The notes under the pieces are model-generated. The model was not told the DNA's origin, made no database searches, and worked only from the letters and a program-made list of their open reading frames with translations. The position numbers and the translations under genes were made by a program. DNA of 64,000 nt from an uncultured Clostridia bacterium (lineage in GTDB: Bacteria; Bacillota; Clostridia; Christensenellales; Borkfalkiaceae), in the NCBI GenBank assembly GCA_949286835.1, contig CASEDP010000004.1, forward strand, positions 1 through 64,000. Direction: 5' to 3'. This document shows positions 1 to 64,000 of this stretch, one piece after another (within the stretch, counting starts at the first letter, position 1; the number at the start of each line of letters is the position of its first letter).

Positions 1-101
1 TGATGCGTTGCCAAATTTCGATACCCGTTGACGGGTGTGCCGGCAATTAACCCTTTTAGGGTATGTGCAAACCACCAGTTCACTGGTGGTTTTGAATTTT
101 T
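1..101. other. Left-edge cluster of three hairpins, possible IS200/IS605-type element end
   Basis: Three stem-loops follow one another: 23-36 (ACCCG/CGGGT), 50-62 (ACCCT/AGGGT) and 69-92 (ACCACCAG/CTGGTGGT with loop TTCA, extended by A-T pairs), then TTGAATTTTT. The last one also looks like an intrinsic terminator for plus-strand transcription. Consecutive imperfect hairpins of this kind are typical of the subterminal ends of IS200/IS605 elements, where they can also encode a TnpB-associated guide RNA. No transposase frame is present; it would lie left of the window. An ordinary terminator for an upstream gene is the main alternative. Confidence 0.35.
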
Positions 102-118
102 CCCCATACGGAAAAGTC

Positions 119-153
119 AAAAAAACGCATTGGGCGGCACATATGTGCCGCCC
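119..153 (-). terminator. Terminator of the polyamine operon
   Basis: A perfect 22-nt palindrome at 132-153 (GGGCGGCACAT and its complement) lies downstream of nspC. Read on the minus strand, a run of seven T follows five bases after the stem (119-125). The CATATG centre is shared with the dispersed intergenic repeats of this window. Confidence 0.6.
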
Positions 154-253
154 GATTGAATTTATCTGCGATTTTCACGGCCGCATTTTGCGGGGCTGTC
201 GCCGCCGCCCGACCTCAGTTTACGCAATTTCAGCCGCCGACTTTGCCGCCCTT

Positions 254-1462
254 TCAGCCTCTGTTTCCCAGCCTCATCTTAAAGTCGGAATAGCCGAAGG
301 ACGCTATGCGGGTGAGCTTGCCGTCCTCGCCCCTCTTCCAGATGTCGGGCAGAGGCATACCGTTGAACGTATTGTTCTTGCAGGTAGTGTAGATTGCCAT
401 ATCGCCGAAGAGCAGAAGGTCGCCGCGCTTCGGGCAGGCAGAAAGCTCGTAGTCGCCCGTGACGTCGCCCGCAAGGCAGGTGGGACCCGCAAGCCTTACA
501 GAAACGCCCTCCCCCTCGCCGTCGTCGAGAAGGGGCGGCGTGTATGGCATTTCTATGACGTCGGGCATATGGCAGGCGGCGCTGACATCGGTTACAGCCG
601 TCGTTACGCCCTCGTTCTGCACTACGTCGAGCACGCGCGTGGCGACAAAGCCCGCATTGAGTGCAACCGCCTCCCCGGGTTCGAGATAGACCTGAACGCC
701 CCATCTGTCGCGTGCCCCTGTCAATACGCGTTCTAACCTTGCAACGTCATAGTCGCGGCGCGTTATGTGGTGTCCTCCGCCCATATTGAGCCATTTCAGG
801 CGGGGGAGGACGTCCGAAAACTGCTCCTCAACGCCCCTGAAAGTCACCTCCAGCGCGTCCGAATTCTGCTCGCACAGCGTATGGAAGTGCAGTCCGTCCA
901 GAAGGGCAACGAGCTCTTCGGTCATCTCTCTGTTCCACGCGGCGCGGGTGGTGCCCAGCCGACTGCCTTCTGCACAGGGGTCGTATATCTCGTGTCCCTC
1001 CTGCGTGGATATGCGGGGGTTTATCCTAAGCCCCACGCTCTTGCCGCACGCCTTTGCCCGCGCCCCGAACTGCTTTAGCTGGGCGGGCGAATTGAACACT
1101 ATGTGGTCGGCGTACCGCATAAGCTCTTCAAACTCGTCGTCGCGATAGGCGGCGCAGAACACGTGCACTTCGCCCCGAGGCATCTCCTCCCTGCCGAGGC
1201 GCGCTTCGTAAAGTCCGCTCGCCTCCGTTCCGCAGAGATACTCCGATATGAGAGGATAGAACGCAAAGTTGGAAAAAGCCTTTTGCGCGAGCAATATCTT
1301 TGCGCCCGTGCGGGAAGATACCCCCTTCAGTATTTCAAGATTGCGCCTGAGCGCGCCCTCGTCTATTATGTAGCAGGGCGTACCGAGTGCGCCGAACAGC
1401 TCCTCCGCGCTCTTTCCGCCGAGAGCCGAGAACACGGGCGAGTTGCTCTTCTGCCCCTTCAT
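254..1462 (-). CDS. nspC: Carboxynorspermidine/carboxyspermidine decarboxylase
   Basis: PLP enzyme of the alanine racemase/group IV decarboxylase fold that decarboxylates carboxy(nor)spermidine to (nor)spermidine, the last step of the dehydrogenase-decarboxylase route. The N-terminal barrel starts with a TPCYIID segment (about 28-34), and the expected PLP lysine lies in LLAQKAF (K61). The C-terminal beta domain carries GPTCLAGD, where the family places the partner-subunit Cys/Asp. At 402 residues it is slightly longer than typical (about 375-400). The start is the ATG whose A overlaps the TGA of the upstream dehydrogenase gene (TGATG), which implies translational coupling; the longer open frame upstream is only the shadow of that gene. 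It is the last gene of the polyamine operon. Whether the substrate is carboxyspermidine or a related carboxyaminopropyl compound cannot be read from sequence. Confidence 0.88.
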   Translation of the reverse strand: MKGQKSNSPVFSALGGKSAEELFGALGTPCYIIDEGALRRNLEILKGVSSRTGAKILLAQKAFSNFAFYPLISEYLCGTEASGLYEARLGREEMPRGEVHVFCAAYRDDEFEELMRYADHIVFNSPAQLKQFGARAKACGKSVGLRINPRISTQEGHEIYDPCAEGSRLGTTRAAWNREMTEELVALLDGLHFHTLCEQNSDALEVTFRGVEEQFSDVLPRLKWLNMGGGHHITRRDYDVARLERVLTGARDRWGVQVYLEPGEAVALNAGFVATRVLDVVQNEGVTTAVTDVSAACHMPDVIEMPYTPPLLDDGEGEGVSVRLAGPTCLAGDVTGDYELSACPKRGDLLLFGDMAIYTTCKNNTFNGMPLPDIWKRGEDGKLTRIASFGYSDFKMRLGNRG

Positions 1463-2721
1463 CAGTCGACGAGCACGGGGCTGTCGCTCTCCTCGGAGGG
1501 CAGACCGTGCTGCGCAAGCGCCTCGATGAAGGGATCGGGGTCGAACTCCTCTACCGTATGCACGCCCGTCATATTCCACTTGCCCGTCAGCAGCATAAGC
1601 GCGCCGCACATTGCGGGCACGCCCGTGGTGTAGCTTATCGCCTGGCTTCCTACCTCCTTATAGCACTCCTGGTGGTCGCAGACGTTGTATATGTAATAGC
1701 TCCTCTTCCTGCCGTCCTTTTCGCCCGTGAATATGCAGCCGATATTCGTCTTGCCGTGCGTGCGGGGGCCGAGGCTTGCGGGGTCGGGCAGCAGCGCCTT
1801 TAAGAACTTTATGGGCACAATCTCCCTGCCCTCGAACATAACTGGCGTGGTGGAGAGCATACCGACGTTTTCAAGGCATCTCATATGCGTAAGATAGCTC
1901 TGCCCGAAGGTCATAAAGAAGCGTATTCTCTTTACCTCGGGGATATTTTCGGCAATGCTTTCGATCTCCTCGTGGTGGAGAAGGTACATATCCTTTTTGC
2001 CGACCTCGGCGAAGTCATACTCCCTCTTGATGCTCATTGCGGGTATCTCCACCCACTTGCCGTCCTCCCAATAGCTGCCGGGGGCGGAGACCTCCCTTAA
2101 GTTTACTTCGGGGTTGAAGTTGGTGGCGAAGGGATAGCCGTGGTCGCCGCCGTTGCAGTCGAGAATGTCTATCGTGTCGATTTTATCGAACTTGTGCTTC
2201 TTGGCATAGGCGCAGTATGCCTGCGTTACCCCGGGGTCAAACCCGCAGCCGAGCAGGGCGGTGAGCCCCGCCTTTTCAAACTTCTCCCTGTACGCCCACT
2301 GCCACGAATAGTCGAAGTACGCCGAAAAGCCCTTTTCTTTGCAGCGCTTTTCGTAGACCTTTCTCCACTCGGGGTCGTCGGTATCCTCCGGCTCGTAATT
2401 TGCCGTATCCATATAGTTGACGCCGCAGGCGAGGCAGGCGTCCATTATGGTAAGATCCTGATAGGGCAGGGCGATGTTCATAACGAGGTCGGGCTTATAG
2501 CTCTTTATGAGCGCGATTACCTCCTCCGCCTTGTCCGCGTCTACCTTTGCCGTCGTAACCTTAGTCGCCGTCTTGCCCTTGAGGCTTGCGGCGAGCTTGT
2601 CGCACTTTTCCTTTGTCCTGCTTGCAATGCAGATTTCCGTGAATACGTCGCTGACCTGGCAGCACTTTCTTATTGCGACGTTTGCCACGCCGCCGCAACC
2701 TATAATCAAAACTTTGCTCAT
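1462..2721 (-). CDS. Carboxy(nor)spermidine dehydrogenase, saccharopine dehydrogenase family
   Basis: NAD(P)H-dependent reductase of the Lys1/saccharopine dehydrogenase family. In the established pathway it condenses L-aspartate semialdehyde with putrescine (or diaminopropane) to give carboxy(nor)spermidine. The N-terminal Rossmann motif IIGCGGVA is at residues 5-12, followed by MNIALPYQDLTIMDACL typical of these enzymes. Length is 419 residues, close to the family norm of about 400. The start at 2721 was chosen because the Rossmann strand begins right after it. It lies 20 nt after speB and is coupled to nspC by a TGATG junction. The tandem arrangement with nspC is what separates it from a lysine-pathway saccharopine dehydrogenase. 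Aspartate semialdehyde must come from elsewhere in the genome. Confidence 0.85.
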   Translation of the reverse strand: MSKVLIIGCGGVANVAIRKCCQVSDVFTEICIASRTKEKCDKLAASLKGKTATKVTTAKVDADKAEEVIALIKSYKPDLVMNIALPYQDLTIMDACLACGVNYMDTANYEPEDTDDPEWRKVYEKRCKEKGFSAYFDYSWQWAYREKFEKAGLTALLGCGFDPGVTQAYCAYAKKHKFDKIDTIDILDCNGGDHGYPFATNFNPEVNLREVSAPGSYWEDGKWVEIPAMSIKREYDFAEVGKKDMYLLHHEEIESIAENIPEVKRIRFFMTFGQSYLTHMRCLENVGMLSTTPVMFEGREIVPIKFLKALLPDPASLGPRTHGKTNIGCIFTGEKDGRKRSYYIYNVCDHQECYKEVGSQAISYTTGVPAMCGALMLLTGKWNMTGVHTVEEFDPDPFIEALAQHGLPSEESDSPVLVD

Positions 2722-2741
2722 ATCTGTCTCCGTAATTTTAT

Positions 2742-3599
2742 TTATCCTTTGAGTGCGAGCAGGAACTCCCTGAGTACCTTGCACGCCATTGCCGTGGAAG
2801 CCCCGCTTGTATCCAGCGCGGGGGCAAGTTCGTTGACGTCTGCGCCGACGACGTTGAGAGTGCAAACCTTTAAAAGCGCGGAGAGCAGCTCCTTAAAGGT
2901 GACGCCGCCCGCTTCGGGCGTGCCCGTGCCCGCAAAACAGGACGGGTCAAGACAGTCGAGGTCTACGGTTATGTAGACGGGCGCGCCGCTTTTTTTGAGC
3001 TCTGCAACGGTTTCGTCCAGCCCGTCGAAGGAGAAAGGGTGCATATCGGTATGCTCCCTCGCAAACTCAAACTCCGACCTGTCGCCGCTCCTTATGCAGA
3101 ACTGGTGAATTCTGCCGTCGCCGACAAGCTCGTGACAGCGCCTGATTACGCAGGCGTGGCTGAGCTTTGCGCCGAGGTAGTCGTCGCGCAAATCTGCGTG
3201 CGCGTCGAAGTGAATTATGCGGAGGTCGGGATATGCCTTTGCGACCTCTCTGACCGCGCCGAGCGTGACGAGGTGCTCGCCGCCGATGAGGAAGGGAAAT
3301 TTACCGTCCTTAAGTATGCGCGAAGCGCGCGCGGAGATATCCCTGAGCGCCAGCCTGCTGTCGCCGAAACACAGCTCTAAATCGCCGCTGTCGAACACCT
3401 TTATGTCAGTTAAATCTCTGTCCTGATAGGGGCTGTAAGTCTCAATTCCGAAGCTCTCCGCCCTCATTGCCGAAGGTCCGAAACGCGCGCCGGGGCGATA
3501 GCTCGTGGTGCAGTCGAACGGTGCGCCGAAGAGCACTATTTCCGCCTCCCTGTAGTCGGCGTCGCAGGCGATGAACGTCTGAACGTTGGGCTTTAACAT
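2742..3599 (-). CDS. speB: Agmatinase family ureohydrolase
   Basis: Binuclear manganese ureohydrolase of the arginase/agmatinase family, expected to convert agmatine to putrescine and urea. Metal-binding motifs are intact: GGEHLVTLG, FDAHADLRDD and TVDLDCLDP followed by GTGTPEAGG. Length is 285 residues, normal for bacterial SpeB. The ATG at 3599 overlaps the TGA of speE by one base; a GTG one codon upstream is possible. In this operon it would process the arginine decarboxylase product. Some relatives instead hydrolyse N1-aminopropylagmatine, and the adjacency to both a SpeE and a carboxyaminopropyl route leaves that open here. Confidence 0.88.
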   Translation of the reverse strand: MLKPNVQTFIACDADYREAEIVLFGAPFDCTTSYRPGARFGPSAMRAESFGIETYSPYQDRDLTDIKVFDSGDLELCFGDSRLALRDISARASRILKDGKFPFLIGGEHLVTLGAVREVAKAYPDLRIIHFDAHADLRDDYLGAKLSHACVIRRCHELVGDGRIHQFCIRSGDRSEFEFAREHTDMHPFSFDGLDETVAELKKSGAPVYITVDLDCLDPSCFAGTGTPEAGGVTFKELLSALLKVCTLNVVGADVNELAPALDTSGASTAMACKVLREFLLALKG

Positions 3600-4450
3600 C
3601 ACTCCACCTCCTTCAACATTCTCTCAAGAAAGGCTGGCAGATAGAAGGAGCCTATGTGCAGCCTTGTGGTATAGTAGTTTGTGGCAAGTCCAAGCTCTTC
3701 CCACCGCTGCGCCTTGAAATCGTCTATGGGGTGGTATTTCTTGCTTGCGAAGCCGAAAAGCCAATAGCCCGCGGCATATGTTGGGATATGTGCCTGATAG
3801 ACCCTGCTTATGGGGAAGGTCGAAACTATTCTGTGATGGCTGCGGCGGAGCGCGTCGGCGTCGTGCTTGTAGAAAGGGCTGCCCTGCTGGTTAACCATAA
3901 TGCCGTCGTCGCGGAGCGCGTTGTAGCATATGCCGTAGAATTCGCGGGTGAAATAGCCCTCCAGCGGACCGAACGGGTCGGTCGTGTCGACGATTATGAG
4001 GTCATAATTTGCGTGACAGCGCCTCAAAAACCTGAGTGCGTTGTCGTAATATATGTGCACGCGCTCGTTGTCGAGTTCCCTCGCGTTTTCGGGGAGATAT
4101 ACCCGGCAGACCTCGATTACCTCGGGATCCATCTCTACGAGGTCTATCTTGCTTATTCCCTCGTAGCGGGTGAGTTCGCGCACGACGCCGCCGTCGCCCG
4201 CGCCTATGACCAGCACGTCGCGGATGTCGGGGTGGACGGACATAGGCACGTGGGTTATCATCTCGTCATAGATGAACTCGTCGCGCTCGGTGAGGAGCAC
4301 GTTGCCGTCCAGCGCTAGTACCCTGCCGAATTCGGGCGTATCGAAAACGTCTATCTGCTGATAGCTCGACTTCTTGGAGTAGAGGTGTCTGTTGACGCGT
4401 ATGCTGTGCTTGACGTCGGGGGCGTGAAATTCGCTGAACCACAGTTCCAT
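3599..4450 (-). CDS. speE: Spermidine synthase (polyamine aminopropyltransferase)
   Basis: Transfers the aminopropyl group of decarboxylated S-adenosylmethionine to an amine acceptor, normally putrescine. The N-terminal beta domain leads into the methyltransferase-like core, with GAGDGGVVRE for nucleotide binding and DTTDPFGP as the catalytic/gatekeeping loop. Length is 283 residues, the usual size. It sits 13 nt downstream of speA and is coupled to speB. No S-adenosylmethionine decarboxylase (speD) is present in the window although this enzyme needs its product. It coexists here with the aspartate-semialdehyde route, so either speD is elsewhere or the enzyme uses a different substrate pair. 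Confidence 0.9.
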   Translation of the reverse strand: MELWFSEFHAPDVKHSIRVNRHLYSKKSSYQQIDVFDTPEFGRVLALDGNVLLTERDEFIYDEMITHVPMSVHPDIRDVLVIGAGDGGVVRELTRYEGISKIDLVEMDPEVIEVCRVYLPENARELDNERVHIYYDNALRFLRRCHANYDLIIVDTTDPFGPLEGYFTREFYGICYNALRDDGIMVNQQGSPFYKHDADALRRSHHRIVSTFPISRVYQAHIPTYAAGYWLFGFASKKYHPIDDFKAQRWEELGLATNYYTTRLHIGSFYLPAFLERMLKEVE

Positions 4451-4463
4451 ATGCCTTTTCTCC

Positions 4464-5918
4464 TTATGCGAGTATGTTTATATTCTCTATTTCCGGGTCT
4501 TCCGGTCCCGTCATAGAACAGCCTTTTGCCTTGGCGTATTCGATGTATTGGATAATCTCGCCCGTAACCCTCTCGCCGGGGGCGAGAATGGGAATTCCGG
4601 GGGGATAACACATTATGAATTCGCTGCACACGCAACCTATGCTCTCCTTCAGGGGCACGCTCTTCTTCTTTGCATAGAATGCCTGCTGAGGACTTATGAC
4701 GACTTCGGGCGCGAGATATTCCTGACTTAAAAGTCCGTAGCTGTCCTTCTGGTACCTCCTCCTTATCTCGGCGAGCGCGCTGACGAGCCGCTCCAGCTCC
4801 TGCATTCTGTCGCCTATCGAAAGGTACGCGAGAATATTGCCTATGTCGCCGAACTCTATCTGAATGTCGTATTCGTCGCGGAGGAGGTCATACACCTCTA
4901 TCCCGGCAAGCCCGATGTCGCGCGTGTGCACGCTGAGCTTTGTGGGGTCGAAGTCGAAGATGCTGTCGCCGTTGATGAGCTCCCTGCCGAAGGCGTAGTA
5001 ACCGCCGACGGCGTTTATCTCCTCCCTTGCGTAGTCCGCCATCTCGACGACGCGCCTGAATACCTGCCTGCCCTTGAGGGCGAGATTGCGCCTGCTTATG
5101 TCCAGGCTGGACATAAGCAGATAGCTCCCCGACGTCGTCTGGGTGAGGTTTATAATCTGGCGGACGTAGCCGCTGTTTATGTCTGAACCCGTAAGGAGAA
5201 GGCTGGACTGGGTGAGGCTGCCGCCGCTCTTGTGCATAGATACCGCGGACATATCCGCACCCGCCGCCATTGCGGAGACGGGCATATTTTCGCCGAAATA
5301 GAAGTGCGTGCCGTGCGCCTCGTCGGCAAGGCAGTACATTCCCGCGCGGTGAGCCATATCGACAATCGCCCTGAGGTCGCTGCATATGCCGTAATAGGTG
5401 GGATTGTTGACGAGCACCGCAACCGCGTCGGGGTGGGTGGCAATCGCGCGCTGCACCTGTTCCCTCTTCATTCCGAGGGAGATGCCCAGCTTGACGTCGA
5501 CTTCAGGGTTGACGTAGACGGGTATGGCGCCGCAGAGCACGAGGGCGTTTATGACGCTGCGGTGGACGTTTCGGGGCAGAATTATCTTGTCCCCCCTCTT
5601 GCAGACGGAGAGTATCATACTCTGCACCGCGCTCGTAGTCCCGCCGACCATCAGGAACGCGTGCGCCGCGCCGAACGCTTCGGCGGCGAGCTCCTCCGCC
5701 TCCTTGATGACAGAGACGGGATGACAGAGATTGTCCAACGGCTTCATAGAGTTGACGTCTATGGAAACGCACTGTTCGCCGAGGAATGCCGTCAGTTCCG
5801 GATTGCCCCTGCCGTGCTTGTGCCCCGGCACGTCGAAGGGCACGACCCTCATCTCCCTGAACATCTGGAGCGCTTCGTATATGGGCGCCCTGTTCTGATT
5901 TAATCTTTTGCTTTCCAA
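4464..5918 (-). CDS. speA: Arginine decarboxylase, fold type I (Orn/Lys/Arg decarboxylase family)
   Basis: PLP-dependent decarboxylase of the short Bacillus SpeA/YaaO type (484 residues), taken as arginine decarboxylase because agmatinase lies in the same operon. Motifs visible are DEAHGTHFYF, with the cofactor-facing Asp, and AVSMHKSGG, with the Schiff-base Lys in HK, followed by the C-terminal domain containing CYPPGIPILAPGE. The start is a TTG at 5918, supported by GAGGTGGAG just upstream; no ATG is suitably placed. It is the first gene of the operon and lies behind a leader of about 390 nt that ends in a terminator hairpin, so expression is probably controlled by attenuation. Lysine or ornithine specificity cannot be excluded from sequence alone. 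Confidence 0.88.
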   Translation of the reverse strand: MESKRLNQNRAPIYEALQMFREMRVVPFDVPGHKHGRGNPELTAFLGEQCVSIDVNSMKPLDNLCHPVSVIKEAEELAAEAFGAAHAFLMVGGTTSAVQSMILSVCKRGDKIILPRNVHRSVINALVLCGAIPVYVNPEVDVKLGISLGMKREQVQRAIATHPDAVAVLVNNPTYYGICSDLRAIVDMAHRAGMYCLADEAHGTHFYFGENMPVSAMAAGADMSAVSMHKSGGSLTQSSLLLTGSDINSGYVRQIINLTQTTSGSYLLMSSLDISRRNLALKGRQVFRRVVEMADYAREEINAVGGYYAFGRELINGDSIFDFDPTKLSVHTRDIGLAGIEVYDLLRDEYDIQIEFGDIGNILAYLSIGDRMQELERLVSALAEIRRRYQKDSYGLLSQEYLAPEVVISPQQAFYAKKKSVPLKESIGCVCSEFIMCYPPGIPILAPGERVTGEIIQYIEYAKAKGCSMTGPEDPEIENINILA

Positions 5919-5932
5919 CTCTCCACCTCACG

Positions 5933-5966
5933 AAAAAAAACGCAAGCTGCATAAACACAACTTGCG
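5933..5966 (-). promoter_or_regulatory. Attenuator (intrinsic terminator) directly upstream of the speA ribosome binding site
   Basis: On the minus strand, CGCAAGTTG (5966-5958) and CAGCTTGCG (5949-5941) form a 9-bp stem with an 8-nt loop, followed at once by eight T (5940-5933), and 3-4 nt later by the speA Shine-Dalgarno. A terminator in this position must be bypassed for speA to be expressed. An upstream element AACTTGTG (complement of 6114-6121) can pair with CGCAAGTT of the terminator 5' arm and could act as antiterminator. Confidence 0.7.
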
Positions 5967-6305
5967 CATAAAAATCACATATCTATCCGAATGGCGGATA
6001 ACCAAAGACAGTTGCCCCGTCGGCGGCGACAGCCCCGACGAAAACGCCTTTGAAAATGGATTGGCATACAGAGTCTATATTGCAAACAATTTTACTACTC
6101 TTATTGACCGTTTCACAAGTTTGCGCGTCTACGCATTTCGGTTATAAAGTAACCAACTTATAAAATTTGAGCTTTTAACTCAATCAATAAAGCGGAAAAC
6201 CGCCGTTCGGCAGCGGACCCGGCTGTCCGTATGGCCTTGACTTCGCCACGGCGAAGTGGTCCAGAAATTATTGCTTGGAAGACCCTATGCTATAGAAGTT
6301 ATCCG
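5967..6305 (-). promoter_or_regulatory. Long structured 5' leader of the polyamine operon, candidate riboswitch
   Basis: Between the inferred transcription start near 6305 and the attenuator lie about 340 nt without a convincing gene. The promoter-proximal part (complement of 6181-6277) can close on itself with CAAGCAATAA against TTATTGATTG (one mismatch). This encloses GGACC/GGTCC, a strong hairpin ACTTCGC/GCGAAGT and a GCCG/CGGC hairpin, an aptamer-like multibranch fold. Further hairpins are GGTTA/TAACC and TATCCG/CGGATA. I do not recognise a known riboswitch class; it lacks the T-box TGGNACCGCG element and SAM-I core sequences. Confidence 0.5.
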
Positions 6306-6311
6306 ACTATG

Positions 6312-6340
6312 ATTATATTTTCCGCGCGCGCGTTTGTCAA
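6312..6340 (-). promoter_or_regulatory. Promoter of the polyamine operon
   Basis: On the minus strand, TTGACA (complement of 6335-6340), a 17-bp spacer rich in CG repeats, then TATAAT (complement of 6312-6317): a perfect housekeeping-sigma promoter. Transcription should start near 6305. Confidence 0.8.
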
Positions 6341-6453
6341 TTGTTTTGCGGGCATAATATCATTTTTTTGCGCTCCGCCGCGGCGATTTTGCCCTGATGC
6401 CCGCCGCCTTTCTTCGGCTGGCAAATTTTCACAATTATTTTCTGCAAAAAGAC

Positions 6454-6482
6454 TTGAATTACATTGAAAAAAACGCTATCAT
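6454..6482 (+). promoter_or_regulatory. Promoter of the acyltransferase/symporter pair
   Basis: TTGAAT (6454-6459), 17-bp spacer, TATCAT (6477-6482), followed by AAGGAG upstream of the ATG at 6526. Confidence 0.5.
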
Positions 6483-6525
6483 AATATTATTGTTAGAGTA
6501 TAAGAGCTAAGGAGATACGCAGGGG

Positions 6526-7698
6526 ATGAAGGGTAAAAAGACGTGGCACAGAAAGAGGCACATGTTCTACTATTATCTCCAGCGTCTGCTTGTGGGATTG
6601 TACGTAAAGTTTGCCTATCACTACCGCGGCAAGAAGTTCGACGACGGCGGCAGGCAATACCTCTACATATTCAACCACCAGACGCCACTCGACCAGCACC
6701 TTTTATATCTTTCGGTGAGACGCCCTCCCTACACCATAGCCAGCGAGGACCTCTTTACCATGGGCATCGTCTCGGCGATAATAAAGCACGCCGCCGCACC
6801 CATACCCATTAAGAAGTCCGAGAGCGACTTCACGGCGGTAAAGACCTGCGTCAGAATTGTAAAAGAGGGCTGTTCGATAGCCCTCTCGCCGGAGGGCAAC
6901 AGAACCTTTACGGGCGAAACGGTACACATAAAGCCCTCGCTCACCAAGCTCGTCAGGCTTCTAAAGCTTCCCGTAGCGGTGTTCATAGTGCGCGGCGGGT
7001 ACGGAGTAATTCCGCGCTATGCCGACAAACCCCGCCGCGGAAAGGTGACGGGCAGCGTGGAGCGCGTGATTGAATACGAAGAATATAAGAATATGACCGA
7101 CGACGAGCTGTACGAGCTGATAAAGAGCAGCCTGCACGTCGACGAGAGCGAATGCTCGCACACAACCTCCGGCAACAGGGCGGAAGTTATGGAGAGGGCG
7201 GTATATGTCTGCCCGTCCTGCGGAGCGGTTGGAACCATACACTCTTCGGGGAATGAGATATCCTGCTCGCACTGCGGCATAAAGGCGGAAGTCGGCGAGG
7301 ATATGCACTTTTCCCCCTCCTTCCCCGTGAGGACGATAAAACAATGGACGAAGTGGCAGAACGAGTGGGTCAACTCGCTGGAGACCGACTGCGGTCTTAT
7401 TTTCAGCGAGACGGTAAAGCTGAGGGTGCTGCGGCGCGAACAGAGCAAAAAAGATGTGCTCGCCGACGGCGCGGAGGCGCGCCTTTACGGCGACAGGCTG
7501 GAAGTGGGCGAGCTAACCTTTAACTATTCCGACGTCACCGCGATGACTGTGTGCGGCAGGTGCAGGCTGGACTTTTACTGCGACGGACAGACTTATCAAC
7601 TGACGGCGGGCAGAGATTTCTGCGCGCTAAAGTATGTAAATATTTATTATAACTATAAAAACAAAAAGGAGAACGGCGATGGTTTTCTCGGAATTTAG
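6526..7698 (+). CDS. PlsC-like acyltransferase with C-terminal zinc ribbon
   Basis: The N-terminal half is a lysophospholipid acyltransferase domain: NHQTPLD gives the catalytic NHx4D motif near residue 50, SPEGNRTF the acceptor-binding block, and VRGGYG a later conserved block. It should acylate a glycerophosphate-type acceptor at the membrane. After residue 220 comes a four-cysteine zinc ribbon (CPSCG...CSHCG), then a basic/aromatic region and a terminal beta-rich segment (about 315-380) that could be a PH-like domain. The 390 residues are well above the usual 200-260 for PlsC, and the ribbon is not part of the normal enzyme. An AAGGAG lies 10 nt before the ATG. The 3' end overlaps the next gene by 20 nt, so the two are probably translated together. 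Acceptor specificity is unknown. Confidence 0.75.
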   Translation: MKGKKTWHRKRHMFYYYLQRLLVGLYVKFAYHYRGKKFDDGGRQYLYIFNHQTPLDQHLLYLSVRRPPYTIASEDLFTMGIVSAIIKHAAAPIPIKKSESDFTAVKTCVRIVKEGCSIALSPEGNRTFTGETVHIKPSLTKLVRLLKLPVAVFIVRGGYGVIPRYADKPRRGKVTGSVERVIEYEEYKNMTDDELYELIKSSLHVDESECSHTTSGNRAEVMERAVYVCPSCGAVGTIHSSGNEISCSHCGIKAEVGEDMHFSPSFPVRTIKQWTKWQNEWVNSLETDCGLIFSETVKLRVLRREQSKKDVLADGAEARLYGDRLEVGELTFNYSDVTAMTVCGRCRLDFYCDGQTYQLTAGRDFCALKYVNIYYNYKNKKENGDGFLGI

Positions 7699-9187
7699 CG
7701 TGTGGTCGTTCGTGCTCATAGTTGCGGTGCTCTTATTCAGTCTGCTGCTTGCAAGCACGCTCAAGAGGTTTATACCCGCGCTTGAAAAATCACTAATTCC
7801 TTCCTCTGTGCTCGGCGGGATAGTACTTCTTGTAATCTCCACCATTACATATTTCGCAGCGGGAGATTACCTCTTCAATCTGGGCGTATTCAGCCCCTCG
7901 GACAGCACTTACAGCGGCATAGAGATACTTGAACTCATTACCTATCACTGTCTGGGACTTGGCTTTGTTGCGATGGGTATGAGGAGTTCCAAGAAGAAGT
8001 TCACCAAGCACCGCGCAGGCGAAGTTTTCGACAGCGGCGTCATCACCGTAAGCACGTACCTTCTGCAGGCGTTCTTCGGCATAGCCATAACGATGATTGC
8101 CGTTGCGGCATTCCACGTAAGCGGACTTATCGACGCGGCGGGCATTCTGCTTGCCTTCGGCTTCGGTCAGGGCACGGGTCAGGCGCTCAACTACGGCGTG
8201 ATATACGAGGGCTACGGACTTGAAGGCGGCGGCAACTTCGGGCTTACGATAGCCGCGCTCGGCTTCCTCGTCGCGTGCATTGTCGGCGTAATCTATCTGA
8301 ACGTGCTCAGAAGAAAGGGCGTAATTTCCGTGAACAAGGAGGAAAAACGCGCAGAACTTTCGGACTATGAGGACGAAAACGAGATACCCGTCGTTTCCTC
8401 TATGGACAAGCTCACCGTGCAGTTCGCCATAGTGATAATCATTTACAGCGTCTCCTACCTCATTATGGCGGGGCTTTCGGCGCTGTTGCCCTCACTTGAA
8501 AACGTGCTCTTCGGCTTCAACTTCCTCATCGGCACCCTGCTTACCGTACCCGTAAAGGCAGTGCTCAACAAGTTGCAGAGCAAGAAGATTATAAAGCAAC
8601 AGATTGTAAACAACTTTATGATGAACCGCATAGGCGGCTTTGCTTTTGACCTTATGATAGTTTCTGGCGTGGCGGCGATACAGCTTCCCCTGCTCAAGGG
8701 CCACTGGGCGGTGCTGCTGCTTATGGCGGTCGCAGGCGCAGCGATAACCTTTGCATATGTCTACTTTACCTCCAAAACGCTGTTCGGCGGGTATGTGCAC
8801 GAGCAGTTCCTCGCAATGTTCGGTATGCTTACGGGCACGGCGAGCACGGGCATTATTCTGCTCAGGGAAATTGACGGTTCTTACCGCTCCCCCGCCAGCG
8901 AAAACCTCGTTTACCAGAGCCTGCCCGCGATTGTATTCGGCTTCCCCCTTATGTTCCTCGCCACTTATGCCTGCCTCGGGCGGACGGAGTGCCTTATAAC
9001 CTTTGCAGTAATATTGCTCTTTTTCATAGCGCTCAACGTGCTGCTCTACCGCAGACAGATTTTCAGGAAGTGGTTCAGAAAGGCGGCGGTCGCAGAGGCG
9101 GCGACGACTGAAGAAGAGGGCGCAGAAGTCGCAGACGGCGACAGTTCCACCGCGGACGACAGCCCTTCTGTCGGCGGGAACGAGTGA
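7679..9187 (+). CDS. GltS-like sodium/glutamate symporter family protein
   Basis: A polytopic membrane protein of 502 residues with about eleven hydrophobic segments, resembling the ESS glutamate:Na+ symporter family: the N-terminus has LIPSSVLGGIV, and GFGQGTGQALNYG and TGTASTGIILLREID match the two glycine-rich re-entrant regions. It is about 100 residues longer than E. coli GltS, mainly through a charged central loop (about 215-240) and an acidic C-terminal tail rich in Ala, Glu and Asp. The ATG at 7679 is preceded by AAAGGAG and lies inside the end of the acyltransferase gene. A GC-rich terminator follows. The substrate may be glutamate or a related anion. Confidence 0.75.
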   Translation: MVFSEFSVWSFVLIVAVLLFSLLLASTLKRFIPALEKSLIPSSVLGGIVLLVISTITYFAAGDYLFNLGVFSPSDSTYSGIEILELITYHCLGLGFVAMGMRSSKKKFTKHRAGEVFDSGVITVSTYLLQAFFGIAITMIAVAAFHVSGLIDAAGILLAFGFGQGTGQALNYGVIYEGYGLEGGGNFGLTIAALGFLVACIVGVIYLNVLRRKGVISVNKEEKRAELSDYEDENEIPVVSSMDKLTVQFAIVIIIYSVSYLIMAGLSALLPSLENVLFGFNFLIGTLLTVPVKAVLNKLQSKKIIKQQIVNNFMMNRIGGFAFDLMIVSGVAAIQLPLLKGHWAVLLLMAVAGAAITFAYVYFTSKTLFGGYVHEQFLAMFGMLTGTASTGIILLREIDGSYRSPASENLVYQSLPAIVFGFPLMFLATYACLGRTECLITFAVILLFFIALNVLLYRRQIFRKWFRKAAVAEAATTEEEGAEVADGDSSTADDSPSVGGNE

Positions 9188-9250
9188 GTTTGCCGCGCAA
9201 ACAAGGACAAAACTATCAAAAATAAAGTTCTTTAAAGCTGAATAAATTTC

Positions 9251-9280
9251 GGGCGGGCGGCAATATGCCGCCCGCCCTTT
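9251..9280. terminator. Bidirectional terminator-like hairpin
   Basis: GGGCGGGCGGC (9251-9261) and its complement (9267-9277) form an 11-bp stem with a 5-nt loop, followed by TTT. It lies between convergent genes, 64 nt after the symporter stop. Confidence 0.6.
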
Positions 9281-9339
9281 ACTATTAAATTTTTTGCCCG
9301 CTCACGACGCTCAATGCTGAAATTTATCGGCAAAAAGCG

Positions 9340-9479
9340 CGTTGGCGGCGGCATATATGCGGGGCAATCGCAGATTGCCCCTTAAATTGCGCCGAAAACG
9401 CCGGAAATCGGACATATCTGCAACTTAAATTTCCTGCAATTACACAAACACACCTCGTCAGTCGGGGCATATTGCGGGG
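9340..9479. repeat. Intergenic copies of the dispersed GC-rich/CATATATG repeat
   Basis: The gap between the convergent symporter and phosphoesterase genes has GGCGGCATATATGCGGGGC near 9350, an inverted GGGGCAAT/ATTGCCCC pair (9371-9391) and a minus-orientation copy of the 30-bp repeat at 9461-9485 that reaches the phosphoesterase stop codon. No gene is seen here. Confidence 0.6.
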
Positions 9480-10118
9480 TCAATCGAAATCTCCGAAGAT
9501 TTCCGCAAACCTCTCCTCCCGCGCGGAGAGCACCCTTTCCGCCTCCGTACCCTTAAGCTTTTCGTGCTTGAAGGCGCTGTTGTTTTTCACGAGCTCGCCG
9601 AAGGTCACGGGCGCATAACCGTTTATGTCCACGCCCGCATTGAGCGCGTTGGGGCGGCACAGTACGGGCGTATAGTCCGCCCTCTGCACGTTGTTGTGCA
9701 TATGCCCGAACACGAGAAAACCCATACGCCTGCTGTCCTCTATGCGGCTGTTCTTCCACTCCAGCATAGGGTAGTGGCAGAGCGTGACGTTGAGGCTGCA
9801 TATACTGAGTTCGGCATAGCGGCACACCTCGGCAAAGTGCTGCCGCAAGTCGTCGGCGGAGAGCAGCTTGCCGTCGTGGTTGCCCGCAACGAGTATCTTT
9901 CTGCCCTTGAGGCGGGAGAGGTACTCCGCCGCCCTTTTGCCGTCCCAGACGAGGTCGCCTGCTATGTATACCTTGTCGTTGCCCTTCACTTTTGCGTTCC
10001 AGTTGGAGATGAGAGCCTCGTCCATCTCCCCGACGGAGGCGAACGGGCGTCCGCAACTTTCAATCACGCTCGAATGACCGAGGTGTAAATCGGCAGTAAA
10101 ATAGATATTTCCCTTCAT
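9480..10118 (-). CDS. Calcineurin-like metallophosphoesterase
   Basis: A 212-residue phosphoesterase. The N-terminus reads YFTADLHLGH (DxH metal motif), then GDLVWDGKR, GNHDGK (GNHD motif near residue 80) and FGHMHNN (GHxH). These are the standard metal ligands of the calcineurin-like family. The small size resembles YfcE/Pnkp-type single-domain members acting on phosphodiesters or nucleotides; the substrate is unknown. Its ATG overlaps the stop of the upstream DUF2238 gene (ATGA), so the two are cotranscribed. Confidence 0.8.
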   Translation of the reverse strand: MKGNIYFTADLHLGHSSVIESCGRPFASVGEMDEALISNWNAKVKGNDKVYIAGDLVWDGKRAAEYLSRLKGRKILVAGNHDGKLLSADDLRQHFAEVCRYAELSICSLNVTLCHYPMLEWKNSRIEDSRRMGFLVFGHMHNNVQRADYTPVLCRPNALNAGVDINGYAPVTFGELVKNNSAFKHEKLKGTEAERVLSAREERFAEIFGDFD

Positions 10119-10843
10119 TCCCCGTACATCCTCCCGTTGTCCTGAGCTCCGCCCGATGCAGGCGGGTCGTTCTCTGCCGCCGTTTTCTCTTCCGGCTTGG
10201 CAGCGGGGCGGAGAGGGGCAAAAGTGCCGTATAGCCTGCCGCCGCTGCGCCCGTCTATAAAGAGCGACAGAAAGAAGATGAATGCGCCTATCGCGGCGAC
10301 GACTATGTCGAGCATAGTATCGGTGAGGGGGTTCTTACCCTCCGCCATACCCTTCCAGCCCTGTGCGTTGTTGCCGAATATCAAATCTGTATAGTATTCA
10401 AAGATCTCCCAAAGCGCGGCAAAGCCGAGCACGGACAGCAACACGAGGGCATACATTCCCCACTTGTTCAGAGCCTGTCCGCCCCAGCGGAGAATGAAAT
10501 AGTACATAAAAACGGCGCACCACACGCCGAAAAAAGTGTGCAGAAATTTATCGTAATAAGGTATGAACACATAGGCATTGAGCGCCGTGCCGAAATCGAT
10601 TGCGAGTATTATCTGCAGGGCGACTATGACGTGCATAAAATAGGGCACTCGCACGCGGAAAATGCGCTCGGCAACGATTATGACGAGCGGGACTGCCGCC
10701 GCAGACAGTTGCAGATAGACAAGCAGCCTTGCCTCACCCATTACCACGGGGTGAAATATTGCGGCTATGGCGCCGAAGAGCACACACGCGGCACACGGCA
10801 GCCACCTCAATATTATTTGCTTTAAATTGTTGTTTTGCGACAT
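10115..10843 (-). CDS. DUF2238 (YjdF-like) integral membrane protein
   Basis: A 242-residue protein with about six membrane segments. The conserved motifs of this family are present: DKFLHTFFG, WEIFEY and NPLTDTMLDIVVAAIGA. The hydrophilic C-terminal tail (about 200-242) is rich in Pro and charged residues. I chose the ATG at 10843 because CTAAAGGAGGGAAT lies immediately before it; the longer open frame has no such site. It is the upstream partner of the phosphoesterase gene. The molecular function of this family is not established. Confidence 0.75.
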   Translation of the reverse strand: MSQNNNLKQIILRWLPCAACVLFGAIAAIFHPVVMGEARLLVYLQLSAAAVPLVIIVAERIFRVRVPYFMHVIVALQIILAIDFGTALNAYVFIPYYDKFLHTFFGVWCAVFMYYFILRWGGQALNKWGMYALVLLSVLGFAALWEIFEYYTDLIFGNNAQGWKGMAEGKNPLTDTMLDIVVAAIGAFIFFLSLFIDGRSGGRLYGTFAPLRPAAKPEEKTAAENDPPASGGAQDNGRMYGE

Positions 10844-10941
10844 ATTCCCTCCTTTAGTCTGCGCCATTGGCTGCGCCGCACATACTGCGGCGGCACAAGG
10901 ACAGATTTTATTTAGCCCCTCTTTCGCCGCCCGCAATGAAT

Positions 10942-10976
10942 TTTAAAGGGCGGGCAAAGCCGCGCTCTGCCCGCCC
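10942..10976 (-). terminator. Terminator after the LRR lipoprotein gene
   Basis: On the minus strand, GGGCGGGCA (10976-10968) pairs with TGCCCGCCC (10956-10948), followed by TTTAAAATT. The remaining 10844-10941 shows no gene. Confidence 0.6.
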
Positions 10977-11035
10977 CGATATTATGCTCTGCATTGTGAG
11001 GCAGTGTTATTCCGCGGCGCCTGCCTTAACCCAAG

Positions 11036-11830
11036 TCAGAACTGCACATTGAAATGCACGGTGACAGTATCCGTCATAACATCGCTTTTTTTGAGCTTTA
11101 CCTCTTCCATAACATCCTCGTCCTCTTCAGACGGCTGCATTTCATAGAAATACAGTTCATCCCACTGCTCCTCGCTGCCCGCAAAGTAGATATCGGTTAT
11201 GGCATTGCCATTCAAAGCCGTCGCGTAGATTTTAGTTAGCGTTGCAGGAAGGTAAACCTCGGTAAGACTTGTATCTGTATAGACGTTGCCCCCCGACTGT
11301 ACGACATTGTTTGCAAATGCTCTGTCCGCAAGCACCGTTATATCGGCTTTTACCTTTACCGTCTTAAGCCCGCTGCAATAGGCAAACGCAAGAGGAGCAA
11401 GGACCGTCACACTGTGCGGTATGACTATCTCCTTCAGGGCGTCGCACATTCCGAATGCGCCATAACCTATATAGGTAACACTTTCGGGAATGGTAAAAGA
11501 AGAGAACTTGCATAGCGAAAACGCACGCGTATCAATCTTCTCGATGCCCTCAGGCAAAGTGACGCTCTTAAGACTCGTGCAGCCCATAAACGCCTCCTCG
11601 CCGATTTCCCTGACGGGGAGCTCTTCGCCGCCCTCTTCGGGCGAGTAGTACTGCGGCACGAAATACTGCTTTAACGCACCCTTGTTGCCGCTTACCCCGC
11701 TGAGGATATAGTACGTCCCGTCCTCCGACAGGGTATAGTCGACCTGCGCCTCGCCGCAGCCTGAAAAGGTGAATAGGCAAACCGATAACACGGCGGCGAC
11801 ACACGCGCCGCACAAAATTTTCCTGAACAT
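11036..11830 (-). CDS. BspA-like leucine-rich repeat lipoprotein
   Basis: A 264-residue exported protein. The signal peptide ends in a lipobox (FSGC, Cys about 25), so it should be lipid-anchored on the outer face of the membrane. Residues about 70-235 hold LRR_5 (BspA/TpLRR) repeats of the form IGEEAFMGCTSLKSVTLPEG, repeated as IDTRAFSLC, IGYGAFGMC and LAPLAFAYC. Such repeats usually mediate binding to host or surface proteins. The C-terminus is acidic. The -10 box TAAAAT ends six nt before the ATG, so the mRNA is probably leaderless. A terminator hairpin follows, making this a single-gene unit. Confidence 0.8.
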   Translation of the reverse strand: MFRKILCGACVAAVLSVCLFTFSGCGEAQVDYTLSEDGTYYILSGVSGNKGALKQYFVPQYYSPEEGGEELPVREIGEEAFMGCTSLKSVTLPEGIEKIDTRAFSLCKFSSFTIPESVTYIGYGAFGMCDALKEIVIPHSVTVLAPLAFAYCSGLKTVKVKADITVLADRAFANNVVQSGGNVYTDTSLTEVYLPATLTKIYATALNGNAITDIYFAGSEEQWDELYFYEMQPSEEDEDVMEEVKLKKSDVMTDTVTVHFNVQF

Positions 11831-11836
11831 AGGCTT

Positions 11837-11865
11837 ATTTTACCATATCGCCGCGCAGATTGCAA
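11837..11865 (-). promoter_or_regulatory. Promoter of the LRR lipoprotein gene (leaderless arrangement)
   Basis: On the minus strand, TTGCAA (11865-11860), 17-bp spacer, TAAAAT (11842-11837) with an upstream TGG extension, then only AAGCCT before the ATG at 11830. There is no Shine-Dalgarno. Confidence 0.65.
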
Positions 11866-11903
11866 GGGCATTGCCCCTCCGCCGCATGTAGAAAAGATGA
11901 AAT

Positions 11904-12860
11904 TTAGCCTACTACCTCTCTGAATACCCGCAAAAAGTTGCCGAGGGCGAACTTTTCGACGGTGCGCAGGGGTATTCCGCAGCGGAGAAGCGTGCCGAAT
12001 ATGCGACGTACCGCAGTGCAGTCGGCTATTTCGGGATATGCGAGTATGCCGTCGAAGTCGCTGCCCAGCGCAAGGACGTCCTCGCCGCCGACCGAGAGGA
12101 GATGTCTGAAGTGCCGCACGAAATTTTCCTCCGCGTCGCCGTCGCCCAGAAAGGTCTTTGAGAAGTTGAGCCCGACCACGCCTCCGCCCTCCGCCACCCG
12201 CCTGATGAGCGCGTCCGTAAGGTTGCGCCCGACGGCGCAGATTTCGCGGCAATTGGAATGGCTTGCAACGACGGGCGCGCGGCTTATCGAGAGGACGCGC
12301 TCCGCCGCCCCGTCCGAAAGGTGGGAGATATCGACGATTACCTTGCCGCAGTTAAGCGCCTCGACAGCGCTCTCACCTGCGGGAGTAAGCGAGCTGTCCG
12401 CAAAGGCGTTGGGGTTGTTCCACGCAAGCGACGCCACTCTTACGCCCTGCTTCGCGAGGGCGGGTATTGCCGCCGCATCACCCCTTAAAAAGCCGAGGTT
12501 TTCGACCGTGAGCACCGCTGCGGTCTCTCCGCGCGCCATCGCAGACGTTATGTCCGCCGTGCAGACCGCCTCGACGAGCCCGCCGCGGGCAATCTCGTCA
12601 AAATAAAACGCCGTGTACTTTTCAAAGTCCGCGGCGGCGTTTTTTCCCTCTGTAAAAATTGCGAAACACTGCACGGCACAGCCCGATTTTCTGAGCTTTT
12701 CGCCGCTGACCTGACCCGTAAAACTCTTAAGCCTTGCGCCCTCGTCGCAACAGGCGGTCACGCTGTCGCAGTGCATATCAGCATATGCTATCTGCGGCAG
12801 ATCAGCTTTAATATCTTCCTTATCGGCTTTGGCGGTTTTACGCATATTACGGTCATACAT
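11904..12860 (-). CDS. Membrane dipeptidase (peptidase M19 family)
   Basis: Zinc dipeptidase of the renal dipeptidase family, 318 residues. The HxD metal motif is in YADMHCDSV (about residue 30), a metal-bridging Glu probably in TVENLGFL, and later metal His residues in VDISHLSDG and VASHSNCRE; GSDFDG is the conserved C-terminal Asp motif. Bacterial members hydrolyse dipeptides, often with broad or D-residue tolerance. The start overlaps the end of the thiamine pyrophosphokinase gene by a few bases, placing it as the last gene of the housekeeping operon. The ATG at 12860 (GTG just before it, ATG at 12845 as alternative) has only a weak GGGG upstream. Confidence 0.82.
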   Translation of the reverse strand: MYDRNMRKTAKADKEDIKADLPQIAYADMHCDSVTACCDEGARLKSFTGQVSGEKLRKSGCAVQCFAIFTEGKNAAADFEKYTAFYFDEIARGGLVEAVCTADITSAMARGETAAVLTVENLGFLRGDAAAIPALAKQGVRVASLAWNNPNAFADSSLTPAGESAVEALNCGKVIVDISHLSDGAAERVLSISRAPVVASHSNCREICAVGRNLTDALIRRVAEGGGVVGLNFSKTFLGDGDAEENFVRHFRHLLSVGGEDVLALGSDFDGILAYPEIADCTAVRRIFGTLLRCGIPLRTVEKFALGNFLRVFREVVG

Positions 12861-13461
12861 CACCCCTGTTGATTATTACAAGGACAAAGTCGCCCTCCGA
12901 CACATCGATGTGGGCGCAATCGCTCACGGCGACATTTGACAGCCCTATACATTGCCCGTAGACGAGCTTGGGCGGATAGGGATACTTCAGCCCTGCACTA
13001 CCCATTATATGCGCCTCCCCCCCGAAAGGGAACACCGACAGCGTCTTACCCTCGTTTCCGTCGAGGTTGACCCTGCCGAAGCCGACGAAAATGCGCGAGT
13101 ATTCGGTTATCATCACCGCCCGCGCGCCCCGCCTTGCCGCGAGGTACAGAAGCTGAATGTTGCCGAGGAAATGGTCCTCCCTCCGTCCGCCGCCGCCATA
13201 GATTTCTATCTCGTCCGCGCCCGCGTCCAGAAGCTTTATCATAGCTATTTCGCCGTCGGTAAAGTCCTTTTCGGTCGGATATATCTCCTCCGGGGCGGGT
13301 TCGGGCATATACGGGAGGCTGTCGAAGTCGCCGACGTTTTTATCTATCCGCACCCTGCCGCGCGCCCACTCGTATGCGCCGTCGCAGCAGATGACGAGCG
13401 CGCCCTTATCGTCAATCTGCCCCTCGTAGGGCTGCCCGTTGAGAAGAAGTATTCCCCTCAT
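12853..13461 (-). CDS. thiN: Thiamine diphosphokinase
   Basis: Transfers pyrophosphate from ATP to thiamine to make the active cofactor. The 202-residue protein has the family motifs CDGAYEWA, GDFDSL (near residue 45), KDFTDGE (near 70) and GGGGRREDH. The C-terminal B1-binding domain continues to the end. It begins one base after rpe ends and runs into the M19 gene. This position next to rpe is common in Bacillota. Confidence 0.88.
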   Translation of the reverse strand: MRGILLLNGQPYEGQIDDKGALVICCDGAYEWARGRVRIDKNVGDFDSLPYMPEPAPEEIYPTEKDFTDGEIAMIKLLDAGADEIEIYGGGGRREDHFLGNIQLLYLAARRGARAVMITEYSRIFVGFGRVNLDGNEGKTLSVFPFGGEAHIMGSAGLKYPYPPKLVYGQCIGLSNVAVSDCAHIDVSEGDFVLVIINRGDV

Positions 13462-13462
13462 T

Positions 13463-14125
13463 TCAGCCCCTTATCTTGGCGATTGCCGCCGCCATATCCT
13501 CTGCGCCGAACACCGCGGAGCCCGCGACCAGCACGTTTGCCCCCGCCGCGCGTATCTGCGCCGCGTTTTCAAGGTTTACGCCGCCGTCGATTTCTATGTC
13601 CATATCCGTCCTGCCTATGCTGTCGGCATACGCCCTGGCTTTTTTTACGTTTTCGAGGGCAGTAGGAATGAATTTCTGACCGCCGTAGCCCGGGAACACC
13701 GACATTATGAGCACCATATCTGCGATGTCGAATACGTCGAAGATGCGCTCTATATCCACGTCGGGGTTTACGACAGCCCCGCACTTCACGCCGTAAGATC
13801 TGATAAGTTCGAGCGTTTCCCTGAGATATGCGGGGGAGATTTTTGCGCACGCCTCGTAGTGCACGGTAATTATGTCCGCGCCGGCGTCGGCAAAGAACTT
13901 GATCTGCGTCTTGGGGTGCTCTATCATAAGGTGCACGTCAAGCGGCAGCTTTGTGAGCGGACGGATATTCTTTACCATCTGCCCGCCGAAGGTTATTGGC
14001 GCGACGAAAGAGCCGTCCATAACGTCGCAGTGCACGAGGTCTGCACCCGATTTTTCAAGTTTTTTTATCGCCTCGCCCATCGCCGAGAAGTCCGCCGAGA
14101 GTATGGAAGGTGCAATCTTTATCAT
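13463..14125 (-). CDS. rpe: Ribulose-phosphate 3-epimerase
   Basis: TIM-barrel enzyme of the pentose phosphate pathway interconverting D-ribulose 5-phosphate and D-xylulose 5-phosphate. Visible motifs are IAPSILSADF at the N-terminus, HCDVMDGSFVAPITFG, HLMIEHP, VFPGYGGQKF and the phosphate-binding IDGGVN. Length is 220 residues, as usual. An AAAGGAG precedes the ATG. In relatives such as Bacillus, stp, prkC and rsgA lie between rlmN and rpe; here rpe follows rlmN after 42 nt. Confidence 0.93.
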   Translation of the reverse strand: MIKIAPSILSADFSAMGEAIKKLEKSGADLVHCDVMDGSFVAPITFGGQMVKNIRPLTKLPLDVHLMIEHPKTQIKFFADAGADIITVHYEACAKISPAYLRETLELIRSYGVKCGAVVNPDVDIERIFDVFDIADMVLIMSVFPGYGGQKFIPTALENVKKARAYADSIGRTDMDIEIDGGVNLENAAQIRAAGANVLVAGSAVFGAEDMAAAIAKIRG

Positions 14126-14167
14126 AATCTTTCGATCTCCTTTGAGGTGTATTTCCTCTGCGCGGGG

Positions 14168-15211
14168 TCAGTTTTCCCCGCCCTCCAGATAGCCCGCGCG
14201 GAGCTGACCGCACGCGCCGCCTATGTCCGAACCTATCTGCCTGCGCAGCGTTGCAGACAGTCCGCCCTTTTCCAGAAGTCCCAGAAAGCGGTATGCCTGC
14301 TTGTCGCCGAGCGCCTTTAAATTCCTTTCCTTGACCTCGTTGAGCCTTATGAGGTTTACGTGGCAGGGTCTGCCCTTCAGAAGCCGCACGAGTTCCTCGG
14401 CGTGACGAGCATCGCAGTTTTCGCCCTCTATGAGCGAATACTCGAAGATATACCTTCTCCCCGTCTTTTCAAAGTAATTGGTGCAGGCGTCGAGAATATC
14501 CTTGATCTTATACCTCTTTGCTATTGGCATTGTGCGCGCCCTCTCCTCGTCCGTGGTGTTGTGCAGAGATACCGTGAGGTTGACGGGAAGCCCCTCTTCA
14601 GCGAGGTCGTACATTCTCTCCACCAGCCCGCAGGTAGAAAGGGAGATGTTGCGCGCGGATATGTTTAGCCCCTCCGCCGCGGTGACGTTTTTGAGGAACT
14701 TTACCACGTTGTCGTAGTTGTCCAGCGGCTCTCCGCTGCCCATAAGCACTATGTTGGTGACGCCCCTGATCTTCCCCTCGGCGTGCAGCGCGTTGACGAC
14801 GAGCACCTGCGAGAGTATTTCGCCCGCAGTGAGGTCCCTTATTCTGCCGTTTAAAGTGCTGGCGCAGAACTTACAGCCCATACGGCAGCCGACCTGCGTG
14901 GATACGCACTGCGTATTGCCGTACTTATACTTCATAAGCACGCCCTCTATTATGTTGCCGTCGGCGAGGCGGAAGAGGTATTTTTCCGTGCCGTCCGCAC
15001 TTTTATACGTCCTTACAATCTCCGCGGGACAATCTTCAAACCGCTCGGTAAGCTTTGCCCTGAACTCCGCCGAAAGCCCGGGAATTTCCGAAATGCGCCT
15101 GCCCTTGTTTATGCCGTCGAAGAGCTGTTTTGCCCTGAACTTCTTTTCGCCGAGGGTGAGCACCAGCTCCTCCGTCTGACTATAACTTAAATCCTGTAAA
15201 ATATCTTTCAT
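14168..15211 (-). CDS. rlmN: Dual-specificity 23S rRNA/tRNA adenine C2-methyltransferase
   Basis: Radical SAM methyltransferase that makes m2A2503 in 23S rRNA and m2A37 in some tRNAs. The cluster motif CRMGCKFC (CxxxCxxC) lies near residue 117, after VSTQVG. The GSGEPLDNYDNV segment is the SAM-binding GGE-like motif, and the second methyl-carrying Cys is in GGACGQL near the C-terminus. Length 347 is normal. Its start overlaps the rsmB stop by four bases. Confidence 0.93.
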   Translation of the reverse strand: MKDILQDLSYSQTEELVLTLGEKKFRAKQLFDGINKGRRISEIPGLSAEFRAKLTERFEDCPAEIVRTYKSADGTEKYLFRLADGNIIEGVLMKYKYGNTQCVSTQVGCRMGCKFCASTLNGRIRDLTAGEILSQVLVVNALHAEGKIRGVTNIVLMGSGEPLDNYDNVVKFLKNVTAAEGLNISARNISLSTCGLVERMYDLAEEGLPVNLTVSLHNTTDEERARTMPIAKRYKIKDILDACTNYFEKTGRRYIFEYSLIEGENCDARHAEELVRLLKGRPCHVNLIRLNEVKERNLKALGDKQAYRFLGLLEKGGLSATLRRQIGSDIGGACGQLRAGYLEGGEN

Positions 15212-16428
15212 CTTCTTCTGAATGCCGTAACAAAAAAGCCCGCGCCGAGCGATATGTGCGGCAGAAATTGCAGACCGTACCTGCTCTTTCTGTGCGGAAG
15301 GGGAGAATTCAGTTGTTCCTGCACAAACTCGGGATGGCTCTCTGAAAAAGCGTGCACGACGCTGTCGTTCTCCTCGGGGAGCACCGAGCAGGTGGAATAG
15401 TACAGCCTGCCGCCCTTTTTTACATACCGCGCGCAGTTGTCGAGTATAGCCCTCTGCGTAGCCGAAAGCGAGGCTATGTCCTCCTCCCGCCTGTTTAAGA
15501 GAATGTCGGGGTTTTCGTTAATAACGCCCGTGCCCGAGCAGGGGCAGTCGCAGAGCACGGCGTCGAACGCGCCCCCGAAGGCGGGATTGAACACGGTTGC
15601 GTCGCCGACTTCGGCAGCGACGTTATGCGCGCCCATACGCCTTACATATTCTTCGATGAGCTGTTTTCTGTGCGGGTGTAGCTCGGTCGCGGTGACCTTG
15701 CCGCACTTTTCGGCGAGATATACGCTCTTCCCGCCAGGCGCGGCGCAGGCGTCGAGCAGGCTGTCGCAGGGTTCGACGACGTTGCAGATTGCAACCGACC
15801 CCACCGACTGGAAGGTATAGTCGCCCGCAAAAAAGCCCACGTCCCGCACGAAATTGGGGAAGATGTACACCCCCTTGAAGGGCGTATCCGTATGCGGGGC
15901 GGAGAGATATTTTTCCTCTCCGCGGACAAAGCGGACGGAAAGCCCCTTTGAAGGCGCGGTGAGAATTGCCTCCGCCTCTCCCTTATAGCTGCGCTTTATT
16001 CGCTTTACAAGCCACAGCGGAGCGGAACACCTTACCGAAAGCGCCTCGTCCGCCCTTTCTGGAAGGGGCGGCAGCGTATAGCTGCGCAGAAAGCTGTTGA
16101 TAAAGCCCGCCGCGCCGCCCTTACCCAGCTTTTTACAGAGTTCCACCGCGCTGTCGACGACCATATAGTCGTGCTTGCCCATAAACTCGAGCATATACAG
16201 CGCTATCTTTAAAATGAGCCTGACCGCGGCTTTGGGCGTAGTACGCGTATTCTGCGAGATTATATAGCCGAGACAGACGTCCTTTTCGAGCACGCCGTAG
16301 CAAATTCTGACCGTGCGCGCCTTGTTGAGCGGCTCTGCCGGAGTTTCGGCTATTGCCTGTTTTAAGTATTTGCCCCCCGAATATACTTTGGAGAGTATGA
16401 GATAGGGGTCTGCGAGCGGGTTAGTCAA
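15208..16428 (-). CDS. rsmB: 16S rRNA (cytosine-967-C5)-methyltransferase
   Basis: A NusB-like N-terminal RNA-binding domain (about 1-130) is followed by a SAM-dependent methyltransferase domain with DACAAPGGKS, CDCPCSGTGV (catalytic-release Cys) and YYSTCSVLPEEN (nucleophilic Cys). It methylates C967 of 16S rRNA. The 406 residues are slightly short of the usual 430-450. It overlaps fmt by eight nt and rlmN by four, inside the housekeeping operon. Confidence 0.9.
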   Translation of the reverse strand: MTNPLADPYLILSKVYSGGKYLKQAIAETPAEPLNKARTVRICYGVLEKDVCLGYIISQNTRTTPKAAVRLILKIALYMLEFMGKHDYMVVDSAVELCKKLGKGGAAGFINSFLRSYTLPPLPERADEALSVRCSAPLWLVKRIKRSYKGEAEAILTAPSKGLSVRFVRGEEKYLSAPHTDTPFKGVYIFPNFVRDVGFFAGDYTFQSVGSVAICNVVEPCDSLLDACAAPGGKSVYLAEKCGKVTATELHPHRKQLIEEYVRRMGAHNVAAEVGDATVFNPAFGGAFDAVLCDCPCSGTGVINENPDILLNRREEDIASLSATQRAILDNCARYVKKGGRLYYSTCSVLPEENDSVVHAFSESHPEFVQEQLNSPLPHRKSRYGLQFLPHISLGAGFFVTAFRRR

Positions 16429-17335
16429 GGAAGTCGCCCGCCTTTATCTTTCTGCCGTTTGCGGCGTCCGCGGCGGCTATCGCCTTGCCGCCAGCAAACT
16501 GAAGGCGCAACACTTTGACCGCACCGCTTCCGCAGGCGACGACTATGCCGTTTTTATCGGCGGAGAGCACCTCTCCCGCCGTGCCCGTACCCGCACAGGG
16601 AACAGCTTTAAGGAGATTTACGGCGCTGCCCGCAAGCGAGCAGTATGCCGCGGGCGACGGGCTCATCGCGTTGATTAGGCGCGCAACCTCTTCCCCGCTT
16701 TCTGAAAAGTCGACCTTTGCATCAGACTTTGATATCTTCCTGCAGTACGTCGCCCTTGCCTCGTCCTGCAGCATAAGCTGGTTTTGCCCGCTTTCAAGGA
16801 GGTTTACCGCCTCCACAGCCGCCTCTGCCGAAACCTTTGAAAGCTCTTCGGACAGCTCGCCCGCCGTCTTTGTGCCTATTTCGGTGCGCTTTACGAGAAG
16901 TATCGCCCCGCTGTCGAGGGCAAGTTCGGTCTTCATTACGGTCACCCCCGTGTGCCCGCAGCCCGCAAGAATAGCCGACTGAATGGGACTTGCGCCCCTG
17001 AACAGCGGCAGAAGGGAGGCGTGCAGGTTGTAGACGCCGAGCGGAAACGCGTCCAGAATTTCCTGCGTTAAAATCTGACCGTAGGCGCAGGTTATCATCA
17101 GCTCCGCGCCGAGAGAGCGCAGTTTGTCGGCGTGCTCGCGCAGTCTTGGCAAGTCATAGACGGGCAAACCGAGAGAGAGGGCATAGCTCTTTACGGGCGT
17201 GGGAGTAAGCATCTTCTTTCTGCCGGTGGGCTTATCCGGCTGGGTTATGACCGCCACGACCTCTTTGCCTGCCTCAATGAGCGCCTTTAAAGGCGCAACG
17301 GCATATTCGGGAGAGCCCGCATAGACAATCTTCAT
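16421..17335 (-). CDS. fmt: Methionyl-tRNA formyltransferase
   Basis: Formylates initiator Met-tRNA with 10-formyl-tetrahydrofolate. The N-terminal Rossmann-like domain has VYAGSPEYA, TQPDKPTGR and the catalytic NLHASLLPLFRGASPIQ; the C-terminal OB-like tRNA-binding domain ends in KIKAGDFLD. Length is 304 residues. The ATG at 17335 starts two bases after the def stop; the longer frame into def is a shadow. Pairing with def is the standard arrangement. Confidence 0.93.
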   Translation of the reverse strand: MKIVYAGSPEYAVAPLKALIEAGKEVVAVITQPDKPTGRKKMLTPTPVKSYALSLGLPVYDLPRLREHADKLRSLGAELMITCAYGQILTQEILDAFPLGVYNLHASLLPLFRGASPIQSAILAGCGHTGVTVMKTELALDSGAILLVKRTEIGTKTAGELSEELSKVSAEAAVEAVNLLESGQNQLMLQDEARATYCRKISKSDAKVDFSESGEEVARLINAMSPSPAAYCSLAGSAVNLLKAVPCAGTGTAGEVLSADKNGIVVACGSGAVKVLRLQFAGGKAIAAADAANGRKIKAGDFLD

Positions 17336-17337
17336 CC

Positions 17338-17805
17338 TTATTCCTCTTCGTCCTTTACGTCGACAACCTCTGTTGCCTTGTCGATATAGAGTATGCCGTC
17401 GAGATGGTCGAACTCGTGGCACATACAGCGCGCGAACAGCCCTTCGCCCGTCACCGTATGCTTTCTGCCCGTCCTGTCGCGGTATTCAGCCTTGACCTTG
17501 TTGGGGCGCGTAACCGTGCCCTGCTTGCCCTTGACCGAAAGGCAGCCCTCGGGTCCCGTCTGCTCGCCCTTGACGGAGAGAATTTTGGGATTTATCATCT
17601 CGAAATACCCCTCGTCGAGGTCGATGACGACCACCCTCTTGCTCACCCCGACCTGGGGGGCGGCAAGTCCCGCGCCGTTTTCCGCCCTGATGGTTATCTT
17701 CATATCGTCGAGAAGGGCGGCAAGCTCGCCGTCGAACTTTCTCACCTCTTCGCAGGGGGTGCGAAGCACCTCGTCGCCCACCTGTACGACATATCTTTTT
17801 GCCAT
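17338..17805 (-). CDS. def: Peptide deformylase
   Basis: Metalloprotease that removes the formyl group from nascent N-terminal Met. All three motifs are present: GAGLAAPQVG, EGCLS (metal Cys) and HEFDH (two metal His and the catalytic Glu). At 155 residues it is a short, type 1-like enzyme with an acidic C-terminal tail. AGGAGGT lies ten nt before the ATG at 17805, which decides this start over the longer frame. Confidence 0.93.
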   Translation of the reverse strand: MAKRYVVQVGDEVLRTPCEEVRKFDGELAALLDDMKITIRAENGAGLAAPQVGVSKRVVVIDLDEGYFEMINPKILSVKGEQTGPEGCLSVKGKQGTVTRPNKVKAEYRDRTGRKHTVTGEGLFARCMCHEFDHLDGILYIDKATEVVDVKDEEE

Positions 17806-17850
17806 AACAATATTTACCTCCTGCCGAAACGGCAATGAAAATTATGCAAA

Positions 17851-17880
17851 TCGCCCCCGCAATATGCCCCGACGAACGCG
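17851..17880 (+). repeat. Copy of the dispersed 30-bp intergenic repeat
   Basis: TCGCCCCCGCAATATGCCCC followed by GACGAACGCG, in the short gap between priA and def. It matches, in the opposite orientation, copies at 9461-9485 and 29679-29703. Confidence 0.65.
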
Positions 17881-17900
17881 TTTTACGCGCGACAAAAGGG

Positions 17901-20069
17901 CTATGAGAGATTTACGGGGTTTTCCTCCACATAGACGAGTACGGCAGGCGACGACGCCCCCGCCGCTATGTCGTATATGCGCGGCAACAGCCTGTCCGTT
18001 CTGAGCCGCATAAGTACCTGATAGCGCACCTTGCCCTGAATTTTTTTTATGGGAGAGTGCATCTTGTTGAGGAATATGAACTCGTCGGAGTTCGCCGCGC
18101 GCAGCTCTTCGACGGCAAAATACGCCGTCTTAAGCGCCTCTATCGCCGCGCCGTCCTCGTCGGCGACGACCATCACCCTGCATATGAGCGAATATGGCGG
18201 AAAGAGCGCCGCCTTTCTCATCTTGACCTCGTTTTCAAAGAAACCGCGATAGTCGTAGCTCACTGCAAATCGCAGAATATAGTTGTCGGGCGAGTAGGTC
18301 TGAAGCACCACCTTGCCCTTTGCGCCCGCCCTGCCGCTTCTGCCCGCAACCTGCGTGATGAGCTGGAACGTCCGCTCGCCGCTGCGATAGTCCGAAAAGT
18401 GCAGGCTCATATCGGCGTCGAGTATGCCCACGAGCGTAACCGACGGGAAGTCGTGCCCCTTGGCTATCATCTGCGTGCCGACGAGTATGTCCGCCTCTCT
18501 GTCAGAAAAGCGCTTCAATATCTTATAGTGACCGTCCTTGCCGCTCACCGTATCGTTGTCCATTCTCAATATCCGCGATGAGGGAAAGAGCTCTTTTATC
18601 TCCGCCACCACCCTCTGCGTGCCCGTGCCGCTGTACCTTAAATGCCGCCCGCCGCATTCGGGACAGGCGGAGAGCGTATGATATCTTGCGCCGCAGTAAT
18701 GGCACTTGAGGCAGTTTTCCTCGCTGTGATAGGTGAGCGAGACGTCGCAGTTTTCGCACTTTGCGACATAGCCGCAGTCGGTGCAGATGACCGTCTGCGA
18801 ATACCCCCTGCGGTTGAGAAAGATTATTGCCTGGTTGCCCGAGGAGAGTGCCCCTTCGAGCTCTGCCCGCAGCGCGCGGGAGATGTTGGAGGGATTGCCG
18901 CGCTTAAGTTCCCTGCGCATATCGGCAATCACTATTTCGGGCAGCGGCTTGCCGTTTATCCTCTCGGTAAGAGTGACCAGCCCATATCTGCCCTCCGATG
19001 CCTCTATATAGCTCTCGACAGACGGCGTTGCGCTGCCGAGGACGAGCTTGCAGCCGTTGTATTCCGCCCTCTTTTTGGCTATCTCTATCGTAGAGTAGCG
19101 CGGAGCAGTCTCGGAATTATACGAGGTATCGTGTTCCTCGTCGATTATTATGACGCCAAGATTTTCAAGCGGGGCGAAGATTGCGGAGCGCGCGCCTATG
19201 GCTATTTTAGCCTCGCCTGAGCGCAAACGCCACCATTCGTCGAACCTCTCGCCCGCGGACAGCCCGCTGTGCAGAATTGCCGCCTGACTGCCGAACCTCC
19301 GCCTAAGCTGGGAGAGCATCTGCGGGGTGAGCGATATTTCGGGAACGAGGAATATCGACGACTTGCCTTCCGCAAGCCGACGGGCGATGAGCGTGAGATA
19401 GATTTCCGTCTTGCCGCTGCCCGTAACGCCATGAATGAGGTGAACGCGCTTTTCGGAACTTTCGATATATTCGACCGCCTGCCGCTGCGCGGGGGTCAGG
19501 CTTCTGCCCCGCTCCGCCTCCTCCCCCTCGGGAATGGGCGTGCGGTTGCGCCGCACCTTATATACCTCCGCAACCCCCTTTTCGACGAGGGCGTTGACGG
19601 CGCTCCTCGAATACTTAAGGCAGAAGGGCGTGAACTCCCTGTCGCCGCCTTTCAGCTCCTCCATTGCGGCGAGCTGCTTTTTCGCCGAGGGGCGTATTCC
19701 CCCCTCCCTGCCTGTAAGGCGGATATACTTTTTATAGACCTCGCTGACCTTGCCGAGACGCATCTCCGAGGGAATGAACAGCCTCAAGGACGCCGCCTTG
19801 GGCACGCGGTAGCGCGCGGCGATGAAGTTCATCAGCGAAAAACATTCGGGCACGAGCGCGGGCTGTTCGTCGTAGACTTCATACACGGGCTTGATTTTTT
19901 CCGCGGCGAAAGAGGGGGTTTCGCTTAAACCTATGACGAACCCCTCCAGCACTCTGCCGCCGAACGGCACCTTTACCCTGCACCCGACCTCTGTTTCCGG
20001 CGGGCAGGAGTATTCAAACACCCTGTCCACCTGCGAATGGGCGATATCGACTATTACCTGTGCGTACAT
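17901..20069 (-). CDS. priA: Primosomal protein N' (replication restart helicase)
   Basis: Superfamily 2 DNA helicase that reloads the replisome at stalled forks. The 722 residues hold the N-terminal 3' DNA-binding domain (AHSQVDRVFEY), Walker A in VTGSGKTEIY (near 216), Walker B DEEH, SAT motif in LGSATPS, a paired zinc-binding module (CTDCGYVAKCENC ... CHYCG ... CPECGG, about 425-480) and motif VI QVAGRSGRAG. In Bacillus-type operons coaBC precedes priA; here rpoZ does, with a 100-nt gap holding a hairpin. Confidence 0.94.
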   Translation of the reverse strand: MYAQVIVDIAHSQVDRVFEYSCPPETEVGCRVKVPFGGRVLEGFVIGLSETPSFAAEKIKPVYEVYDEQPALVPECFSLMNFIAARYRVPKAASLRLFIPSEMRLGKVSEVYKKYIRLTGREGGIRPSAKKQLAAMEELKGGDREFTPFCLKYSRSAVNALVEKGVAEVYKVRRNRTPIPEGEEAERGRSLTPAQRQAVEYIESSEKRVHLIHGVTGSGKTEIYLTLIARRLAEGKSSIFLVPEISLTPQMLSQLRRRFGSQAAILHSGLSAGERFDEWWRLRSGEAKIAIGARSAIFAPLENLGVIIIDEEHDTSYNSETAPRYSTIEIAKKRAEYNGCKLVLGSATPSVESYIEASEGRYGLVTLTERINGKPLPEIVIADMRRELKRGNPSNISRALRAELEGALSSGNQAIIFLNRRGYSQTVICTDCGYVAKCENCDVSLTYHSEENCLKCHYCGARYHTLSACPECGGRHLRYSGTGTQRVVAEIKELFPSSRILRMDNDTVSGKDGHYKILKRFSDREADILVGTQMIAKGHDFPSVTLVGILDADMSLHFSDYRSGERTFQLITQVAGRSGRAGAKGKVVLQTYSPDNYILRFAVSYDYRGFFENEVKMRKAALFPPYSLICRVMVVADEDGAAIEALKTAYFAVEELRAANSDEFIFLNKMHSPIKKIQGKVRYQVLMRLRTDRLLPRIYDIAAGASSPAVLVYVEENPVNLS

Positions 20070-20136
20070 ACCCTGCTATAACCTTGATTTTACGCGCGGG
20101 CGCTTTCCCTGCGCGAAAAATAACCGCATATATGAA

Positions 20137-20160
20137 ATATTACGGCGCGAGCCGTAATAT
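20137..20160. other. Hairpin between rpoZ and priA
   Basis: ATATTACGGC (20137-20146) and GCCGTAATAT (20151-20160) form a perfect 10-bp stem with loop GCGA. There is no T-tract on the minus strand, so it is more likely an RNA processing or stability element inside the operon than a terminator. Confidence 0.45.
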
Positions 20161-20169
20161 CCTTCTGCC

Positions 20170-20391
20170 TTAGTCCTTTACCGACTTGATTTTGCCCTCT
20201 TCGATTTCCTCGCAGGCGAGGGCGATTTCCTTGAGCTTGCCGGGGTTTTCGTTGACGTTGTTGACGCTGTTCTGCTCAATGAGCTGGCGGGCGCGCTTGG
20301 ATACGACTACGCAAAGTTCATAGCGCGAAGCGGGCTGACCGTCGTGACCGAGTTTTTCGATGAGTGTATCTACTGCGGGTACGTTAATCAT
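20170..20391 (-). CDS. rpoZ: DNA-directed RNA polymerase omega subunit
   Basis: A 73-residue omega subunit that assists assembly of core RNA polymerase. It has the conserved segment SRYELCVVVSKRARQL (about 23-38), followed by ENPGKLKEIALACEEIEEGKI. The ATG overlaps the gmk stop (ATGA-type overlap of four bases). The gmk-rpoZ order is standard in Bacillota, which makes the call safe despite the short length. Confidence 0.9.
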   Translation of the reverse strand: MINVPAVDTLIEKLGHDGQPASRYELCVVVSKRARQLIEQNSVNNVNENPGKLKEIALACEEIEEGKIKSVKD

Positions 20392-20948
20392 TGTTTGTTG
20401 TCTCCTTTTTCGAGTATTGCAATGACTTCCCCGACTGCCTTGCCGAGGTCGTCGTTTATTATTACCTTGTCATAGAGGGGGCTCTTGGACAGTTCGTAGT
20501 CCGCACGTTCAAGCCTGCGCGAGATTACCTCTTCATCCTCCGTTCCCCTGCCGCGCAGACGCGCGACGAGCGACTGCCTGTCTGGCGGGGCTATCATTAC
20601 GAGCACCGCCCCGGGGTATGCCCTCTTTACGTTGAGCGCGCCGTCGACGTCTATTTCGAGAATGACGTCGCCCTCTTCGAGCTTGTCCTCGACAAACTTT
20701 CTGGGCGTGCCGTAATAGTTGTCGAAGTGCTTGGAATATTCCAAAAATCCGTTATTTTCTATGAGCTCTTCAAATTTCTCTTTGGTGAGGAAGAAGTAGC
20801 TCTTTCCGTCGGTTTCGCCCTCCCTGGGCGCGCGGGTCGTGCAGGAGACGGACAGCGCCGCCTTTCTCGACTTCAATATTTCGCCGACTATTGTGCCCTT
20901 GCCCACGCCCGATGGTCCCGATATGACGAGAAGCGTACCTTTACTCAA
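20388..20948 (-). CDS. gmk: Guanylate kinase
   Basis: Phosphorylates GMP to GDP. P-loop SGPSGVGKGT is at residues 8-17, then TTRAPREGE and YFFLT for GMP binding, and IEIDVDGAL-like EIDVDGALNVK for the nucleotide pocket. The length of 186 residues is slightly below the usual 200. The start overlaps yicC by eight nt. Many Bacillota have remA between yicC and gmk; it is absent here. Confidence 0.94.
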   Translation of the reverse strand: MSKGTLLVISGPSGVGKGTIVGEILKSRKAALSVSCTTRAPREGETDGKSYFFLTKEKFEELIENNGFLEYSKHFDNYYGTPRKFVEDKLEEGDVILEIDVDGALNVKRAYPGAVLVMIAPPDRQSLVARLRGRGTEDEEVISRRLERADYELSKSPLYDKVIINDDLGKAVGEVIAILEKGDNKQ

Positions 20949-21816
20949 TATTCTGTACCTGTTCCCTTATTTTTTCTATTTCGTTTTTAAGCTCTAACCC
21001 GAGTTTTGTGATGACTATGTCGTTCGACTTGGAGCAGAGGGTGTTTGCCTCCCTGTTGAATTCCTGGACGAGGAAGTCGAGCTTTCTGCCTACGAGACGC
21101 AGTTCGCATATCTCCCTGAACTGGACTACGTGCGACTTGAGCCTTGTCAGTTCTTCGTCTATGTTGCTCTTGTCGGCGAACACTGCGACTTCGGTGAGCA
21201 GCCTGCCCTCGTCGGGGTTTACGCCGTCGAGATAGTTTCTGACCTTCTCTTCGAGCCGCTTTTTATAGTCCTCGGCGACGAGCGGCGCCCTTTCGACGAC
21301 CTTTGCGACCGTCGCCTCTATCGTGCTCACCCTGGACAGCATATCCTCCGCGAGCTTTTTGCCCTCTCTCTCCCTCATTACGTCGAGATTTTCAAGCGCG
21401 GCGGACAGCGCCGATTTGAGCGCTTCAATGAGTTCTTCGTCCGCGCCTGCCGCCTCCTCCGCGCGGACGATGTCCGGCTGGCGCATAAGCGACGATATCG
21501 TGACATCGTACGCGAGCGCGGGAAACAGCTCCTTTATCCTCTCGGCAGTGTCGACATATGCCTTTGCCGCCCCCTCGTCGAGATAGAGCCCCTTTGCCCT
21601 TTCGCGCTTGTCTGTAAGCGTGACGAACACGTCGGCGTGACCCCTTGTCAGTCTGTCCCTTACCGTCGTGCGGATGACCTCCTCATACGCGACGAAGATG
21701 CGCGGACACTTGACGGCGATATCGAGATAGCGGTTATTGACCGTCTTGATTTCGACGGTAAGTTCTATTCCGCCCTGCCTGAATTCTCCCCTGCCGTAAC
21801 CTGTCATGCTGTACAT
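20941..21816 (-). CDS. yicC: YicC/YloC family endoribonuclease
   Basis: The 291-residue protein begins MYSMTGYGRGEF, the family hallmark, and ends in a DUF1732-type C-terminal domain with ICELRLVGRKLDFLVQEFNRE and KNEIEKIREQVQNIE. Relatives in E. coli and Bacillus have been shown to act as endoribonucleases in RNA turnover. It is the first gene of the long housekeeping operon; GGAG lies upstream of the ATG. Confidence 0.9.
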   Translation of the reverse strand: MYSMTGYGRGEFRQGGIELTVEIKTVNNRYLDIAVKCPRIFVAYEEVIRTTVRDRLTRGHADVFVTLTDKRERAKGLYLDEGAAKAYVDTAERIKELFPALAYDVTISSLMRQPDIVRAEEAAGADEELIEALKSALSAALENLDVMREREGKKLAEDMLSRVSTIEATVAKVVERAPLVAEDYKKRLEEKVRNYLDGVNPDEGRLLTEVAVFADKSNIDEELTRLKSHVVQFREICELRLVGRKLDFLVQEFNREANTLCSKSNDIVITKLGLELKNEIEKIREQVQNIE

Positions 21817-21851
21817 AAGCCAAACGCTCCAAACGATATTATTGCTTATAC

Positions 21852-21880
21852 ATTATACAATAAGCCGACGCAAAAGACAA
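21852..21880 (-). promoter_or_regulatory. Promoter of the yicC-gmk-rpoZ-priA-def operon
   Basis: On the minus strand, TTGTCT (21880-21875), 17-bp spacer, TATAAT (21857-21852), giving a leader of roughly 30 nt before yicC. A small GCCC/GGGC hairpin with TTGTCTTTT just upstream may end the preceding gene. Confidence 0.65.
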
Positions 21881-21910
21881 GCCCGTTTCGGGGCGTAGCG
21901 CAAATTTTTT

Positions 21911-22573
21911 TCAATAGTCGCCCGCGTCGCGCGCCATAAGCCCCCTTCTCCTCGAAGCGACGAGGCGATAGCAGTTTTTCGGAACAGTTTCAAAAGTGCA
22001 TACCTCCTGGTTGGAGGAGGCGATTACCCCCGATATATCCGCAAAATAAGCCGCCCGCGACGACACCATTATTATGGGCACGCCGTACAGGTAGGCGTAG
22101 CTCCTTATTATGAGGGGCGGTATGTCGTCCGACACCTCTTCCATCACCGCCGCGATGAGATTGCAGCCGCACTCCGACAGCAACTTTACCACCTCGGGAA
22201 AGAAGAGGTCGCCGTCGACAATTACGCCGACGCTGTACCCGCCGAGGCGGTATATGCCCAGCCCCGCGCCGCACCTTACCTCGTCCCCGTCGACGACGTG
22301 AAGCATATCCGATATGCCCAAAAGCTTGCCCCTGTCCGCCGCCGCTACCGAACGGCGCCTCAGCCCGCGGCTGTCCGTAAGGCAGCCGCAGAGAACGGCG
22401 CAACCCGCCGAATATGACAGCCTTGCCATTCCGCCGAATTTATCCGTCTTGCCTGAAAGCTCTCGCTCGTAGTCGACCTCGCCGAGCGCCGAAAAACTGA
22501 ACAGGGCGACGTCGCAGTCGGGAATGTCGGGCGGCGGGTCCGACTTGCCCCGCGGAAATACGCAGATTTTCAT
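21911..22573 (-). CDS. Nitrilase-superfamily-like protein lacking the catalytic cysteine
   Basis: A 220-residue protein with the pattern of a carbon-nitrogen hydrolase: a central ARLSYSAGCAVLCGCLTD segment like the first catalytic strand, GLGIYRLGGYSVGVIVDGDLFFPE matching the ICYDLRFPE region, and YGVPIIMVSSRAAYF. Where active nitrilases have Cys before the Tyr-Asp, this protein has Asp (VDGDLFFPE). It is also shorter than the usual 260-300. It is therefore probably a catalytically dead member, perhaps regulatory or ligand-binding. It lies just upstream of yicC on the same strand. I am moderately sure of the fold, and the function is unknown. Confidence 0.55.
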   Translation of the reverse strand: MKICVFPRGKSDPPPDIPDCDVALFSFSALGEVDYERELSGKTDKFGGMARLSYSAGCAVLCGCLTDSRGLRRRSVAAADRGKLLGISDMLHVVDGDEVRCGAGLGIYRLGGYSVGVIVDGDLFFPEVVKLLSECGCNLIAAVMEEVSDDIPPLIIRSYAYLYGVPIIMVSSRAAYFADISGVIASSNQEVCTFETVPKNCYRLVASRRRGLMARDAGDY

Positions 22574-22641
22574 ACTCCCATACTATTTACGGGCGACAAA
22601 AAAGGTTACTTGTTCTACGCGGACGAGCCGCCGCATACCCT

Positions 22642-24096
22642 ATGAATATGAAAAGGACAACGGCATTCATTCTGACCGCGGCGACCGCGGCAAGCATTCT
22701 ACCCGTCGCCGCCTGCAAGACGGACGACAAGGACAAACTGAGCTCCTACGAAATAACCGCCGCATACGACGGCGAAAACACCGTGGAGGGCGTTACCGCG
22801 CTGACATACGTCAACGACACAGACAGCGAGATATGCGATTTGAAGTTCAACCTTTGGGGCAACGCCTACCGAGAAGGCGCCAAGTATTCGCCCGTCGGCG
22901 AAGAGACGGCGTCGGACGCGTACTATGACGGCATAAGCTACGGCGAAATGACGGTGAGCGGCGTCGAGGGCTGCGTCGGCTGGGAGGTCGGCGGAGAGGA
23001 CGAGAACATACTCACCGTAACACTCGAAAAGGGCTTATTCCCCGACGAAAGCGCGCAGGTTACGATTACTTATACCCTTAAACTCGCCGACGTAAACCAC
23101 CGCACGGGCGTGACGGAGAACACGGTAAACCTGGGCAACTTTTACCCGGTGCTGTGCGCCCGCAGCGAAGAGGGCTACATTGAGACGCCGTACTATTCCA
23201 CGGGTGACCCCTTCGTGTCGGAGTGCGCCGACTATTCGGTGACGCTCAGCCTGCCCAAACAGTTTACCGCCGCGACGAGCGGCAGGGAGCTGAGCCGCAC
23301 GGTGACGGGCGACACGGCGACATACAAGTACGAACTCAACTCGGCGCGGGACTTCGCCGCGGTGCTTTCCGACAGCTTTAAGACGGCAAAGACGAGCGCG
23401 GACGGCTGCGACATAACGCTGTACTATACGGGAGAAACGCAGCCCGAAAACGTTGCGGAGTGCGCCGCGCAGAGCACGGCTTATTTTTCTGAAAAGTTCG
23501 GCAAATACGCTTACCCCACCCTCTCGGTAGTGATGACGCCGCTGACGGTGAGCGGAATGGAATACCCCGCACTCGTGATGATTTCCGACGATATGGAAAG
23601 CGTGGACAGCGTATATACCACAGTGCACGAGATTGCGCACCAGTGGTGGTACGCAATGGTCGGCAATAACCAGGTAACCTGCGCCTGGCAGGACGAGGGG
23701 CTTGCGGAATATTCCTCTCTCTGCTTCTTTGAGAGCCACCCCGAATACGGCTTTACCCGCACGGCGATGCTCGGCAGCGCAACCAAGGCATACAGGGCAT
23801 ATTTTTCGGTGTACAACCAGATTTTCGGCAAGGCGGACACGACTATGACGAGATCGCTCGGCGACTTTGCCAGCGACTATGAATACGCGAACATTGCCTA
23901 CAACAAGGCGCTCATTATGTTCGAGACGCTGCGCGGCGCTATGGGCGACGAGAAGTTCTTCTCCGCCCTCAGAAAGTATTTCGACGAAAATAAATTTTCC
24001 ATTGCCTCGCCCGAAACCCTGATTGCGTCGTTTGCCTCTCTGTATGACGTGGAGGGAATGATTGCAGGCTTTGTGGAGGGCAAGACGGTAATCTGA
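22642..24096 (+). CDS. M1-family metallopeptidase, lipoprotein
   Basis: A 484-residue secreted zinc aminopeptidase-like protein. The signal peptide ends in a lipobox (PVAAC, Cys about 26), so it should be membrane-anchored outside the cell. The gluzincin motif HEIAHQWW lies at about 329-336 with the third ligand Glu in QDEGLAEYSS. SGMEYPALV corresponds to the substrate-binding GxMEN motif. It lacks the long C-terminal helical domain of PepN, resembling compact M1 proteins. No good Shine-Dalgarno precedes either ATG (22642 or 22648). It is divergent from the nitrilase-like gene. Confidence 0.85.
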   Translation: MNMKRTTAFILTAATAASILPVAACKTDDKDKLSSYEITAAYDGENTVEGVTALTYVNDTDSEICDLKFNLWGNAYREGAKYSPVGEETASDAYYDGISYGEMTVSGVEGCVGWEVGGEDENILTVTLEKGLFPDESAQVTITYTLKLADVNHRTGVTENTVNLGNFYPVLCARSEEGYIETPYYSTGDPFVSECADYSVTLSLPKQFTAATSGRELSRTVTGDTATYKYELNSARDFAAVLSDSFKTAKTSADGCDITLYYTGETQPENVAECAAQSTAYFSEKFGKYAYPTLSVVMTPLTVSGMEYPALVMISDDMESVDSVYTTVHEIAHQWWYAMVGNNQVTCAWQDEGLAEYSSLCFFESHPEYGFTRTAMLGSATKAYRAYFSVYNQIFGKADTTMTRSLGDFASDYEYANIAYNKALIMFETLRGAMGDEKFFSALRKYFDENKFSIASPETLIASFASLYDVEGMIAGFVEGKTVI

Positions 24097-24189
24097 CCGC
24101 CCGGAAACGGGAATAAGCCCGCCGCCTGCCCCCCCCCGCAATGGGCGCGGAGCTAAACCCGACCCGACGATTATGACTGAACGTACGCC

Positions 24190-24220
24190 GGAGCCCCGCG
24201 GCAATCTGCCGCGGGGCTCC
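24190..24220. other. Long GC hairpin downstream of the M1 peptidase gene
   Basis: GGAGCCCCGCGGCA (24190-24203) and its complement (24207-24220) form a perfect 14-bp stem with a 3-nt loop. There is no T-tract on either side. It may stabilise the 3' end or act with the terminator at 24241. Confidence 0.5.
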
Positions 24221-24240
24221 GCTTCCGCTGTACGCTTTAA

Positions 24241-24283
24241 GCCGTCCGCTTTACCAAAAGGCATAGCGGGCGGCATTTTTTTT
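24241..24283 (+). terminator. Terminator downstream of the M1 peptidase gene
   Basis: GCCGTCCGCT (24241-24250) pairs with AGCGGGCGGC (24265-24274, one G-U), followed by A and eight T. Confidence 0.75.
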
Positions 24284-24294
24284 GGCGCAATTTG

Positions 24295-24323
24295 TTGCAA
24301 ATGCGGAATTTGTGGGATATAAT
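24295..24323 (+). promoter_or_regulatory. Promoter of the corA unit
   Basis: TTGCAA (24295-24300), 17-bp spacer, TATAAT (24318-24323). The transcript would carry about 140 nt before corA, including a small open frame. Confidence 0.65.
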
Positions 24324-24356
24324 AATATTATAAAGATTATCTGAAAGGGATTGTGT

Positions 24357-24407
24357 ATGGACGCTAACCCAAGTTTTAAAAGCAACTTTACTTACCTTTC
24401 CGCATAA
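24357..24407 (+). CDS. Upstream ORF of 16 codons in the corA leader (possible leader peptide)
   Basis: ATG at 24357 is preceded by GAAAGGGA at good spacing and encodes MDANPSFKSNFTYLSA, then TAA. It lies wholly in the corA leader, 64 nt before corA. The spacer after it can fold (ACCGAA/TTCGGT and TGCG/CGCA), so translation of the peptide could control the structure. Leader peptides controlling Mg2+ transporter genes are known in enterobacteria. No protein evidence is available, and it could be fortuitous. Confidence 0.45.
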   Translation: MDANPSFKSNFTYLSA

Positions 24408-24471
24408 CCGAAGCGACCTTTGCCGTTCGGTGCGGAGAGGCGTGCCTTTGCGCATCGAAAAGAGGTGAATT

Positions 24472-25449
24472 ATGGTCAATTATTTTGTTTCCTGCGGGGC
24501 GGGCGCGCTCAACCGTATGGAAACCTTCAAGCCGCTCTGCTGGGTAGATATGGTAAGCCCGACCGACGGCGAAGTTGAAAACGTAGCGCGCGAAACGGGC
24601 GTGCCCGAGGATATGATCAAGGCGGCGCTGGACGAAGAAGAACGCGCGCGTACCGAATTTGACGAGGGCTGCTCGCTGTTCGTCGTCGACTGTCCGATAA
24701 TCGAGGAGAGGGATTCCGGAGATACCTACTCCACCCTGCCCCTCGCAATAATCTACAACAAACAGTGCATAATAACCGTCTGCCTGAAGGGCAACCCCGT
24801 ACTCAAGGACTTCATCACGGGCAGAGTGAAGGTCGGTTGCGACAAGCCCGTGCTGTTTACGCTGAACTTTATGATGGGCAATGCGAAGCGCTTCCTCTAC
24901 TGCCTCAAGCAGATTGACAGAAAGAGCCAGCGCGTGCAGGCGGAACTTGCAAAGACGCTGAAAAACGAGGACATTTTGCAGCTTTTGGAGCTGGAAAATT
25001 CGCTTGTCTACTTCTCCACTTCGCTGAATTCCAACGCAAAAGTGCACGAAAAGCTTGCAAAAGTCGAGGCGGTTTCGACCAGCGAGGAATATCAGGATTT
25101 ATACGACGATATGGCGATAGAGTCCAACCAGGCGGTGGAAATGTGTAAGATTTACAAGGACACGCTCTCCGTCTCGATGGACGCTTACGGCTCCGTAATC
25201 TCCAACAACGCCAACGACACGATGAAGAAGCTGACCATCATAACCATATTGCTCGCTATCCCGACGATGATTGCGGGGTTCTGGGGAATGAATATGCCCG
25301 TGCCGTTCCAGGGAATGGACGGACTTGTATGGTTCTGGCTGGTAGTCGGCGCGACGATTGCGCTGACCGCCGTCGCGGGCGTTTTTATGGTCAGGTCGAA
25401 CATTCTGACGAGGCGCCCCAGAAAGCACAACAGAAGGAACAGAAAATAG
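24472..25449 (+). CDS. corA: CorA-family divalent cation transporter
   Basis: A 325-residue pentameric Mg2+/Co2+ channel-type transporter. A long cytoplasmic domain (about 1-255) with acidic helices is followed by two membrane segments; the selectivity motif GMN lies in FWGMNMPVPF between them, and the tail is strongly basic. GTRPTR-like promiscuity to other cations cannot be judged. AAAGAGGTG lies before the ATG. The FmdB zinc-ribbon gene begins directly after its stop, and a promoter plus a possible leader peptide precede it. Confidence 0.9.
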   Translation: MVNYFVSCGAGALNRMETFKPLCWVDMVSPTDGEVENVARETGVPEDMIKAALDEEERARTEFDEGCSLFVVDCPIIEERDSGDTYSTLPLAIIYNKQCIITVCLKGNPVLKDFITGRVKVGCDKPVLFTLNFMMGNAKRFLYCLKQIDRKSQRVQAELAKTLKNEDILQLLELENSLVYFSTSLNSNAKVHEKLAKVEAVSTSEEYQDLYDDMAIESNQAVEMCKIYKDTLSVSMDAYGSVISNNANDTMKKLTIITILLAIPTMIAGFWGMNMPVPFQGMDGLVWFWLVVGATIALTAVAGVFMVRSNILTRRPRKHNRRNRK

Positions 25450-25647
25450 ATGCCTATTCTGCAATACAGATGCCCGATGTGCGGCAAGGAATTTGAAGAG
25501 CTGGTAAAGAAGGCGACCGACGAAGTCAACTGCCCCGATTGCGGCAAGCCCGCGACCAGGTGCTACAGCGGGGCGATGTTTTCCGCCACGGGGAAGCCCG
25601 TGAAAAAGTGCAGCGGCAACTGCAAGACGTGCGGCGGCTGCAAATAG
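25450..25647 (+). CDS. FmdB-family zinc ribbon protein
   Basis: A 65-residue protein beginning MPILQYRCPMCGKEFEELV, the typical FmdB regulatory-domain start. A second CxxC in CPDCGK completes the zinc ribbon. The C-terminus is unusually Cys-rich (CSGNCKTCGGCK), giving a possible second metal site. The ATG directly follows the corA stop codon, so it is cotranscribed with it. The family role is not settled; regulatory or metal-handling functions have been proposed. Confidence 0.85.
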   Translation: MPILQYRCPMCGKEFEELVKKATDEVNCPDCGKPATRCYSGAMFSATGKPVKKCSGNCKTCGGCK

Positions 25648-25668
25648 AACAGGCAAACAGATATTTAA

Positions 25669-25715
25669 TCAGCCCGCCGCGAGGAAAATTTACTCCTCGC
25701 GGCGGGCTGATTTTT
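25669..25715 (+). terminator. Terminator of the corA-fmdB unit
   Basis: A perfect 16-bp stem, TCAGCCCGCCGCGAGG (25669-25684) with its complement (25695-25710), then TTTTT. Confidence 0.9.
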
Positions 25716-25770
25716 GCCGCGACAAATTTTTTTAAGGAGTGCCGAATAAAAGCGCGGGACGCTGGCAATA

Positions 25771-25797
25771 ACCCTTCCGTAATTTTTACGGGAGGGT
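25771..25797 (+). promoter_or_regulatory. Hairpin that sequesters the ribosome binding site of the next gene
   Basis: ACCCTTCCGTAA (25771-25782) pairs with TTACGGGAGGGT (25786-25797, one G-U) with a 3-nt loop. The GGGAGGG in the 3' arm is the only Shine-Dalgarno of the ATG at 25805. ATTTTCT follows, so it may also work as a weak terminator. Confidence 0.55.
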
Positions 25798-25804
25798 ATT
25801 TTCT

Positions 25805-26239
25805 ATGCGTTCGTCCGGCCGGGTAGCCTTTACAAGTTTGCTTTTCGCCGCATTCGCGCTGTTTTTGTGCGCGCTTGTGCTGCTCCCGCAGAGACTTGCC
25901 TTCCGCGGAGGCACACGATATACCTTCTTCACGGGTAACAGCTCTTCCGACTGCAGAGTAGTTACCGCCTCGCCCGAGAGCGCGCCCCTGGTGCGGCTGA
26001 CCCTTAAAGAGGTGTGCGGCGAAAGCACCCTATTCGAAACGCTCGACATAGACGAGTTCCTCGCGTCGGTCAACGGCGAAATACTCTTTACGGAAAGCCT
26101 TTCGGACAGCGAGAATTACTACTGCCGCGCCGACCTGCCCTATTCCGTGACGCTGTACGGGCAGGAGGTCAACCTGCACATATGCGTAAAGGATAGCGGA
26201 GTAACGGTAGCATCCCCGATAATTTTCGGCGGTTATTAA
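25805..26239 (+). CDS. Small membrane-anchored protein, possibly YwmB-like
   Basis: A 144-residue protein with an N-terminal hydrophobic helix (about 10-30) and an extracytoplasmic domain. The C-terminal part, with EVNLHICVKDSG and ending SPIIFGGY, resembles the end of the YwmB (DUF1779) family, where a conserved GTPII-type segment occurs; the protein is much shorter than typical YwmB. In many spore formers ywmB lies in a cluster with murA, spoIID and spoIIQ, and here the next gene is SpoIIQ-like, which supports the idea. The resemblance is weak and I would otherwise call it hypothetical. The start codon lies behind a hairpin containing its ribosome binding site. Confidence 0.4.
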   Translation: MRSSGRVAFTSLLFAAFALFLCALVLLPQRLAFRGGTRYTFFTGNSSSDCRVVTASPESAPLVRLTLKEVCGESTLFETLDIDEFLASVNGEILFTESLSDSENYYCRADLPYSVTLYGQEVNLHICVKDSGVTVASPIIFGGY

Positions 26240-26361
26240 ATTTTTGCGGGGAAGCGTATATACCGCGCCGCACCCGTCAATAATCACTGTGCGGACAACC
26301 CCGCACTGCCAGACGCGCAAATCAAAAAATTAAAAATAAGACAAGATAAGGAGTTTTAAAA

Positions 26362-27027
26362 ATGAACGAACAAAGAAGGATGACAAGAAAGAAACTGCTG
26401 ACGAGAGCGCTCATCGTTGCGGCGTGCCTTATGGTTATTGCCGCCGTGACAGTAACCTGCGTTTTCGCGGCGAACGACTGGGGCAGAAATCTTTCGACGG
26501 TTGACCAGGACGACAAGGACGAAATCAAAAACCCCGATGACGACAAGGACGAGGACAACACGCCCGACGACGATGACGAACAGGACGATGACGATACGCC
26601 CACTTCCGGAGAGACGACTTTTGCCCTCCCCGTGAGCGATGTCGACATAGTGACGGGTTACGTTTTCTGCAAGGACGTAACTTTGGGGCACTATCACTTC
26701 CACAGCGGGCTTGACTTTGCCGCAGACGCGGGCACCGAAGTCGTTTCCTGCCTGGACGGCACGATTGAAAGCATTGTAGTCGGCGACAGGCTTGACGGCA
26801 CGACGGTTACAATCGCACACGACAACGGGCTCAAGACGGTGTACTCGTATATCGACGCAGCAGAAGGGCTTGAAGCGGGACAGAGCGTGGAACGCGGTCA
26901 GGCGATAGGCACCGTGGCAGAGGCAAACGGCGCGGAACTCGCCCTCGGACCCCATCTCCACTTTGCCGTATACGAAAACGGCGAACTCACCAACCCCGAG
27001 GACTTCCTTGAAATAGCCGAAAAATAG
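26362..27027 (+). CDS. M23 (LytM) family peptidase, SpoIIQ-like
   Basis: A 221-residue single-pass membrane protein: membrane helix at about 17-37, a very acidic Asp-rich linker (about 48-80), then a LytM domain. The zinc ligands are intact: H114 and D118 in HSGLD, and H198/H200 in GPHLHF. An intact site suggests an active endopeptidase against peptidoglycan cross-links, unlike Bacillus SpoIIQ, whose site is degenerate; clostridial SpoIIQ proteins often keep it. The topology and single LytM domain fit SpoIIQ, but no spoIID is nearby, so a vegetative cell-wall role is equally possible. AAGGAG precedes the ATG. Confidence 0.72.
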   Translation: MNEQRRMTRKKLLTRALIVAACLMVIAAVTVTCVFAANDWGRNLSTVDQDDKDEIKNPDDDKDEDNTPDDDDEQDDDDTPTSGETTFALPVSDVDIVTGYVFCKDVTLGHYHFHSGLDFAADAGTEVVSCLDGTIESIVVGDRLDGTTVTIAHDNGLKTVYSYIDAAEGLEAGQSVERGQAIGTVAEANGAELALGPHLHFAVYENGELTNPEDFLEIAEK

Positions 27028-27054
27028 TTCATCATATCCCCCCCCCATATAACT

Positions 27055-27092
27055 TTTCCGCAGGCAAAAAAGGCGTCTGCGGAAATTTTTTT
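27055..27092 (+). terminator. Terminator of the M23 peptidase gene
   Basis: TTTCCGCAG (27055-27063) pairs with CTGCGGAAA (27077-27085), followed by seven T. Confidence 0.8.
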
Positions 27093-27304
27093 ATTATGCC
27101 GAATAAAGCGTTTATCGCCCCGTAAAACGGGTTATATATGAGGCGGAGTAAAAAATGTGAATTTCCGTATAAATATGGGATTTTTGATAGTTTTCAACAA
27201 AATATTAAATTTCACACTTTAAATTCACATATTTTATCGAGATTATCATATAGTAATGTTATAAACAAACAATTATGGCATTTGAAAAATTTTTTAATAT
27301 GTTA
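27093..27304 (+). promoter_or_regulatory. AT-rich region upstream of the small-peptide unit with repeated TGTGAAATT motifs
   Basis: This stretch is visibly poorer in G and C than its surroundings. TGTGAATTT occurs at 27156-27164, and its inverse AAATTTCACA at 27207-27216 and AAATTCACA at 27221-27229. The inverted and repeated arrangement upstream of a promoter suggests operator or activator sites. No convincing gene is seen; a 36-codon frame from 27275 lacks a ribosome binding site. Confidence 0.4.
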
Positions 27305-27333
27305 TTGACTAACATTACCGCAGATGCTATACT
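27305..27333 (+). promoter_or_regulatory. Strong promoter of the small-peptide unit
   Basis: TTGACT (27305-27310), 17-bp spacer, TATACT (27328-27333), with TGC directly before the -10 (extended -10). A leader of about 90 nt with a small GGGC/GCCC hairpin follows. Confidence 0.75.
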
Positions 27334-27427
27334 ACAACCAGAAAGGGCAAAGAAGCCCGACCGAAATCAAAGACAAACAGGGTGATACGACCTGATTTGA
27401 AGATACCTGCAAGGAGGTACAAAATAT

Positions 27428-27526
27428 ATGGATATGATTTATGAAAGGCTTTCAAGTCTTGAAGAGAAAAATGAACTTTTCGGGGTAAGCCCACTTTCCT
27501 ACGTCGTTCTTGACTGTGCGAGATAA
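27428..27526 (+). CDS. Small peptide 1 (32 residues), paralogue of the peptide at 27762
   Basis: An ATG preceded by AAGGAGGTAC encodes 32 residues starting MDMIYERLSSLEEK and ending GVSPLSYVVLDCAR. It aligns without gaps to the peptide at 27762, with 14 of 32 positions identical; both share Y5, E6, L8, S9, L11, GVSPL at 19-23, YV at 25-26 and a terminal Arg. The first half is charged and amphipathic, the second hydrophobic. There is no signal peptide, and one Cys near the end. DNA identity is much lower than would follow a recent duplication, so the shared residues were kept by selection. I do not recognise the family. Confidence 0.65.
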   Translation: MDMIYERLSSLEEKNELFGVSPLSYVVLDCAR

Positions 27527-27584
27527 GGCTTAAACATTTACACTGACAAGAGAATAATTCCAAATTAAAAAGCGAGGTAATATT

Positions 27585-27689
27585 ATGAGTAATTTATTTA
27601 AAACCTTCTTAATTTCGATGAACATGGCAACCTGGACTGCTCAGGGTTCTGCAAGCAGCCGTCTTTCCATGTGGTCGGGCAACCTCTGA
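27585..27689 (+). CDS. Small peptide 2 (34 residues), between the two paralogues
   Basis: An ATG preceded by AGCGAGGTAATATT encodes 34 residues, starting MSNLFKTFLISMNMATW and ending SRLSMWSGNL. The N-terminal third is hydrophobic with one Lys; the rest is rich in Ser, Thr and small residues with two Trp. It is unrelated in sequence to its neighbours. The stop codon lies in an imperfect hairpin (GGTCGGGCAAC against GTTGCCGCGACC, one bulge) that could regulate read-through into the third gene. Function unknown. Confidence 0.5.
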   Translation: MSNLFKTFLISMNMATWTAQGSASSRLSMWSGNL

Positions 27690-27761
27690 AAGTTGCCGCG
27701 ACCGCGCAGACGCGCGGCTATGTTCTGCCAAAGACAATAATTCAATAAGGGAGGTGCTGTT

Positions 27762-27860
27762 ATGACAGATTTTTACGAGAGCTTGTCTGAACTCGATAAC
27801 GATAAAAATGCGATCGGCGTATCACCCCTCGCATATGTATTGTTCACGATGGGCAGATAA
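27762..27860 (+). CDS. Small peptide 3 (32 residues), paralogue of the peptide at 27428
   Basis: An ATG preceded by AAGGGAGGTGCTGTT encodes 32 residues, starting MTDFYESLSELDNDK and ending GVSPLAYVLFTMGR. It has the same length and gap-free alignment as peptide 1. The acidic first half (D3, E6, E10, D12, D14) and hydrophobic second half ending in Gly-Arg are retained, but the Cys is replaced by Met. It is the last gene before a strong terminator. The family and function are unknown; options include a signalling peptide, a toxin-like peptide or a small protein cofactor. Confidence 0.65.
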   Translation: MTDFYESLSELDNDKNAIGVSPLAYVLFTMGR

Positions 27861-27892
27861 CGAAAGATAAAACTGCTTAAAATTTAAGGCTA

Positions 27893-27932
27893 TGCGCCGC
27901 GGCGAAAATTTCGCCGCGGCGCAATTTTTTTT
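27893..27932 (+). terminator. Terminator of the small-peptide unit
   Basis: TGCGCCGCGGCGA (27893-27905) pairs perfectly with TCGCCGCGGCGCA (27911-27923), followed by A and eight T (27925-27932). Confidence 0.9.
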
Positions 27933-28020
27933 GCGCGCTTAATCCCTCCCCATACATAAAAAGCACCGGACGAAAGCCCGACGATGCGCAACGAACGCGG
28001 CGCAAAAATGGCGGACGGTA

Positions 28021-28049
28021 TTGCCTTTTGGCGCGGCAGATGTTATAAT
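28021..28049 (+). promoter_or_regulatory. Promoter of the AlbA_2 gene
   Basis: TTGCCT (28021-28026), 17-bp spacer, TATAAT (28044-28049) with TGT directly upstream (extended -10). Confidence 0.65.
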
Positions 28050-28068
28050 CTCTGCGACGGGGAAAAAT

Positions 28069-29448
28069 ATGATAGACTATCTGGAAATTGAAAAATACAC
28101 CGAAAACAACCGCATAGAGGCGAAAAAGGCACTCGGGGGCTTCCCCAAGAGTATGTGGGAAACATACTCCTCCTTTGCAAACACGATGGGCGGCGTAATA
28201 CTTCTGGGCGTGGAGGAAAAAAAGGACCACAGTCTGAACGCGATAGATTTGCCAAACCGCGACAAGCTGATTGACACGTTCTGGCGGACGGTGAAGGACA
28301 AAAAGCGGGTGAGCGCCGTGGTGCTCACCGCAAAGGACGTGAAGAAGGTCGACTATGAGGGCAAGCGCATAGTAGTGATAACCGTGCCGAGGGCGGCAAG
28401 GTGCGACCGCCCCGTGTATATAGGCGACAATCCCTTTACGGGGACATATTTAAGAAGCGGCGAGGGCGACTATCTGTGCAGTCAGAAGCAGGTCAATGCA
28501 ATGCTCAGGGACGCCAGGGAGACTGTGGGCGACGCAAAGACTGTTAAAAATGGTCTGTCCGCCCTCGACTTCGACTGCGTGAGAGATTACAGGCTGAGGC
28601 TTGCCGCGCAGGACGGGGCGCAGGACGAACAGATTACGGACATAAGCTTTTTAAAGCGCATAGGCGCGGCGAAAAAGGGCAGGGACGGGCGACTGCACCC
28701 CACCGTAGCCGCACTGTGGACGTTCGGCAAGCGGGAGAGCATACTCCGCCGCTTCCCCTCCTTCCTGCTCGAATACAACGACGGGGAAAGCGCCGTGACC
28801 TCCGCCGACGGCGAACTTTATAACCTATACAACTTCTATTTCGCCGTATGCGAAAAGATGGCGGAATACGCAGACGGGCTGTCGGTTTATAACGCCCTGC
28901 GAGAGGCGCTTTTCAACAGCCTTTCAAACGCCGACTATTCCGAGGGCGGCGGCGTGAAGATCAGAAAGCGGGCAGACCGCATAGAATTCATAAACGGCGG
29001 TCGCTTCCGCACCGACCCGGACAGCGCGAAAAAGGGCGGCATATCCGACCCGAGGAACGAGGCGACGAAGAACTTGTTTGCGCGGCTGGGGATAGGCAAG
29101 GGCTCCGGCAGCGGCATACCTGCAATATACTCCGTCTGGCGCAAAAAGGGCTGGGAGCCGCCCGAATTCCGCGAAAGATTTGACCCCGATGAAATTTCTT
29201 TGACGCTGAAGTTTTACGTCGGGGAGAAAAGCGGAAACGACCGACGGGAACGCGGGCGCGACGACGAGCTGCGTCCCGTGCAGTATTCGCTGATTGTCGA
29301 CTACCTGACAGAGCACCCGACCGCCGCGGCGGGCGAGCTGGCTTCGGCGCTCAACCTCCCCGCGGAGAGAGTGAAGAATATGCTTGACAAGATGAAAAAG
29401 AACGGCATAGTCTCCTTCGACGGGCATCTGTACAAGCTGAGAAGATAG
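28069..29448 (+). CDS. AlbA_2/Schlafen-domain ATP-binding protein
   Basis: A 459-residue protein of the group often annotated as putative transcriptional regulator or RecG-like. The N-terminal AlbA_2 domain carries RIEAKKALGGFP and FANTMGGVILLGVEE. A middle GHKL-type ATPase region follows (ALFNSLSNADYSEGGGVKIRKR and GSGSGIPAIY), and a C-terminal winged-helix (about 395-459, AAGELASALNLPAERVKNMLDKM). The ATG at 28069 is used because the promoter lies inside the longer frame; GGGG precedes it. Such proteins are scattered in accessory regions, and some act in regulation or phage-related stress. It lies just downstream of the small-peptide unit, but each has its own promoter. Confidence 0.75.
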   Translation: MIDYLEIEKYTENNRIEAKKALGGFPKSMWETYSSFANTMGGVILLGVEEKKDHSLNAIDLPNRDKLIDTFWRTVKDKKRVSAVVLTAKDVKKVDYEGKRIVVITVPRAARCDRPVYIGDNPFTGTYLRSGEGDYLCSQKQVNAMLRDARETVGDAKTVKNGLSALDFDCVRDYRLRLAAQDGAQDEQITDISFLKRIGAAKKGRDGRLHPTVAALWTFGKRESILRRFPSFLLEYNDGESAVTSADGELYNLYNFYFAVCEKMAEYADGLSVYNALREALFNSLSNADYSEGGGVKIRKRADRIEFINGGRFRTDPDSAKKGGISDPRNEATKNLFARLGIGKGSGSGIPAIYSVWRKKGWEPPEFRERFDPDEISLTLKFYVGEKSGNDRRERGRDDELRPVQYSLIVDYLTEHPTAAAGELASALNLPAERVKNMLDKMKKNGIVSFDGHLYKLRR

Positions 29449-29534
29449 ACTTTATTGCCGCATATCAAAAACAGTGCGCCGCGTTGGTATTCCGCGCGGC
29501 GCGTCCCATATAAAAAAAGCGGGCGCAAATTACA

Positions 29535-29581
29535 GAAAAAAGAGGGCGCAGCCCTGCAGAAATTGCAGGGCTGCGCCCTCT
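29535..29581 (-). terminator. Terminator of the malY-like gene
   Basis: Arms 29541-29558 and 29564-29581 (AGAGGGCGCAGCCCTGCA and complement) give an 18-bp perfect stem. On the minus strand it is followed by a T-tract (complement of 29536-29540). Confidence 0.85.
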
Positions 29582-29587
29582 TGAACT

Positions 29588-29789
29588 GCCTGTGCCGCAA
29601 AAGTGCGGCAAATGAGCCATATTGCGGGGGCAATTGCGTTATCTGCCGCATATGTGCCGCCCGTTTTGCACAGCATTAGTCGGGGCATATTGCGGGGGCA
29701 ATTTCAATTGACCCGCACATATGTGCCGTTCAATTGCCTTTTTTCTTAAAAGCGCGCCGCAAACGCCTTGGTTAAGGCATATATGCCGC
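29588..29789. repeat. Cluster of dispersed CATATATG/GGGGCATATTGCGGGG repeats
   Basis: The gap between convergent genes holds several copies: minus-orientation copies at 29617-29635 and 29679-29703, plus shorter palindromic CGCATATGTGCCGC and CACATATGTGCCG elements near 29645 and 29714, and GGCATATATGCCG near 29778. No gene is visible. Confidence 0.65.
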
Positions 29790-30977
29790 TCAATCGCCCT
29801 TTCGGGAGATATATTCCTCTATCCCCCTCTTAAGCCGCGCCAACCCGTCCTCGAGGCGTGAACGGGGGCAGGCTGTATTGAGCCTGAGGAAGAATTTTCC
29901 GTTGCCGCGGTACTGCGCGCCCGAGGAGACGACGAGCCCCGTCCTCTCCCTTATGAACTCCGCAAGGGCGTCGCTGTCCGAAGAGAACGCCGAGCAGTCC
30001 ATCCAGATTAAATACGTACACCGCTGCCTTACGCACTTTACGGAGGGGATATTTTCTGCGATAAATGCGCGTACATACGCCTTGTTGACGTCTAAATATT
30101 CACGCGCGGCGTCCAGCCACTCCTCTCCCTCGTTGAGCGCGGCGACGGTTGCCTCCACCGCAAAGCAGTTGGGTTCCGCCACCTCGTCGGAGTTGACGCC
30201 CCTGACCGCCTTGTTGCGCAACACCTCGTTTTCGGCATAGATTGCCGCCGACTGCATACCCGCTATGTTGAAGCTCTTGCTCGCCGAAAGACAGGTGACG
30301 CTTATCGCCGCCGCCTCCTCGCTTACCGAGGCGAAGGGAACGTACTCAGTGCCGATATCCGTCAGCGAACAGTGTATCTCGTCGGAGATTACCTCAACGC
30401 CGTGCGCCGCGCAGAGTGAGGCTATGCGCCTAAGTTCCTCCGTCGTCCACACGTTGCCGCAGGGGTTGTGCGGGTTGCACAGAATGAAGAGCGTGGTCAG
30501 CGGGCGGGAGAGCTTTTCCTCCAGGTCGGCAAAATCTATCGAATATTGCCCGTCCGAATAGACGAGAGGCACTTCCAGCGTGTGCCTGCCCGCATTTTCT
30601 ATGCTGTGGAAGAAGATGTCGTACACGGGCGTAAACAGCGCGACGCTGTCGCCGACGTTTGTAAGCCGCTTTACGAGCGAGGAAATTGCGGGAACTATGC
30701 CCGTTGTAAAGGTCAGGCACGCAGCCCTCATCTGCCAGCCGTGACGTCTTTTCCAGAAATTCACATATGCCTGCGACCACTCCTCAGGCACGATGTTATA
30801 GCCGTATATGCCGTGTTCCGCACGCCTTAAAACCGCCTCCCTTATGCAGGGGGCGCACTCGAAGTCCATATCGGCGACCCACATAGGAAGTTCGCCCTTT
30901 CCGACGTCCCACTTGAGCGAGGATGTGCCGCGCCTTTCGGTCGGCTTGTCAAAGTCAAATTTTTCAGTTCTTTTCAC
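29790..30977 (-). CDS. MalY/PatB-family PLP-dependent aminotransferase or C-S lyase
   Basis: A 395-residue fold type I enzyme. The Schiff-base Lys is in CLSASKSFNIAG (SxSK motif), with NPHNPCGNVW and SDEIHCSL as cofactor motifs, as in MalY and PatB cystathionine beta-lyases. The usual activity is cleavage of cystathionine or cysteine conjugates. The start overlaps the end of the DUF3737 gene by 14 nt, so the two are translationally linked. A strong terminator follows. It may belong to the transcript of the NAD operon, since only 28 nt separate DUF3737 from niaR. Confidence 0.82.
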   Translation of the reverse strand: MKRTEKFDFDKPTERRGTSSLKWDVGKGELPMWVADMDFECAPCIREAVLRRAEHGIYGYNIVPEEWSQAYVNFWKRRHGWQMRAACLTFTTGIVPAISSLVKRLTNVGDSVALFTPVYDIFFHSIENAGRHTLEVPLVYSDGQYSIDFADLEEKLSRPLTTLFILCNPHNPCGNVWTTEELRRIASLCAAHGVEVISDEIHCSLTDIGTEYVPFASVSEEAAAISVTCLSASKSFNIAGMQSAAIYAENEVLRNKAVRGVNSDEVAEPNCFAVEATVAALNEGEEWLDAAREYLDVNKAYVRAFIAENIPSVKCVRQRCTYLIWMDCSAFSSDSDALAEFIRERTGLVVSSGAQYRGNGKFFLRLNTACPRSRLEDGLARLKRGIEEYISRKGD

Positions 30978-31809
30978 GAATGATTATCTCCGTGGCGGAA
31001 ACGTCCACCTCGTCCGCCTGCATAATGATTTCGCCGAAGCCGTCGGCGACAATTCTGCCGGATACGGGGTTCTTCACGCTGTCGACGCTGCCGACAATAT
31101 CCGCCTCCACCGTGGAATATTCAAACGCGAGCGTCGTATTTATGAGTTTGCAGTTGACAAGCTTCAAGTTTTCGACATAGCACAGTCCCTGCAAGCTTTC
31201 GAGCGTGCAGTTTATGAACGTGAGGTTCTTGGCGTTCCAGCCGAGGTACTCGCCCGAAATAAAGCTGTCCTTAACCGTAACATTCTCGCTGTTCCAGAAC
31301 GCATCTTTGGAGATGAGGCGCGACGAGGTTATGACGACGTTCTTCGCGCCGTCGAATGAGTAGTTGCCGTCGAGCTCGAGGGCGTTGCACTCTGCGTCCT
31401 CCGTATTCATTGCAAAGTAGTCGCCTTTTGCCTTTACCCTTTCGAGCTTTACGCCCCTGCACGCCCAAAGAGTTTCCTCCGCGTTGGGCATATCGCAATC
31501 GGAAATGCGAATATTATTGCTGCGCCTGAACGTCTTGGGCGCCTCTATGCTACAATTTTCAAGCGAGATGTCACGCGTGTACCATATGCCCGCCCTTGCA
31601 TTTACGGTGAGGCGGCTGTCTCTGACTGCAACGTTGCGCGAATACCATATGGGATATTTCCAGTCGAAGAGGGTGCGCGAAATGTCTATGTCGGCGCTCT
31701 CTTTAAGGGGAGATTCGCCGTCCGCAAACGTACAGCCGACAATCTGCAACCCGCGCGTCTGAAACAGCGCCCTTTCGCCCGTCAGAACTTTGTCCGTAAT
31801 TTTTTCCAT
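30964..31809 (-). CDS. DUF3737 family right-handed beta-helix protein
   Basis: A 281-residue protein made of short parallel beta-helix coils with repeated patterns such as ISLENCSIE, IRISDCDMP, VTVKDSFIS, LTFINCTLE and LKLVNCKL, ending in DEVDVSATEIIIREK. It starts EKITDKVLTGERALF, the usual start of the DUF3737 family. No signal peptide is present, so it is cytoplasmic. The biochemical role is unknown; pairing with a MalY-type enzyme here suggests a shared pathway. GGAG lies upstream of the ATG. Confidence 0.78.
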   Translation of the reverse strand: MEKITDKVLTGERALFQTRGLQIVGCTFADGESPLKESADIDISRTLFDWKYPIWYSRNVAVRDSRLTVNARAGIWYTRDISLENCSIEAPKTFRRSNNIRISDCDMPNAEETLWACRGVKLERVKAKGDYFAMNTEDAECNALELDGNYSFDGAKNVVITSSRLISKDAFWNSENVTVKDSFISGEYLGWNAKNLTFINCTLESLQGLCYVENLKLVNCKLINTTLAFEYSTVEADIVGSVDSVKNPVSGRIVADGFGEIIMQADEVDVSATEIIIREKN

Positions 31810-31837
31810 AGTATAAACTTTCTCCGTCGCGCGCCGA

Positions 31838-32347
31838 TTAAATTTCTATGAGATAGCCCGCCGTGCGCAGAGCACCCTCCATTTCGTCAAGTTTAGCCTC
31901 GCTCTCGGCGCATACCGTGTGATAGTGATAGCCGTCGGTGACGCTCATAAGCGGCTTGGACGCGCCCGACTTTAAAGAGCGGTACAGCTCTTCCGCGTGG
32001 GTTATGGTGGTAAGCCCGAGGTGCGCCGATATCTTGCCGTACACCCTGTGGCTGACGGATACATCCTCTATGCTGCCCCCGCGCGAAATTATTATCTCCG
32101 CCTCGTCCACGAGCTCGTCGAGGGTATGCCTGCACTTGAAAACGCGCGTCGCGCGACCGCCGCCGTCGAGCACATAGCCCCTGCTGGTGGAGATTACCTC
32201 GTATCCGTTTGCGCGCAGAATGGCTATGTCCTGCACGATGACCTGGCGGGAAACGCCGAATTTTTCGCTGAGCGAGCCCGCTGACACAGCCGACTGTGCG
32301 CCGCGGATATATTCTACAATCTTCCTGCGTCTTTCAGCAGCCTTCAC
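31838..32347 (-). CDS. niaR: NAD biosynthesis transcriptional repressor, HTH plus 3H domain
   Basis: A 169-residue regulator with an N-terminal winged helix (KIVEYIRGAQSAVSAGSLSEKFGVS) and a C-terminal 3H domain whose conserved His lie in SVSHRVYG, ITHAEEL and YHYHTV. In other Bacillota NiaR (YrxA) binds nicotinic acid and represses de novo NAD genes. The start is GTG at 32347, overlapping the nadC stop (GTGA), with GGGGAGG upstream. A likely operator lies in the nadB promoter, so the gene should be autoregulated. Confidence 0.88.
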   Translation of the reverse strand: MKAAERRRKIVEYIRGAQSAVSAGSLSEKFGVSRQVIVQDIAILRANGYEVISTSRGYVLDGGGRATRVFKCRHTLDELVDEAEIIISRGGSIEDVSVSHRVYGKISAHLGLTTITHAEELYRSLKSGASKPLMSVTDGYHYHTVCAESEAKLDEMEGALRTAGYLIEI

Positions 32348-33207
32348 TTGTCGTCCTCCCCGGGGTGAAGCTCTTTGAGCGACAGGTCGAGTATGGGCGC
32401 GGAATGCGTGAGCGCGCCCGACGAAACGAAGTCGACACCCGTCTCCCTGATGTTCTTGATGTTTTCGAGGGTAACGTTGCCGCTGCATTCGGTAACTGCC
32501 CTGCCGCCTATCATCCTGACGGCTTTCTTCATATCCTCGACGGACATATTGTCGAGCATTATTATGTCGGCGCCCGCCTCCAGCGCCTCCCTGCACATAT
32601 CGAGGTTTTCCACCTCGACTTCTATCTTGCGGACGAAGGGGGCGTATGCCCTTGCCATCTCTACCGCCCTCTTTACTCCGCCCGCCGCGCCGATGTGGTT
32701 GTCCTTGAGGAGCACGCCGTCGGAGAGGTTATAGCGGTGGTTGTTGCCGCCGCCCACCCTTACGGCGTATTTTTCAAATACGCGCATATTGGGCGTTGTC
32801 TTTCGAGTGTCAAGAAGCCTTGTCTTGCACCCTTCAAGGAGCTTTACGACGCTCCTCGTATAGGTTGCGATGCCGCTCATTCGCTGAAGATAGTTGAGCG
32901 CAACCCTCTCGCCCGAGAGCAGCACCCTTATATCGCCCGACACGATTGCGACGCGGTCGCCCTTTTTTACCTCGTCGCCCTCCTTGAAGAACTTTGCGAC
33001 GTTGGTGTTTTCGTCAAGGAGCTTGAAAGCCCTCTCGAACACGTTGAGTCCGCAGATTACTCCGTCCTGCTTGGCGATGAGCTTGACCATACCCTTCTTG
33101 TATTCGGGCATAACGGCGTTTGTGGTGACGTCTTCGTTGCCTATATCCTCCTCGAGCGCCTGCTGAATAAGTCTGTCCATTATCATCTTTTCCGTGAGGT
33201 TGTTCAT
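32344..33207 (-). CDS. nadC: Quinolinate phosphoribosyltransferase (carboxylating)
   Basis: Converts quinolinate and PRPP to nicotinate mononucleotide. The 287 residues include the N-terminal sandwich domain (GDRVAIVSGDIRVLLSGERVALNYLQRMSG) and the barrel with DTRKTTPNMR, VGGGNNHRYNLSDGVLLKDNH, EVEVENLD and ECSGNVTLENI, all family landmarks. It starts three nt after nadB and overlaps niaR by four nt. Confidence 0.93.
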   Translation of the reverse strand: MNNLTEKMIMDRLIQQALEEDIGNEDVTTNAVMPEYKKGMVKLIAKQDGVICGLNVFERAFKLLDENTNVAKFFKEGDEVKKGDRVAIVSGDIRVLLSGERVALNYLQRMSGIATYTRSVVKLLEGCKTRLLDTRKTTPNMRVFEKYAVRVGGGNNHRYNLSDGVLLKDNHIGAAGGVKRAVEMARAYAPFVRKIEVEVENLDMCREALEAGADIIMLDNMSVEDMKKAVRMIGGRAVTECSGNVTLENIKNIRETGVDFVSSGALTHSAPILDLSLKELHPGEDDK

Positions 33208-33210
33208 CTT

Positions 33211-34551
33211 TCAGTTCTCCTTATAGTTTACGTTTATGTCCTTGCCCTCTGCCGCCGCTCTGACCGCCTTTCTGACCTGGTTTTTATACTTTGCGAGCAG
33301 CTTTTTGGGCTGACTGTACTTTGCCGCGTCCAGCTTGCCCACGGCGCGCGCTTCGCCCTCCGCGTCGGCGCGGGAATAGCCGCAGGCTATGTCCTCTGCG
33401 GCGCGCTTTGCAAACAGCAGGCTTTCGAGCAGGGAATTGGAGGCAAGGCGGTTTTTGCCGTGCACTCCGTTGCAGCACGTTTCGCCGACGGCATACAGCC
33501 TTGTCATAGTCGTCCTGCCTTTGAGGTCGCTCCTTATGCCGCCCATAAAGTAGTGGATTGCGGGCACGACGGGTATGCACTCCGTGAATACGTCATATCC
33601 CTCTTCCCTGCACCTCTGGACGATTGCGGGGAAGTGCGCGACAATCTCCTCTGCGGGAATGTGGCGCATATCAAGCCATACGAACTTGGTGCCGTCCTTC
33701 TTCATCTGGGCGAACACGGCGTCCTTTACGACGTCCCTCGGCTTGAGTTCGTCCGTAAAGCGGTTGAAGTTCTTGTCGAGAAGGTACGCTCCCTCACCCC
33801 TTACAGATTCCGAGATGAGAAAACGCCTGCCCCTCTTCTTGCAATAGAGCGAAGTGGGATGCACCTGAATGTAGTTTATCCTGTCGACGGCGACGCCGCG
33901 GTTTATACATATTGCAAGCGCGTCGCCCTTTAATATGCCGAAATTTGTGGTGTTGCCGAACGCGCCGCCAAGCCCGCCCGTTGCGAGCACGGTGTAGTCG
34001 GCGAGGACGTCGTATACCTCCCCGCTCGCATTGTCGAGCGCGACTATGCCGTAGCAACAGTTGTCATCCTCTATTATGTCGAGCATTGTCACCTTTTCGG
34101 CAAACACTACGTTTTCAAGCCTTTTTACCGCGGCGAGCAGGGTGGTTGTTATCTCCTTGCCAGTGCTGTCCTCGTGATAGCATATCCTGGGCACGGAGTG
34201 TCCGCCCTCCTTTGTGTATGCAAAAGAACCGTCCTCCTCCCTGGCGAACTCTACGCCGAGGTTTACGAGGTCGCCTATGACCTCCTGCGAGCCCTTAATC
34301 ATGCTCTCGACGGCGGCGGGGTTATTTTCGTAGTGACCCGCGCGCATAGTATCTTCGTAATAGCTGTCGTAGTCCCCGTCGTCCCTGAGCCTGCATATTC
34401 CGCCCTGCGCGAGATAGCTGTCGCAGTCGGTTATCTTGCTCTTGCAGATGACGAGCACGCGCTTGTCGCGCGGAAGGTTGAGCGCGCAGTTGAGCCCCGC
34501 CACGCCCGTTCCTACGATTATCACATCATATCTTTGTCTGAGTAAATCCAT
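33211..34551 (-). CDS. nadB: L-aspartate oxidase
   Basis: FAD enzyme oxidising aspartate to iminoaspartate, the first step of de novo NAD synthesis. It has the dinucleotide motif VGTGVAGLNCAL at the N-terminus, ATGGLGGAFGNTTN, and HPTSL with nearby SESVRGEGAYLL; HYFMGGI and KNRLASNSLLE close the fumarate reductase-type fold. Length 446 is a little short of E. coli NadB (540), as in many clostridia. nadA, needed for the next step, is not in this operon. Confidence 0.9.
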   Translation of the reverse strand: MDLLRQRYDVIIVGTGVAGLNCALNLPRDKRVLVICKSKITDCDSYLAQGGICRLRDDGDYDSYYEDTMRAGHYENNPAAVESMIKGSQEVIGDLVNLGVEFAREEDGSFAYTKEGGHSVPRICYHEDSTGKEITTTLLAAVKRLENVVFAEKVTMLDIIEDDNCCYGIVALDNASGEVYDVLADYTVLATGGLGGAFGNTTNFGILKGDALAICINRGVAVDRINYIQVHPTSLYCKKRGRRFLISESVRGEGAYLLDKNFNRFTDELKPRDVVKDAVFAQMKKDGTKFVWLDMRHIPAEEIVAHFPAIVQRCREEGYDVFTECIPVVPAIHYFMGGIRSDLKGRTTMTRLYAVGETCCNGVHGKNRLASNSLLESLLFAKRAAEDIACGYSRADAEGEARAVGKLDAAKYSQPKKLLAKYKNQVRKAVRAAAEGKDINVNYKEN

Positions 34552-34579
34552 AATGCCGCCTTTTTATAAGATTGAACAA

Positions 34580-34620
34580 AGTATATACCAAACCTTTACA
34601 CCTGTCAAGTCATCTGTCAA
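34580..34620 (-). promoter_or_regulatory. nadB promoter with probable NiaR operator
   Basis: On the minus strand, TTGACA (34608-34603), 17-bp spacer, TATACT (34585-34580). Over the -35, the plus strand reads CACCTGTCAA and again ATCTGTCAA, i.e. CTGTCAA twice at 12-bp spacing (34602-34608 and 34614-34620). Tandem half-sites on the -35 fit repression by the NiaR encoded in the same operon; the exact NiaR consensus is recalled only roughly. Confidence 0.65.
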
Positions 34621-34729
34621 CTTTTTATTAAAAGGGCGCGTATGATAACAATCGACATCAAAAGTCAAATTTTTTCGTTATCGCGGGGCGGGGCGGCAAA
34701 ATAAGTTAAAGCGTAAGGAGAAAACGACT

Positions 34730-35164
34730 ATGAAAATAAGCAAACTTTACGGCAGACGCATAGAGGGCGGCGAGGGCAGGGCGGACGCAACCGTGCTCGG
34801 CGTAGACTTTGACGGCAGAAAGATCTGCGGCATCCTTGCCGCCGACGACGAACAGCGGGAGTTTTACGTCGCCGCTGAAGATATGGTATGGAAGCGCACT
34901 TTGAGCTATAAGAAGGCGACAAAAAAGCCCGTATCTTTCAACGGGCTTAAGCTCGGCAGGGCGGCATATTCCGAGGACGGCATCTTTTTGGGATACCTGG
35001 AGGAGATTACCGCCGAAGACCTTGCGCCCGAAAGCTGCAAGATAGGCGGCAGGAAATATGCCTTTAACTGCCTGATATTGGGGGACGTTGTCATTGTGCG
35101 CGGCAAGAGCTTTGCCGAAACCGCGGCAAAGGATATGTTCATAGACGCGCTGTGCCGCAGATAG
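34730..35164 (+). CDS. PRC-barrel-like protein
   Basis: A 144-residue cytoplasmic protein that looks like two successive PRC-barrel-type beta modules: an N-terminal one (MKISKLYGRRIEGGEGR ... ATVLGVDFDGRKICGIL) and a second (LGRAAYSEDGIFLGYLEEIT ... KYAFNCLILGDVVIV). PRC barrels occur in RimM and in proteins associated with RNA processing or photosynthesis. Function here is unknown. GTAAGGAGAAAACGACT precedes the ATG. It stands alone between divergently and convergently placed genes. Confidence 0.5.
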   Translation: MKISKLYGRRIEGGEGRADATVLGVDFDGRKICGILAADDEQREFYVAAEDMVWKRTLSYKKATKKPVSFNGLKLGRAAYSEDGIFLGYLEEITAEDLAPESCKIGGRKYAFNCLILGDVVIVRGKSFAETAAKDMFIDALCRR

Positions 35165-35218
35165 GCGGGCTGCGCGGCGACGATGCGGAAGGGCATTGCG
35201 CCTCTGCAAAGAGCGGGG

Positions 35219-35836
35219 CTATAAGTCGTACTTTGCCATAAGCTTTAAAAGGGCGTTGAACATCTCGTTGAGCGCCTCGCCCTCTTCGGGCAGGAGAGTG
35301 CCCTTGACCTTGAGGACGGTGAGCGCCGTCTTCATCTTTTCAAGCTCCTGCCTGTCGCCCCTGCCGAGGTTTTTAAGGAGCAGCTTGTCGGCGATTGACA
35401 GGGCGTGTTCCAGCCTCACCGTGCTCTGCGCGGGCGGGATATTTGGCGCGACGAACGCCGCAGGATAGGGACGGCCTGCCTCCTGCACCCTCAGGGGGGC
35501 GCGTTCCTCGCGCCGCGTCGCCTTTTTGGGGGTGAGGGCGCACATAAGACCATATACAAGATAGCCCGAAAACCACAGTGCGACGGAAACGATGAGCGCC
35601 TCCTTAAACTCGAAGTGCAGACAGAACAGCGCCAGCGTCAGCGCGGAAAAGGCGTTGACGAGGTGAAAAAAAGGTCGCTTGCCCGCCGACCGAAACTTCT
35701 TTGAGATTATTACGCAGAAGAGCGACAACAAGCATATTGCGGCGAAACAGCCCAGGTCTATGAGCGCGACGAGCGGAAAACTCGCCGAATACAGCCGTAA
35801 AAAGATATCATCTATTACTTCAACTATGTTCAGCAT
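35219..35836 (-). CDS. Hypothetical membrane protein
   Basis: A 205-residue protein with three to four predicted membrane helices in the first 115 residues, then a basic, Pro/Ala-rich linker and a soluble helical C-terminus (SIADKLLLKNLGRGDRQELEKMKTALTVLKVKG). I chose the ATG at 35836 because a TATAAT box ends nine nt before it; an in-frame GTG at 35917 would be 7 nt after addA but has no ribosome binding site. I recognise no family. Its position after addBA may be incidental. Confidence 0.55.
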   Translation of the reverse strand: MLNIVEVIDDIFLRLYSASFPLVALIDLGCFAAICLLSLFCVIISKKFRSAGKRPFFHLVNAFSALTLALFCLHFEFKEALIVSVALWFSGYLVYGLMCALTPKKATRREERAPLRVQEAGRPYPAAFVAPNIPPAQSTVRLEHALSIADKLLLKNLGRGDRQELEKMKTALTVLKVKGTLLPEEGEALNEMFNALLKLMAKYDL

Positions 35837-35845
35837 ACAGTGCAG

Positions 35846-35893
35846 ATTATAGCCAAAACGGCAGAGCGGAATACCGACCACTTTGCCGTTTTT
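35846..35893 (-). promoter_or_regulatory. Hairpin and -10 box between addA and the hypothetical membrane gene
   Basis: On the minus strand, AAAACGGCA and TGCCGTTTT form a 9-bp stem, followed by GGCTATAATC; TATAAT is the complement of 35846-35851 and lies nine nt before the ATG at 35836. No clear -35 is visible. Confidence 0.4.
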
Positions 35894-35924
35894 TGACGCA
35901 TTATGAAGTTTTTGCACCGTCCGC

Positions 35925-38900
35925 TCAGTCGACGGGAATTGTCCTGCCCGCGAAGATGTTGACTATCGTAGTCGTTATGTCGCCGTCGTCCAACCCGCAT
36001 ACGGTGGCGACGACCTGTCTGTACAGCCGCAGTTGGGGGGCGTATTTTTTGAGTATGTACTCGTCGCCGTGAGAGGAGAACTTGTAGTCTATAATGTCGG
36101 CGTGCACCGCCCTGCCGCCGCAGTAAGTGACCGAAAGAAGGTCGATTGCACCCTGCACTATTACCCCGTTGCCGTCCTCTTCGCCGACGCCGAGGTTGCA
36201 CCGTTCGCCCCTCTCGAGGGCGCGGTACCCGCAGGAGGGCAGACGGCAGATAAACTCCCTTTCCCTGTAGAGCGTGCTGCCCTCCCTGAATGAGAATGCG
36301 GGCATTGAAAGTATTTCGGCAAGCTTGCCACTCTTGAGGAGAGCGCGCTGCGCCTCGGTGATTAGCCCCGCGCCCAGCCAGCTTTCAATCTCCCGCGAGA
36401 TGCCCTCCTCGTCCTTTACGTCAAAGTCGCACAGTTCGAGAAAGCGGTGATATGCAATGCCGCGCTCTATGCCCGTCTTTCCGCCGGAGGGGGCGTCCTC
36501 GACAAACAGTCTGGGGCTGACGTCGTCCTCCCCGTCGAAGCGTATAAGACGGGATGCCGAGCTCTTGACGGGCAGGTCCGCACCGCTTTCGTGGGCATAC
36601 TTTTCGCCGAACATTGCCAGAATTTGCGCCTTGAGCGCACCGTCCGCCCTCGCCTTGTCGAGGAATACTCGCCCTTCCCCGCACTCCGAAAGCGCGTCGA
36701 GAGGCAGCGCCTCGGGCGAGAACTCAGAAACGTCGAAGAGCGACGAATAGCAGTCGGCGGAGATGGCGGACACCTCGTCATACTGCGCGCTGCCCGTGAG
36801 CACTACAAGCGAATACTTTGCGCGCGTGCAGGCGACGTAGAAGAGATTTATCTCGTTGTTGAGCTCTTCCGCCCTGTCTTTTATTGAAATGAGCCGCCTT
36901 AGCATAGTGGTGTAATAGACGCCCTTTGCGACGTCGTAACAGCGCGGCGCAAAGCCGTATCTTTCGTCGAAGAGCATATCCGAAGAGCTGTCGCCTTCAA
37001 AACTTTCGGATATGTCCGCGACGATGACTACGGGAAATTCCAGCCCCTTGGAGGCGTGCATAGTCATTACCGTTATGCTGTCGGCAGTCGGCGCGGAAGG
37101 CATCGTAACGACGAACGCGTCAGCCCGCAGCTTTGCCATAAACGCTGACAGCGACAGCTCGCCGGAGGGCGAATATGCCTCTGCCTGCAGCCTGCGGAGT
37201 GCCGCGCTCCTCTCGGCGGCAGCGAACTTGCCGACAAAGCCGCCGCGCGCCGTTATCTCGTCTATGAGCGCCGCCGCGCCGAGATAGTCCGAAAGCGTCC
37301 TCAGCCGTTCGACTTCCTCAAAGAACTTGTTTATCTTGATTGCCAGCCCGTCGATATGCGTCTTGCCGTACTCGCTTACGAGGTCGCGGAAGGGTACGCC
37401 GCGCGGGACATTGCCCGAGAGTATTCTTATATCCGCCAGCTCCTCCTCCGTAAATGCGCCGAGAGGGGAGAGCATAGCCGCAGCGAGCGGTATATCCTGG
37501 CGGGCGTTGTCGAGATAGGAGAGTATTTCGATTATCTGTCGGATTTCGGCAAAGTCGCAGATATTCTGCTCCGCCGCGCCGCGCACCGAATAGCCCTCCG
37601 CAGAGAGCAGTCTCACTATCGACTGCACGCTCTTGTTGGAGCGCTTTCGCGTAAGCACGCAGATGTCGCCCGCCTCCACGCGCTTCGTCTCCCCCGCGTC
37701 GGGGTCGAAGTATTGCGTCCTGAGCGCCCTGTGCACCGCGGAGAGCACGGCAAGCCCGCCAGGCGTGGTCTCCTTTGCGCTGCCCGTATGCCCCAGAACC
37801 GAATAGACGCCCTCCGCCTGCTCGCGCTCCTCCTTCGCCTTGTCGAAAAGGCATATTGACGCACTGCCGCGGCGCCCTTCGGGATAGCGCGAACCGCCGC
37901 GCATTGCGTGTCCGCCCGTATAGTCTATGTCCGACAGAGGGCGCGCCATAACGCGCGAAAACAGCCTGTTTACGAAGTCTATCACGGCGGGGCTGCTGCG
38001 GAAGTTGTCGGGCAGGACGATGAAATTTCCGCCCTTTTCCGCCTCCCTGCACTTATCCGTGAAGATTGCCGACTTGCTGCCCCTGAAGCCGTAGATAGCC
38101 TGCTTGACGTCGCCGACCATAAACACGTCGCCCGCGGCGACCATATCTATTATGGCGCTCTGAATGGGGTTGACGTCCTGATATTCGTCGACGAACACAA
38201 AGCGGTATTTGTCGTTGACCTGCGCCCTGACGTCGCCGTCGCCGTACTTTAAAATGTCATACGTTATCTGCTCCAAGTCGGCGTAATCGAGCTTGCCCTC
38301 CTCGCGCTTGAACGCGGCATATTCGCCGTCGAACCCCTCGAGAAGATATGCAAACGCCGCGGCGAGCCTGCCGCTTTCAAAAAAGCGGGCGCGCTCCGTC
38401 TGTTCGCCGCACATATCGGCGGACAGCTTGGAATATTCCCCCTTGACCGACGAGATGAACGCAGAAAATCTGACGTCGTCCTCGCTCGTTTCGGGCTTGA
38501 CGGGGGGCTTGTTGCTCTTTGTTAGGCGGGGCAGCGGGGCGAACACGTCGCCCTCCGCCGCAACGCCTTTCAGCGTTTCGACTGCCTCCGCAAGCACCTT
38601 GTGATATTTTTCGCCGTTGAGGACGGGCGAAAAGCCCTCCGCAAATCTGTCGACGTGCTCCGCCAGGGCAAGGCAGCGCGATTTTCGCCACTCGGCAAAC
38701 TCGTTGCATACCGCGCAGAACCCCTCCTCCGAGAAGGTTGCGCCTGCGCTCTTTGCGAGCACTTCCCTGTAGTCCGGCAAAATGCGCGCGCGCTCGTAGG
38801 CGGAAACTATCATCTTCCGAAGCCCCTCGTCGGTGCGCTTGCGGCGCAGTCTTTCGAGGGCGTATAAAAGCTGCGCGTCATCTTCGGCATACAGCCTGTC

Positions 38901-39323
38901 GAAGAGGGCGTCCATCGCCGACTGCATAAGTTCCTGCATCTCCGCGCCCTCGGCTACTATCTCGAACGCGGCGTCGACGTCCGCCACGTAGAAATAGGTG
39001 CGTATGAGCTTGGCGCAGAAGGAATGTATCGTGCTTATTTCCGCCTGGTTGAGCTTGTTGAGCTGCGCCTTGAGGTGCGCGGCAAGCTGTTCGTCGGCGT
39101 CCTTAAGGCGGGATATCAGTTCGGAGCGCAGCTTGGTCTTCATCTGCGCCGCCGCCTTTTTTGTGAATGTGACGGCGAGGACGTTGTCGAGGCTTGCTCC
39201 GCCGCAGATTATGTCGGCAAGGCGCTCTATCATTACCGAGGTCTTGCCCGCACCTGCAGAAGCGGATACCATCACCCTTCCCCTTGCTTCAATCGCGCGG
39301 AGCTGTTCGGGCGTTCTATTCAT
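35925..39323 (-). CDS. addA: ATP-dependent helicase/nuclease subunit A
   Basis: The UvrD-like helicase-nuclease of the AddAB double-strand-break repair complex, 1132 residues. Walker A SAGAGKTS lies near residue 25, then TFTKKAAAQMK, FVDEYQDVNPIQ (Walker B), DVKQAIYGFRGS and the late helicase motif VMTMHASKGLEFPVV. The C-terminal RecB-type nuclease has VQGAIDLLSV and IIDYKFSS, with the catalytic Asp and Lys in place. The ATG at 39323 overlaps the addB end by eight nt. Confidence 0.93.
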   Translation of the reverse strand: MNRTPEQLRAIEARGRVMVSASAGAGKTSVMIERLADIICGGASLDNVLAVTFTKKAAAQMKTKLRSELISRLKDADEQLAAHLKAQLNKLNQAEISTIHSFCAKLIRTYFYVADVDAAFEIVAEGAEMQELMQSAMDALFDRLYAEDDAQLLYALERLRRKRTDEGLRKMIVSAYERARILPDYREVLAKSAGATFSEEGFCAVCNEFAEWRKSRCLALAEHVDRFAEGFSPVLNGEKYHKVLAEAVETLKGVAAEGDVFAPLPRLTKSNKPPVKPETSEDDVRFSAFISSVKGEYSKLSADMCGEQTERARFFESGRLAAAFAYLLEGFDGEYAAFKREEGKLDYADLEQITYDILKYGDGDVRAQVNDKYRFVFVDEYQDVNPIQSAIIDMVAAGDVFMVGDVKQAIYGFRGSKSAIFTDKCREAEKGGNFIVLPDNFRSSPAVIDFVNRLFSRVMARPLSDIDYTGGHAMRGGSRYPEGRRGSASICLFDKAKEEREQAEGVYSVLGHTGSAKETTPGGLAVLSAVHRALRTQYFDPDAGETKRVEAGDICVLTRKRSNKSVQSIVRLLSAEGYSVRGAAEQNICDFAEIRQIIEILSYLDNARQDIPLAAAMLSPLGAFTEEELADIRILSGNVPRGVPFRDLVSEYGKTHIDGLAIKINKFFEEVERLRTLSDYLGAAALIDEITARGGFVGKFAAAERSAALRRLQAEAYSPSGELSLSAFMAKLRADAFVVTMPSAPTADSITVMTMHASKGLEFPVVIVADISESFEGDSSSDMLFDERYGFAPRCYDVAKGVYYTTMLRRLISIKDRAEELNNEINLFYVACTRAKYSLVVLTGSAQYDEVSAISADCYSSLFDVSEFSPEALPLDALSECGEGRVFLDKARADGALKAQILAMFGEKYAHESGADLPVKSSASRLIRFDGEDDVSPRLFVEDAPSGGKTGIERGIAYHRFLELCDFDVKDEEGISREIESWLGAGLITEAQRALLKSGKLAEILSMPAFSFREGSTLYREREFICRLPSCGYRALERGERCNLGVGEEDGNGVIVQGAIDLLSVTYCGGRAVHADIIDYKFSSHGDEYILKKYAPQLRLYRQVVATVCGLDDGDITTTIVNIFAGRTIPVD

Positions 39324-42300
39324 CTTTCTTGCCCTCCTTTTCCTGACGGGATATCTCCGCAATGCGGGCGCAGTTGACGTTAACCATTCTGCGTTCGCCC
39401 TCTTTTCTCAGGTCATAGCCGCAGCAGCCGCCGAACTTGCAATAGCCGCACGCGTCCTGCACGGGAGAAGGGGCTATGTTGCCGCCCAGCATTTCGCCCG
39501 CTCCGCCGCCCGAAACCATAACGGCATAGTCCAGAAAGTCGGCAAACTGCTCCCTTTCCATAGCCTTGTCCAGCTTTCTGCCGTTGAGATAGGCGTTGAC
39601 GTATACGCTCTTGCCCTTTTCCTGCACGTTGACGTCCGAACATCTGACGACGTCCGCGCTGCCGTCCATAAAGCCCTGCAGGCAGAACGAGCCCGCCTCC
39701 GAAGAGGAATATTCCACCTTTGCGGGGAAATAGTACGCGCCAGCCGCCCTCCTGCCCTTCGACGCGGCGAGAAGATAGAGGGGAAGCTGCGTCTTTAAAC
39801 CCATATAGTACGAACTTGCGCTGTCATCCGTCGCGCCCGTCTTGTAGTCTATTATCCTGACGAGGTCGTCGCAACTGTCCACCCTGTCTATGCGCCCCCA
39901 GAGCGAGATTTCGCCGAGGGATATGCGGCAGCCGAGCTCGGTCGCCGTCACTTTGAAGCGTGAATTTGCAAGCTGGCGATAGGCGCCGACCGACACCTTT
40001 ACCGCCTCCTCGGACAGCGCCTTTGCGGTGTATTCGCCACGCTTGTCGGCGCTCATAGCCGCATACTGCGGCTTTGCGAGCAACTCCTTAGCAGCGTCCG
40101 CGGCAAAGCGCGCGCAGTCCTCCTCGCCGCCGAACCCGTCCAGCGAGCCTGCCGTCTTTTCGAGAACCGAGTGGATGAAATTGCCGCTGTCCAGAGGACG
40201 AAGGGCGCTTTCCACCCTTTCGGCAAGTTTAAGTCCCTGCGTCATAAAACACTTGTAAGGGCAGGAGAAATAGCTCTCCAGCGCGGTGGGCGACAGCGAC
40301 TTGCCGTAGAGCTTTCTTCCGCTTGCAAGGCTGAAATTGTGCCCCCTGCCGCCCGTAATGTCTTTAAGCGCGGCGGATATGTAGCCGTCGCCCTTCTCTT
40401 CGGCATATTCGCCGAGAGCGGCGCAGACAGCCGAATACTTTTCGACGGGAGTTTCCTTAGACGGGGAAGCCGTCCCGCCGCCCGCTGAATATTCCGCAAG
40501 TCTGCCGAGTGCGGGCAGCGGACGGGAAAAATAGTCGGGATATATTGCAAAGTTGCCGTCGCCGTAGTCGCAGGGCGCAGCCTCAAGCAGCTTGCCTCCC
40601 GACGAGAACAGTCGGAGCGCATAGTCCGCAACCTCGCTGCGGGCGCACTCCTCCCCGCCCCTGCGCAACGGATATATGAGGTACAGCCTCTCAGAAAAGG
40701 CGACGAGGTTGAGAGCGGTTATCTCCCTCACCCTGTCGTTGACCTCGCTTATCTTGGGCGAAACGGCGAGGTTTAATTCCTCTAAGGAGGCGAGCTCGGC
40801 ATCGGTCAGAATGGCTATATCCTGCGAGCAGGCTGGCACGCCGTCCGTAAGTCCCGCCGCAAAAATCACCTTGCTGCCGGTGTTTGCCGTGGCGGACAGA
40901 TCGCCGACAAAAACTGCGTCCTGCTTGGGGGGTATGAGCGATATCTCCGCCGCGGTGAAGCCGCTTTTCAGAATGGCGGACAGCTTTTTGACGGACAACT
41001 TCTGCCCCGCAGCAAGCCTTTCCGCCTCCTGAAGCACCTGTACAGCGCACTCGTATGCGCGGGCGTTCATCGCCGCGATTTCGGGATATGCCGAAAACGC
41101 CGCACTCTTCGACGCCTCGCCGAGAGTGACGTCGGCAGTGAAGCGATCGGCAAGCGCCTTGAGTGCGCCCGCAAGCGCCGCTCCCTTTGCCTGCGACAGC
41201 ATCGAAAGCCCCTCCAGAAAGAGGTCGCGTATGCGCGAAACCGCCGTGTAGGACAGGTCGGGCTCCTCGCAGATCTGTCTGTTTATCTCCCTCTTTACCC
41301 CGCCGCGCGACGATGCCGCGCGGAGAAGATAGTTGACGAATACGTCCTTGTCGGCGCGGGCGCCCTCCCCCGCCGCCGCGAGGAACACGGGAGAACTGAC
41401 CACCTGCACAACGCTCTGCAGCCTGCAGCCGTCCGAAAGACAGGCAAGGTAGCCCATAAGGAACCGGCAGAGCGGATGAGAGACGAGCGGATAGCGCCTG
41501 TCGGCGTACAGCGGTATGCCGTACGCGCGGAAAGCCCGCTCTAAAAGGGGCTGATAGGCGGGTATGTCGGGCAGCATTACGGAGATTTCGCGGTAGCGCA
41601 GTCCAAGCTCCCTTACGCACTTTACGACCTCGGCGGCGATAAAATTGCACTCCTCCGCCTCGTCCGCGGCGACGGCGACGTTCACCCTGCCGTCGGCGGG
41701 AAACGCCTCCGCACGGTGAAATGACAGCGTGTCGAAGAGATTGCGCCTTAAGTGCTCCGCCGCGCCAACCCTGTCGGAGGGCAGGTTGATAATATCGGCG
41801 GGCTTTCCGCACTCCGCGGCAACGCCCGAAAAGGACGACCACGCCTGGTTCACGTAGAAACTCTCCCTGCCGCCTATGAACAGACCGCTTACGTCTGCCG
41901 CCGTCCTTATGCAGGCGCGGACGCACTCCCTCACGGACGCCGTGAATGCCTGAAAGCCGAGAATTACGACGTGCGCGCCGACGAGCTCCGCCGAGGAAGA
42001 TATGACTTCGGGGAGCTGCCTTAAATATTCGTTTCTGTCGACGAGCCCGTTTTCCTCCAGATAGGCGGAATACTCTGAATAGAGCAGCTTTAAGTCGGCG
42101 AGCTTGCGCCTTAATAGCTCGCCCTGCGCCTCCGCCCTGCCCAGATCCTCGGCGGAAACGCCCGAAGAATACAAGAGGGCAATTGTGTCGTACACCTCCT
42201 GCGCGGCGCCCGTAGCGGAGAGCTTTCTGAACAGATTTAACTTCTGCGCGTTTGCGTCTATTATGCTGCGCAGCGCCATTGCCGAGCCCTGGCTGGTGAG

Positions 42301-42540
42301 CACGTTGTCCGCCCTGCCGCGCTTGGCGGAAAGAAACCTTGACAGCGTGTAGACGCACACCGAAAAAGAGCCGCCCGCCGCCTCGCACACAGCCTTTTCG
42401 GCGGCGAGGGACAGCCTGTCCTCGCAGAACACGGCTATATTCTGCCTTTCCTCTTCCGCGACGGCGGCGTTGCGGGCTATTATCTCTTTGAAATGGGTGA
42501 GAGCCGCCGACAATGTCGGGGCTATGCAGGCATTTACCAT
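39316..42540 (-). CDS. addB: ATP-dependent nuclease subunit B
   Basis: The second AddAB subunit, 1074 residues, with a degenerate helicase fold for Chi recognition and a C-terminal nuclease. The nuclease motif is GRIDRVD...IIDYKTG. Cysteines for the 4Fe-4S cluster are in YFSCPYKCF and DACGYCKFGGC. Unlike Bacillus AddB, the N-terminus (IAPTLSAALTHF) has no Walker A GxGKT, so it cannot bind ATP in the usual way. GAGAGGTAAATCT lies before the ATG at 42540. It is the first gene of addBA. Confidence 0.9.
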   Translation of the reverse strand: MVNACIAPTLSAALTHFKEIIARNAAVAEEERQNIAVFCEDRLSLAAEKAVCEAAGGSFSVCVYTLSRFLSAKRGRADNVLTSQGSAMALRSIIDANAQKLNLFRKLSATGAAQEVYDTIALLYSSGVSAEDLGRAEAQGELLRRKLADLKLLYSEYSAYLEENGLVDRNEYLRQLPEVISSSAELVGAHVVILGFQAFTASVRECVRACIRTAADVSGLFIGGRESFYVNQAWSSFSGVAAECGKPADIINLPSDRVGAAEHLRRNLFDTLSFHRAEAFPADGRVNVAVAADEAEECNFIAAEVVKCVRELGLRYREISVMLPDIPAYQPLLERAFRAYGIPLYADRRYPLVSHPLCRFLMGYLACLSDGCRLQSVVQVVSSPVFLAAAGEGARADKDVFVNYLLRAASSRGGVKREINRQICEEPDLSYTAVSRIRDLFLEGLSMLSQAKGAALAGALKALADRFTADVTLGEASKSAAFSAYPEIAAMNARAYECAVQVLQEAERLAAGQKLSVKKLSAILKSGFTAAEISLIPPKQDAVFVGDLSATANTGSKVIFAAGLTDGVPACSQDIAILTDAELASLEELNLAVSPKISEVNDRVREITALNLVAFSERLYLIYPLRRGGEECARSEVADYALRLFSSGGKLLEAAPCDYGDGNFAIYPDYFSRPLPALGRLAEYSAGGGTASPSKETPVEKYSAVCAALGEYAEEKGDGYISAALKDITGGRGHNFSLASGRKLYGKSLSPTALESYFSCPYKCFMTQGLKLAERVESALRPLDSGNFIHSVLEKTAGSLDGFGGEEDCARFAADAAKELLAKPQYAAMSADKRGEYTAKALSEEAVKVSVGAYRQLANSRFKVTATELGCRISLGEISLWGRIDRVDSCDDLVRIIDYKTGATDDSASSYYMGLKTQLPLYLLAASKGRRAAGAYYFPAKVEYSSSEAGSFCLQGFMDGSADVVRCSDVNVQEKGKSVYVNAYLNGRKLDKAMEREQFADFLDYAVMVSGGGAGEMLGGNIAPSPVQDACGYCKFGGCCGYDLRKEGERRMVNVNCARIAEISRQEKEGKKDE

Positions 42541-42566
42541 AGATTTACCTCTCAATTCACACGCCC

Positions 42567-42572
42567 ATTATA
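42567..42572 (-). promoter_or_regulatory. Extended -10 box of the addBA operon
   Basis: On the minus strand TGT precedes TATAAT, an extended -10. No good -35 is visible, which is normal for this class. Confidence 0.5.
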
Positions 42573-42615
42573 ACACACATCGCTGTAAATTTTAATTATT
42601 TGCCGCATAAAAGTT

Positions 42616-42644
42616 TTTACTTTCGTAAAAATATATGCTATAAT
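42616..42644 (+). promoter_or_regulatory. Promoter of the lipoprotein gene (leaderless arrangement)
   Basis: TTTACT (42616-42621), 17-bp spacer, TGC then TATAAT (42639-42644). Only GTGGCGT separates the -10 from the ATG at 42652. Confidence 0.65.
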
Positions 42645-42651
42645 GTGGCGT

Positions 42652-43953
42652 ATGAAAAGAATTAGCAAGATTGTTGTCGCATTCATTGCGGCGGGCAGCA
42701 TAGTCACATTGGCAGGTTGCGGCGGCAAGACGCCCGACAACCGCGTTGCGACGAACGCCAACTGGAACGTCAGAACTTCGGCAAACGTAGAGGGAGATTA
42801 TTCCGACCTGTGGAAGAACAACGCAGAAGTCGCCACATATAAGATTAGCTTTACGGCGGGCGGAAATTCGACCTATTCTGTGAACTATGACGGCGGCAGC
42901 TATACGACAAAGTTCTATATGCAGGACGGATATGACTGGAACTCTGCGGATATTCCCGAAGCTTACCGCTCGGCGGACTACGCAAAGGAGACCGTATACG
43001 TATACGAGACGACGCTCTCCCTTTCGGGCGAATACAAGCTGACCTCGGACGGGTCAACGCACGAGTTTTCGGACAGCGTGACGACAAAGACGATATTCCG
43101 CCTTGCAACCGGCAACCTTCAGCCCGTATATTCGCATCAGGACATAAAGAGCACTACGCCCGCCAACCTCTCGGCGGCGAGCATAGAGCAGGCATACGTC
43201 GAGATTGACGCCGTGTACGAGACATATTACAACCACGACTGCACGGAAGCCACCGTGACGACGGCGGAGGCGGGAAAGGCAGAAGTCACCTCCTCCCTTT
43301 CGCTTTCGGACAATAACGGCTTTTCGCTCTTTGAAAACAGCCAGCTCGGCGCTGCCGTCAGGGCGCTGACAAAGGCGAACGGCTCGGCATATGCCTTTGA
43401 CGTATTCTCCCCACAGTCGGCAGCAAAACAGACCGTTCAGGCAATCTGCGCAGGAGCGGTTGAACTCAACGATGAAAACGAGGAGCAAAAGGCGATTATC
43501 GCCGCGCTCGACGCCGCCGCACCCTATATCTTCTACGACGGGGAAAACGGCGACGAGAGCGATTTGGAATACCGCTATAACGAAGTGACGCTTACGCTTG
43601 CCGCGGCGATGGCGGGACAGAGCAATACCTATTGGTATTCGACCGTAGAGAACAACGACGCAAACGCCGCGAGATCGGTGCTTTTGAAAATGGTCACCCC
43701 CCTCTCCTTCGGTCTCGGCTCGCTGGTATATACGCTTGAGACGCTTTCGCTTGAAAGCCTCGCCCGAATAAAACAGGATATTATGCCCGACAGTCTAAAC
43801 CCGTCGGGCTTATTTTTTGCCATAAAGCCGCGAGCCTTTCGCTTCCTAGTCCATTCCCCTTCTTCCGTCCGCCTGAAAATTTTTTTAAATTGGGTATGTA
43901 CAAAAGGCAAATTCGATGTTATAATTGAATTATCAAACAACTGTCTGTTATGA
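42652..43953 (+). CDS. Hypothetical lipoprotein
   Basis: The signal peptide ends in a lipobox (TLAGC, Cys about 20 from the ATG at 42652), followed by GGKTPDNR. The exported part is rich in Tyr, Thr, Ser and Asn with many short beta-like stretches; I recognise no domain. Oddly, the frame runs through a probable terminator at 43785-43818 and the promoter of the next gene, to a stop overlapping the kinase region. The last 50 or so residues (basic, with LVHSPSSVRLKIF) look noncoding. The natural stop may have been lost or a frameshift may have occurred nearby. Confidence 0.65.
   Translation: MKRISKIVVAFIAAGSIVTLAGCGGKTPDNRVATNANWNVRTSANVEGDYSDLWKNNAEVATYKISFTAGGNSTYSVNYDGGSYTTKFYMQDGYDWNSADIPEAYRSADYAKETVYVYETTLSLSGEYKLTSDGSTHEFSDSVTTKTIFRLATGNLQPVYSHQDIKSTTPANLSAASIEQAYVEIDAVYETYYNHDCTEATVTTAEAGKAEVTSSLSLSDNNGFSLFENSQLGAAVRALTKANGSAYAFDVFSPQSAAKQTVQAICAGAVELNDENEEQKAIIAALDAAAPYIFYDGENGDESDLEYRYNEVTLTLAAAMAGQSNTYWYSTVENNDANAARSVLLKMVTPLSFGLGSLVYTLETLSLESLARIKQDIMPDSLNPSGLFFAIKPRAFRFLVHSPSSVRLKIFLNWVCTKGKFDVIIELSNNCLL
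43785..43818 (+). terminator. Terminator-like hairpin inside the 3' end of the lipoprotein frame
   Basis: GCCCGAC (43785-43791) pairs with GTCGGGC (43803-43809), followed by TTATTTTTT. Confidence 0.65.
43897..43925 (+). promoter_or_regulatory. Promoter of the sugar kinase gene
   Basis: TGT followed by TATAAT (43920-43925), an extended -10, with a poor -35 (TGTACA at 43897-43902). The distance to the ATG at 43974 is normal for a leader with Shine-Dalgarno. Confidence 0.55.
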
Positions 43954-43973
43954 CAGACGGGAAGGACGCGACT

Positions 43974-45002
43974 ATGAACTGTGCTGATGTGAAATTTATA
44001 ACGATGGGCGAACTTCTGCTTCGCCTTTCACCCCCCAACAACGAGAAGATAAGGATGACGGACGAATTTACCGTGAGGTACGGCGGCGCAGAGGCTAACG
44101 TTGCCGTGTCGCTTGCAAACCTCGGAATTGACAGCTCCTACTTCACCGTAGTGCCCGATTCCTCGATAGGCAAGGCGGCTATAAGATACATAAGGAGCAA
44201 CGACGTCCACTGTTCGCCCTGCGTATACGGGGAGGGCAGAATGGGCATATACTTCCTCGAAGAGGGCTTCGGCGTGAGGGCGAGCAAGGTCACCTATGAC
44301 CGCAAGGACAGCGCCTTTTCGCGCTATGACTTCTCGACGATCGACTTCAAGGAGAAGCTGAAGGGCTTTACGTGGCTGCACTTAAGCGGCATTACCCCCG
44401 CCCTTTCCAAGAACTGCAGGGACCTCATTATGTACGCCCTCAAGGCGGCGAAGGAACTGAATATTACGGTATCCTTTGACTGCAACTACCGCTCTGCGCT
44501 GTGGGGCTGGCAGGAGGCGAGGGACTGCATAACCGAATATCTGCCCTACGTAGACGTGCTCTTCGGCATAGAGCCGATAAATCTGCCCGGACCCGACGGC
44601 AAGGATATGAAGGACGGAATGACGATGAACCCCACCTATAAGGAGCAGGACAGAATTTTCCGCGAGCTCAGCCGCAGGTTCAACATAAAGGCGATAGGCA
44701 GGCACGTGCGCTATGTACATTCGGGCAGCGAAAACAGCCTTAAGGCGTTTATGTGGTACGACGGCGAGACGTACGAGAGCAACACCTTCCGCTTCAGCAT
44801 ACTCGACAGAGTGGGCGGCGGCGACGCGTTTGCGAGCGGTATGATATACGCGATAATGCGCAGGATGAAGCCCGAGGATATAGTCAACTTTGCCGTCGCG
44901 TCGTCGGTAATAAAGCACACTATGCACGGCGACTTCAACATCACCGACGACGAAGAGAGCATCATAAGCCTGATGAACCAGAATTATGAGATAAAGAGGT
45001 AA
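43974..45002 (+). CDS. PfkB-family sugar kinase, 2-keto-3-deoxygluconate kinase-like
   Basis: A 342-residue ribokinase-type kinase. The N-terminal GGAEANVAVSLANLG binds the sugar, and the C-terminal DRVGGGDAFASG carries the catalytic Asp and anion hole. It resembles KdgK in length and in the ITMGELLLRLSPP start; a clear 2-keto-3-deoxygluconate pathway is not nearby, so fructose or another sugar is possible. GGGAAGGACG precedes the ATG at 43974; an in-frame ATG at 43950 lacks a good site. The zinc-ribbon gene follows after five nt. Confidence 0.8.
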   Translation: MNCADVKFITMGELLLRLSPPNNEKIRMTDEFTVRYGGAEANVAVSLANLGIDSSYFTVVPDSSIGKAAIRYIRSNDVHCSPCVYGEGRMGIYFLEEGFGVRASKVTYDRKDSAFSRYDFSTIDFKEKLKGFTWLHLSGITPALSKNCRDLIMYALKAAKELNITVSFDCNYRSALWGWQEARDCITEYLPYVDVLFGIEPINLPGPDGKDMKDGMTMNPTYKEQDRIFRELSRRFNIKAIGRHVRYVHSGSENSLKAFMWYDGETYESNTFRFSILDRVGGGDAFASGMIYAIMRRMKPEDIVNFAVASSVIKHTMHGDFNITDDEESIISLMNQNYEIKR

Positions 45003-45007
45003 CCGCG

Positions 45008-45232
45008 ATGCGAAAATGTCTGCGCTGCGGAAGCGATATGGTCGAGGGCTGCGGCATAAGGGTGTTCGCCTCCAACGCGGGCATAACCCTGACCGACGGA
45101 GAAAACAAAAAGTTTTTCGGGAGACTGGGAAGCCCCAAAGTGGCAATCTGCCCGCAATGCGGCGAAGTTTCGCTGTGGGTGGAGGACAGAAATACGCTTG
45201 ACAAACTTGCCAAAAAACTTAAAGACGACTGA
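45008..45232 (+). CDS. Small zinc-ribbon protein
   Basis: A 74-residue protein with CLRCGSDM and CPQCGEVS, two CxxC pairs about 45 residues apart, so a single zinc ribbon around a hydrophobic and basic core (NKKFFGRLGSPKVAI). It ends in a charged helix (LDKLAKKLKDD). Similar small proteins are annotated as nucleic acid-binding zinc-finger proteins, with no known role. It follows the kinase gene by five nt and is probably cotranscribed. Confidence 0.7.
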   Translation: MRKCLRCGSDMVEGCGIRVFASNAGITLTDGENKKFFGRLGSPKVAICPQCGEVSLWVEDRNTLDKLAKKLKDD

Positions 45233-45240
45233 AATTTACA

Positions 45241-45278
45241 GCCGCCCGCCTGAATACAGGCGGGCGGCATTGTCTTTT
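45241..45278 (+). terminator. Terminator of the kinase/zinc-ribbon unit
   Basis: GCCGCCCGCCTG (45241-45252) pairs perfectly with CAGGCGGGCGGC (45257-45268), loop AATA, followed by ATTGTCTTTT. A second GC-rich hairpin near 45343-45375 lies downstream of the convergent cysK gene. Confidence 0.8.
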
Positions 45279-45401
45279 CAGGCAACTTTATCCATAAGCG
45301 CGGTCTTATCTTTGAACGCGGCGCTTCCCCGCCGCAAACAGACGGGGCGGCGGGCACTTCTCAGTGCCGCCGCCCTCGCTATCTGTTTAAAGAAATCGCC
45401 G

Positions 45402-46334
45402 TCATTCGGCAAACATCTCGGTGGAGAGATACCTGTCGCCCGTGTCGGGAAGGAGCACGACGACCGTCCTGCCGTCGTTTTCGGGGCGCTTTGCGACCTC
45501 GGTCGCCGCCCAGAGCGCCGCGCCCGACGATATCCCGACGAGCACGCCCTCCCTTTTTGCCAGCAGTCTGCCCGCGGAATATGCCTGCCCGCCCGTTACC
45601 TTTATCACCTCGTCATATACCGACGTATTCAGAATTTCTGGCACGAAACCCGCGCCTATGCCCTGAAGGGGATGTGCGCCGCCCCTGCCGCCCGAGAGCA
45701 CGGAGGAAGCTTCAGGCTCGACCGCTATGACCTTTACGGAGGGTTTTACGCCCTTGAGGTATTCGCCCGCGCCCGTAATCGTGCCGCCCGTGCCGACGCC
45801 CGCCACGAATATGTCCACGCCCCCGTCCGTATCCTCGTAGATTTCCGGCCCCGTGGTACGGCGGTGCGCCTCGGCATTGGCGGGGTTGACGAACTGCCCC
45901 GCGACGATAGCGCCCGCTATCTCCGCGCGGAGCTCCTCCGCCCTGTCTATCGCGCCCTTCATCCCCAGCTTGCCGTCCGTGAGCACGACCTCGGCGCCGT
46001 AAGCCTTCATAAGCAGTATTCTCTCCCTGCTCATACTGTCGGGCATAACTATGACTGCGCGGTAGCCCCTCGCCGCCGCGACGGCCGCCAGCCCTATGCC
46101 CGTATTGCCCGACGTGGGCTCTATTATCACGCCGTTTTCGCGCAGCAAGCCGCGCTCCTCGGCGCCGTCTATCATCGCCTTTGCCACCCTGTCCTTGACG
46201 GAGCCCGCAGGGTTGAAATATTCGAGCTTTGCCAAAAGCTTTGCCTTAAGCCCCAATTGCCTTTCGATGTTGGTGAGCTCCAGAAGGGGCGTGCGCCCTA
46301 TGAGTTCGTCCACGGATGTATATATCTTTGCCAT
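45402..46334 (-). CDS. cysK: Cysteine synthase A (O-acetylserine sulfhydrylase)
   Basis: A 310-residue PLP enzyme making cysteine from O-acetylserine and sulfide. The Schiff-base Lys is in GSVKDRVAK (about residue 45), TSGNTGIGLA is the substrate loop, VGTGGTITG binds the phosphate of PLP, and SSGAALWA is the C-terminal phosphate loop. AAGGGGGC precedes the ATG. It follows the MATE gene with 23 nt, so the two may be cotranscribed. Confidence 0.92.
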   Translation of the reverse strand: MAKIYTSVDELIGRTPLLELTNIERQLGLKAKLLAKLEYFNPAGSVKDRVAKAMIDGAEERGLLRENGVIIEPTSGNTGIGLAAVAAARGYRAVIVMPDSMSRERILLMKAYGAEVVLTDGKLGMKGAIDRAEELRAEIAGAIVAGQFVNPANAEAHRRTTGPEIYEDTDGGVDIFVAGVGTGGTITGAGEYLKGVKPSVKVIAVEPEASSVLSGGRGGAHPLQGIGAGFVPEILNTSVYDEVIKVTGGQAYSAGRLLAKREGVLVGISSGAALWAATEVAKRPENDGRTVVVLLPDTGDRYLSTEMFAE

Positions 46335-46357
46335 AAATTTGCCCCCTTTGCTTTATT

Positions 46358-47782
46358 TTATTCTGCCTGCCGCGTTTCGGGTTGCGCGTCCGCCGTCTGC
46401 GGCGCAGCCTGCCCGTCCATCTTTTTGAGTATTCTGCGGAAGCGGAAGAAGAATATCGTGCCGCACAGCGCAGCCGCCGTAAAGTCAGCGACGCACTCCG
46501 CCCAATAGACGCCGCCGACACCCATAAATATGGGGAATATGAACGCGAACGGCACCAGAAGGAGTATCTTCCTCAAGATTGCTATAAAAAGGCTTATCTT
46601 CGCCTCCGTCACCGCCACAAACGTCGTCTGGCAGGCGCGCTGTATGCCGAATATCAGCATACCCGCGACGAATACGGGCAGATATCTGTCGGTTATCGAC
46701 AATATCTCCTCCTCATAGGTGAATATTCTGCCGAAAATTCTCGGGCAGAACATCATAACTATGCAGCACAGACAGCAATACGCCCAGCAGGTTGCAAGCG
46801 TTATGAAGTATGCCTTTTTGAGCCGCTCTTTATTCTTTGCGCCGAAGTTATAGGAGAGTATGGGCGTCACGCCCTGCGTGAAGCCCTGCACGGGCACGGT
46901 TATGAGCATCATCACGCTCTGCAGGACGGCGAGCGCCGCGACGTAATGGTCGCCGACGTCCTCGCCGAGCATATCGCCGTAGTACTTTAGCCTGCCGTTG
47001 AGCACGAAACCTATCACCGATTCGGTCGCCGACATAACGAAGGGAGCGAGCCCCAGCCCGAGTATTGCGAGTATTGCCGCACGGTCGGGCTTCATTGCGG
47101 CAAGCTCGAGGCGCAGCACGTTATTCTTTTTGCAGAGCGCGCCGACAACGAGAATACAGCTTACAAGCTGGCTTATTACGGTTGCAAGCGCCGCGCCGCC
47201 TATGCCCATATCGAAGGTGAAGATGAACAGCGGGTCGAGCGCTATGTTGAGAGCCGCGCCGACGATGACGCTTATCATTGCAAACCCGCTCTTGCCCTGC
47301 GCCGTGAGAAAGGTGTTAAGTCCGACGCTGAGCTGCACGAACAGCGTGCCTATGAGATATATCGAGAGGTATTCGTCGGCATAGCCGTAGTTATTTTTGC
47401 TTGCGCCTATGAGAGTGAGGAGCGGTCTGCGCGCGAGATATGCCGCAAGCCCGAGCACTACCGAAAAGACGACGAGCATAACGAAGCCGTTGTTGAGTAT
47501 GCGCCGTGCGCGAGGTATGTCGCCCTCGCCGAGCGCCTTTGCCGCAAGCGGCGCGCCGCCGCCCGATACGAAGGAGGAAAACGCCGCAATCAGCGTGAGT
47601 ATGGGCGCGCACAGCCCCAGCCCGCCGAGCGCGACGTCGCCTATTTCCGCCATATTGCCTATGTATATGCGGTCGACGATGTTATAGAGGAGATTGACTA
47701 TCTGCGCCGCGACGCAGGGCAACCCCATTCTTAGACAGAGCTTCCACATACGCTCCGTCCCGAGTAACTGATCTTTTGCCAT
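46358..47782 (-). CDS. MATE-family efflux transporter
   Basis: A 474-residue polytopic protein with about twelve membrane helices in two halves, typical of multidrug and toxic compound extrusion proteins driven by Na+ or H+. It begins LLGTERMWKLCLRMGLPCVAAQIVNLLYNIVDRIYIG, the family hallmark, and has GFTQGVTPILSYNFGAK in the second half. The C-terminal tail is polar. The substrate is unknown. The -10 box ends six nt before its ATG, predicting a leaderless mRNA. Confidence 0.88.
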   Translation of the reverse strand: MAKDQLLGTERMWKLCLRMGLPCVAAQIVNLLYNIVDRIYIGNMAEIGDVALGGLGLCAPILTLIAAFSSFVSGGGAPLAAKALGEGDIPRARRILNNGFVMLVVFSVVLGLAAYLARRPLLTLIGASKNNYGYADEYLSIYLIGTLFVQLSVGLNTFLTAQGKSGFAMISVIVGAALNIALDPLFIFTFDMGIGGAALATVISQLVSCILVVGALCKKNNVLRLELAAMKPDRAAILAILGLGLAPFVMSATESVIGFVLNGRLKYYGDMLGEDVGDHYVAALAVLQSVMMLITVPVQGFTQGVTPILSYNFGAKNKERLKKAYFITLATCWAYCCLCCIVMMFCPRIFGRIFTYEEEILSITDRYLPVFVAGMLIFGIQRACQTTFVAVTEAKISLFIAILRKILLLVPFAFIFPIFMGVGGVYWAECVADFTAAALCGTIFFFRFRRILKKMDGQAAPQTADAQPETRQAE

Positions 47783-47788
47783 ATTTTC

Positions 47789-47817
47789 ATTATATCACTA
47801 CAAAAGGGCGCAGACAA
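47789..47817 (-). promoter_or_regulatory. Promoter of the MATE-cysK unit, overlapping the hppA terminator
   Basis: On the minus strand, TTGTCT (47817-47812, inside the terminator stem), 17-bp spacer, TGA then TATAAT (47794-47789), then GAAAAT and the ATG at 47782. Confidence 0.6.
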
Positions 47818-47829
47818 CAGTCTGCGCCC
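47802..47829 (-). terminator. Terminator of hppA
   Basis: On the minus strand, GGGCGCAGAC (47829-47820) pairs with GTCTGCGCCC (47815-47806), followed by TTTTG. Confidence 0.7.
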
Positions 47830-47850
47830 GATGTGCATAAATATATTTTT

Positions 47851-50025
47851 TCAGGCGAACAGCGAGAACAGGTTATATTGGCTGAACACCACCACCATTA
47901 CGAGCGATATCGTCGACATTATCTTGATGAGAATGTCGAGCGAAGGTCCGACGGTATCCTTCAGGGGGTCGCCCACCGTATCGCCGACGACTGCCGCGTC
48001 GTGCGCGGGCGAGCCCTTGCCTACCCCCTCTACGCCGCCGCTCTCTATGTACTTTTTGGCGTTATCCCACGCGCCGCCCGCATTGCCCGTGTAGATTGCA
48101 AGCATTATCGCCGAGATTGTGGCGCCTATGAGCAAGCCTCCGACGAACTCCGCGCCGAACACGAAGCCGGATACGACGGGTATGAGTATGGCGATTATGC
48201 AGGGCAGCCTCATCTCTTTGAGCGAACCCTGGGAGGAGATCTCTATGCAGGTCTTATAGTCGGGCTTTGCCTTCCCCTCGAGTATTCCGGGAATGGTATT
48301 GAACTGCCGTCTGACTTCCTCCACCATCTTCCTTGCCGCCTTTGCGACCGCCTCTATGAGCATTCCGGAGAACATATAGGGAATTGCCGCGCCGACTATC
48401 GCGCCGACAAGCGTGAGCGGATTGACTATGTTGAGGAATATGTTGCCGACAAGATCTATCCCGCCGAACGCATATAGATAGGAACTCATAAGACTTAACG
48501 CCGCAAGCGCCGCAGAGCCTATTGCAAAGCCCTTGCCTATCGCCGCGGTAGTGTTGCCCACGGAGTCGAGCTTGTCGGTTATCTCCCTTACGCCCTCGTC
48601 CAGCCCGCTCATTTCGGCAATGCCGCCGGCGTTATCCGAAATGGGACCGTAAGTATCGACGGAGACCGTCGCCGCAACGAAGGACAGCATACCTATCGCC
48701 GCGCACGCCACGCCGTACATTCCCGAAACCGCATAGGAGCCGTAAATCGCAACGCCCAGAACTATTACGGGCAGCATACAGCTTATCATACCGTTTGCCA
48801 TACCCTGCGTTATGGTGAGCGCCGCGCCCTCTTTGGAGGCGTTTGAAATCTTCCTGGTCGGCTTATAATCATAACTCGTGTAGTATTCGGAGATTATGCC
48901 TATGACTATGCCTGCGACTATGCCGAACATCGACGCAATCCACGGCGAATAGTTGACAGCGACGAAACCCAGCGCCTCGAACGCCTCATTAGAGGCATCT
49001 TTGAACATCAAAGCGCTGAGCACGAGGCAGAGTATTATGGACATTCCCGCCGAAATCCACGTGGCGAGGTTGAGTTCGGTATGCACGTTCTTTGAGAGCC
49101 TGGGCTTTAAGACGACGTAGGAGATGCCGACTATGCAGGAGAGAAGCCCGCAGCCCGCAAAGACTATGGGGAACAAGAGCAGCACCCGTAAAAGCTCTGT
49201 ACTTATCGACGAGCCGACATTGTTTGCAAACAGCTCGCAGGCGAGAATTACGCCCGACATTATCGCGCCGACGTAGCTTTCGAGAAGGTCGCTGCCTAAA
49301 CCTGCGACGTCGCCCACGTTGTCGCCCACGTTATCGGCTATCGTTGCGGGGTTGCGGGGGTCATCTTCGGGAATGTGCGCCTCCGTCTTGCCTACGAGGT
49401 CTGCGCCCATATCCGCCGCCTTCGTATAAATGCCGCCGCCCACGCGGTTGAAGAGCGCAATTACCGAACAGCCGAGCGCATAGCCCGACACAGTCATTGT
49501 AAAGCCCGCATTGAGCCCCGTCCAGTATACCGTCTCTTCGCCGTTCGCCACGGCGTCAATCTGACCGCAGGCAATGCCGAACACGAGATATACGATGAGA
49601 ATTCCGAGAAGGGCAAAGCCCGCGACGCAGAGCCCCATCACGGAGCCGCCCTTGAAGGCAACTTTGAGCGTCTTGCCGATGTCGCGCGTTTCGTTCGCCC
49701 TGTGTGCCACCCTGACGTTGGCATAGGTGGCTATCTTCATTCCGACAAAGCCCGCCGACGCCGACATCACTGCGCCGATTACGAACGCCACGCCCGTCTG
49801 CCAGCTTATGAAAGCTGCCAGCACGGCCGCGATGCACGCGCCGATTATGGCGACAATCTTGTATTCATAGTTGATGAAGGCGTTTGCGCCGATGCGTATT
49901 GCGCCGGCAATCTCCTCCATCCGTTCCGTTCCCTCTTTCAGTTTCTTTACCGTAAAGTAATTGAAAGCGGCGTAGGCACAGGCGAGTATTACCGCCGCAC
50001 CCACGATGATCAGAAGTAGTTCCAT
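47851..50025 (-). CDS. hppA: Membrane-bound ion-pumping pyrophosphatase
   Basis: Sixteen-helix enzyme that couples hydrolysis of pyrophosphate to export of H+ or Na+. The hydrolytic-centre sequence DMGADLVGKTEAHIPEDDP with NPATIADNVGDNVGD (about 205-240) is intact, as is DTYGPISDNAGGIAEM. GNTTAAIGKG (about 490) has Ala and Gly at the positions that mark K+-dependent enzymes. Length 724 is usual. The ATG at 50025 is preceded by GGGGGAAAGTGG; the longer frame is not supported. Whether it pumps Na+ or H+ cannot be decided here. Confidence 0.93.
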   Translation of the reverse strand: MELLLIIVGAAVILACAYAAFNYFTVKKLKEGTERMEEIAGAIRIGANAFINYEYKIVAIIGACIAAVLAAFISWQTGVAFVIGAVMSASAGFVGMKIATYANVRVAHRANETRDIGKTLKVAFKGGSVMGLCVAGFALLGILIVYLVFGIACGQIDAVANGEETVYWTGLNAGFTMTVSGYALGCSVIALFNRVGGGIYTKAADMGADLVGKTEAHIPEDDPRNPATIADNVGDNVGDVAGLGSDLLESYVGAIMSGVILACELFANNVGSSISTELLRVLLLFPIVFAGCGLLSCIVGISYVVLKPRLSKNVHTELNLATWISAGMSIILCLVLSALMFKDASNEAFEALGFVAVNYSPWIASMFGIVAGIVIGIISEYYTSYDYKPTRKISNASKEGAALTITQGMANGMISCMLPVIVLGVAIYGSYAVSGMYGVACAAIGMLSFVAATVSVDTYGPISDNAGGIAEMSGLDEGVREITDKLDSVGNTTAAIGKGFAIGSAALAALSLMSSYLYAFGGIDLVGNIFLNIVNPLTLVGAIVGAAIPYMFSGMLIEAVAKAARKMVEEVRRQFNTIPGILEGKAKPDYKTCIEISSQGSLKEMRLPCIIAILIPVVSGFVFGAEFVGGLLIGATISAIMLAIYTGNAGGAWDNAKKYIESGGVEGVGKGSPAHDAAVVGDTVGDPLKDTVGPSLDILIKIMSTISLVMVVVFSQYNLFSLFA

Positions 50026-50101
50026 TACCACTTTCCCCCATATGTTTTTGGCAAAAAATTCTGACCGCGTTGAGATGATAAAATTTTTCGCCATCGGTTA
50101 A

Positions 50102-50130
50102 ATATTAACACAATATGACGAAAATTGCAA
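50102..50130 (-). promoter_or_regulatory. Promoter of hppA
   Basis: On the minus strand, TTGCAA (50130-50125), 17-bp spacer, TAATAT (50107-50102) with TGT before it. The rest of the 276-nt gap to the HIT gene is AT-rich and shows no gene. Confidence 0.55.
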
Positions 50131-50234
50131 TACCTATTAAAAATATTTCACACTTAAAAAATACGTCACGACGCGTGCGGAGCACCGCCAAAATATGTCA
50201 AACATAAAATGTCAAAAAAAATTTATTCTGAATA

Positions 50235-50263
50235 TTGAATAATCAAATAAAACGTGGTATAAT
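50235..50263 (+). promoter_or_regulatory. Promoter of the HIT-family gene
   Basis: TTGAAT (50235-50240), 17-bp spacer, TGG then TATAAT (50258-50263). Confidence 0.7.
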
Positions 50264-50301
50264 GATTTTTGCAATGAAATTATAAAAATATGGGGGATTT
50301 T

Positions 50302-50721
50302 ATGAAAGACACCAACTGCGGATATTGCGTGAGAGGCGAACTCTTAGAAAAATTCGGCATTTACATCTGCGACCTTGAGGTTTCCACGCTCATACTCTTC
50401 AAAGAGCAGTCCAAGCGCGGCAGATGCATCGTGGCATACAGGGACCACGTCAGCGAGATTGTCGACATCTCCGACGGGGAGAGGGACAAGTTCTTCGCCG
50501 ACGTTACGAGGGCGGCAAGGGCGATACACAAGGTATTTGCGCCCGACAAGCTCAACTACGGAATGTACGGCGACACGGGCTGCCACCTGCACGTCCACCT
50601 CTGCCCCAAGTACAAGGGCGGCGACGAATGGGGCGGCACCTTTACGATGAACCCGCAAAAGACCTATCTTTCGGACGAGGAATACGCCGAAATGATTGAA
50701 AAGATCAAGGCGGCGCTCTGA
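50302..50721 (+). CDS. HIT-family nucleotide-binding protein
   Basis: A 139-residue histidine-triad protein. The triad motif HLHVHLCPKY lies near residue 95, with CHLH giving the HxHxH pattern; the fourth His position and the length match the HINT/Ap4A hydrolase-like branch. An N-terminal CGYC could bind zinc, as in some HIT proteins. Such proteins hydrolyse nucleoside phosphoramidates or dinucleoside polyphosphates. The ATG at 50302 is preceded by GGGGGATTTT. Confidence 0.85.
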   Translation: MKDTNCGYCVRGELLEKFGIYICDLEVSTLILFKEQSKRGRCIVAYRDHVSEIVDISDGERDKFFADVTRAARAIHKVFAPDKLNYGMYGDTGCHLHVHLCPKYKGGDEWGGTFTMNPQKTYLSDEEYAEMIEKIKAAL

Positions 50722-50775
50722 CGGGCGCGCATATGCCGCAAAATACGATATTCATAGACGAGAGGATTTCAATAT

Positions 50776-52008
50776 ATGGCACATAACGTAATAGCAGAGG
50801 CAAAGAGATGCCTCAACTGTAAAAAGCCGCTCTGCAGGACGGGTTGCCCCATAAACACGGACATACCCCGCTTCATATCTGAATTTCTGAACGGCAACAT
50901 TGACAAAGCGGGCAGAATGCTCTTCGACAACAACCCCCTTTCGGTGGTATGTTCGATAGTGTGCAACCACGGCAACCAGTGCCAGGGGCACTGCGTGAGG
51001 GGCATAAAGGGCGAGCCCGTGGAGATTTCCACGATAGAGAACTTCATCTCCGAGAGGTACCTTGACAGCCTTGAACTGACAAAGGCACCCGACAACGGCA
51101 TAAAGGTTGCGGTCGTCGGCTCCGGTCCCGCGGGCATAACCATATCAATAAAGCTTGCCCAGCTAGGATATGACGTCACCGTGTTCGAGAGCAAGTCGGA
51201 CATAGGCGGCGTACTGCGCTTCGGCATACCCGAATTCAGACTGCCCAAGTCGATTATCGACAGATATAAGACGCTTATGCTGCACCTCGGCATAAAGATT
51301 AAGTTCAACATAACGATAGGCAAGTCCTTCGGCGTGGAAGAGCTCTTCCGCGACGGCTTTAAGGCGATTTCGATAGGCACGGGCGTTTCCTGGCCGGTTA
51401 CGCTCAACATCAAGGGCGAAACGCTGGGGCACGTGCACTACGGCGTGCACTTCCTCGAAAAGCCCGAAGCCTACTGCACGCAGATAGGCAAGAGCGTAAT
51501 AGTGATAGGCGCGGGCAACGTCGCTATGGACGTTGCGAGGACGGCGCTGAGAATGGGCGTAAAGGACGTGAAGATTACCGTGCGTTCAGACAGATACACC
51601 GCGAGCAAGGAAGAGAAGGAATACGCCGAAATCGAGGGTGCGGAGTTCATATTCAACAAGGCGCCCGTGGAGATCACCGACGAGGGCGTATGGTTCAAGG
51701 ACACCGTCTGCGACGAGAACCACAGGGTCGTCTCTATGAGCGACGAGGCGCACCTTATGAAGGCAGATACCATTATGATATGCGTTTCGCAGAAGCCCTC
51801 GAATATGATTTTGACGCAGACCGAGGGGCTGGAGATAAACGACAGAGGTCTTGCAAAGATAAGCGACACGGGCGAGACGACGCGCCCCGGCGTGTTCGCT
51901 TCCGGCGACGTAGTGAAAGGCGCAAAGACGGTCGTAGAGGCCGTAGAACAGTCCAAACGCGTGGCATTTGCAATGCACGAATATCTGCAGAGCCTGCCCA
52001 AAGACTAA
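50776..52008 (+). CDS. GltD-like NAD(P)H oxidoreductase with N-terminal Fe-S domain
   Basis: A 410-residue protein of the glutamate synthase small-subunit family. The N-terminal Cys clusters CLNCKKPLCRTGC and CSIVCNHGNQCQGHC form the two 4Fe-4S sites, then FAD motif VVGSGPAGI (about 113) and NAD(P)H motif VIGAGNVAMD (about 240), and GVFASGDVV near the end. No glutamate synthase large subunit is adjacent, so it may act as an electron-bifurcating or stand-alone dehydrogenase partner. AGAGGA precedes the ATG at 50776. A strong terminator follows. Confidence 0.82.
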   Translation: MAHNVIAEAKRCLNCKKPLCRTGCPINTDIPRFISEFLNGNIDKAGRMLFDNNPLSVVCSIVCNHGNQCQGHCVRGIKGEPVEISTIENFISERYLDSLELTKAPDNGIKVAVVGSGPAGITISIKLAQLGYDVTVFESKSDIGGVLRFGIPEFRLPKSIIDRYKTLMLHLGIKIKFNITIGKSFGVEELFRDGFKAISIGTGVSWPVTLNIKGETLGHVHYGVHFLEKPEAYCTQIGKSVIVIGAGNVAMDVARTALRMGVKDVKITVRSDRYTASKEEKEYAEIEGAEFIFNKAPVEITDEGVWFKDTVCDENHRVVSMSDEAHLMKADTIMICVSQKPSNMILTQTEGLEINDRGLAKISDTGETTRPGVFASGDVVKGAKTVVEAVEQSKRVAFAMHEYLQSLPKD

Positions 52009-52056
52009 TCGGCGGCACATATGCCCTGAATAATGCACATTAAAGACGAAAAATAT

Positions 52057-52101
52057 GCGGCGGAGCGCCCCTTATAAAGAGCGCTCCGCCGCCTTTATTT
52101 T
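52057..52101 (+). terminator. Terminator of the GltD-like gene
   Basis: GCGGCGGAGCGC (52057-52068) pairs perfectly with GCGCTCCGCCGC (52081-52092), followed by CTTTATTTT. Confidence 0.85.
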
Positions 52102-52116
52102 CTGCGATGAACTATA

Positions 52117-52235
52117 ATTGCCCCGCAAATATATGCCGGCGAACGCAGAAACGGTGCGTTTACGACTTCTCCCTCCGCAATTGCCCCGCGCATATGCCTT
52201 AGTTTTGCGCATTGCACCGCATATATGCGGCGATG
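52117..52235. repeat. Cluster of dispersed 30-bp repeats between convergent genes
   Basis: Plus-orientation copies at 52117-52147 and 52179-52200, and a GCATATATGC palindrome near 52220. No gene is seen between the two terminators. Confidence 0.65.
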
Positions 52236-52239
52236 AATG

Positions 52240-52273
52240 AAAAAACGGCGGGGCAAATTGATTTGCCCCGCCG
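52240..52273 (-). terminator. Terminator of the flotillin gene
   Basis: On the minus strand CGGCGGGGCAAAT (52273-52261) pairs with ATTTGCCCCGCCG (52258-52246), followed by six T. Confidence 0.9.
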
Positions 52274-52291
52274 ATATATTGCGGTAAAGCG

Positions 52292-53761
52292 TTATTTCTT
52301 TGACTTCTTGTCTGCTGCAGGCTTAACCTCCGCCGCGGGCTGCGCCTCTTCAGCGACGGGCTCAGCCGCCTGCGCGGGCTTAACCTCTTCCGCCACTGGC
52401 GCTACGATTTCGGGCATCTTAAGCCCTGCCATAGCATACAGATCGTTGAGGGGAGGGAGCGACTTGAGCATACCCGAAAGGAAATTTGCCGTAGAGGTCT
52501 TTCCTCCCTCGCCGCCGTTATCCCATACGGTGATCTTGTCGATTTTGAGGTTCTTTATAGCCTCTACCTGCGTTGCTACCAGCGTTTCGAGCTTATCGGC
52601 AATCATAAGGCGCACAGCCTCGTCGCTGGTGCCCGCCGCCTTGACGAGCTTATCCATACCTTCGGCCTGCTTGGAGAGCGTCTCGTACACGCCCCTCGCC
52701 TCTGCCTCCATTCTGGCAAAGATTGCGTCGGCTTCGCCCTTCGCCTTGCGCCTGATGTTTTCAGCCTGGGCGTCCGCCTCTATCTCTATCTTTCTCTTTT
52801 CAATCTCGCTGGCGACGATTATGTCCGCTTCCTTGGTTGCCTTTTCCCTCGACGCCCTGGCGATTTCCGCCTGCTGTTCTGCGGCATAACTCTCTTCCTT
52901 TGCCTTTGCCGCCTGAACGTTTTCGGCAGTGACGGCGAGCTTCAGCGCCTGTGCCTCCTTTTCCCTAAGGAGCGCCCTGGACTGCGCTATTTCCGCCTTG
53001 GACTTGTTTTCGCCCTCGATTGCCTTGCTCTCAGCCTCGGCTACGTTAATTCGCTGCTGCATCTGCGCGTTTGCCTCGCCGATGGCACCCTTCTTGTTTT
53101 CCTCCGCAACCGAAATCTTTGCGTCGTTTATCGCCTTTGCCGCCGCCTCCTGACCGAGTGCTATGATATAGCCGCTCTCGTCGGAAATATCGGTGACGTT
53201 GACGTTTATAAGCCTTAAGCCGAGCTTTTTGAGCTCGCCCTCGACGTTCCTTGAAATTGCCTCCAGGAACTTATCCCTGTCGGTGTTTATCTCCTCTATG
53301 TCCATCGTCGCAATAACAAGACGGAGCTGACCGAAGATTATATCCTTGGCGAGCTCTGAAATCTGCGGCAGGGACAGACCGAGAAGGCGCTCCGCCGCGT
53401 TCTGCATAACTGCGGGGTCGGTGGAAATGCCGACGGTGAATATCGAGGGAACGTCAATTCGGATATTCTGCTTGGACAGCGCGCTCTTGAGGTCGACCGA
53501 AATGGAGAGCGGCGTCAGGTCGAGGAAGGTATAGCTCTGCACGAAGGGCAGTACGAGCGCCGCACCGCCGTGGATGCACTTTGCGCTGCGGTATGTACCG
53601 TCCTTGTTGGGCGAAATTTTACCGTAGATGACCATTATCTTGTCCGACGGGCACTTTTTGTACCTGACGAGCACGACGAGGAGCATCATAACCAGCACGA
53701 GCACTATGACTATCGACAGAACGACGGCGATTGTAGAGCCTACGCTAAGTAAGTTCAACAT
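52292..53761 (-). CDS. floT: Flotillin-like membrane microdomain scaffold
   Basis: A 489-residue SPFH-domain protein: an N-terminal membrane hairpin (IVIVLVLVMMLLVVLV), the SPFH/band 7 domain (about 45-210), then a long Ala/Glu/Lys-rich coiled coil (about 210-380) and an Ala/Pro-rich, Lys-rich C-terminal tail. Flotillins (YuaG/FloT) organise membrane microdomains. AAGGAG precedes the ATG. It is downstream of an NfeD-family gene, the usual partner. Confidence 0.9.
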   Translation of the reverse strand: MLNLLSVGSTIAVVLSIVIVLVLVMMLLVVLVRYKKCPSDKIMVIYGKISPNKDGTYRSAKCIHGGAALVLPFVQSYTFLDLTPLSISVDLKSALSKQNIRIDVPSIFTVGISTDPAVMQNAAERLLGLSLPQISELAKDIIFGQLRLVIATMDIEEINTDRDKFLEAISRNVEGELKKLGLRLINVNVTDISDESGYIIALGQEAAAKAINDAKISVAEENKKGAIGEANAQMQQRINVAEAESKAIEGENKSKAEIAQSRALLREKEAQALKLAVTAENVQAAKAKEESYAAEQQAEIARASREKATKEADIIVASEIEKRKIEIEADAQAENIRRKAKGEADAIFARMEAEARGVYETLSKQAEGMDKLVKAAGTSDEAVRLMIADKLETLVATQVEAIKNLKIDKITVWDNGGEGGKTSTANFLSGMLKSLPPLNDLYAMAGLKMPEIVAPVAEEVKPAQAAEPVAEEAQPAAEVKPAADKKSKK

Positions 53762-53876
53762 ATTTTTATATTCTCCTTATTCAGAGGGCGACGCCCGCTC
53801 ATACTGCGGGCAAATGCCCCCCCGTTTTTCCTGATTACTTGCGGGAATGCGGCAATGCCGCACCCGAACTTTAAAG

Positions 53877-54467
53877 TTACTCTTCGGGCGACGCCGATCT
53901 CTTTACGACGGCACACTCGTTTTCGGTGGCGACAATCTCCACCACCTCGTCGACGGCAAGCCTTTCCGCGCTCTCCGTGAGGGCGTCTATTTCCATAAAC
54001 CTGCCCTGCGCCTCCAGCGTTATCTTGCCCCTGCCCGAACGCGCGGGGGGAATTGAGACATAGACCGTGGCACGCTTGCCGACAAGTTTTTCGTGGTCGA
54101 GCGCGCCGTTACACTGAAGCCTGAGCATTGCGCGGATGATGAACGCCACCGCGAACATTGCGACAAGTCCCGATGCTATTGCGACGATTACCGCCACCCA
54201 GCTTATGTCGTCGGAGACGAGCACGCTTGTGAACAGTCCCGCCCAGCTACCGACGGCAAAGAAAGCCGTAACCGACTTTACGGTGAATATGGATACTCCG
54301 CTGTCGGCGTCGACGTCTATGTCGCCGTCGCCGTCAAGGTCGAGGTCACCGCCGAACGCAGAAAAGCACATAAGCACTATCTGCACCACGAGAAACAGCG
54401 TTGATACTATGCCCAGCCAGAAAAATATCTGTTCCATAGCGGTCAACGTCTGATACCATTCAATCAT
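53877..54467 (-). CDS. NfeD-family membrane protein (flotillin partner)
   Basis: A 196-residue protein with three to four membrane helices in the first 115 residues, separated by an acidic loop (DLDLDGDGDIDVDAD), and a C-terminal OB-fold soluble domain with GKRATVYVSIPPARSGRGKI, as in NfeD/YuaF. YuaF is encoded next to flotillin in Bacillus. AAGGAGTAAAT precedes the ATG. The 115-nt gap to the flotillin gene contains a GCCCG/CGGGC hairpin. Confidence 0.85.
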   Translation of the reverse strand: MIEWYQTLTAMEQIFFWLGIVSTLFLVVQIVLMCFSAFGGDLDLDGDGDIDVDADSGVSIFTVKSVTAFFAVGSWAGLFTSVLVSDDISWVAVIVAIASGLVAMFAVAFIIRAMLRLQCNGALDHEKLVGKRATVYVSIPPARSGRGKITLEAQGRFMEIDALTESAERLAVDEVVEIVATENECAVVKRSASPEE

Positions 54468-54520
54468 ATTTACTCCTTATATCCGCACCGCCACCGTTCG
54501 TGGCGGGTTGCGTTAATTTA

Positions 54521-54570
54521 ATATACTGATATACTGTATATATTATATAAAAATTACGCAGTTTAGTCAA
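54521..54570 (-). promoter_or_regulatory. Promoter of the nfeD-flotillin unit with tandem 8-bp repeat
   Basis: On the minus strand, TTGACT (54570-54565), 17-bp spacer, TATAAT (54547-54542). Immediately downstream, over the transcription start, the plus strand has ATATACTG twice in tandem (54521-54536), the second within the palindrome ATATACTGTATAT (54529-54541). This is a plausible repressor site. Confidence 0.6.
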
Positions 54571-54587
54571 TAGGTAGTTAAAGGTAA

Positions 54588-54623
54588 GGGCGTTTTGCGA
54601 CAGTTTTTTGTCGGAAAACGCCC
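54588..54623 (-). terminator. Hairpin between the ABC exporter and the nfeD promoter
   Basis: GGGCGTTTT (54588-54596) pairs with AAAACGCCC (54615-54623), with an inner CGACA/TGTCG stem. On the minus strand TTACCTTT follows; on the plus strand CTCTTTT follows, so either orientation is possible. Confidence 0.5.
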
Positions 54624-54655
54624 TCTTTTGACATTTGCGTTGCACGCAGGCATCG

Positions 54656-56455
54656 TCAGTAACTTTCGAACTGCGAATGATACAGCTTTGCATAGACGCC
54701 GCCCTTTTCCATAAGCGAGGCGTGCGTGCCCTGCTCCACGGCGTTGCCGTTTTCCATAACTATTATCTTGTCGGCGTTCTTTATGGTGGACAGTCTGTGC
54801 GCGATTACGAAACACGTCCTGCCCTTCATAAGCGAGGTCATTGCCGACTGGATTATCTGCTCCGTGCGGGTGTCGACGTTGGACGTCGCCTCATCCAAGA
54901 TGAGCATAGAGGAATTTGCCAGCATTGCCCTTGCTATGGTGAGGAGCTGTTTCTGCCCCTTCGATATATTTACGGCATTGTCGCTCAGATACGTGTCGTA
55001 CCCGTCGGGCAGCCCCATTATGAAGGAGTGGATTTTTGCCGCCCTGCACACCTCCTCCACGCGCTCCCTCGTCGCGCCGTCCGCGCCGTAGGCGATATTT
55101 TCATACACCGTGCCCGCAAACAGCCAGGTATCCTGCAAGACCATAGTGAATGCAGAGCGCAGCTCGCCGCGGGGAACGTCCCTTATGTCCTTGCCGTCGA
55201 CGCATATCCTGCCCGCGTCAACGTCGTAAAAGCGCATCAGAAGGTTTATGAGCGTAGTCTTGCCCGCGCCCGTATGTCCGACAATTGCGATGACGTCGCC
55301 GCGCTTTACGTCTAAAGAGAAATTCTTTATGACCTGCTTTTCGGGCACGTATCCGAAGGAGATGTCCTCGAAGCGCACGTCGCCGCAAACGTCGCCCAGT
55401 TGCTCCGTGACGACGTCGAAATGCCCCTCTTCCTCCTCGTCAAGCACCCTGAACACGCGCTCTGCGGCGGCGATTACCGACTGAAACTCGCCTATAACTT
55501 CGGCAATCTCGTTTATGGGTCCAGAGAACTTGCGCGAATAGAGCACGAATGAGGATATCTGCCCGACGCCTATGCCGAACCAGCCGAAGGCGTAGCTCAA
55601 TGCGCCGAACGTAGAGATGAGCGTAAGCGAGAGGTTGTTTATCAGCGTAACAGTCGGACCCGATATCGTGCCGAAGTACTCCGCACGGGTGTACGCGTCG
55701 GTTGCGTCCTTGTTGCGCACCTCGAAGCGGTCGATTATTTCCTGCTCCCTGCCGTACGCCTTTGTCGTCTTTTGCCCCGACAGCACCTCCTCCGCAAAGC
55801 CGTTCAACTGACCGAGCTTTGCCGACCGCGCCCTGTAGAGAGGCTGCACCTTCTTGGTAATTATCATTGTGGCTATGAAGGACAGCGGTATGGTCAATAC
55901 GAATACGAGCACGAGCGGCGCGGCGATTATGAGCATCATCACGAGCGAACCGATGATGTTGACGATGCTCTTGACAATCATTATTATGTCGTTTGCGAGC
56001 GACGTCCCCACCGTATCTATGTCGTAGCTGAGCACGGAGATTATGTCGCCCGCCTGACGGGTGTCGAAATAGCTGACGGGCAGCCTGACAAGACGCGAGA
56101 AGAGGTCCGCCCTCATACGCATACTGACCTTACGGGCTATTCCCGCCATTCCTATAGTGCTGAGGTAGTTGACCACCTCCGAGACGACATATACGGCGGC
56201 GAGCAGCACGCAGTAATAGGTTATCCTTTCAAAATCGGTCGCGCCGTCAGGCTTGATTTCGTCTATTGCGAGACCGCATACGTACGGACCGAGCAGCGCC
56301 AGCGCGACGGAGAGTATGTTGAGAAGTATTACTATAACGAACAGCGGCAGCGACGGCTTTATGTACTTTGCAAGGTGGGTCAGCGTATAGCGCCAGTCGG
56401 CCTTGCGCGCGCCGAAGCTGCGCTTGTCGGATATGTTCATCCTGGGCTCTTTCAT
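54656..56455 (-). CDS. Heterodimeric ABC exporter, second subunit
   Basis: A 599-residue half-transporter with six membrane helices (about 30-330) and a nucleotide-binding domain. Walker A is GHTGAGKTTL (about 395), Walker B LILDEATSNVD with the catalytic Glu intact, and the switch His in AHRLS. The signature is ISKGQ instead of LSGGQ, a degenerate form seen in asymmetric exporters. It pairs with the upstream subunit, whose site is degenerate in the complementary positions. The ATG at 56455 overlaps the upstream stop (ATGA). The substrate is unknown, probably drugs or lipids given the MarR regulator. Confidence 0.87.
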   Translation of the reverse strand: MKEPRMNISDKRSFGARKADWRYTLTHLAKYIKPSLPLFVIVILLNILSVALALLGPYVCGLAIDEIKPDGATDFERITYYCVLLAAVYVVSEVVNYLSTIGMAGIARKVSMRMRADLFSRLVRLPVSYFDTRQAGDIISVLSYDIDTVGTSLANDIIMIVKSIVNIIGSLVMMLIIAAPLVLVFVLTIPLSFIATMIITKKVQPLYRARSAKLGQLNGFAEEVLSGQKTTKAYGREQEIIDRFEVRNKDATDAYTRAEYFGTISGPTVTLINNLSLTLISTFGALSYAFGWFGIGVGQISSFVLYSRKFSGPINEIAEVIGEFQSVIAAAERVFRVLDEEEEGHFDVVTEQLGDVCGDVRFEDISFGYVPEKQVIKNFSLDVKRGDVIAIVGHTGAGKTTLINLLMRFYDVDAGRICVDGKDIRDVPRGELRSAFTMVLQDTWLFAGTVYENIAYGADGATRERVEEVCRAAKIHSFIMGLPDGYDTYLSDNAVNISKGQKQLLTIARAMLANSSMLILDEATSNVDTRTEQIIQSAMTSLMKGRTCFVIAHRLSTIKNADKIIVMENGNAVEQGTHASLMEKGGVYAKLYHSQFESY

Positions 56456-58149
56456 AGGTCGCCTCCCATCTGCGCAACGCTTATGAGGCGATATTCCTCG
56501 CAGTTTGCCATAAGCTCTTCGTGCGTGCCCTTGCCGCAAATCCTTCCGTCGTCCATAACGACGATGAGGTCGGCGTGCCTGACCGCGCTGACCCTCTGCG
56601 CGACTATGAACTTGGTGCACGAGGAATAGCGCTCCTTCAAAGACTTTCTGAGCCTGGCGTCCGTCGCGTAGTCGAGCGCGGACGAACTGTCGTCCAGCAC
56701 GAGTATTTCAGGATTGCCCGCCAGCGCCCTGGCAATGAGCAACCTCTGTTTCTGACCTCCGGACAGGTTTGTCGCCTTCTGGGCGAGACGATAGTCCATT
56801 CCCCCCTCGACGCCGCGAATGAATTCGTCGGCTACGGCGCTCTCGCCCGCGGCGGCGATGTCCTCTTCGGATATGCCGCGGAAATAGTCTATGTTGGCGC
56901 GTATTGTGTCGGCAATGAGGAAGTCGCTCTGAAATGCGACGCCGAACTTCTTGCGGAGTTCTTCGCCCTCGAAGCTCCTTACGTCCTTGCCGAAGACATA
57001 TACCGCACCCTCGCCGACGTCGTAAAAGCGCATAAGGAGATTGATGAGCGTAGTCTTTCCGCTGCCCGTGCCGCCGATTATGCCCACCGTCTGACCGCGC
57101 CTGACGGCAAAGGAGATATCCTCCACATTGTTCCTGTTGCCGTTATAGGAAAAGCTGACGTTGCGGAACTCTATCGCATAGTCCGCGTCGCCGTCGGGAT
57201 AGTCGCCCGCGGGCATAGAGGGGTCGGTTGCCAGCACCTCCTCTATCCTCTGCCCCGAGGCTATGCCCCTCGACAGCACGACGAATATCTTGGATATGCC
57301 GAGCATTGCGTTTAGTATCAAAGTAAAATAGGACAGAAACGCCAGCACGGTCCCTACAAGCGCGCCCGTGTATGCGCCGACAAGTATGACGAACACCAGC
57401 CCTATATTGAATATGAGCGTGGCAAGCGGGTTGGTGAGCGAGGTTATGCGGTTGCTTCTGAACTCGTTTTCCGTAAGTTCGGAGTTGACGCGGGCGAACT
57501 TTTCAATCTCGTAGTCGGTGCGGGAGAGCGCCTTAATCACCCTTACGCCCGTGATGTTTTCCTGCATTGCACGGACGGCGCCGTCGCCGTTAGCCTGCAC
57601 GACGGAATACATCCTTACGCTCTTTTTGGTGATTATAACCACGGCGACGACGACAAAGGGCACGCACGCCGCCAAAACGAGCGCCAGCCGCCAGTCGAGA
57701 ATGAACGAGAAAACCAGCCCGCCTATGAGCAGTATTGGCGCTCTTATGCCGAGGCGCATTGTGCGCGCGACTGCCTGGTTGACATAGTAGGTGTCGCTGG
57801 TAAGACGGGATATGAGCGAGGGCGACGTGAAGCGGTCGACCTGCGCACTTCTGAGATAGGATATGCGCGAAAAGAGCGCATAGCGCAGATCGTGCGTCAT
57901 CCGCCCCGCGCAGGTTGCCGACATCCTGTTTGCGATTATGTTGCCGACCAGCGCCACGGCAGAAAAGGCGAGCATTGCCGCGCCCATCAGCATAAACGAC
58001 GCCACGTCCTTCGTCGGCACGACGTCATCTATCATATATTCCATTATGAGTGGCAGAAAGAGCTCCGCCGCGGATCCCGCGGACTTGAATACGAGCTCTG
58101 CCGCCACTCTGCCCGAATAGGGCTTGAGATAGCCTATTACCCTTTTCAT
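56452..58149 (-). CDS. Heterodimeric ABC exporter, first subunit
   Basis: A 565-residue half-transporter with six membrane helices (about 15-300) and a nucleotide-binding domain. Walker A is GGTGSGKTTL (about 360) and the signature LSGGQ is canonical, but the catalytic Glu after Walker B is Asp (LVLDDSSSALD) and the switch His is Gln (AQRVS). Together with the second subunit this gives one degenerate and one composite consensus site, as in BmrCD, LmrCD and TM287/288. It overlaps the marR stop by four nt and the second subunit by four. Confidence 0.88.
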   Translation of the reverse strand: MKRVIGYLKPYSGRVAAELVFKSAGSAAELFLPLIMEYMIDDVVPTKDVASFMLMGAAMLAFSAVALVGNIIANRMSATCAGRMTHDLRYALFSRISYLRSAQVDRFTSPSLISRLTSDTYYVNQAVARTMRLGIRAPILLIGGLVFSFILDWRLALVLAACVPFVVVAVVIITKKSVRMYSVVQANGDGAVRAMQENITGVRVIKALSRTDYEIEKFARVNSELTENEFRSNRITSLTNPLATLIFNIGLVFVILVGAYTGALVGTVLAFLSYFTLILNAMLGISKIFVVLSRGIASGQRIEEVLATDPSMPAGDYPDGDADYAIEFRNVSFSYNGNRNNVEDISFAVRRGQTVGIIGGTGSGKTTLINLLMRFYDVGEGAVYVFGKDVRSFEGEELRKKFGVAFQSDFLIADTIRANIDYFRGISEEDIAAAGESAVADEFIRGVEGGMDYRLAQKATNLSGGQKQRLLIARALAGNPEILVLDDSSSALDYATDARLRKSLKERYSSCTKFIVAQRVSAVRHADLIVVMDDGRICGKGTHEELMANCEEYRLISVAQMGGDL

Positions 58150-58592
58150 CTTCCCTTGTCGTACACCTCTCTTTCAAGATGGCGCTGCGCATTGTCGACG
58201 AGAAGCTGTAAAAGCCTGTTCAGCTCCTCCTTGTCCTCTTCGCTGAGCCCTTCGCATATCAGCCCCCTCCACGCGGCGTTGACCTCGCGGATGAGCGGCA
58301 CAATCTTTTTGCCCTTTTCGGTGGTGTAGACGCACATCACCCGCCTGTCATCCTCCGACTGCCGGCGCAAAAGATAGCCCGCCGCCTCCAGCGCGCTGAC
58401 CTGACGGGCGACGTTGCTCTTGTTTACGAGCATTATGCGCGCCAGCTTTTCCTGCGAGACGCCCTCGTTGTTGAATACAGAGAGTATGTACCTCGCCTGA
58501 TAGCCCGAAATTTCCGCCTTTTTGAGACGATCGTCGCGGTAGAGCGCCGCACTCTGCGATATAAGCGTTATATTCTTGAGAAAGGTAGCCAT
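58146..58592 (-). CDS. MarR-family transcriptional regulator
   Basis: A 148-residue winged-helix regulator. The DNA-binding domain reads NNEGVSQEKLARIMLVNKSNVARQVSALEAAGYL, then the wing with DDRRVMCVYTTEKGKKIV. C-terminal helices form the dimer. GGAGGGCGGA precedes the ATG at 58592. A long palindrome in the promoter is its likely operator, and the exporter genes follow directly, so it should repress its own operon and respond to an exported compound. Confidence 0.9.
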   Translation of the reverse strand: MATFLKNITLISQSAALYRDDRLKKAEISGYQARYILSVFNNEGVSQEKLARIMLVNKSNVARQVSALEAAGYLLRRQSEDDRRVMCVYTTEKGKKIVPLIREVNAAWRGLICEGLSEEDKEELNRLLQLLVDNAQRHLEREVYDKGR

Positions 58593-58614
58593 TCCGCCCT
58601 CCATTTATCGGCAA

Positions 58615-58638
58615 AATTAGTTGCGAGCGCAACTAATT
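58615..58638. promoter_or_regulatory. Operator palindrome of the MarR regulator
   Basis: AATTAGTTGCG and its complement, 11-bp arms separated by AG. It covers the start-site region of the marR promoter, and the half-site TAGTTGC resembles MarR-family sites. Confidence 0.75.
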
Positions 58639-58640
58639 AT

Positions 58641-58669
58641 ATTATATATTTACCTTCATACATTGTCAA
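58641..58669 (-). promoter_or_regulatory. Promoter of the marR-ABC operon
   Basis: On the minus strand, TTGACA (58669-58664), 17-bp spacer, TATAAT (58646-58641). The MarR palindrome is directly downstream. Confidence 0.8.
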
Positions 58670-58677
58670 GACTTTTC

Positions 58678-58706
58678 TTGACAGCGCATACGCATTTTGT
58701 TAAAAT
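58678..58706 (+). promoter_or_regulatory. Divergent promoter of the acyltransferase gene (leaderless arrangement)
   Basis: TTGACA (58678-58683), 17-bp spacer, TAAAAT (58701-58706), then GTGGATT and the ATG at 58714. No Shine-Dalgarno. Its -35 is 10 bp from that of the marR promoter. Confidence 0.7.
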
Positions 58707-58713
58707 GTGGATT

Positions 58714-59646
58714 ATGGAAAAAGAGAGAAAAAAGAGAAGCTCCCTCGAAAAGAGGATACTCATACAGAATACGCTGGAGGGATACAGAAGGTTCGACTAT
58801 GACTATATTCCTATGGGCGACAACTGGACGGCGCCGGACGGCGACTTCAAGTACCGCAAGCCCTTCCCCGAAATGCTCATCTGCGGCTTCTGGCGGGTAT
58901 TTTTACAGTTGCTTGCCCCCGTCGCGCTAAAAATTATGTACGGCGCCAGGGTGACGGGCAAGAAATACCTCAAAGAGGTAAAGGGCACGGGCGCGCTGTG
59001 CGTGTGCAACCACATCTCCTTCCTCGACACGCTGTTCGTGAGGCAGGCGGTCGGGCATTTCAGGAGCTATCATACGATGACCCAGGAAAACAACAAGAAG
59101 GGCGTGGGCGGACATATAATACGCCACGGCGGAATGTTGCCTTTCAGCTCCAACTTCACGGCGGCTAAAAACCTGAACGCCGAAATGGAAAGACTTATTA
59201 AAAAAGGCAAGATAATCAACTTCTACGCCGAAAAGGCTATGTGGGTGAATTACCCCAAGCCCAGACCGATGAAGGACGGGGTCTTTACCTTTGCCGTCAA
59301 ATATAACGTGCCCGTCGTTCCCATATTCTGCACGTTCAGGACGGACAAAAAGGGGAGAATGAGAAAACTGAGGATAAACATTCTGCCCGTCGTATTCCCC
59401 GACGAGGCGCTTGCCCGCCGCCGGCGTATTTCGGCAATGCGCGAAGAGTGCGAGGCAGAATGGAAACTCTGCTATGAAAACGCGTATTCGAGACCGCTCG
59501 AATACCTGCCCGACAGGAGAAAGGGCATAGCCGAAGGGAGCACCTCCCCCGAAGGGACAATGCCCAAGACAGCGCCCGCGACCGCATCCGAGGCAGCGCC
59601 CTGCGCGACAGCTTCCGCAACGACTTCGCCCGAAGAGGCAAAGTGA
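58714..59646 (+). CDS. 1-acyl-sn-glycerol-3-phosphate acyltransferase-like protein
   Basis: A 310-residue PlsC-type acyltransferase. A membrane-proximal helix precedes NHISFLDT (NHx4D motif, about residue 98), then NFYAEKAMWVNYPKPRPMK as the acceptor block, and VPVVPIFCTF. The C-terminal 35 residues are a low-complexity Ala/Thr/Ser/Pro/Glu tail. It differs clearly from the zinc-ribbon acyltransferase at 6526. It likely makes phosphatidic acid or a modified lipid. The frame extends upstream but the promoter shows that translation begins at or near 58714. Confidence 0.82.
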   Translation: MEKERKKRSSLEKRILIQNTLEGYRRFDYDYIPMGDNWTAPDGDFKYRKPFPEMLICGFWRVFLQLLAPVALKIMYGARVTGKKYLKEVKGTGALCVCNHISFLDTLFVRQAVGHFRSYHTMTQENNKKGVGGHIIRHGGMLPFSSNFTAAKNLNAEMERLIKKGKIINFYAEKAMWVNYPKPRPMKDGVFTFAVKYNVPVVPIFCTFRTDKKGRMRKLRINILPVVFPDEALARRRRISAMREECEAEWKLCYENAYSRPLEYLPDRRKGIAEGSTSPEGTMPKTAPATASEAAPCATASATTSPEEAK

Positions 59647-59713
59647 TGTGCGGCAATCCGTAAGGGTAAAGGCGCGCAGAGCCTACAAAAAACCGCATAA
59701 CGGCTACAAAAAT

Positions 59714-59735
59714 GCCGCCCCGTAACCGGGGCGGC
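59714..59735. terminator. Terminator between convergent acyltransferase and glycosyltransferase genes
   Basis: GCCGCCCCG (59714-59722) pairs with CGGGGCGGC (59727-59735) with loop TAAC, then TATAATTTTA. Usable in both directions. Confidence 0.7.
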
Positions 59736-59830
59736 TATAATTTTACGTTTTAAGTTTTTTAATCCTGCTCATTCTGCGCGAATGGCGACCGCAAAGACTT
59801 CGCCGCAACGGGATAAGCGTTGCGGAACGG

Positions 59831-61183
59831 TCACAGAGTTGCGTCCTTTACGGGTTTTTCCTCTTCCTCCTCTTCCGCCGCGGGCGCGATCTCGGGTGCG
59901 GGGGCAAGCCTGTCTATACCCTTGAACCTGATATGTTTTGTGGGCTTCCAGTCCCAGCCGTGCTTTGCCTTGAAACGACTGTGGATAAAGATGGGGAAAT
60001 ACTCCCAGTTATAGAAGGGCGCAAACATAAGCGCGAGCCCCCTCTCTGAAACGGGTATTCTGCGGAAAGAGTCGTGCATAGCAATCATACACAGCATTGC
60101 ATAGATAAACGTGAAGAGGTATAAAAGCCCCATAGGCAGAACTATCAGCAGAAGTACGGGATAGAGCCAATTTCCGCCGCTGAACGCCGTGAACACGCTT
60201 ATGCCAATGCCGACGAACGCCGTGATAAAGCTCAGCGCTATGAACGACGCCACAGGTATGAGCGAATAGAAATATTCAAACTCGCCCTCGGTCATCTTTC
60301 CCCTTGCCCTTGCCTGCGCCTTAATCTTCTTTTTATAGCGCGCGTCGCACTGCGAGTATCCCGTCAGCCAGCGCAGACGTCTTACGTAGTCCGCCCTGTG
60401 GGTAAGCGTTTCCTCCGTGTAGATTATCGCATAGGGATAATACATCGAGGTAAATCCCCTGAGGAAACAGTCCATACGCATTTCATAGTCCTCGGTAAGC
60501 GTGCGGTAAGGCCAGCCGCCGATCTCCGCAATGGTCCTGCGGCGTATCATCATACCCTGCCCGCACATATTCATAGGAATGTTCCTCTTTGTGCGGTAGA
60601 TGTTAGACAGGTCGTCGAGCTGAGCATAGGTAAGCGCCGAACAGTCGGTGAAAATCGTCCTGTCCCTGCGCGTGCCGAGAAAATTCTTTATGCGCTTGCG
60701 CGAAAGGTAGATGTCGCAGTCGTATTCGAGCGCGTTGTTGAGCTCGGTTATATAGTTGGGCGAGAGCACCGCGTCGGCGTCGACTATGACGAAAGCGTCA
60801 TAGCGGTTGAACTCGCTCTCCTTTATCTGTTTGAAATAGCCGTCTATGGCGTCGCCCTTGCACTTCTGGTTGCACACGACGAACACCCTCGCCCCGTAGG
60901 ACTTGGCAATGCCCACCGTGGGGTCGTTCGCCTCGTTTACGATGACGTTGACGTCGAAACGCCTTCCGTCATAGTCCTGCACCGCAAGGGAGGCAAACAG
61001 ATCACCTATCACTTCGCTCTCTCCGCGCGCGGGCACTATGACCGCTATTCTGCGCTTGGAAGTCGCCGTACGCCTGGGTACGCGATACCTGAAGTGAAAG
61101 CACTGGAATATTTTGGGTAAGTACGCCACAATCAGCACGGCGGCAATCACCGAATAGATTATGACCGTTATGTTGGTAATCAT
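59831..61183 (-). CDS. Membrane glycosyltransferase, family 2
   Basis: A 450-residue processive-type GT2 enzyme. An N-terminal membrane helix is followed by the catalytic domain with VIVPARGESEVIGDL, DAFVIVDADAV (DxD metal site, about residue 135), TEDYEMRMD and RRLRWLTGYSQ (QxxRW-like), then two to three C-terminal membrane helices and an acidic Ala/Glu-rich tail. It likely adds sugars to a polysaccharide or lipid at the inner face of the membrane. GAGGGAGACA precedes the ATG at 61183. The sugar is unknown. Confidence 0.82.
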   Translation of the reverse strand: MITNITVIIYSVIAAVLIVAYLPKIFQCFHFRYRVPRRTATSKRRIAVIVPARGESEVIGDLFASLAVQDYDGRRFDVNVIVNEANDPTVGIAKSYGARVFVVCNQKCKGDAIDGYFKQIKESEFNRYDAFVIVDADAVLSPNYITELNNALEYDCDIYLSRKRIKNFLGTRRDRTIFTDCSALTYAQLDDLSNIYRTKRNIPMNMCGQGMMIRRRTIAEIGGWPYRTLTEDYEMRMDCFLRGFTSMYYPYAIIYTEETLTHRADYVRRLRWLTGYSQCDARYKKKIKAQARARGKMTEGEFEYFYSLIPVASFIALSFITAFVGIGISVFTAFSGGNWLYPVLLLIVLPMGLLYLFTFIYAMLCMIAMHDSFRRIPVSERGLALMFAPFYNWEYFPIFIHSRFKAKHGWDWKPTKHIRFKGIDRLAPAPEIAPAAEEEEEEKPVKDATL

Positions 61184-61228
61184 TGTCTCCCTCGTTCTCT
61201 TTCCTCTGCGGGAAAAAGTCTTTAATAC

Positions 61229-61257
61229 ATTATATCTTGCCGCAGGATATTTGTCAA
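61229..61257 (-). promoter_or_regulatory. Promoter of the glycosyltransferase gene
   Basis: On the minus strand, TTGACA (61257-61252), 17-bp spacer, TATAAT (61234-61229). Confidence 0.8.
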
Positions 61258-61271
61258 TTAAAATGCCGTTT

Positions 61272-61312
61272 GTCATACTTTGTTATGACGTAACAGCCCG
61301 ACACAGTCATAA
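61272..61312. promoter_or_regulatory. Inverted and repeated GTCATA sites upstream of the glycosyltransferase promoter
   Basis: GTCATA (61272-61277) and TATGAC (61284-61289) form an inverted repeat with 6-bp spacing, and GTCATAA recurs at 61306-61312. They lie just upstream of the -35, a position fitting an activator. Confidence 0.4.
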
Positions 61313-61374
61313 TCTGCCTATAATTGTCATTTTTTGTCACTTATCGCACAACCAATGCCGCGCGGCGGGCGCTT

Positions 61375-61974
61375 TTAATAGCCGAGCGTCTGTCCGACGA
61401 GTATGACGTATGTATTTTCCAGACCCGAAGACGGCTTTTCAAAATATGCCGTGACCGCGCATATGCGCTTTGGCGAAGCGCAATCGGTGCACTCCCCATC
61501 TACGCAGGGCAAATCGAAGCCGAGGCGCTTGGCGTTCGCGCCCGCGCACGCTCCGCTCTTTATCCTCGCCTCCGCTGCCGTCTTGTCTGCAACAATCTTG
61601 TTTTCGCCGACGATGACTATAGCGTTGGAGGGACCGAAGGACAGCGCAGATACCCTGTTGCCGCTGCCGTCGGTGAGCACGATTACGCCGTCCTCGGTGA
61701 GGGCGTTTGCCGAACAGATGTAGTAATCTGCGACCGCCGCCTTGCGCTTTGCCGCAGGACCGTCCTTCCAGTGCGTGTAGAGCGTATTGCCGTTTGCCTC
61801 CAGCTCGTCCATAAGCTTGAGCTGACTTACAGTGACCGAGCCGCCGAAACCTATGCCGCTGCCCTTGCCGACAATCTTCTTTACGAGTTCGACCGCCTGC
61901 CTGCCGTCTGCGACCGAGTATGCCTTAAAACCCCTGCGCGAAAGTGCGTCGCGCACGCTTTCAATCTTTTCCAT
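61375..61974 (-). CDS. LUD-domain protein (LutC/YkgG family)
   Basis: A 199-residue protein with the LUD (DUF162) domain: GIGFGGSVTVSQLKLMDEL, a metal or cofactor region and TEDGVIVLTDGSGNRVSALSFGP near the middle. The C-terminus has CVDGECTDCASPKRIC, a four-Cys motif that could hold a metal. LutC proteins take part in lactate utilisation, but lutA and lutB are absent here. The gene has its own promoter (complement of 61981-62009) and a leaderless start; it overlaps the upstream NSS frame by 94 nt. Confidence 0.75.
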   Translation of the reverse strand: MEKIESVRDALSRRGFKAYSVADGRQAVELVKKIVGKGSGIGFGGSVTVSQLKLMDELEANGNTLYTHWKDGPAAKRKAAVADYYICSANALTEDGVIVLTDGSGNRVSALSFGPSNAIVIVGENKIVADKTAAEARIKSGACAGANAKRLGFDLPCVDGECTDCASPKRICAVTAYFEKPSSGLENTYVILVGQTLGY

Positions 61975-63278
61975 ACCACCATTTTACCACCAAACAGCCG
62001 CTTAGTCAATGGCGGAAAGAGTTTTAGCGACATCAGAGCTGCCTCTGCGACGACGGCAACGGCGAGGGACGCCACGCCCAGCCCGGAAATGCGGGCGCAG
62101 CAGAGCGAGAAAACCGCCGCAAGCGCGCACGCCGCGGGGCATATGTATCTGACCAAAAAGGACGCCGCGCCGTCCGCCATAAACTGCCTGCCGGTGCGCG
62201 CAAAGAGCAGACATTCGCCTGCGGCTATAAGCGGAGCGGCAACCGTGCACGCGACAAAGTCGCACGCAGCCACCATATCACCGTCCGCCGCGAGAAAGGG
62301 CGAGATAATAAACCCGACCGCGCAGACCGCGGGCAATGCACCGCCGTGTTCGCGTACGAGCGGAAAGATGAGCGAACACGCCGACTGCACCGCGACGACG
62401 AGCAGGGCTGCAAAAGCGATAAAACTAAACGCCTTACCCGACGCCCCTTCTCCGTACACCGCAGCAAAAATGCGGGGAAACAGCTCGCCCGAAGCGGAGA
62501 GCCCGTCGCCGTTGCCGCCGATTACTCCGTACGGCATCACTGCGGCATATGCGATGAGACAGACGGTGAAATTTGCCCCGACTATCTTCGCCGCACACCT
62601 TGCAGGGCTGACCTCCGCAGACATCTCCGCGGCAAACGCGGGCATAACCCCCGCCGCGAGCGAAAGCGAGAGCATCGCCTGGCAGAGCGCATCCGTCCAC
62701 ACCGCGCCCGAAAGCAGCGAAAGGGGCGAAAAGGCGACTTTTATATTGCCGAACCCGACGACCGCTATGGGCAAGATTGCGATGTGAAAGGAGCACAGCG
62801 ACAACCTGCCGGAGCGCGAAAGTCGGGCAGAACCGCCCGAAAGAAGCGCAAACACCGCCGCCCAGACGACCGCAGAGAGCGCGACCGACTGCGGGAAAGA
62901 GCCCTCCGCCCCCGCCGCCGCAAGCGCGGCGTTGCCCGTGCCGAGCATCACTCCGCCGTAGTACAGCCCTATGAACGCCGAATTTGCGACCGCCGCCCAC
63001 GCAAGAAAGCCCGCGCGCGGCGAAAGACGGCCTATGCAGCCCGACAGCGGCGATCTGAACTTTGCGCCGACGGACATCTCCGCGACGAGCAAAGGCAGAC
63101 AGACGAGCGCGAGACAGAGCGCGTATGCGGCGACGAACGCCACGCCGTAGCGGGCGCAAAGCCCCGGGAAGCGCATAGCGTTTCCCAGCCCCGTCGCCGC
63201 ACCTATCGCCGAAAATATATCGCCGCCCCGCTTCGCCCCGCTCTGCCGCAGGCTGCCTTTGCATCTCTTTGCCGCCAT
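61881..63278 (-). CDS. Sodium:neurotransmitter symporter (NSS) family protein
   Basis: A 465-residue transporter with about eleven to twelve membrane segments. The NSS hallmark GAATGLGNAMRFP is near residue 30, and GGVMLG and GFGNIKVAF follow. Bacterial NSS members take up amino acids with Na+. The ATG at 63278 is preceded by TAACT and a TATATT-like box. The C-terminal 30 residues, basic and rich in His/Arg, lie over the LUD promoter and start, which is unusual; the true end may be earlier or the stop codon lost. Confidence 0.75.
   Translation of the reverse strand: MAAKRCKGSLRQSGAKRGGDIFSAIGAATGLGNAMRFPGLCARYGVAFVAAYALCLALVCLPLLVAEMSVGAKFRSPLSGCIGRLSPRAGFLAWAAVANSAFIGLYYGGVMLGTGNAALAAAGAEGSFPQSVALSAVVWAAVFALLSGGSARLSRSGRLSLCSFHIAILPIAVVGFGNIKVAFSPLSLLSGAVWTDALCQAMLSLSLAAGVMPAFAAEMSAEVSPARCAAKIVGANFTVCLIAYAAVMPYGVIGGNGDGLSASGELFPRIFAAVYGEGASGKAFSFIAFAALLVVAVQSACSLIFPLVREHGGALPAVCAVGFIISPFLAADGDMVAACDFVACTVAAPLIAAGECLLFARTGRQFMADGAASFLVRYICPAACALAAVFSLCCARISGLGVASLAVAVVAEAALMSLKLFPPLTKRLFGGKMVVWKRLKACATHFRAGVLRHTRSQTAGRRSNS
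61981..62009 (-). promoter_or_regulatory. Promoter of the LUD gene inside the NSS frame (leaderless arrangement)
   Basis: On the minus strand, TTGACT (62009-62004), 17-bp spacer, TGG then TAAAAT (61986-61981), then GGTGGT and the ATG at 61974. Confidence 0.65.
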
Positions 63279-63317
63279 AGTTAAATATACTATGCCGTCA
63301 TACGGCATTTAATTACC

Positions 63318-63558
63318 CGGAAAATTGCGCCGCATATATGCGCCCGCATTCGGCAATCTGCGAGGTTACCCGCCTTATATGCCGCAACAAAAAGTCATTG
63401 CCCCCTGCATATGCCGAGGATAACGCCATATTCGGGCTGTTTTGCAATTGCCCCGCACATATGCCCCGACAAACGCCGTTTATGCTCTATTTTAAAATTG
63501 CCCCGCATATATGTCGCCGTCATTGCATTTACCCGCAGGATATGCCCCATTCGGCAAG
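63318..63558. repeat. Cluster of dispersed 30-bp repeats between the NSS and degV genes
   Basis: Plus-orientation copies at 63397-63419, 63447-63478 and 63497-63520, with shorter CGCATATATGCG (63330 region) and GGATATGCCCC elements. No gene is seen in 63279-63614. Confidence 0.7.
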
Positions 63559-63593
63559 AATTTTAAAGGGCGGCGCCGAAAACGGCGCCGCCC
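63559..63593 (-). terminator. Terminator of the degV gene
   Basis: On the minus strand GGGCGGCGCCG (63593-63583) pairs with CGGCGCCGCCC (63578-63568), loop of four, followed by TTTAAAATTCTT. Confidence 0.85.
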
Positions 63594-63614
63594 ATAGCTA
63601 TTTCGACTGTTGTA

Positions 63615-64000
63615 TTAAATTCCTCGCTTATCCGAAGAGAAGAAGAACAGCGCAACCGTTCCCGGCCCCGTGTGGGAGCCGATTACCGTGCCTATGTCGT
63701 TGATTTCGACCTTGCCGTTCATCTTGGGGAAATTCGCCTCTGCGAGGTCGGCAATCGCCCTGGCGTCGTCATAAGCCATAGAAGTGGACATAAAGACCTT
63801 GTCGCGGTAGTCGGAGCCGCCTTCTGCCTGAGCGCACATAATCGAGAACATCTCACGTATTGCCTTTTTCTTGCCCATAGCCTTCTTGCGGACGATGAGC
63901 TTGCCTTCCGAATTGACATCCATAACGGGACATACGCCGAGCAGGGTGCCAATCGCCGCCGACGCGCCCGAAATTCTTCCGCCGCGCTTGAAGTGCTGAA
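63615..64000 (-). CDS. DegV-family fatty acid-binding protein, 3' part only
   Basis: The C-terminal 128 residues of a DegV protein; the gene starts beyond the right edge. The frame to the edge reads KRGGRISGASAAIGTLLGVCPVM, the DegV fatty-acid-binding segment, then SEGKLIVRKKAMGKKKAI, DIGTVIGSHTGPGTVALFF, the typical C-terminus. DegV/FakB proteins bind fatty acids for phosphorylation by FakA. An in-window ATG at 63923 is internal, not the start. Confidence 0.9.
   Translation of the reverse strand, partial: QHFKRGGRISGASAAIGTLLGVCPVMDVNSEGKLIVRKKAMGKKKAIREMFSIMCAQAEGGSDYRDKVFMSTSMAYDDARAIADLAEANFPKMNGKVEINDIGTVIGSHTGPGTVALFFFSSDKRGI

Follow-up and report, generated by a model that had tools for sequence, protein, structure and literature searches.

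Three very small open reading frames (ORFs) in the window, by which we mean the whole stretch of 64,000 nucleotides analysed here, are real genes kept by purifying selection, and together they form one copy of a genus-wide module made of a promoter and one or more microproteins. The host group is most likely the genus Candidatus Coproplasma, uncultured bacteria of the animal gut; the window's own genome is an assembly of 1.57 Mb in 23 contigs. An earlier note had described the three ORFs as an autonomous unit from the letters of the window. The unit is indeed autonomous and real, but it is not peculiar to one genome.

The promoter and the terminator that bracket the three ORFs (32, 34 and 32 aa) are present where the note had placed them, as a check of the sequence confirms, and each ORF has the Shine-Dalgarno named for it, see Table 1. 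The unit is also AT-rich as described, with a GC fraction of 0.35-0.45 over the unit against 0.49-0.59 in the 500-base steps clear of it. Among the ten annotated neighbours in the window there is no peptide-modifying enzyme, peptide exporter or receptor, again in agreement with the note. The GC-rich hairpin between peptides 2 and 3 could tune the expression of peptide 3.

Table 1. Features of the unit, its promoter-operator module and its left neighbour, in window positions.
Feature	Position	Strand	Remarks
M23 peptidase gene, conserved left neighbour, outside the unit	26362..27027	+	resembles SpoIIQ, scoring under the cut-off of that model
Upstream promoter element, TTMACA box, TTATC..TTATCATA, gap-free in genus	27220..27256	+	column frequencies, 80 distinct promoters anchored on -35
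Palindrome TGTTA-N5-TAACA, one mismatch here, predicted operator 1	27257..27271	+	
A/T-tract	27276..27299	+	conserved A and T runs
Palindrome TGTTATTGACTAACA overlapping -35, predicted operator 2	27300..27314	+	
Sigma-70-type promoter, TTGACT-17-TATACT, extended -10 TG	27305..27333	+	-35 27305-27310, TG 27325-27326, -10 27328-27333
Shine-Dalgarno AAGGAGGT of peptide 1	27411..27418	+	
Peptide 1, 32 aa, class A, MDMIYERLSSLEEKNELFGVSPLSYVVLDCAR	27428..27526	+	dN/dS 0.09-0.12
Shine-Dalgarno GAGGT of peptide 2	27574..27578	+	
Peptide 2, 34 aa, a kind of its own, MATW motif	27585..27689	+	clear relatives in three other genomes; dN/dS 0.13 and 0.23 vs window
Short GC hairpin between peptides 2 and 3, without full T-run	27702..27717	+	
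Shine-Dalgarno GGGAGGT of peptide 3	27749..27755	+	
Peptide 3, 32 aa, divergent class A without Cys, MTDFYESLSELDNDKNAIGVSPLAYVLFTMGR	27762..27860	+	dN/dS 0.15 and 0.29 vs window
Intrinsic terminator of the unit	27893..27932	+	14-bp stem 27893-27923 plus T-run

A gap-free alignment of peptides 1 and 3 gives 14 identities in 32 positions, a number that peptide 3, shuffled 200,000 times with its Met left in place, never reaches. The proposal that they are old paralogues is upheld by orthologues of both in two related species, G082 and G090, where the orthologues of peptides 1, 2 and 3 stand in the same order. Compared with the window, the orthologues of peptides 1 and 3 keep 25-27 of 32 residues, whereas paralogues share 12-14, so the duplication predates these species. 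Selection on the amino acid sequence, which the note had deduced from the alignment, is evident from a dN/dS of 0.09-0.29 within the unit; for peptide 2 the values are 0.13 and 0.23 in two pairs with the window, the third pair being saturated. The wider family of peptides like 1 and 3, here called class A, has a median dN/dS of 0.20, with values below 1 in 99.7% of the 311 unsaturated pairs (of 498 pairs at 60% identity or more), although the independent tests are fewer than the pairs because the pairs share ancestry. When the check that the note had set in advance as its own refutation was run, frame-preserving homologues turned out to be widespread and dN/dS far below 1. Finally, in 83 of the 85 genus-wide units described below, 157 ORFs of 26-48 aa with ATG and Shine-Dalgarno lie on the coding strand where the reverse strand has 1 and base-shuffled sequence 1.9, in a comparison that somewhat favours the coding strand, as the stretches stop just past its last ORF.

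The family of peptides 1 and 3 is found in 72 of 93 genomes of the genus, with 1-5 matches each and every best match at E <=2.4e-9 (31-member profile). Peptide 2 has clear relatives in G090, G082 and G184 among the 61 genus genomes searched. In a sample of 396 genomes from the order, strong profile matches occur in 9, all of the same genus; 16 genomes of other genera match just part of the profile, at E values of 0.005 and higher, and 12 of their 17 matches lie inside frames longer than 100 aa. A collection of 84,980 species yields 37 related loci, all labelled Clostridia, Clostridiales, Christensenella or Coproplasma, four of them Candidatus Coproplasma. Judged by these sequence searches, the family is not convincingly found outside the genus. 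The protein database holds 299 relatives at E <= 0.1, and the 120 listed are all hypothetical proteins with no Pfam domain. No Pfam or NCBIfam family matches the peptides, and a profile search of PDB gives nothing below E 0.11. A phage origin was considered and rejected, since no viral relatives were found and no PHROG matches seven peptides better than E 0.17, as was a structural RNA, since no Rfam family reaches the gathering score (best chance match E 0.25). No paper on the unit was found in our literature search, and four peptide and operator strings are absent from the literature searched. Orphan small families at the level of the genus are common as such: in the portion of the global catalogue paper used here, over half of the families of small proteins are restricted to a single genus, and nearly all lack a Pfam domain (PMC11364881). 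What is unusual here is that a rigid promoter module is combined with changing tiny proteins.

The rigidity of the module is clear from an alignment of the upstream DNA across the genus. Its blocks keep the order TTMACA, TTATC..TTATCATA, TGTTA-N5-TAACA, the A/T-tract (which we take to resemble an UP element), the palindrome TGTTATTGACTRACA over the -35 and TGNTATACT, and the whole module spans 114 bp without gaps (window 27220-27333). In 76 of the 80 distinct promoters the distance between the two palindromes is exactly 43 bp, and the upstream palindrome played no part in the promoter search pattern. As the second palindrome covers the -35, we read operator 2 as a repressor site and infer repression through it. 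The TTMACA/TAACA box occurs three times at spacings of 42 and 43 bp (window 27224-27314), about four helical turns, which suggests proteins bound on one face of the DNA.

The -35/-10 pattern with at most one mismatch is found in 78 of the 93 genomes, and the reversed-pattern control gives 0. With the fuller pattern (at most two mismatches to 34 bases) 85 promoters are retained, preceding 85 units in 77 genomes. Left out as generic before this count were L230, L217, which has TTATTGACTAACA and lacks both the first palindrome half and a tiny ORF, and L219, L220 and L229, which lie ahead of one long gene. That long gene, starting MKAIRGATTVE, has a different conserved promoter, TTATTGACAAAC..TGATATGCT, at these loci in three genomes. 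In a search of 331 family genomes, 65 of them of the genus, promoter matches also occur in other genera; among the matches listed, these are without TGACTRACA and mostly TTGACAAAC-like. An operator regulon within the window's genome was considered and rejected: the 32 TGTTA-N5-TAACA sites at one mismatch or fewer equal the reversed control in number. Six sites there are exact, the unit's own included, and the other five have no ORF of 26-48 aa with ATG and Shine-Dalgarno within 700 bases on either side.

Behind the constant promoter, the proteins change. ORFs of 18-48 aa, each preceded by a Shine-Dalgarno and with a median of 31 aa, follow each of the 85 promoters: one cistron in 34 units, two in 30, three in 15 and four to six in 6, with two units in each of eight genomes. 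They encode 161 distinct peptides, L232, already covered as part of L112, and one peptide whose sequence contains unread bases having been left out. By letter pattern 106 are class A and 55 are other kinds, although at least one true member of class A (L251, profile E 1.5e-18) is missed by the pattern and counted among the 55. Class A matches are missing from 21 genomes, 17 of which have the M23 neighbour. Six class-A-less genomes (G184, G053, G621, G040, G179 and G620) carry other tiny peptides downstream of M23, with the promoter pattern unmatched at one mismatch in G040 and G621, and five further ones (G237, G202, G610, G224 and G235) have a unit of another kind elsewhere or at an alternative flank. 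A class A gene or another such unit is thus present in 83 of the 93 genomes (72 plus six plus five).

The kinds that can be named, many peptides being unnamed, keep their order: N or C leads, A follows, and B, D or E comes last. Likeness at the C-terminus (..LPLVYLALTNAR, ..ARFYLALSNIR) suggests that some kinds are distant relatives of class A. However, profile scores are E 0.014-0.065 for kind C and 1.3 in the row seen for kind B, while the reversed control reaches 0.043, so this likeness does not establish common descent. G226 and G238 share an identical extra peptide, MDMFSFLNNGVLFCMMNAKKNMEIEENEYMD, flanked in both by genes for an AAA/DUF4143 ATPase and a MalK-like ABC ATPase (L325 and L328; Pfam assignments from the L325 pair).

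We suggest, as a possible reading to be held loosely, a microprotein cassette regulon: an old promoter-operator module, whose sequence and spacing are fixed along all 114 bp, would have recruited, duplicated and replaced unrelated tiny genes in a set order, so that the control is inherited while the proteins turn over. If this is true, new genes would arise in a permanent nursery governed by a single switch. We know of no parallel to such a rigid promoter module with changing tiny proteins. The units offer a natural series for the birth, duplication and replacement of tiny genes under constant control. Moreover, as these 161 proteins in 85 units share a common promoter, measurable selection and in many cases one chromosomal neighbourhood, the function of the tiny proteins can be tested as a set.

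This neighbourhood was compared in 21 stretches, the window and 20 that were fetched. On the left we find YicC in 13, an M1 peptidase in 12, CorA in 11 and the M23 peptidase in 17 (a count made up of two clusters, one being its antisense frame), and on the right a GntR/aminotransferase regulator in 11 (Pfam), which we take to be PdxR-like. The closest NCBIfam model to the M23 neighbour is SpoIIQ, at 65 bits with a cut-off of 250. Either flank can be replaced while the unit remains, and the unit looks like a chromosomal fixture rather than a mobile element. An origin from the M23 neighbourhood itself was rejected: M23 is conserved in 25 relatives from 16 other genera, but in the 17 loci that could be anchored (8 could not) it is not followed by a series of tiny ORFs. 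In several loci of sister genera a long gene that, from its sequence, resembles the M1-peptidase gene comes directly after M23.

The fixed site bears on one explanation of the unit, namely small toxins of a type-I-like sort, silenced by the operators or by an antisense RNA. Tandem tiny ORFs, predicted control and tandem duplication are all in its favour. We consider it very unlikely, because purifying selection throughout the genus at a fixed site differs from patchy mobile spread, a consensus scan of the unit's opposite strand finds nothing that resembles a promoter, and none of the 161 peptides is TM-like (19-residue mean hydropathy of 1.6 or more). This last result also disfavours a membrane-insertion toxin among the options first raised for the peptides, a signalling pair, small toxins or subunits of a complex; binding to a partner would fit best.

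The class A peptides are near-identical in a C-terminal block and at two tyrosines, while the middle is variable. Over the 106 peptides the columns are Y 100%, Y 100%, C 96%, L 94%, V 92%, P 88% and R 86%, and the C-half is more conserved than the N-half. The AlphaFold2 model of 32 residues has two short helices, 3-12 and 22-27, at middling confidence (mean pLDDT 72, pTM 0.28), and does not define how they pack.

The best reading, to which we commit only tentatively, is that the products are microproteins of the cytosol, switchable and highly expressed, which bind a conserved partner protein. The transcription unit, with its one to six genes for tiny proteins behind one shared promoter, is conserved across the genus. 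A regulator would likely release the two predicted operators, whereupon the peptides would be made in large amounts. These products, predicted to be helix-loop-helix microproteins, would probably act in the cytoplasm and may grip their conserved partner as Sda or MciZ do. High output is suggested by the strong extended -10 together with the A/T-tract, and a cytosolic site by the fact that no signal or membrane segment is seen. Partner binding is suggested by the exact residues, beyond hydrophobicity, that are kept along the C-terminal helix to the last Arg; the exact conservation of Pro, Cys and the terminal Arg in class A points to specific contact over mere membrane affinity.

Sda (46 aa) and MciZ (40 aa) are, in the part of the source used, protein-binding microproteins of Bacillus subtilis that each inhibit one partner, and Sda, a pair of helices with a loop between them, attaches to its kinase via a hydrophobic patch (PMC7430163). 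The unit's peptides are similarly very small, but they have no NCBIfam, Pfam or PDB family match, a distinction drawn without direct sequence comparison to Sda or MciZ. Furthermore, they come in one to six tandem cistrons and their partner is predicted, whereas that of Sda and MciZ is known.

Taken as helices, both ends of the class A peptides are amphipathic at 100 degrees, with a mean z of 1.4 and 1.0, and not at 170 degrees, in keeping with partner-binding microproteins. Amphipathic predicted helices in tandem 30-aa peptides without a signal sequence, behind a strong promoter, would also suit peptides that act on membranes and leave the cell with neither leader nor signal, in the manner of phenol-soluble modulins or of leaderless multi-peptide bacteriocins. 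The likeness to the latter extends to size and number: by the part of the source used here they have 26-34 aa and come in sets of three or four, and aureocin A70 and garvicin KS consist of three or four tandem leaderless peptides of ~30 aa (PMC6131525). Tandem peptides of this size are seen in our units too, 34 of the 85 being single-cistron, and minority kinds (MKFIQWLRYINSLLHPNRHSR) look cationic and amphipathic. In charge, however, class A is opposite. It is acidic, with a median net charge of -4 and 0 of 106 peptides at +2 or more, against +2 to +7 in the leaderless bacteriocins and +2 to +5 in the multi-peptide rows of the aureocin A70/garvicin KS type (PMC6131525, the same part). Over all kinds 19 of the 161 peptides reach +2 or more; in the window, peptides 1 and 3 are at -3 and peptide 2 at +2. 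The exact retention of residues including Pro, Cys and the terminal Arg also speaks against membrane activity. No peptide exporter or immunity gene is among the ten annotated neighbours in the window, no bacteriocin companion gene is recognised beside the unit, and neither recurrent neighbour, the M23 peptidase or the GntR/aminotransferase regulator, is a known bacteriocin gene, the neighbours in other genomes having been clustered and few of them annotated. The phenol-soluble modulins of Staphylococcus are, as far as the cited part of the source describes them, small amphipathic helical peptides with several per genome (PMC12607899). The unit's peptides are likewise small and several per genome, and may be amphipathic helices, their moments being moderate. 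They differ in having no Pfam/NCBIfam match and in their predicted fold, in which a conserved loop separates two short helices. On this evidence we regard a membrane-active role as unlikely.

The conserved C-terminal block reaches the last residue and has a Cys within the last six positions in 102 of the 106 class A peptides; with the variable middle and the tandem copies, this is also what a precursor could look like. In that case the N-half would be a leader and the C-terminal GVSPLSYVALNCAR would be cut out, perhaps Cys-cross-linked, to give a RiPP or a peptide signal, the enzymes being encoded elsewhere. In RiPPs the leader is usually more conserved than the core, and here the conservation of the two halves is the reverse. 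Peptide 3, moreover, has no Cys. The genome-wide search for modifying enzymes covered SPASM radical-SAM proteins. SPASM matches are found in 86 of the 93 genus genomes, mostly one each, and the seven genomes without a match (drafts, possibly incomplete) all carry class A genes. The one match in the window's genome is the maturase of the ranthipeptide SCIFF (TIGR03973/TIGR03974), beside its own SCIFF precursor, at a complete locus (L329, G000:C11:50300-52900) with a precursor of 52 aa and a radical-SAM maturase of 451 aa. Like the unit, SCIFF is a small Cys-bearing Clostridia peptide of the same genome, but it has a separate locus and its own precursor with six Cys, whereas class A has one conserved Cys column. 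We therefore doubt that the peptides are precursors.

Returning to cytosolic microproteins that bind a partner, it is uncertain whether one mechanism holds for all kinds, since among the 55 peptides outside class A amphipathicity is weak (mean z 0.73 and 0.27) and the acidic ones are a minority (fraction 0.47). Peptide 2, of another make than class A and with a positive net charge, also counts against this reading. A conserved partner also sits awkwardly with the turnover of peptide kinds at the same site.

As to the protein that reads the operators, a LacI-family gene lies directly upstream of five extra loci, orthologous in L216, L218, L225 and L226 and different in L227. A LacI protein as the dedicated regulator was nevertheless rejected: a match at E <= 1e-45 is present in 20 of the 93 genomes and not in the window's genome, and the two LacI kinds differ in the letters of the recognition helix beside the same operator, so we judge the adjacency to be incidental. 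Extra promoter copies with another tiny peptide are located directly downstream of LacI-family genes at L320, L321, L322, L323 and L324 (G235, G607, G204, G623 and G616, respectively); at L321 the oppositely oriented genes presumably encode a sugar ABC transporter, to judge from their sequence.
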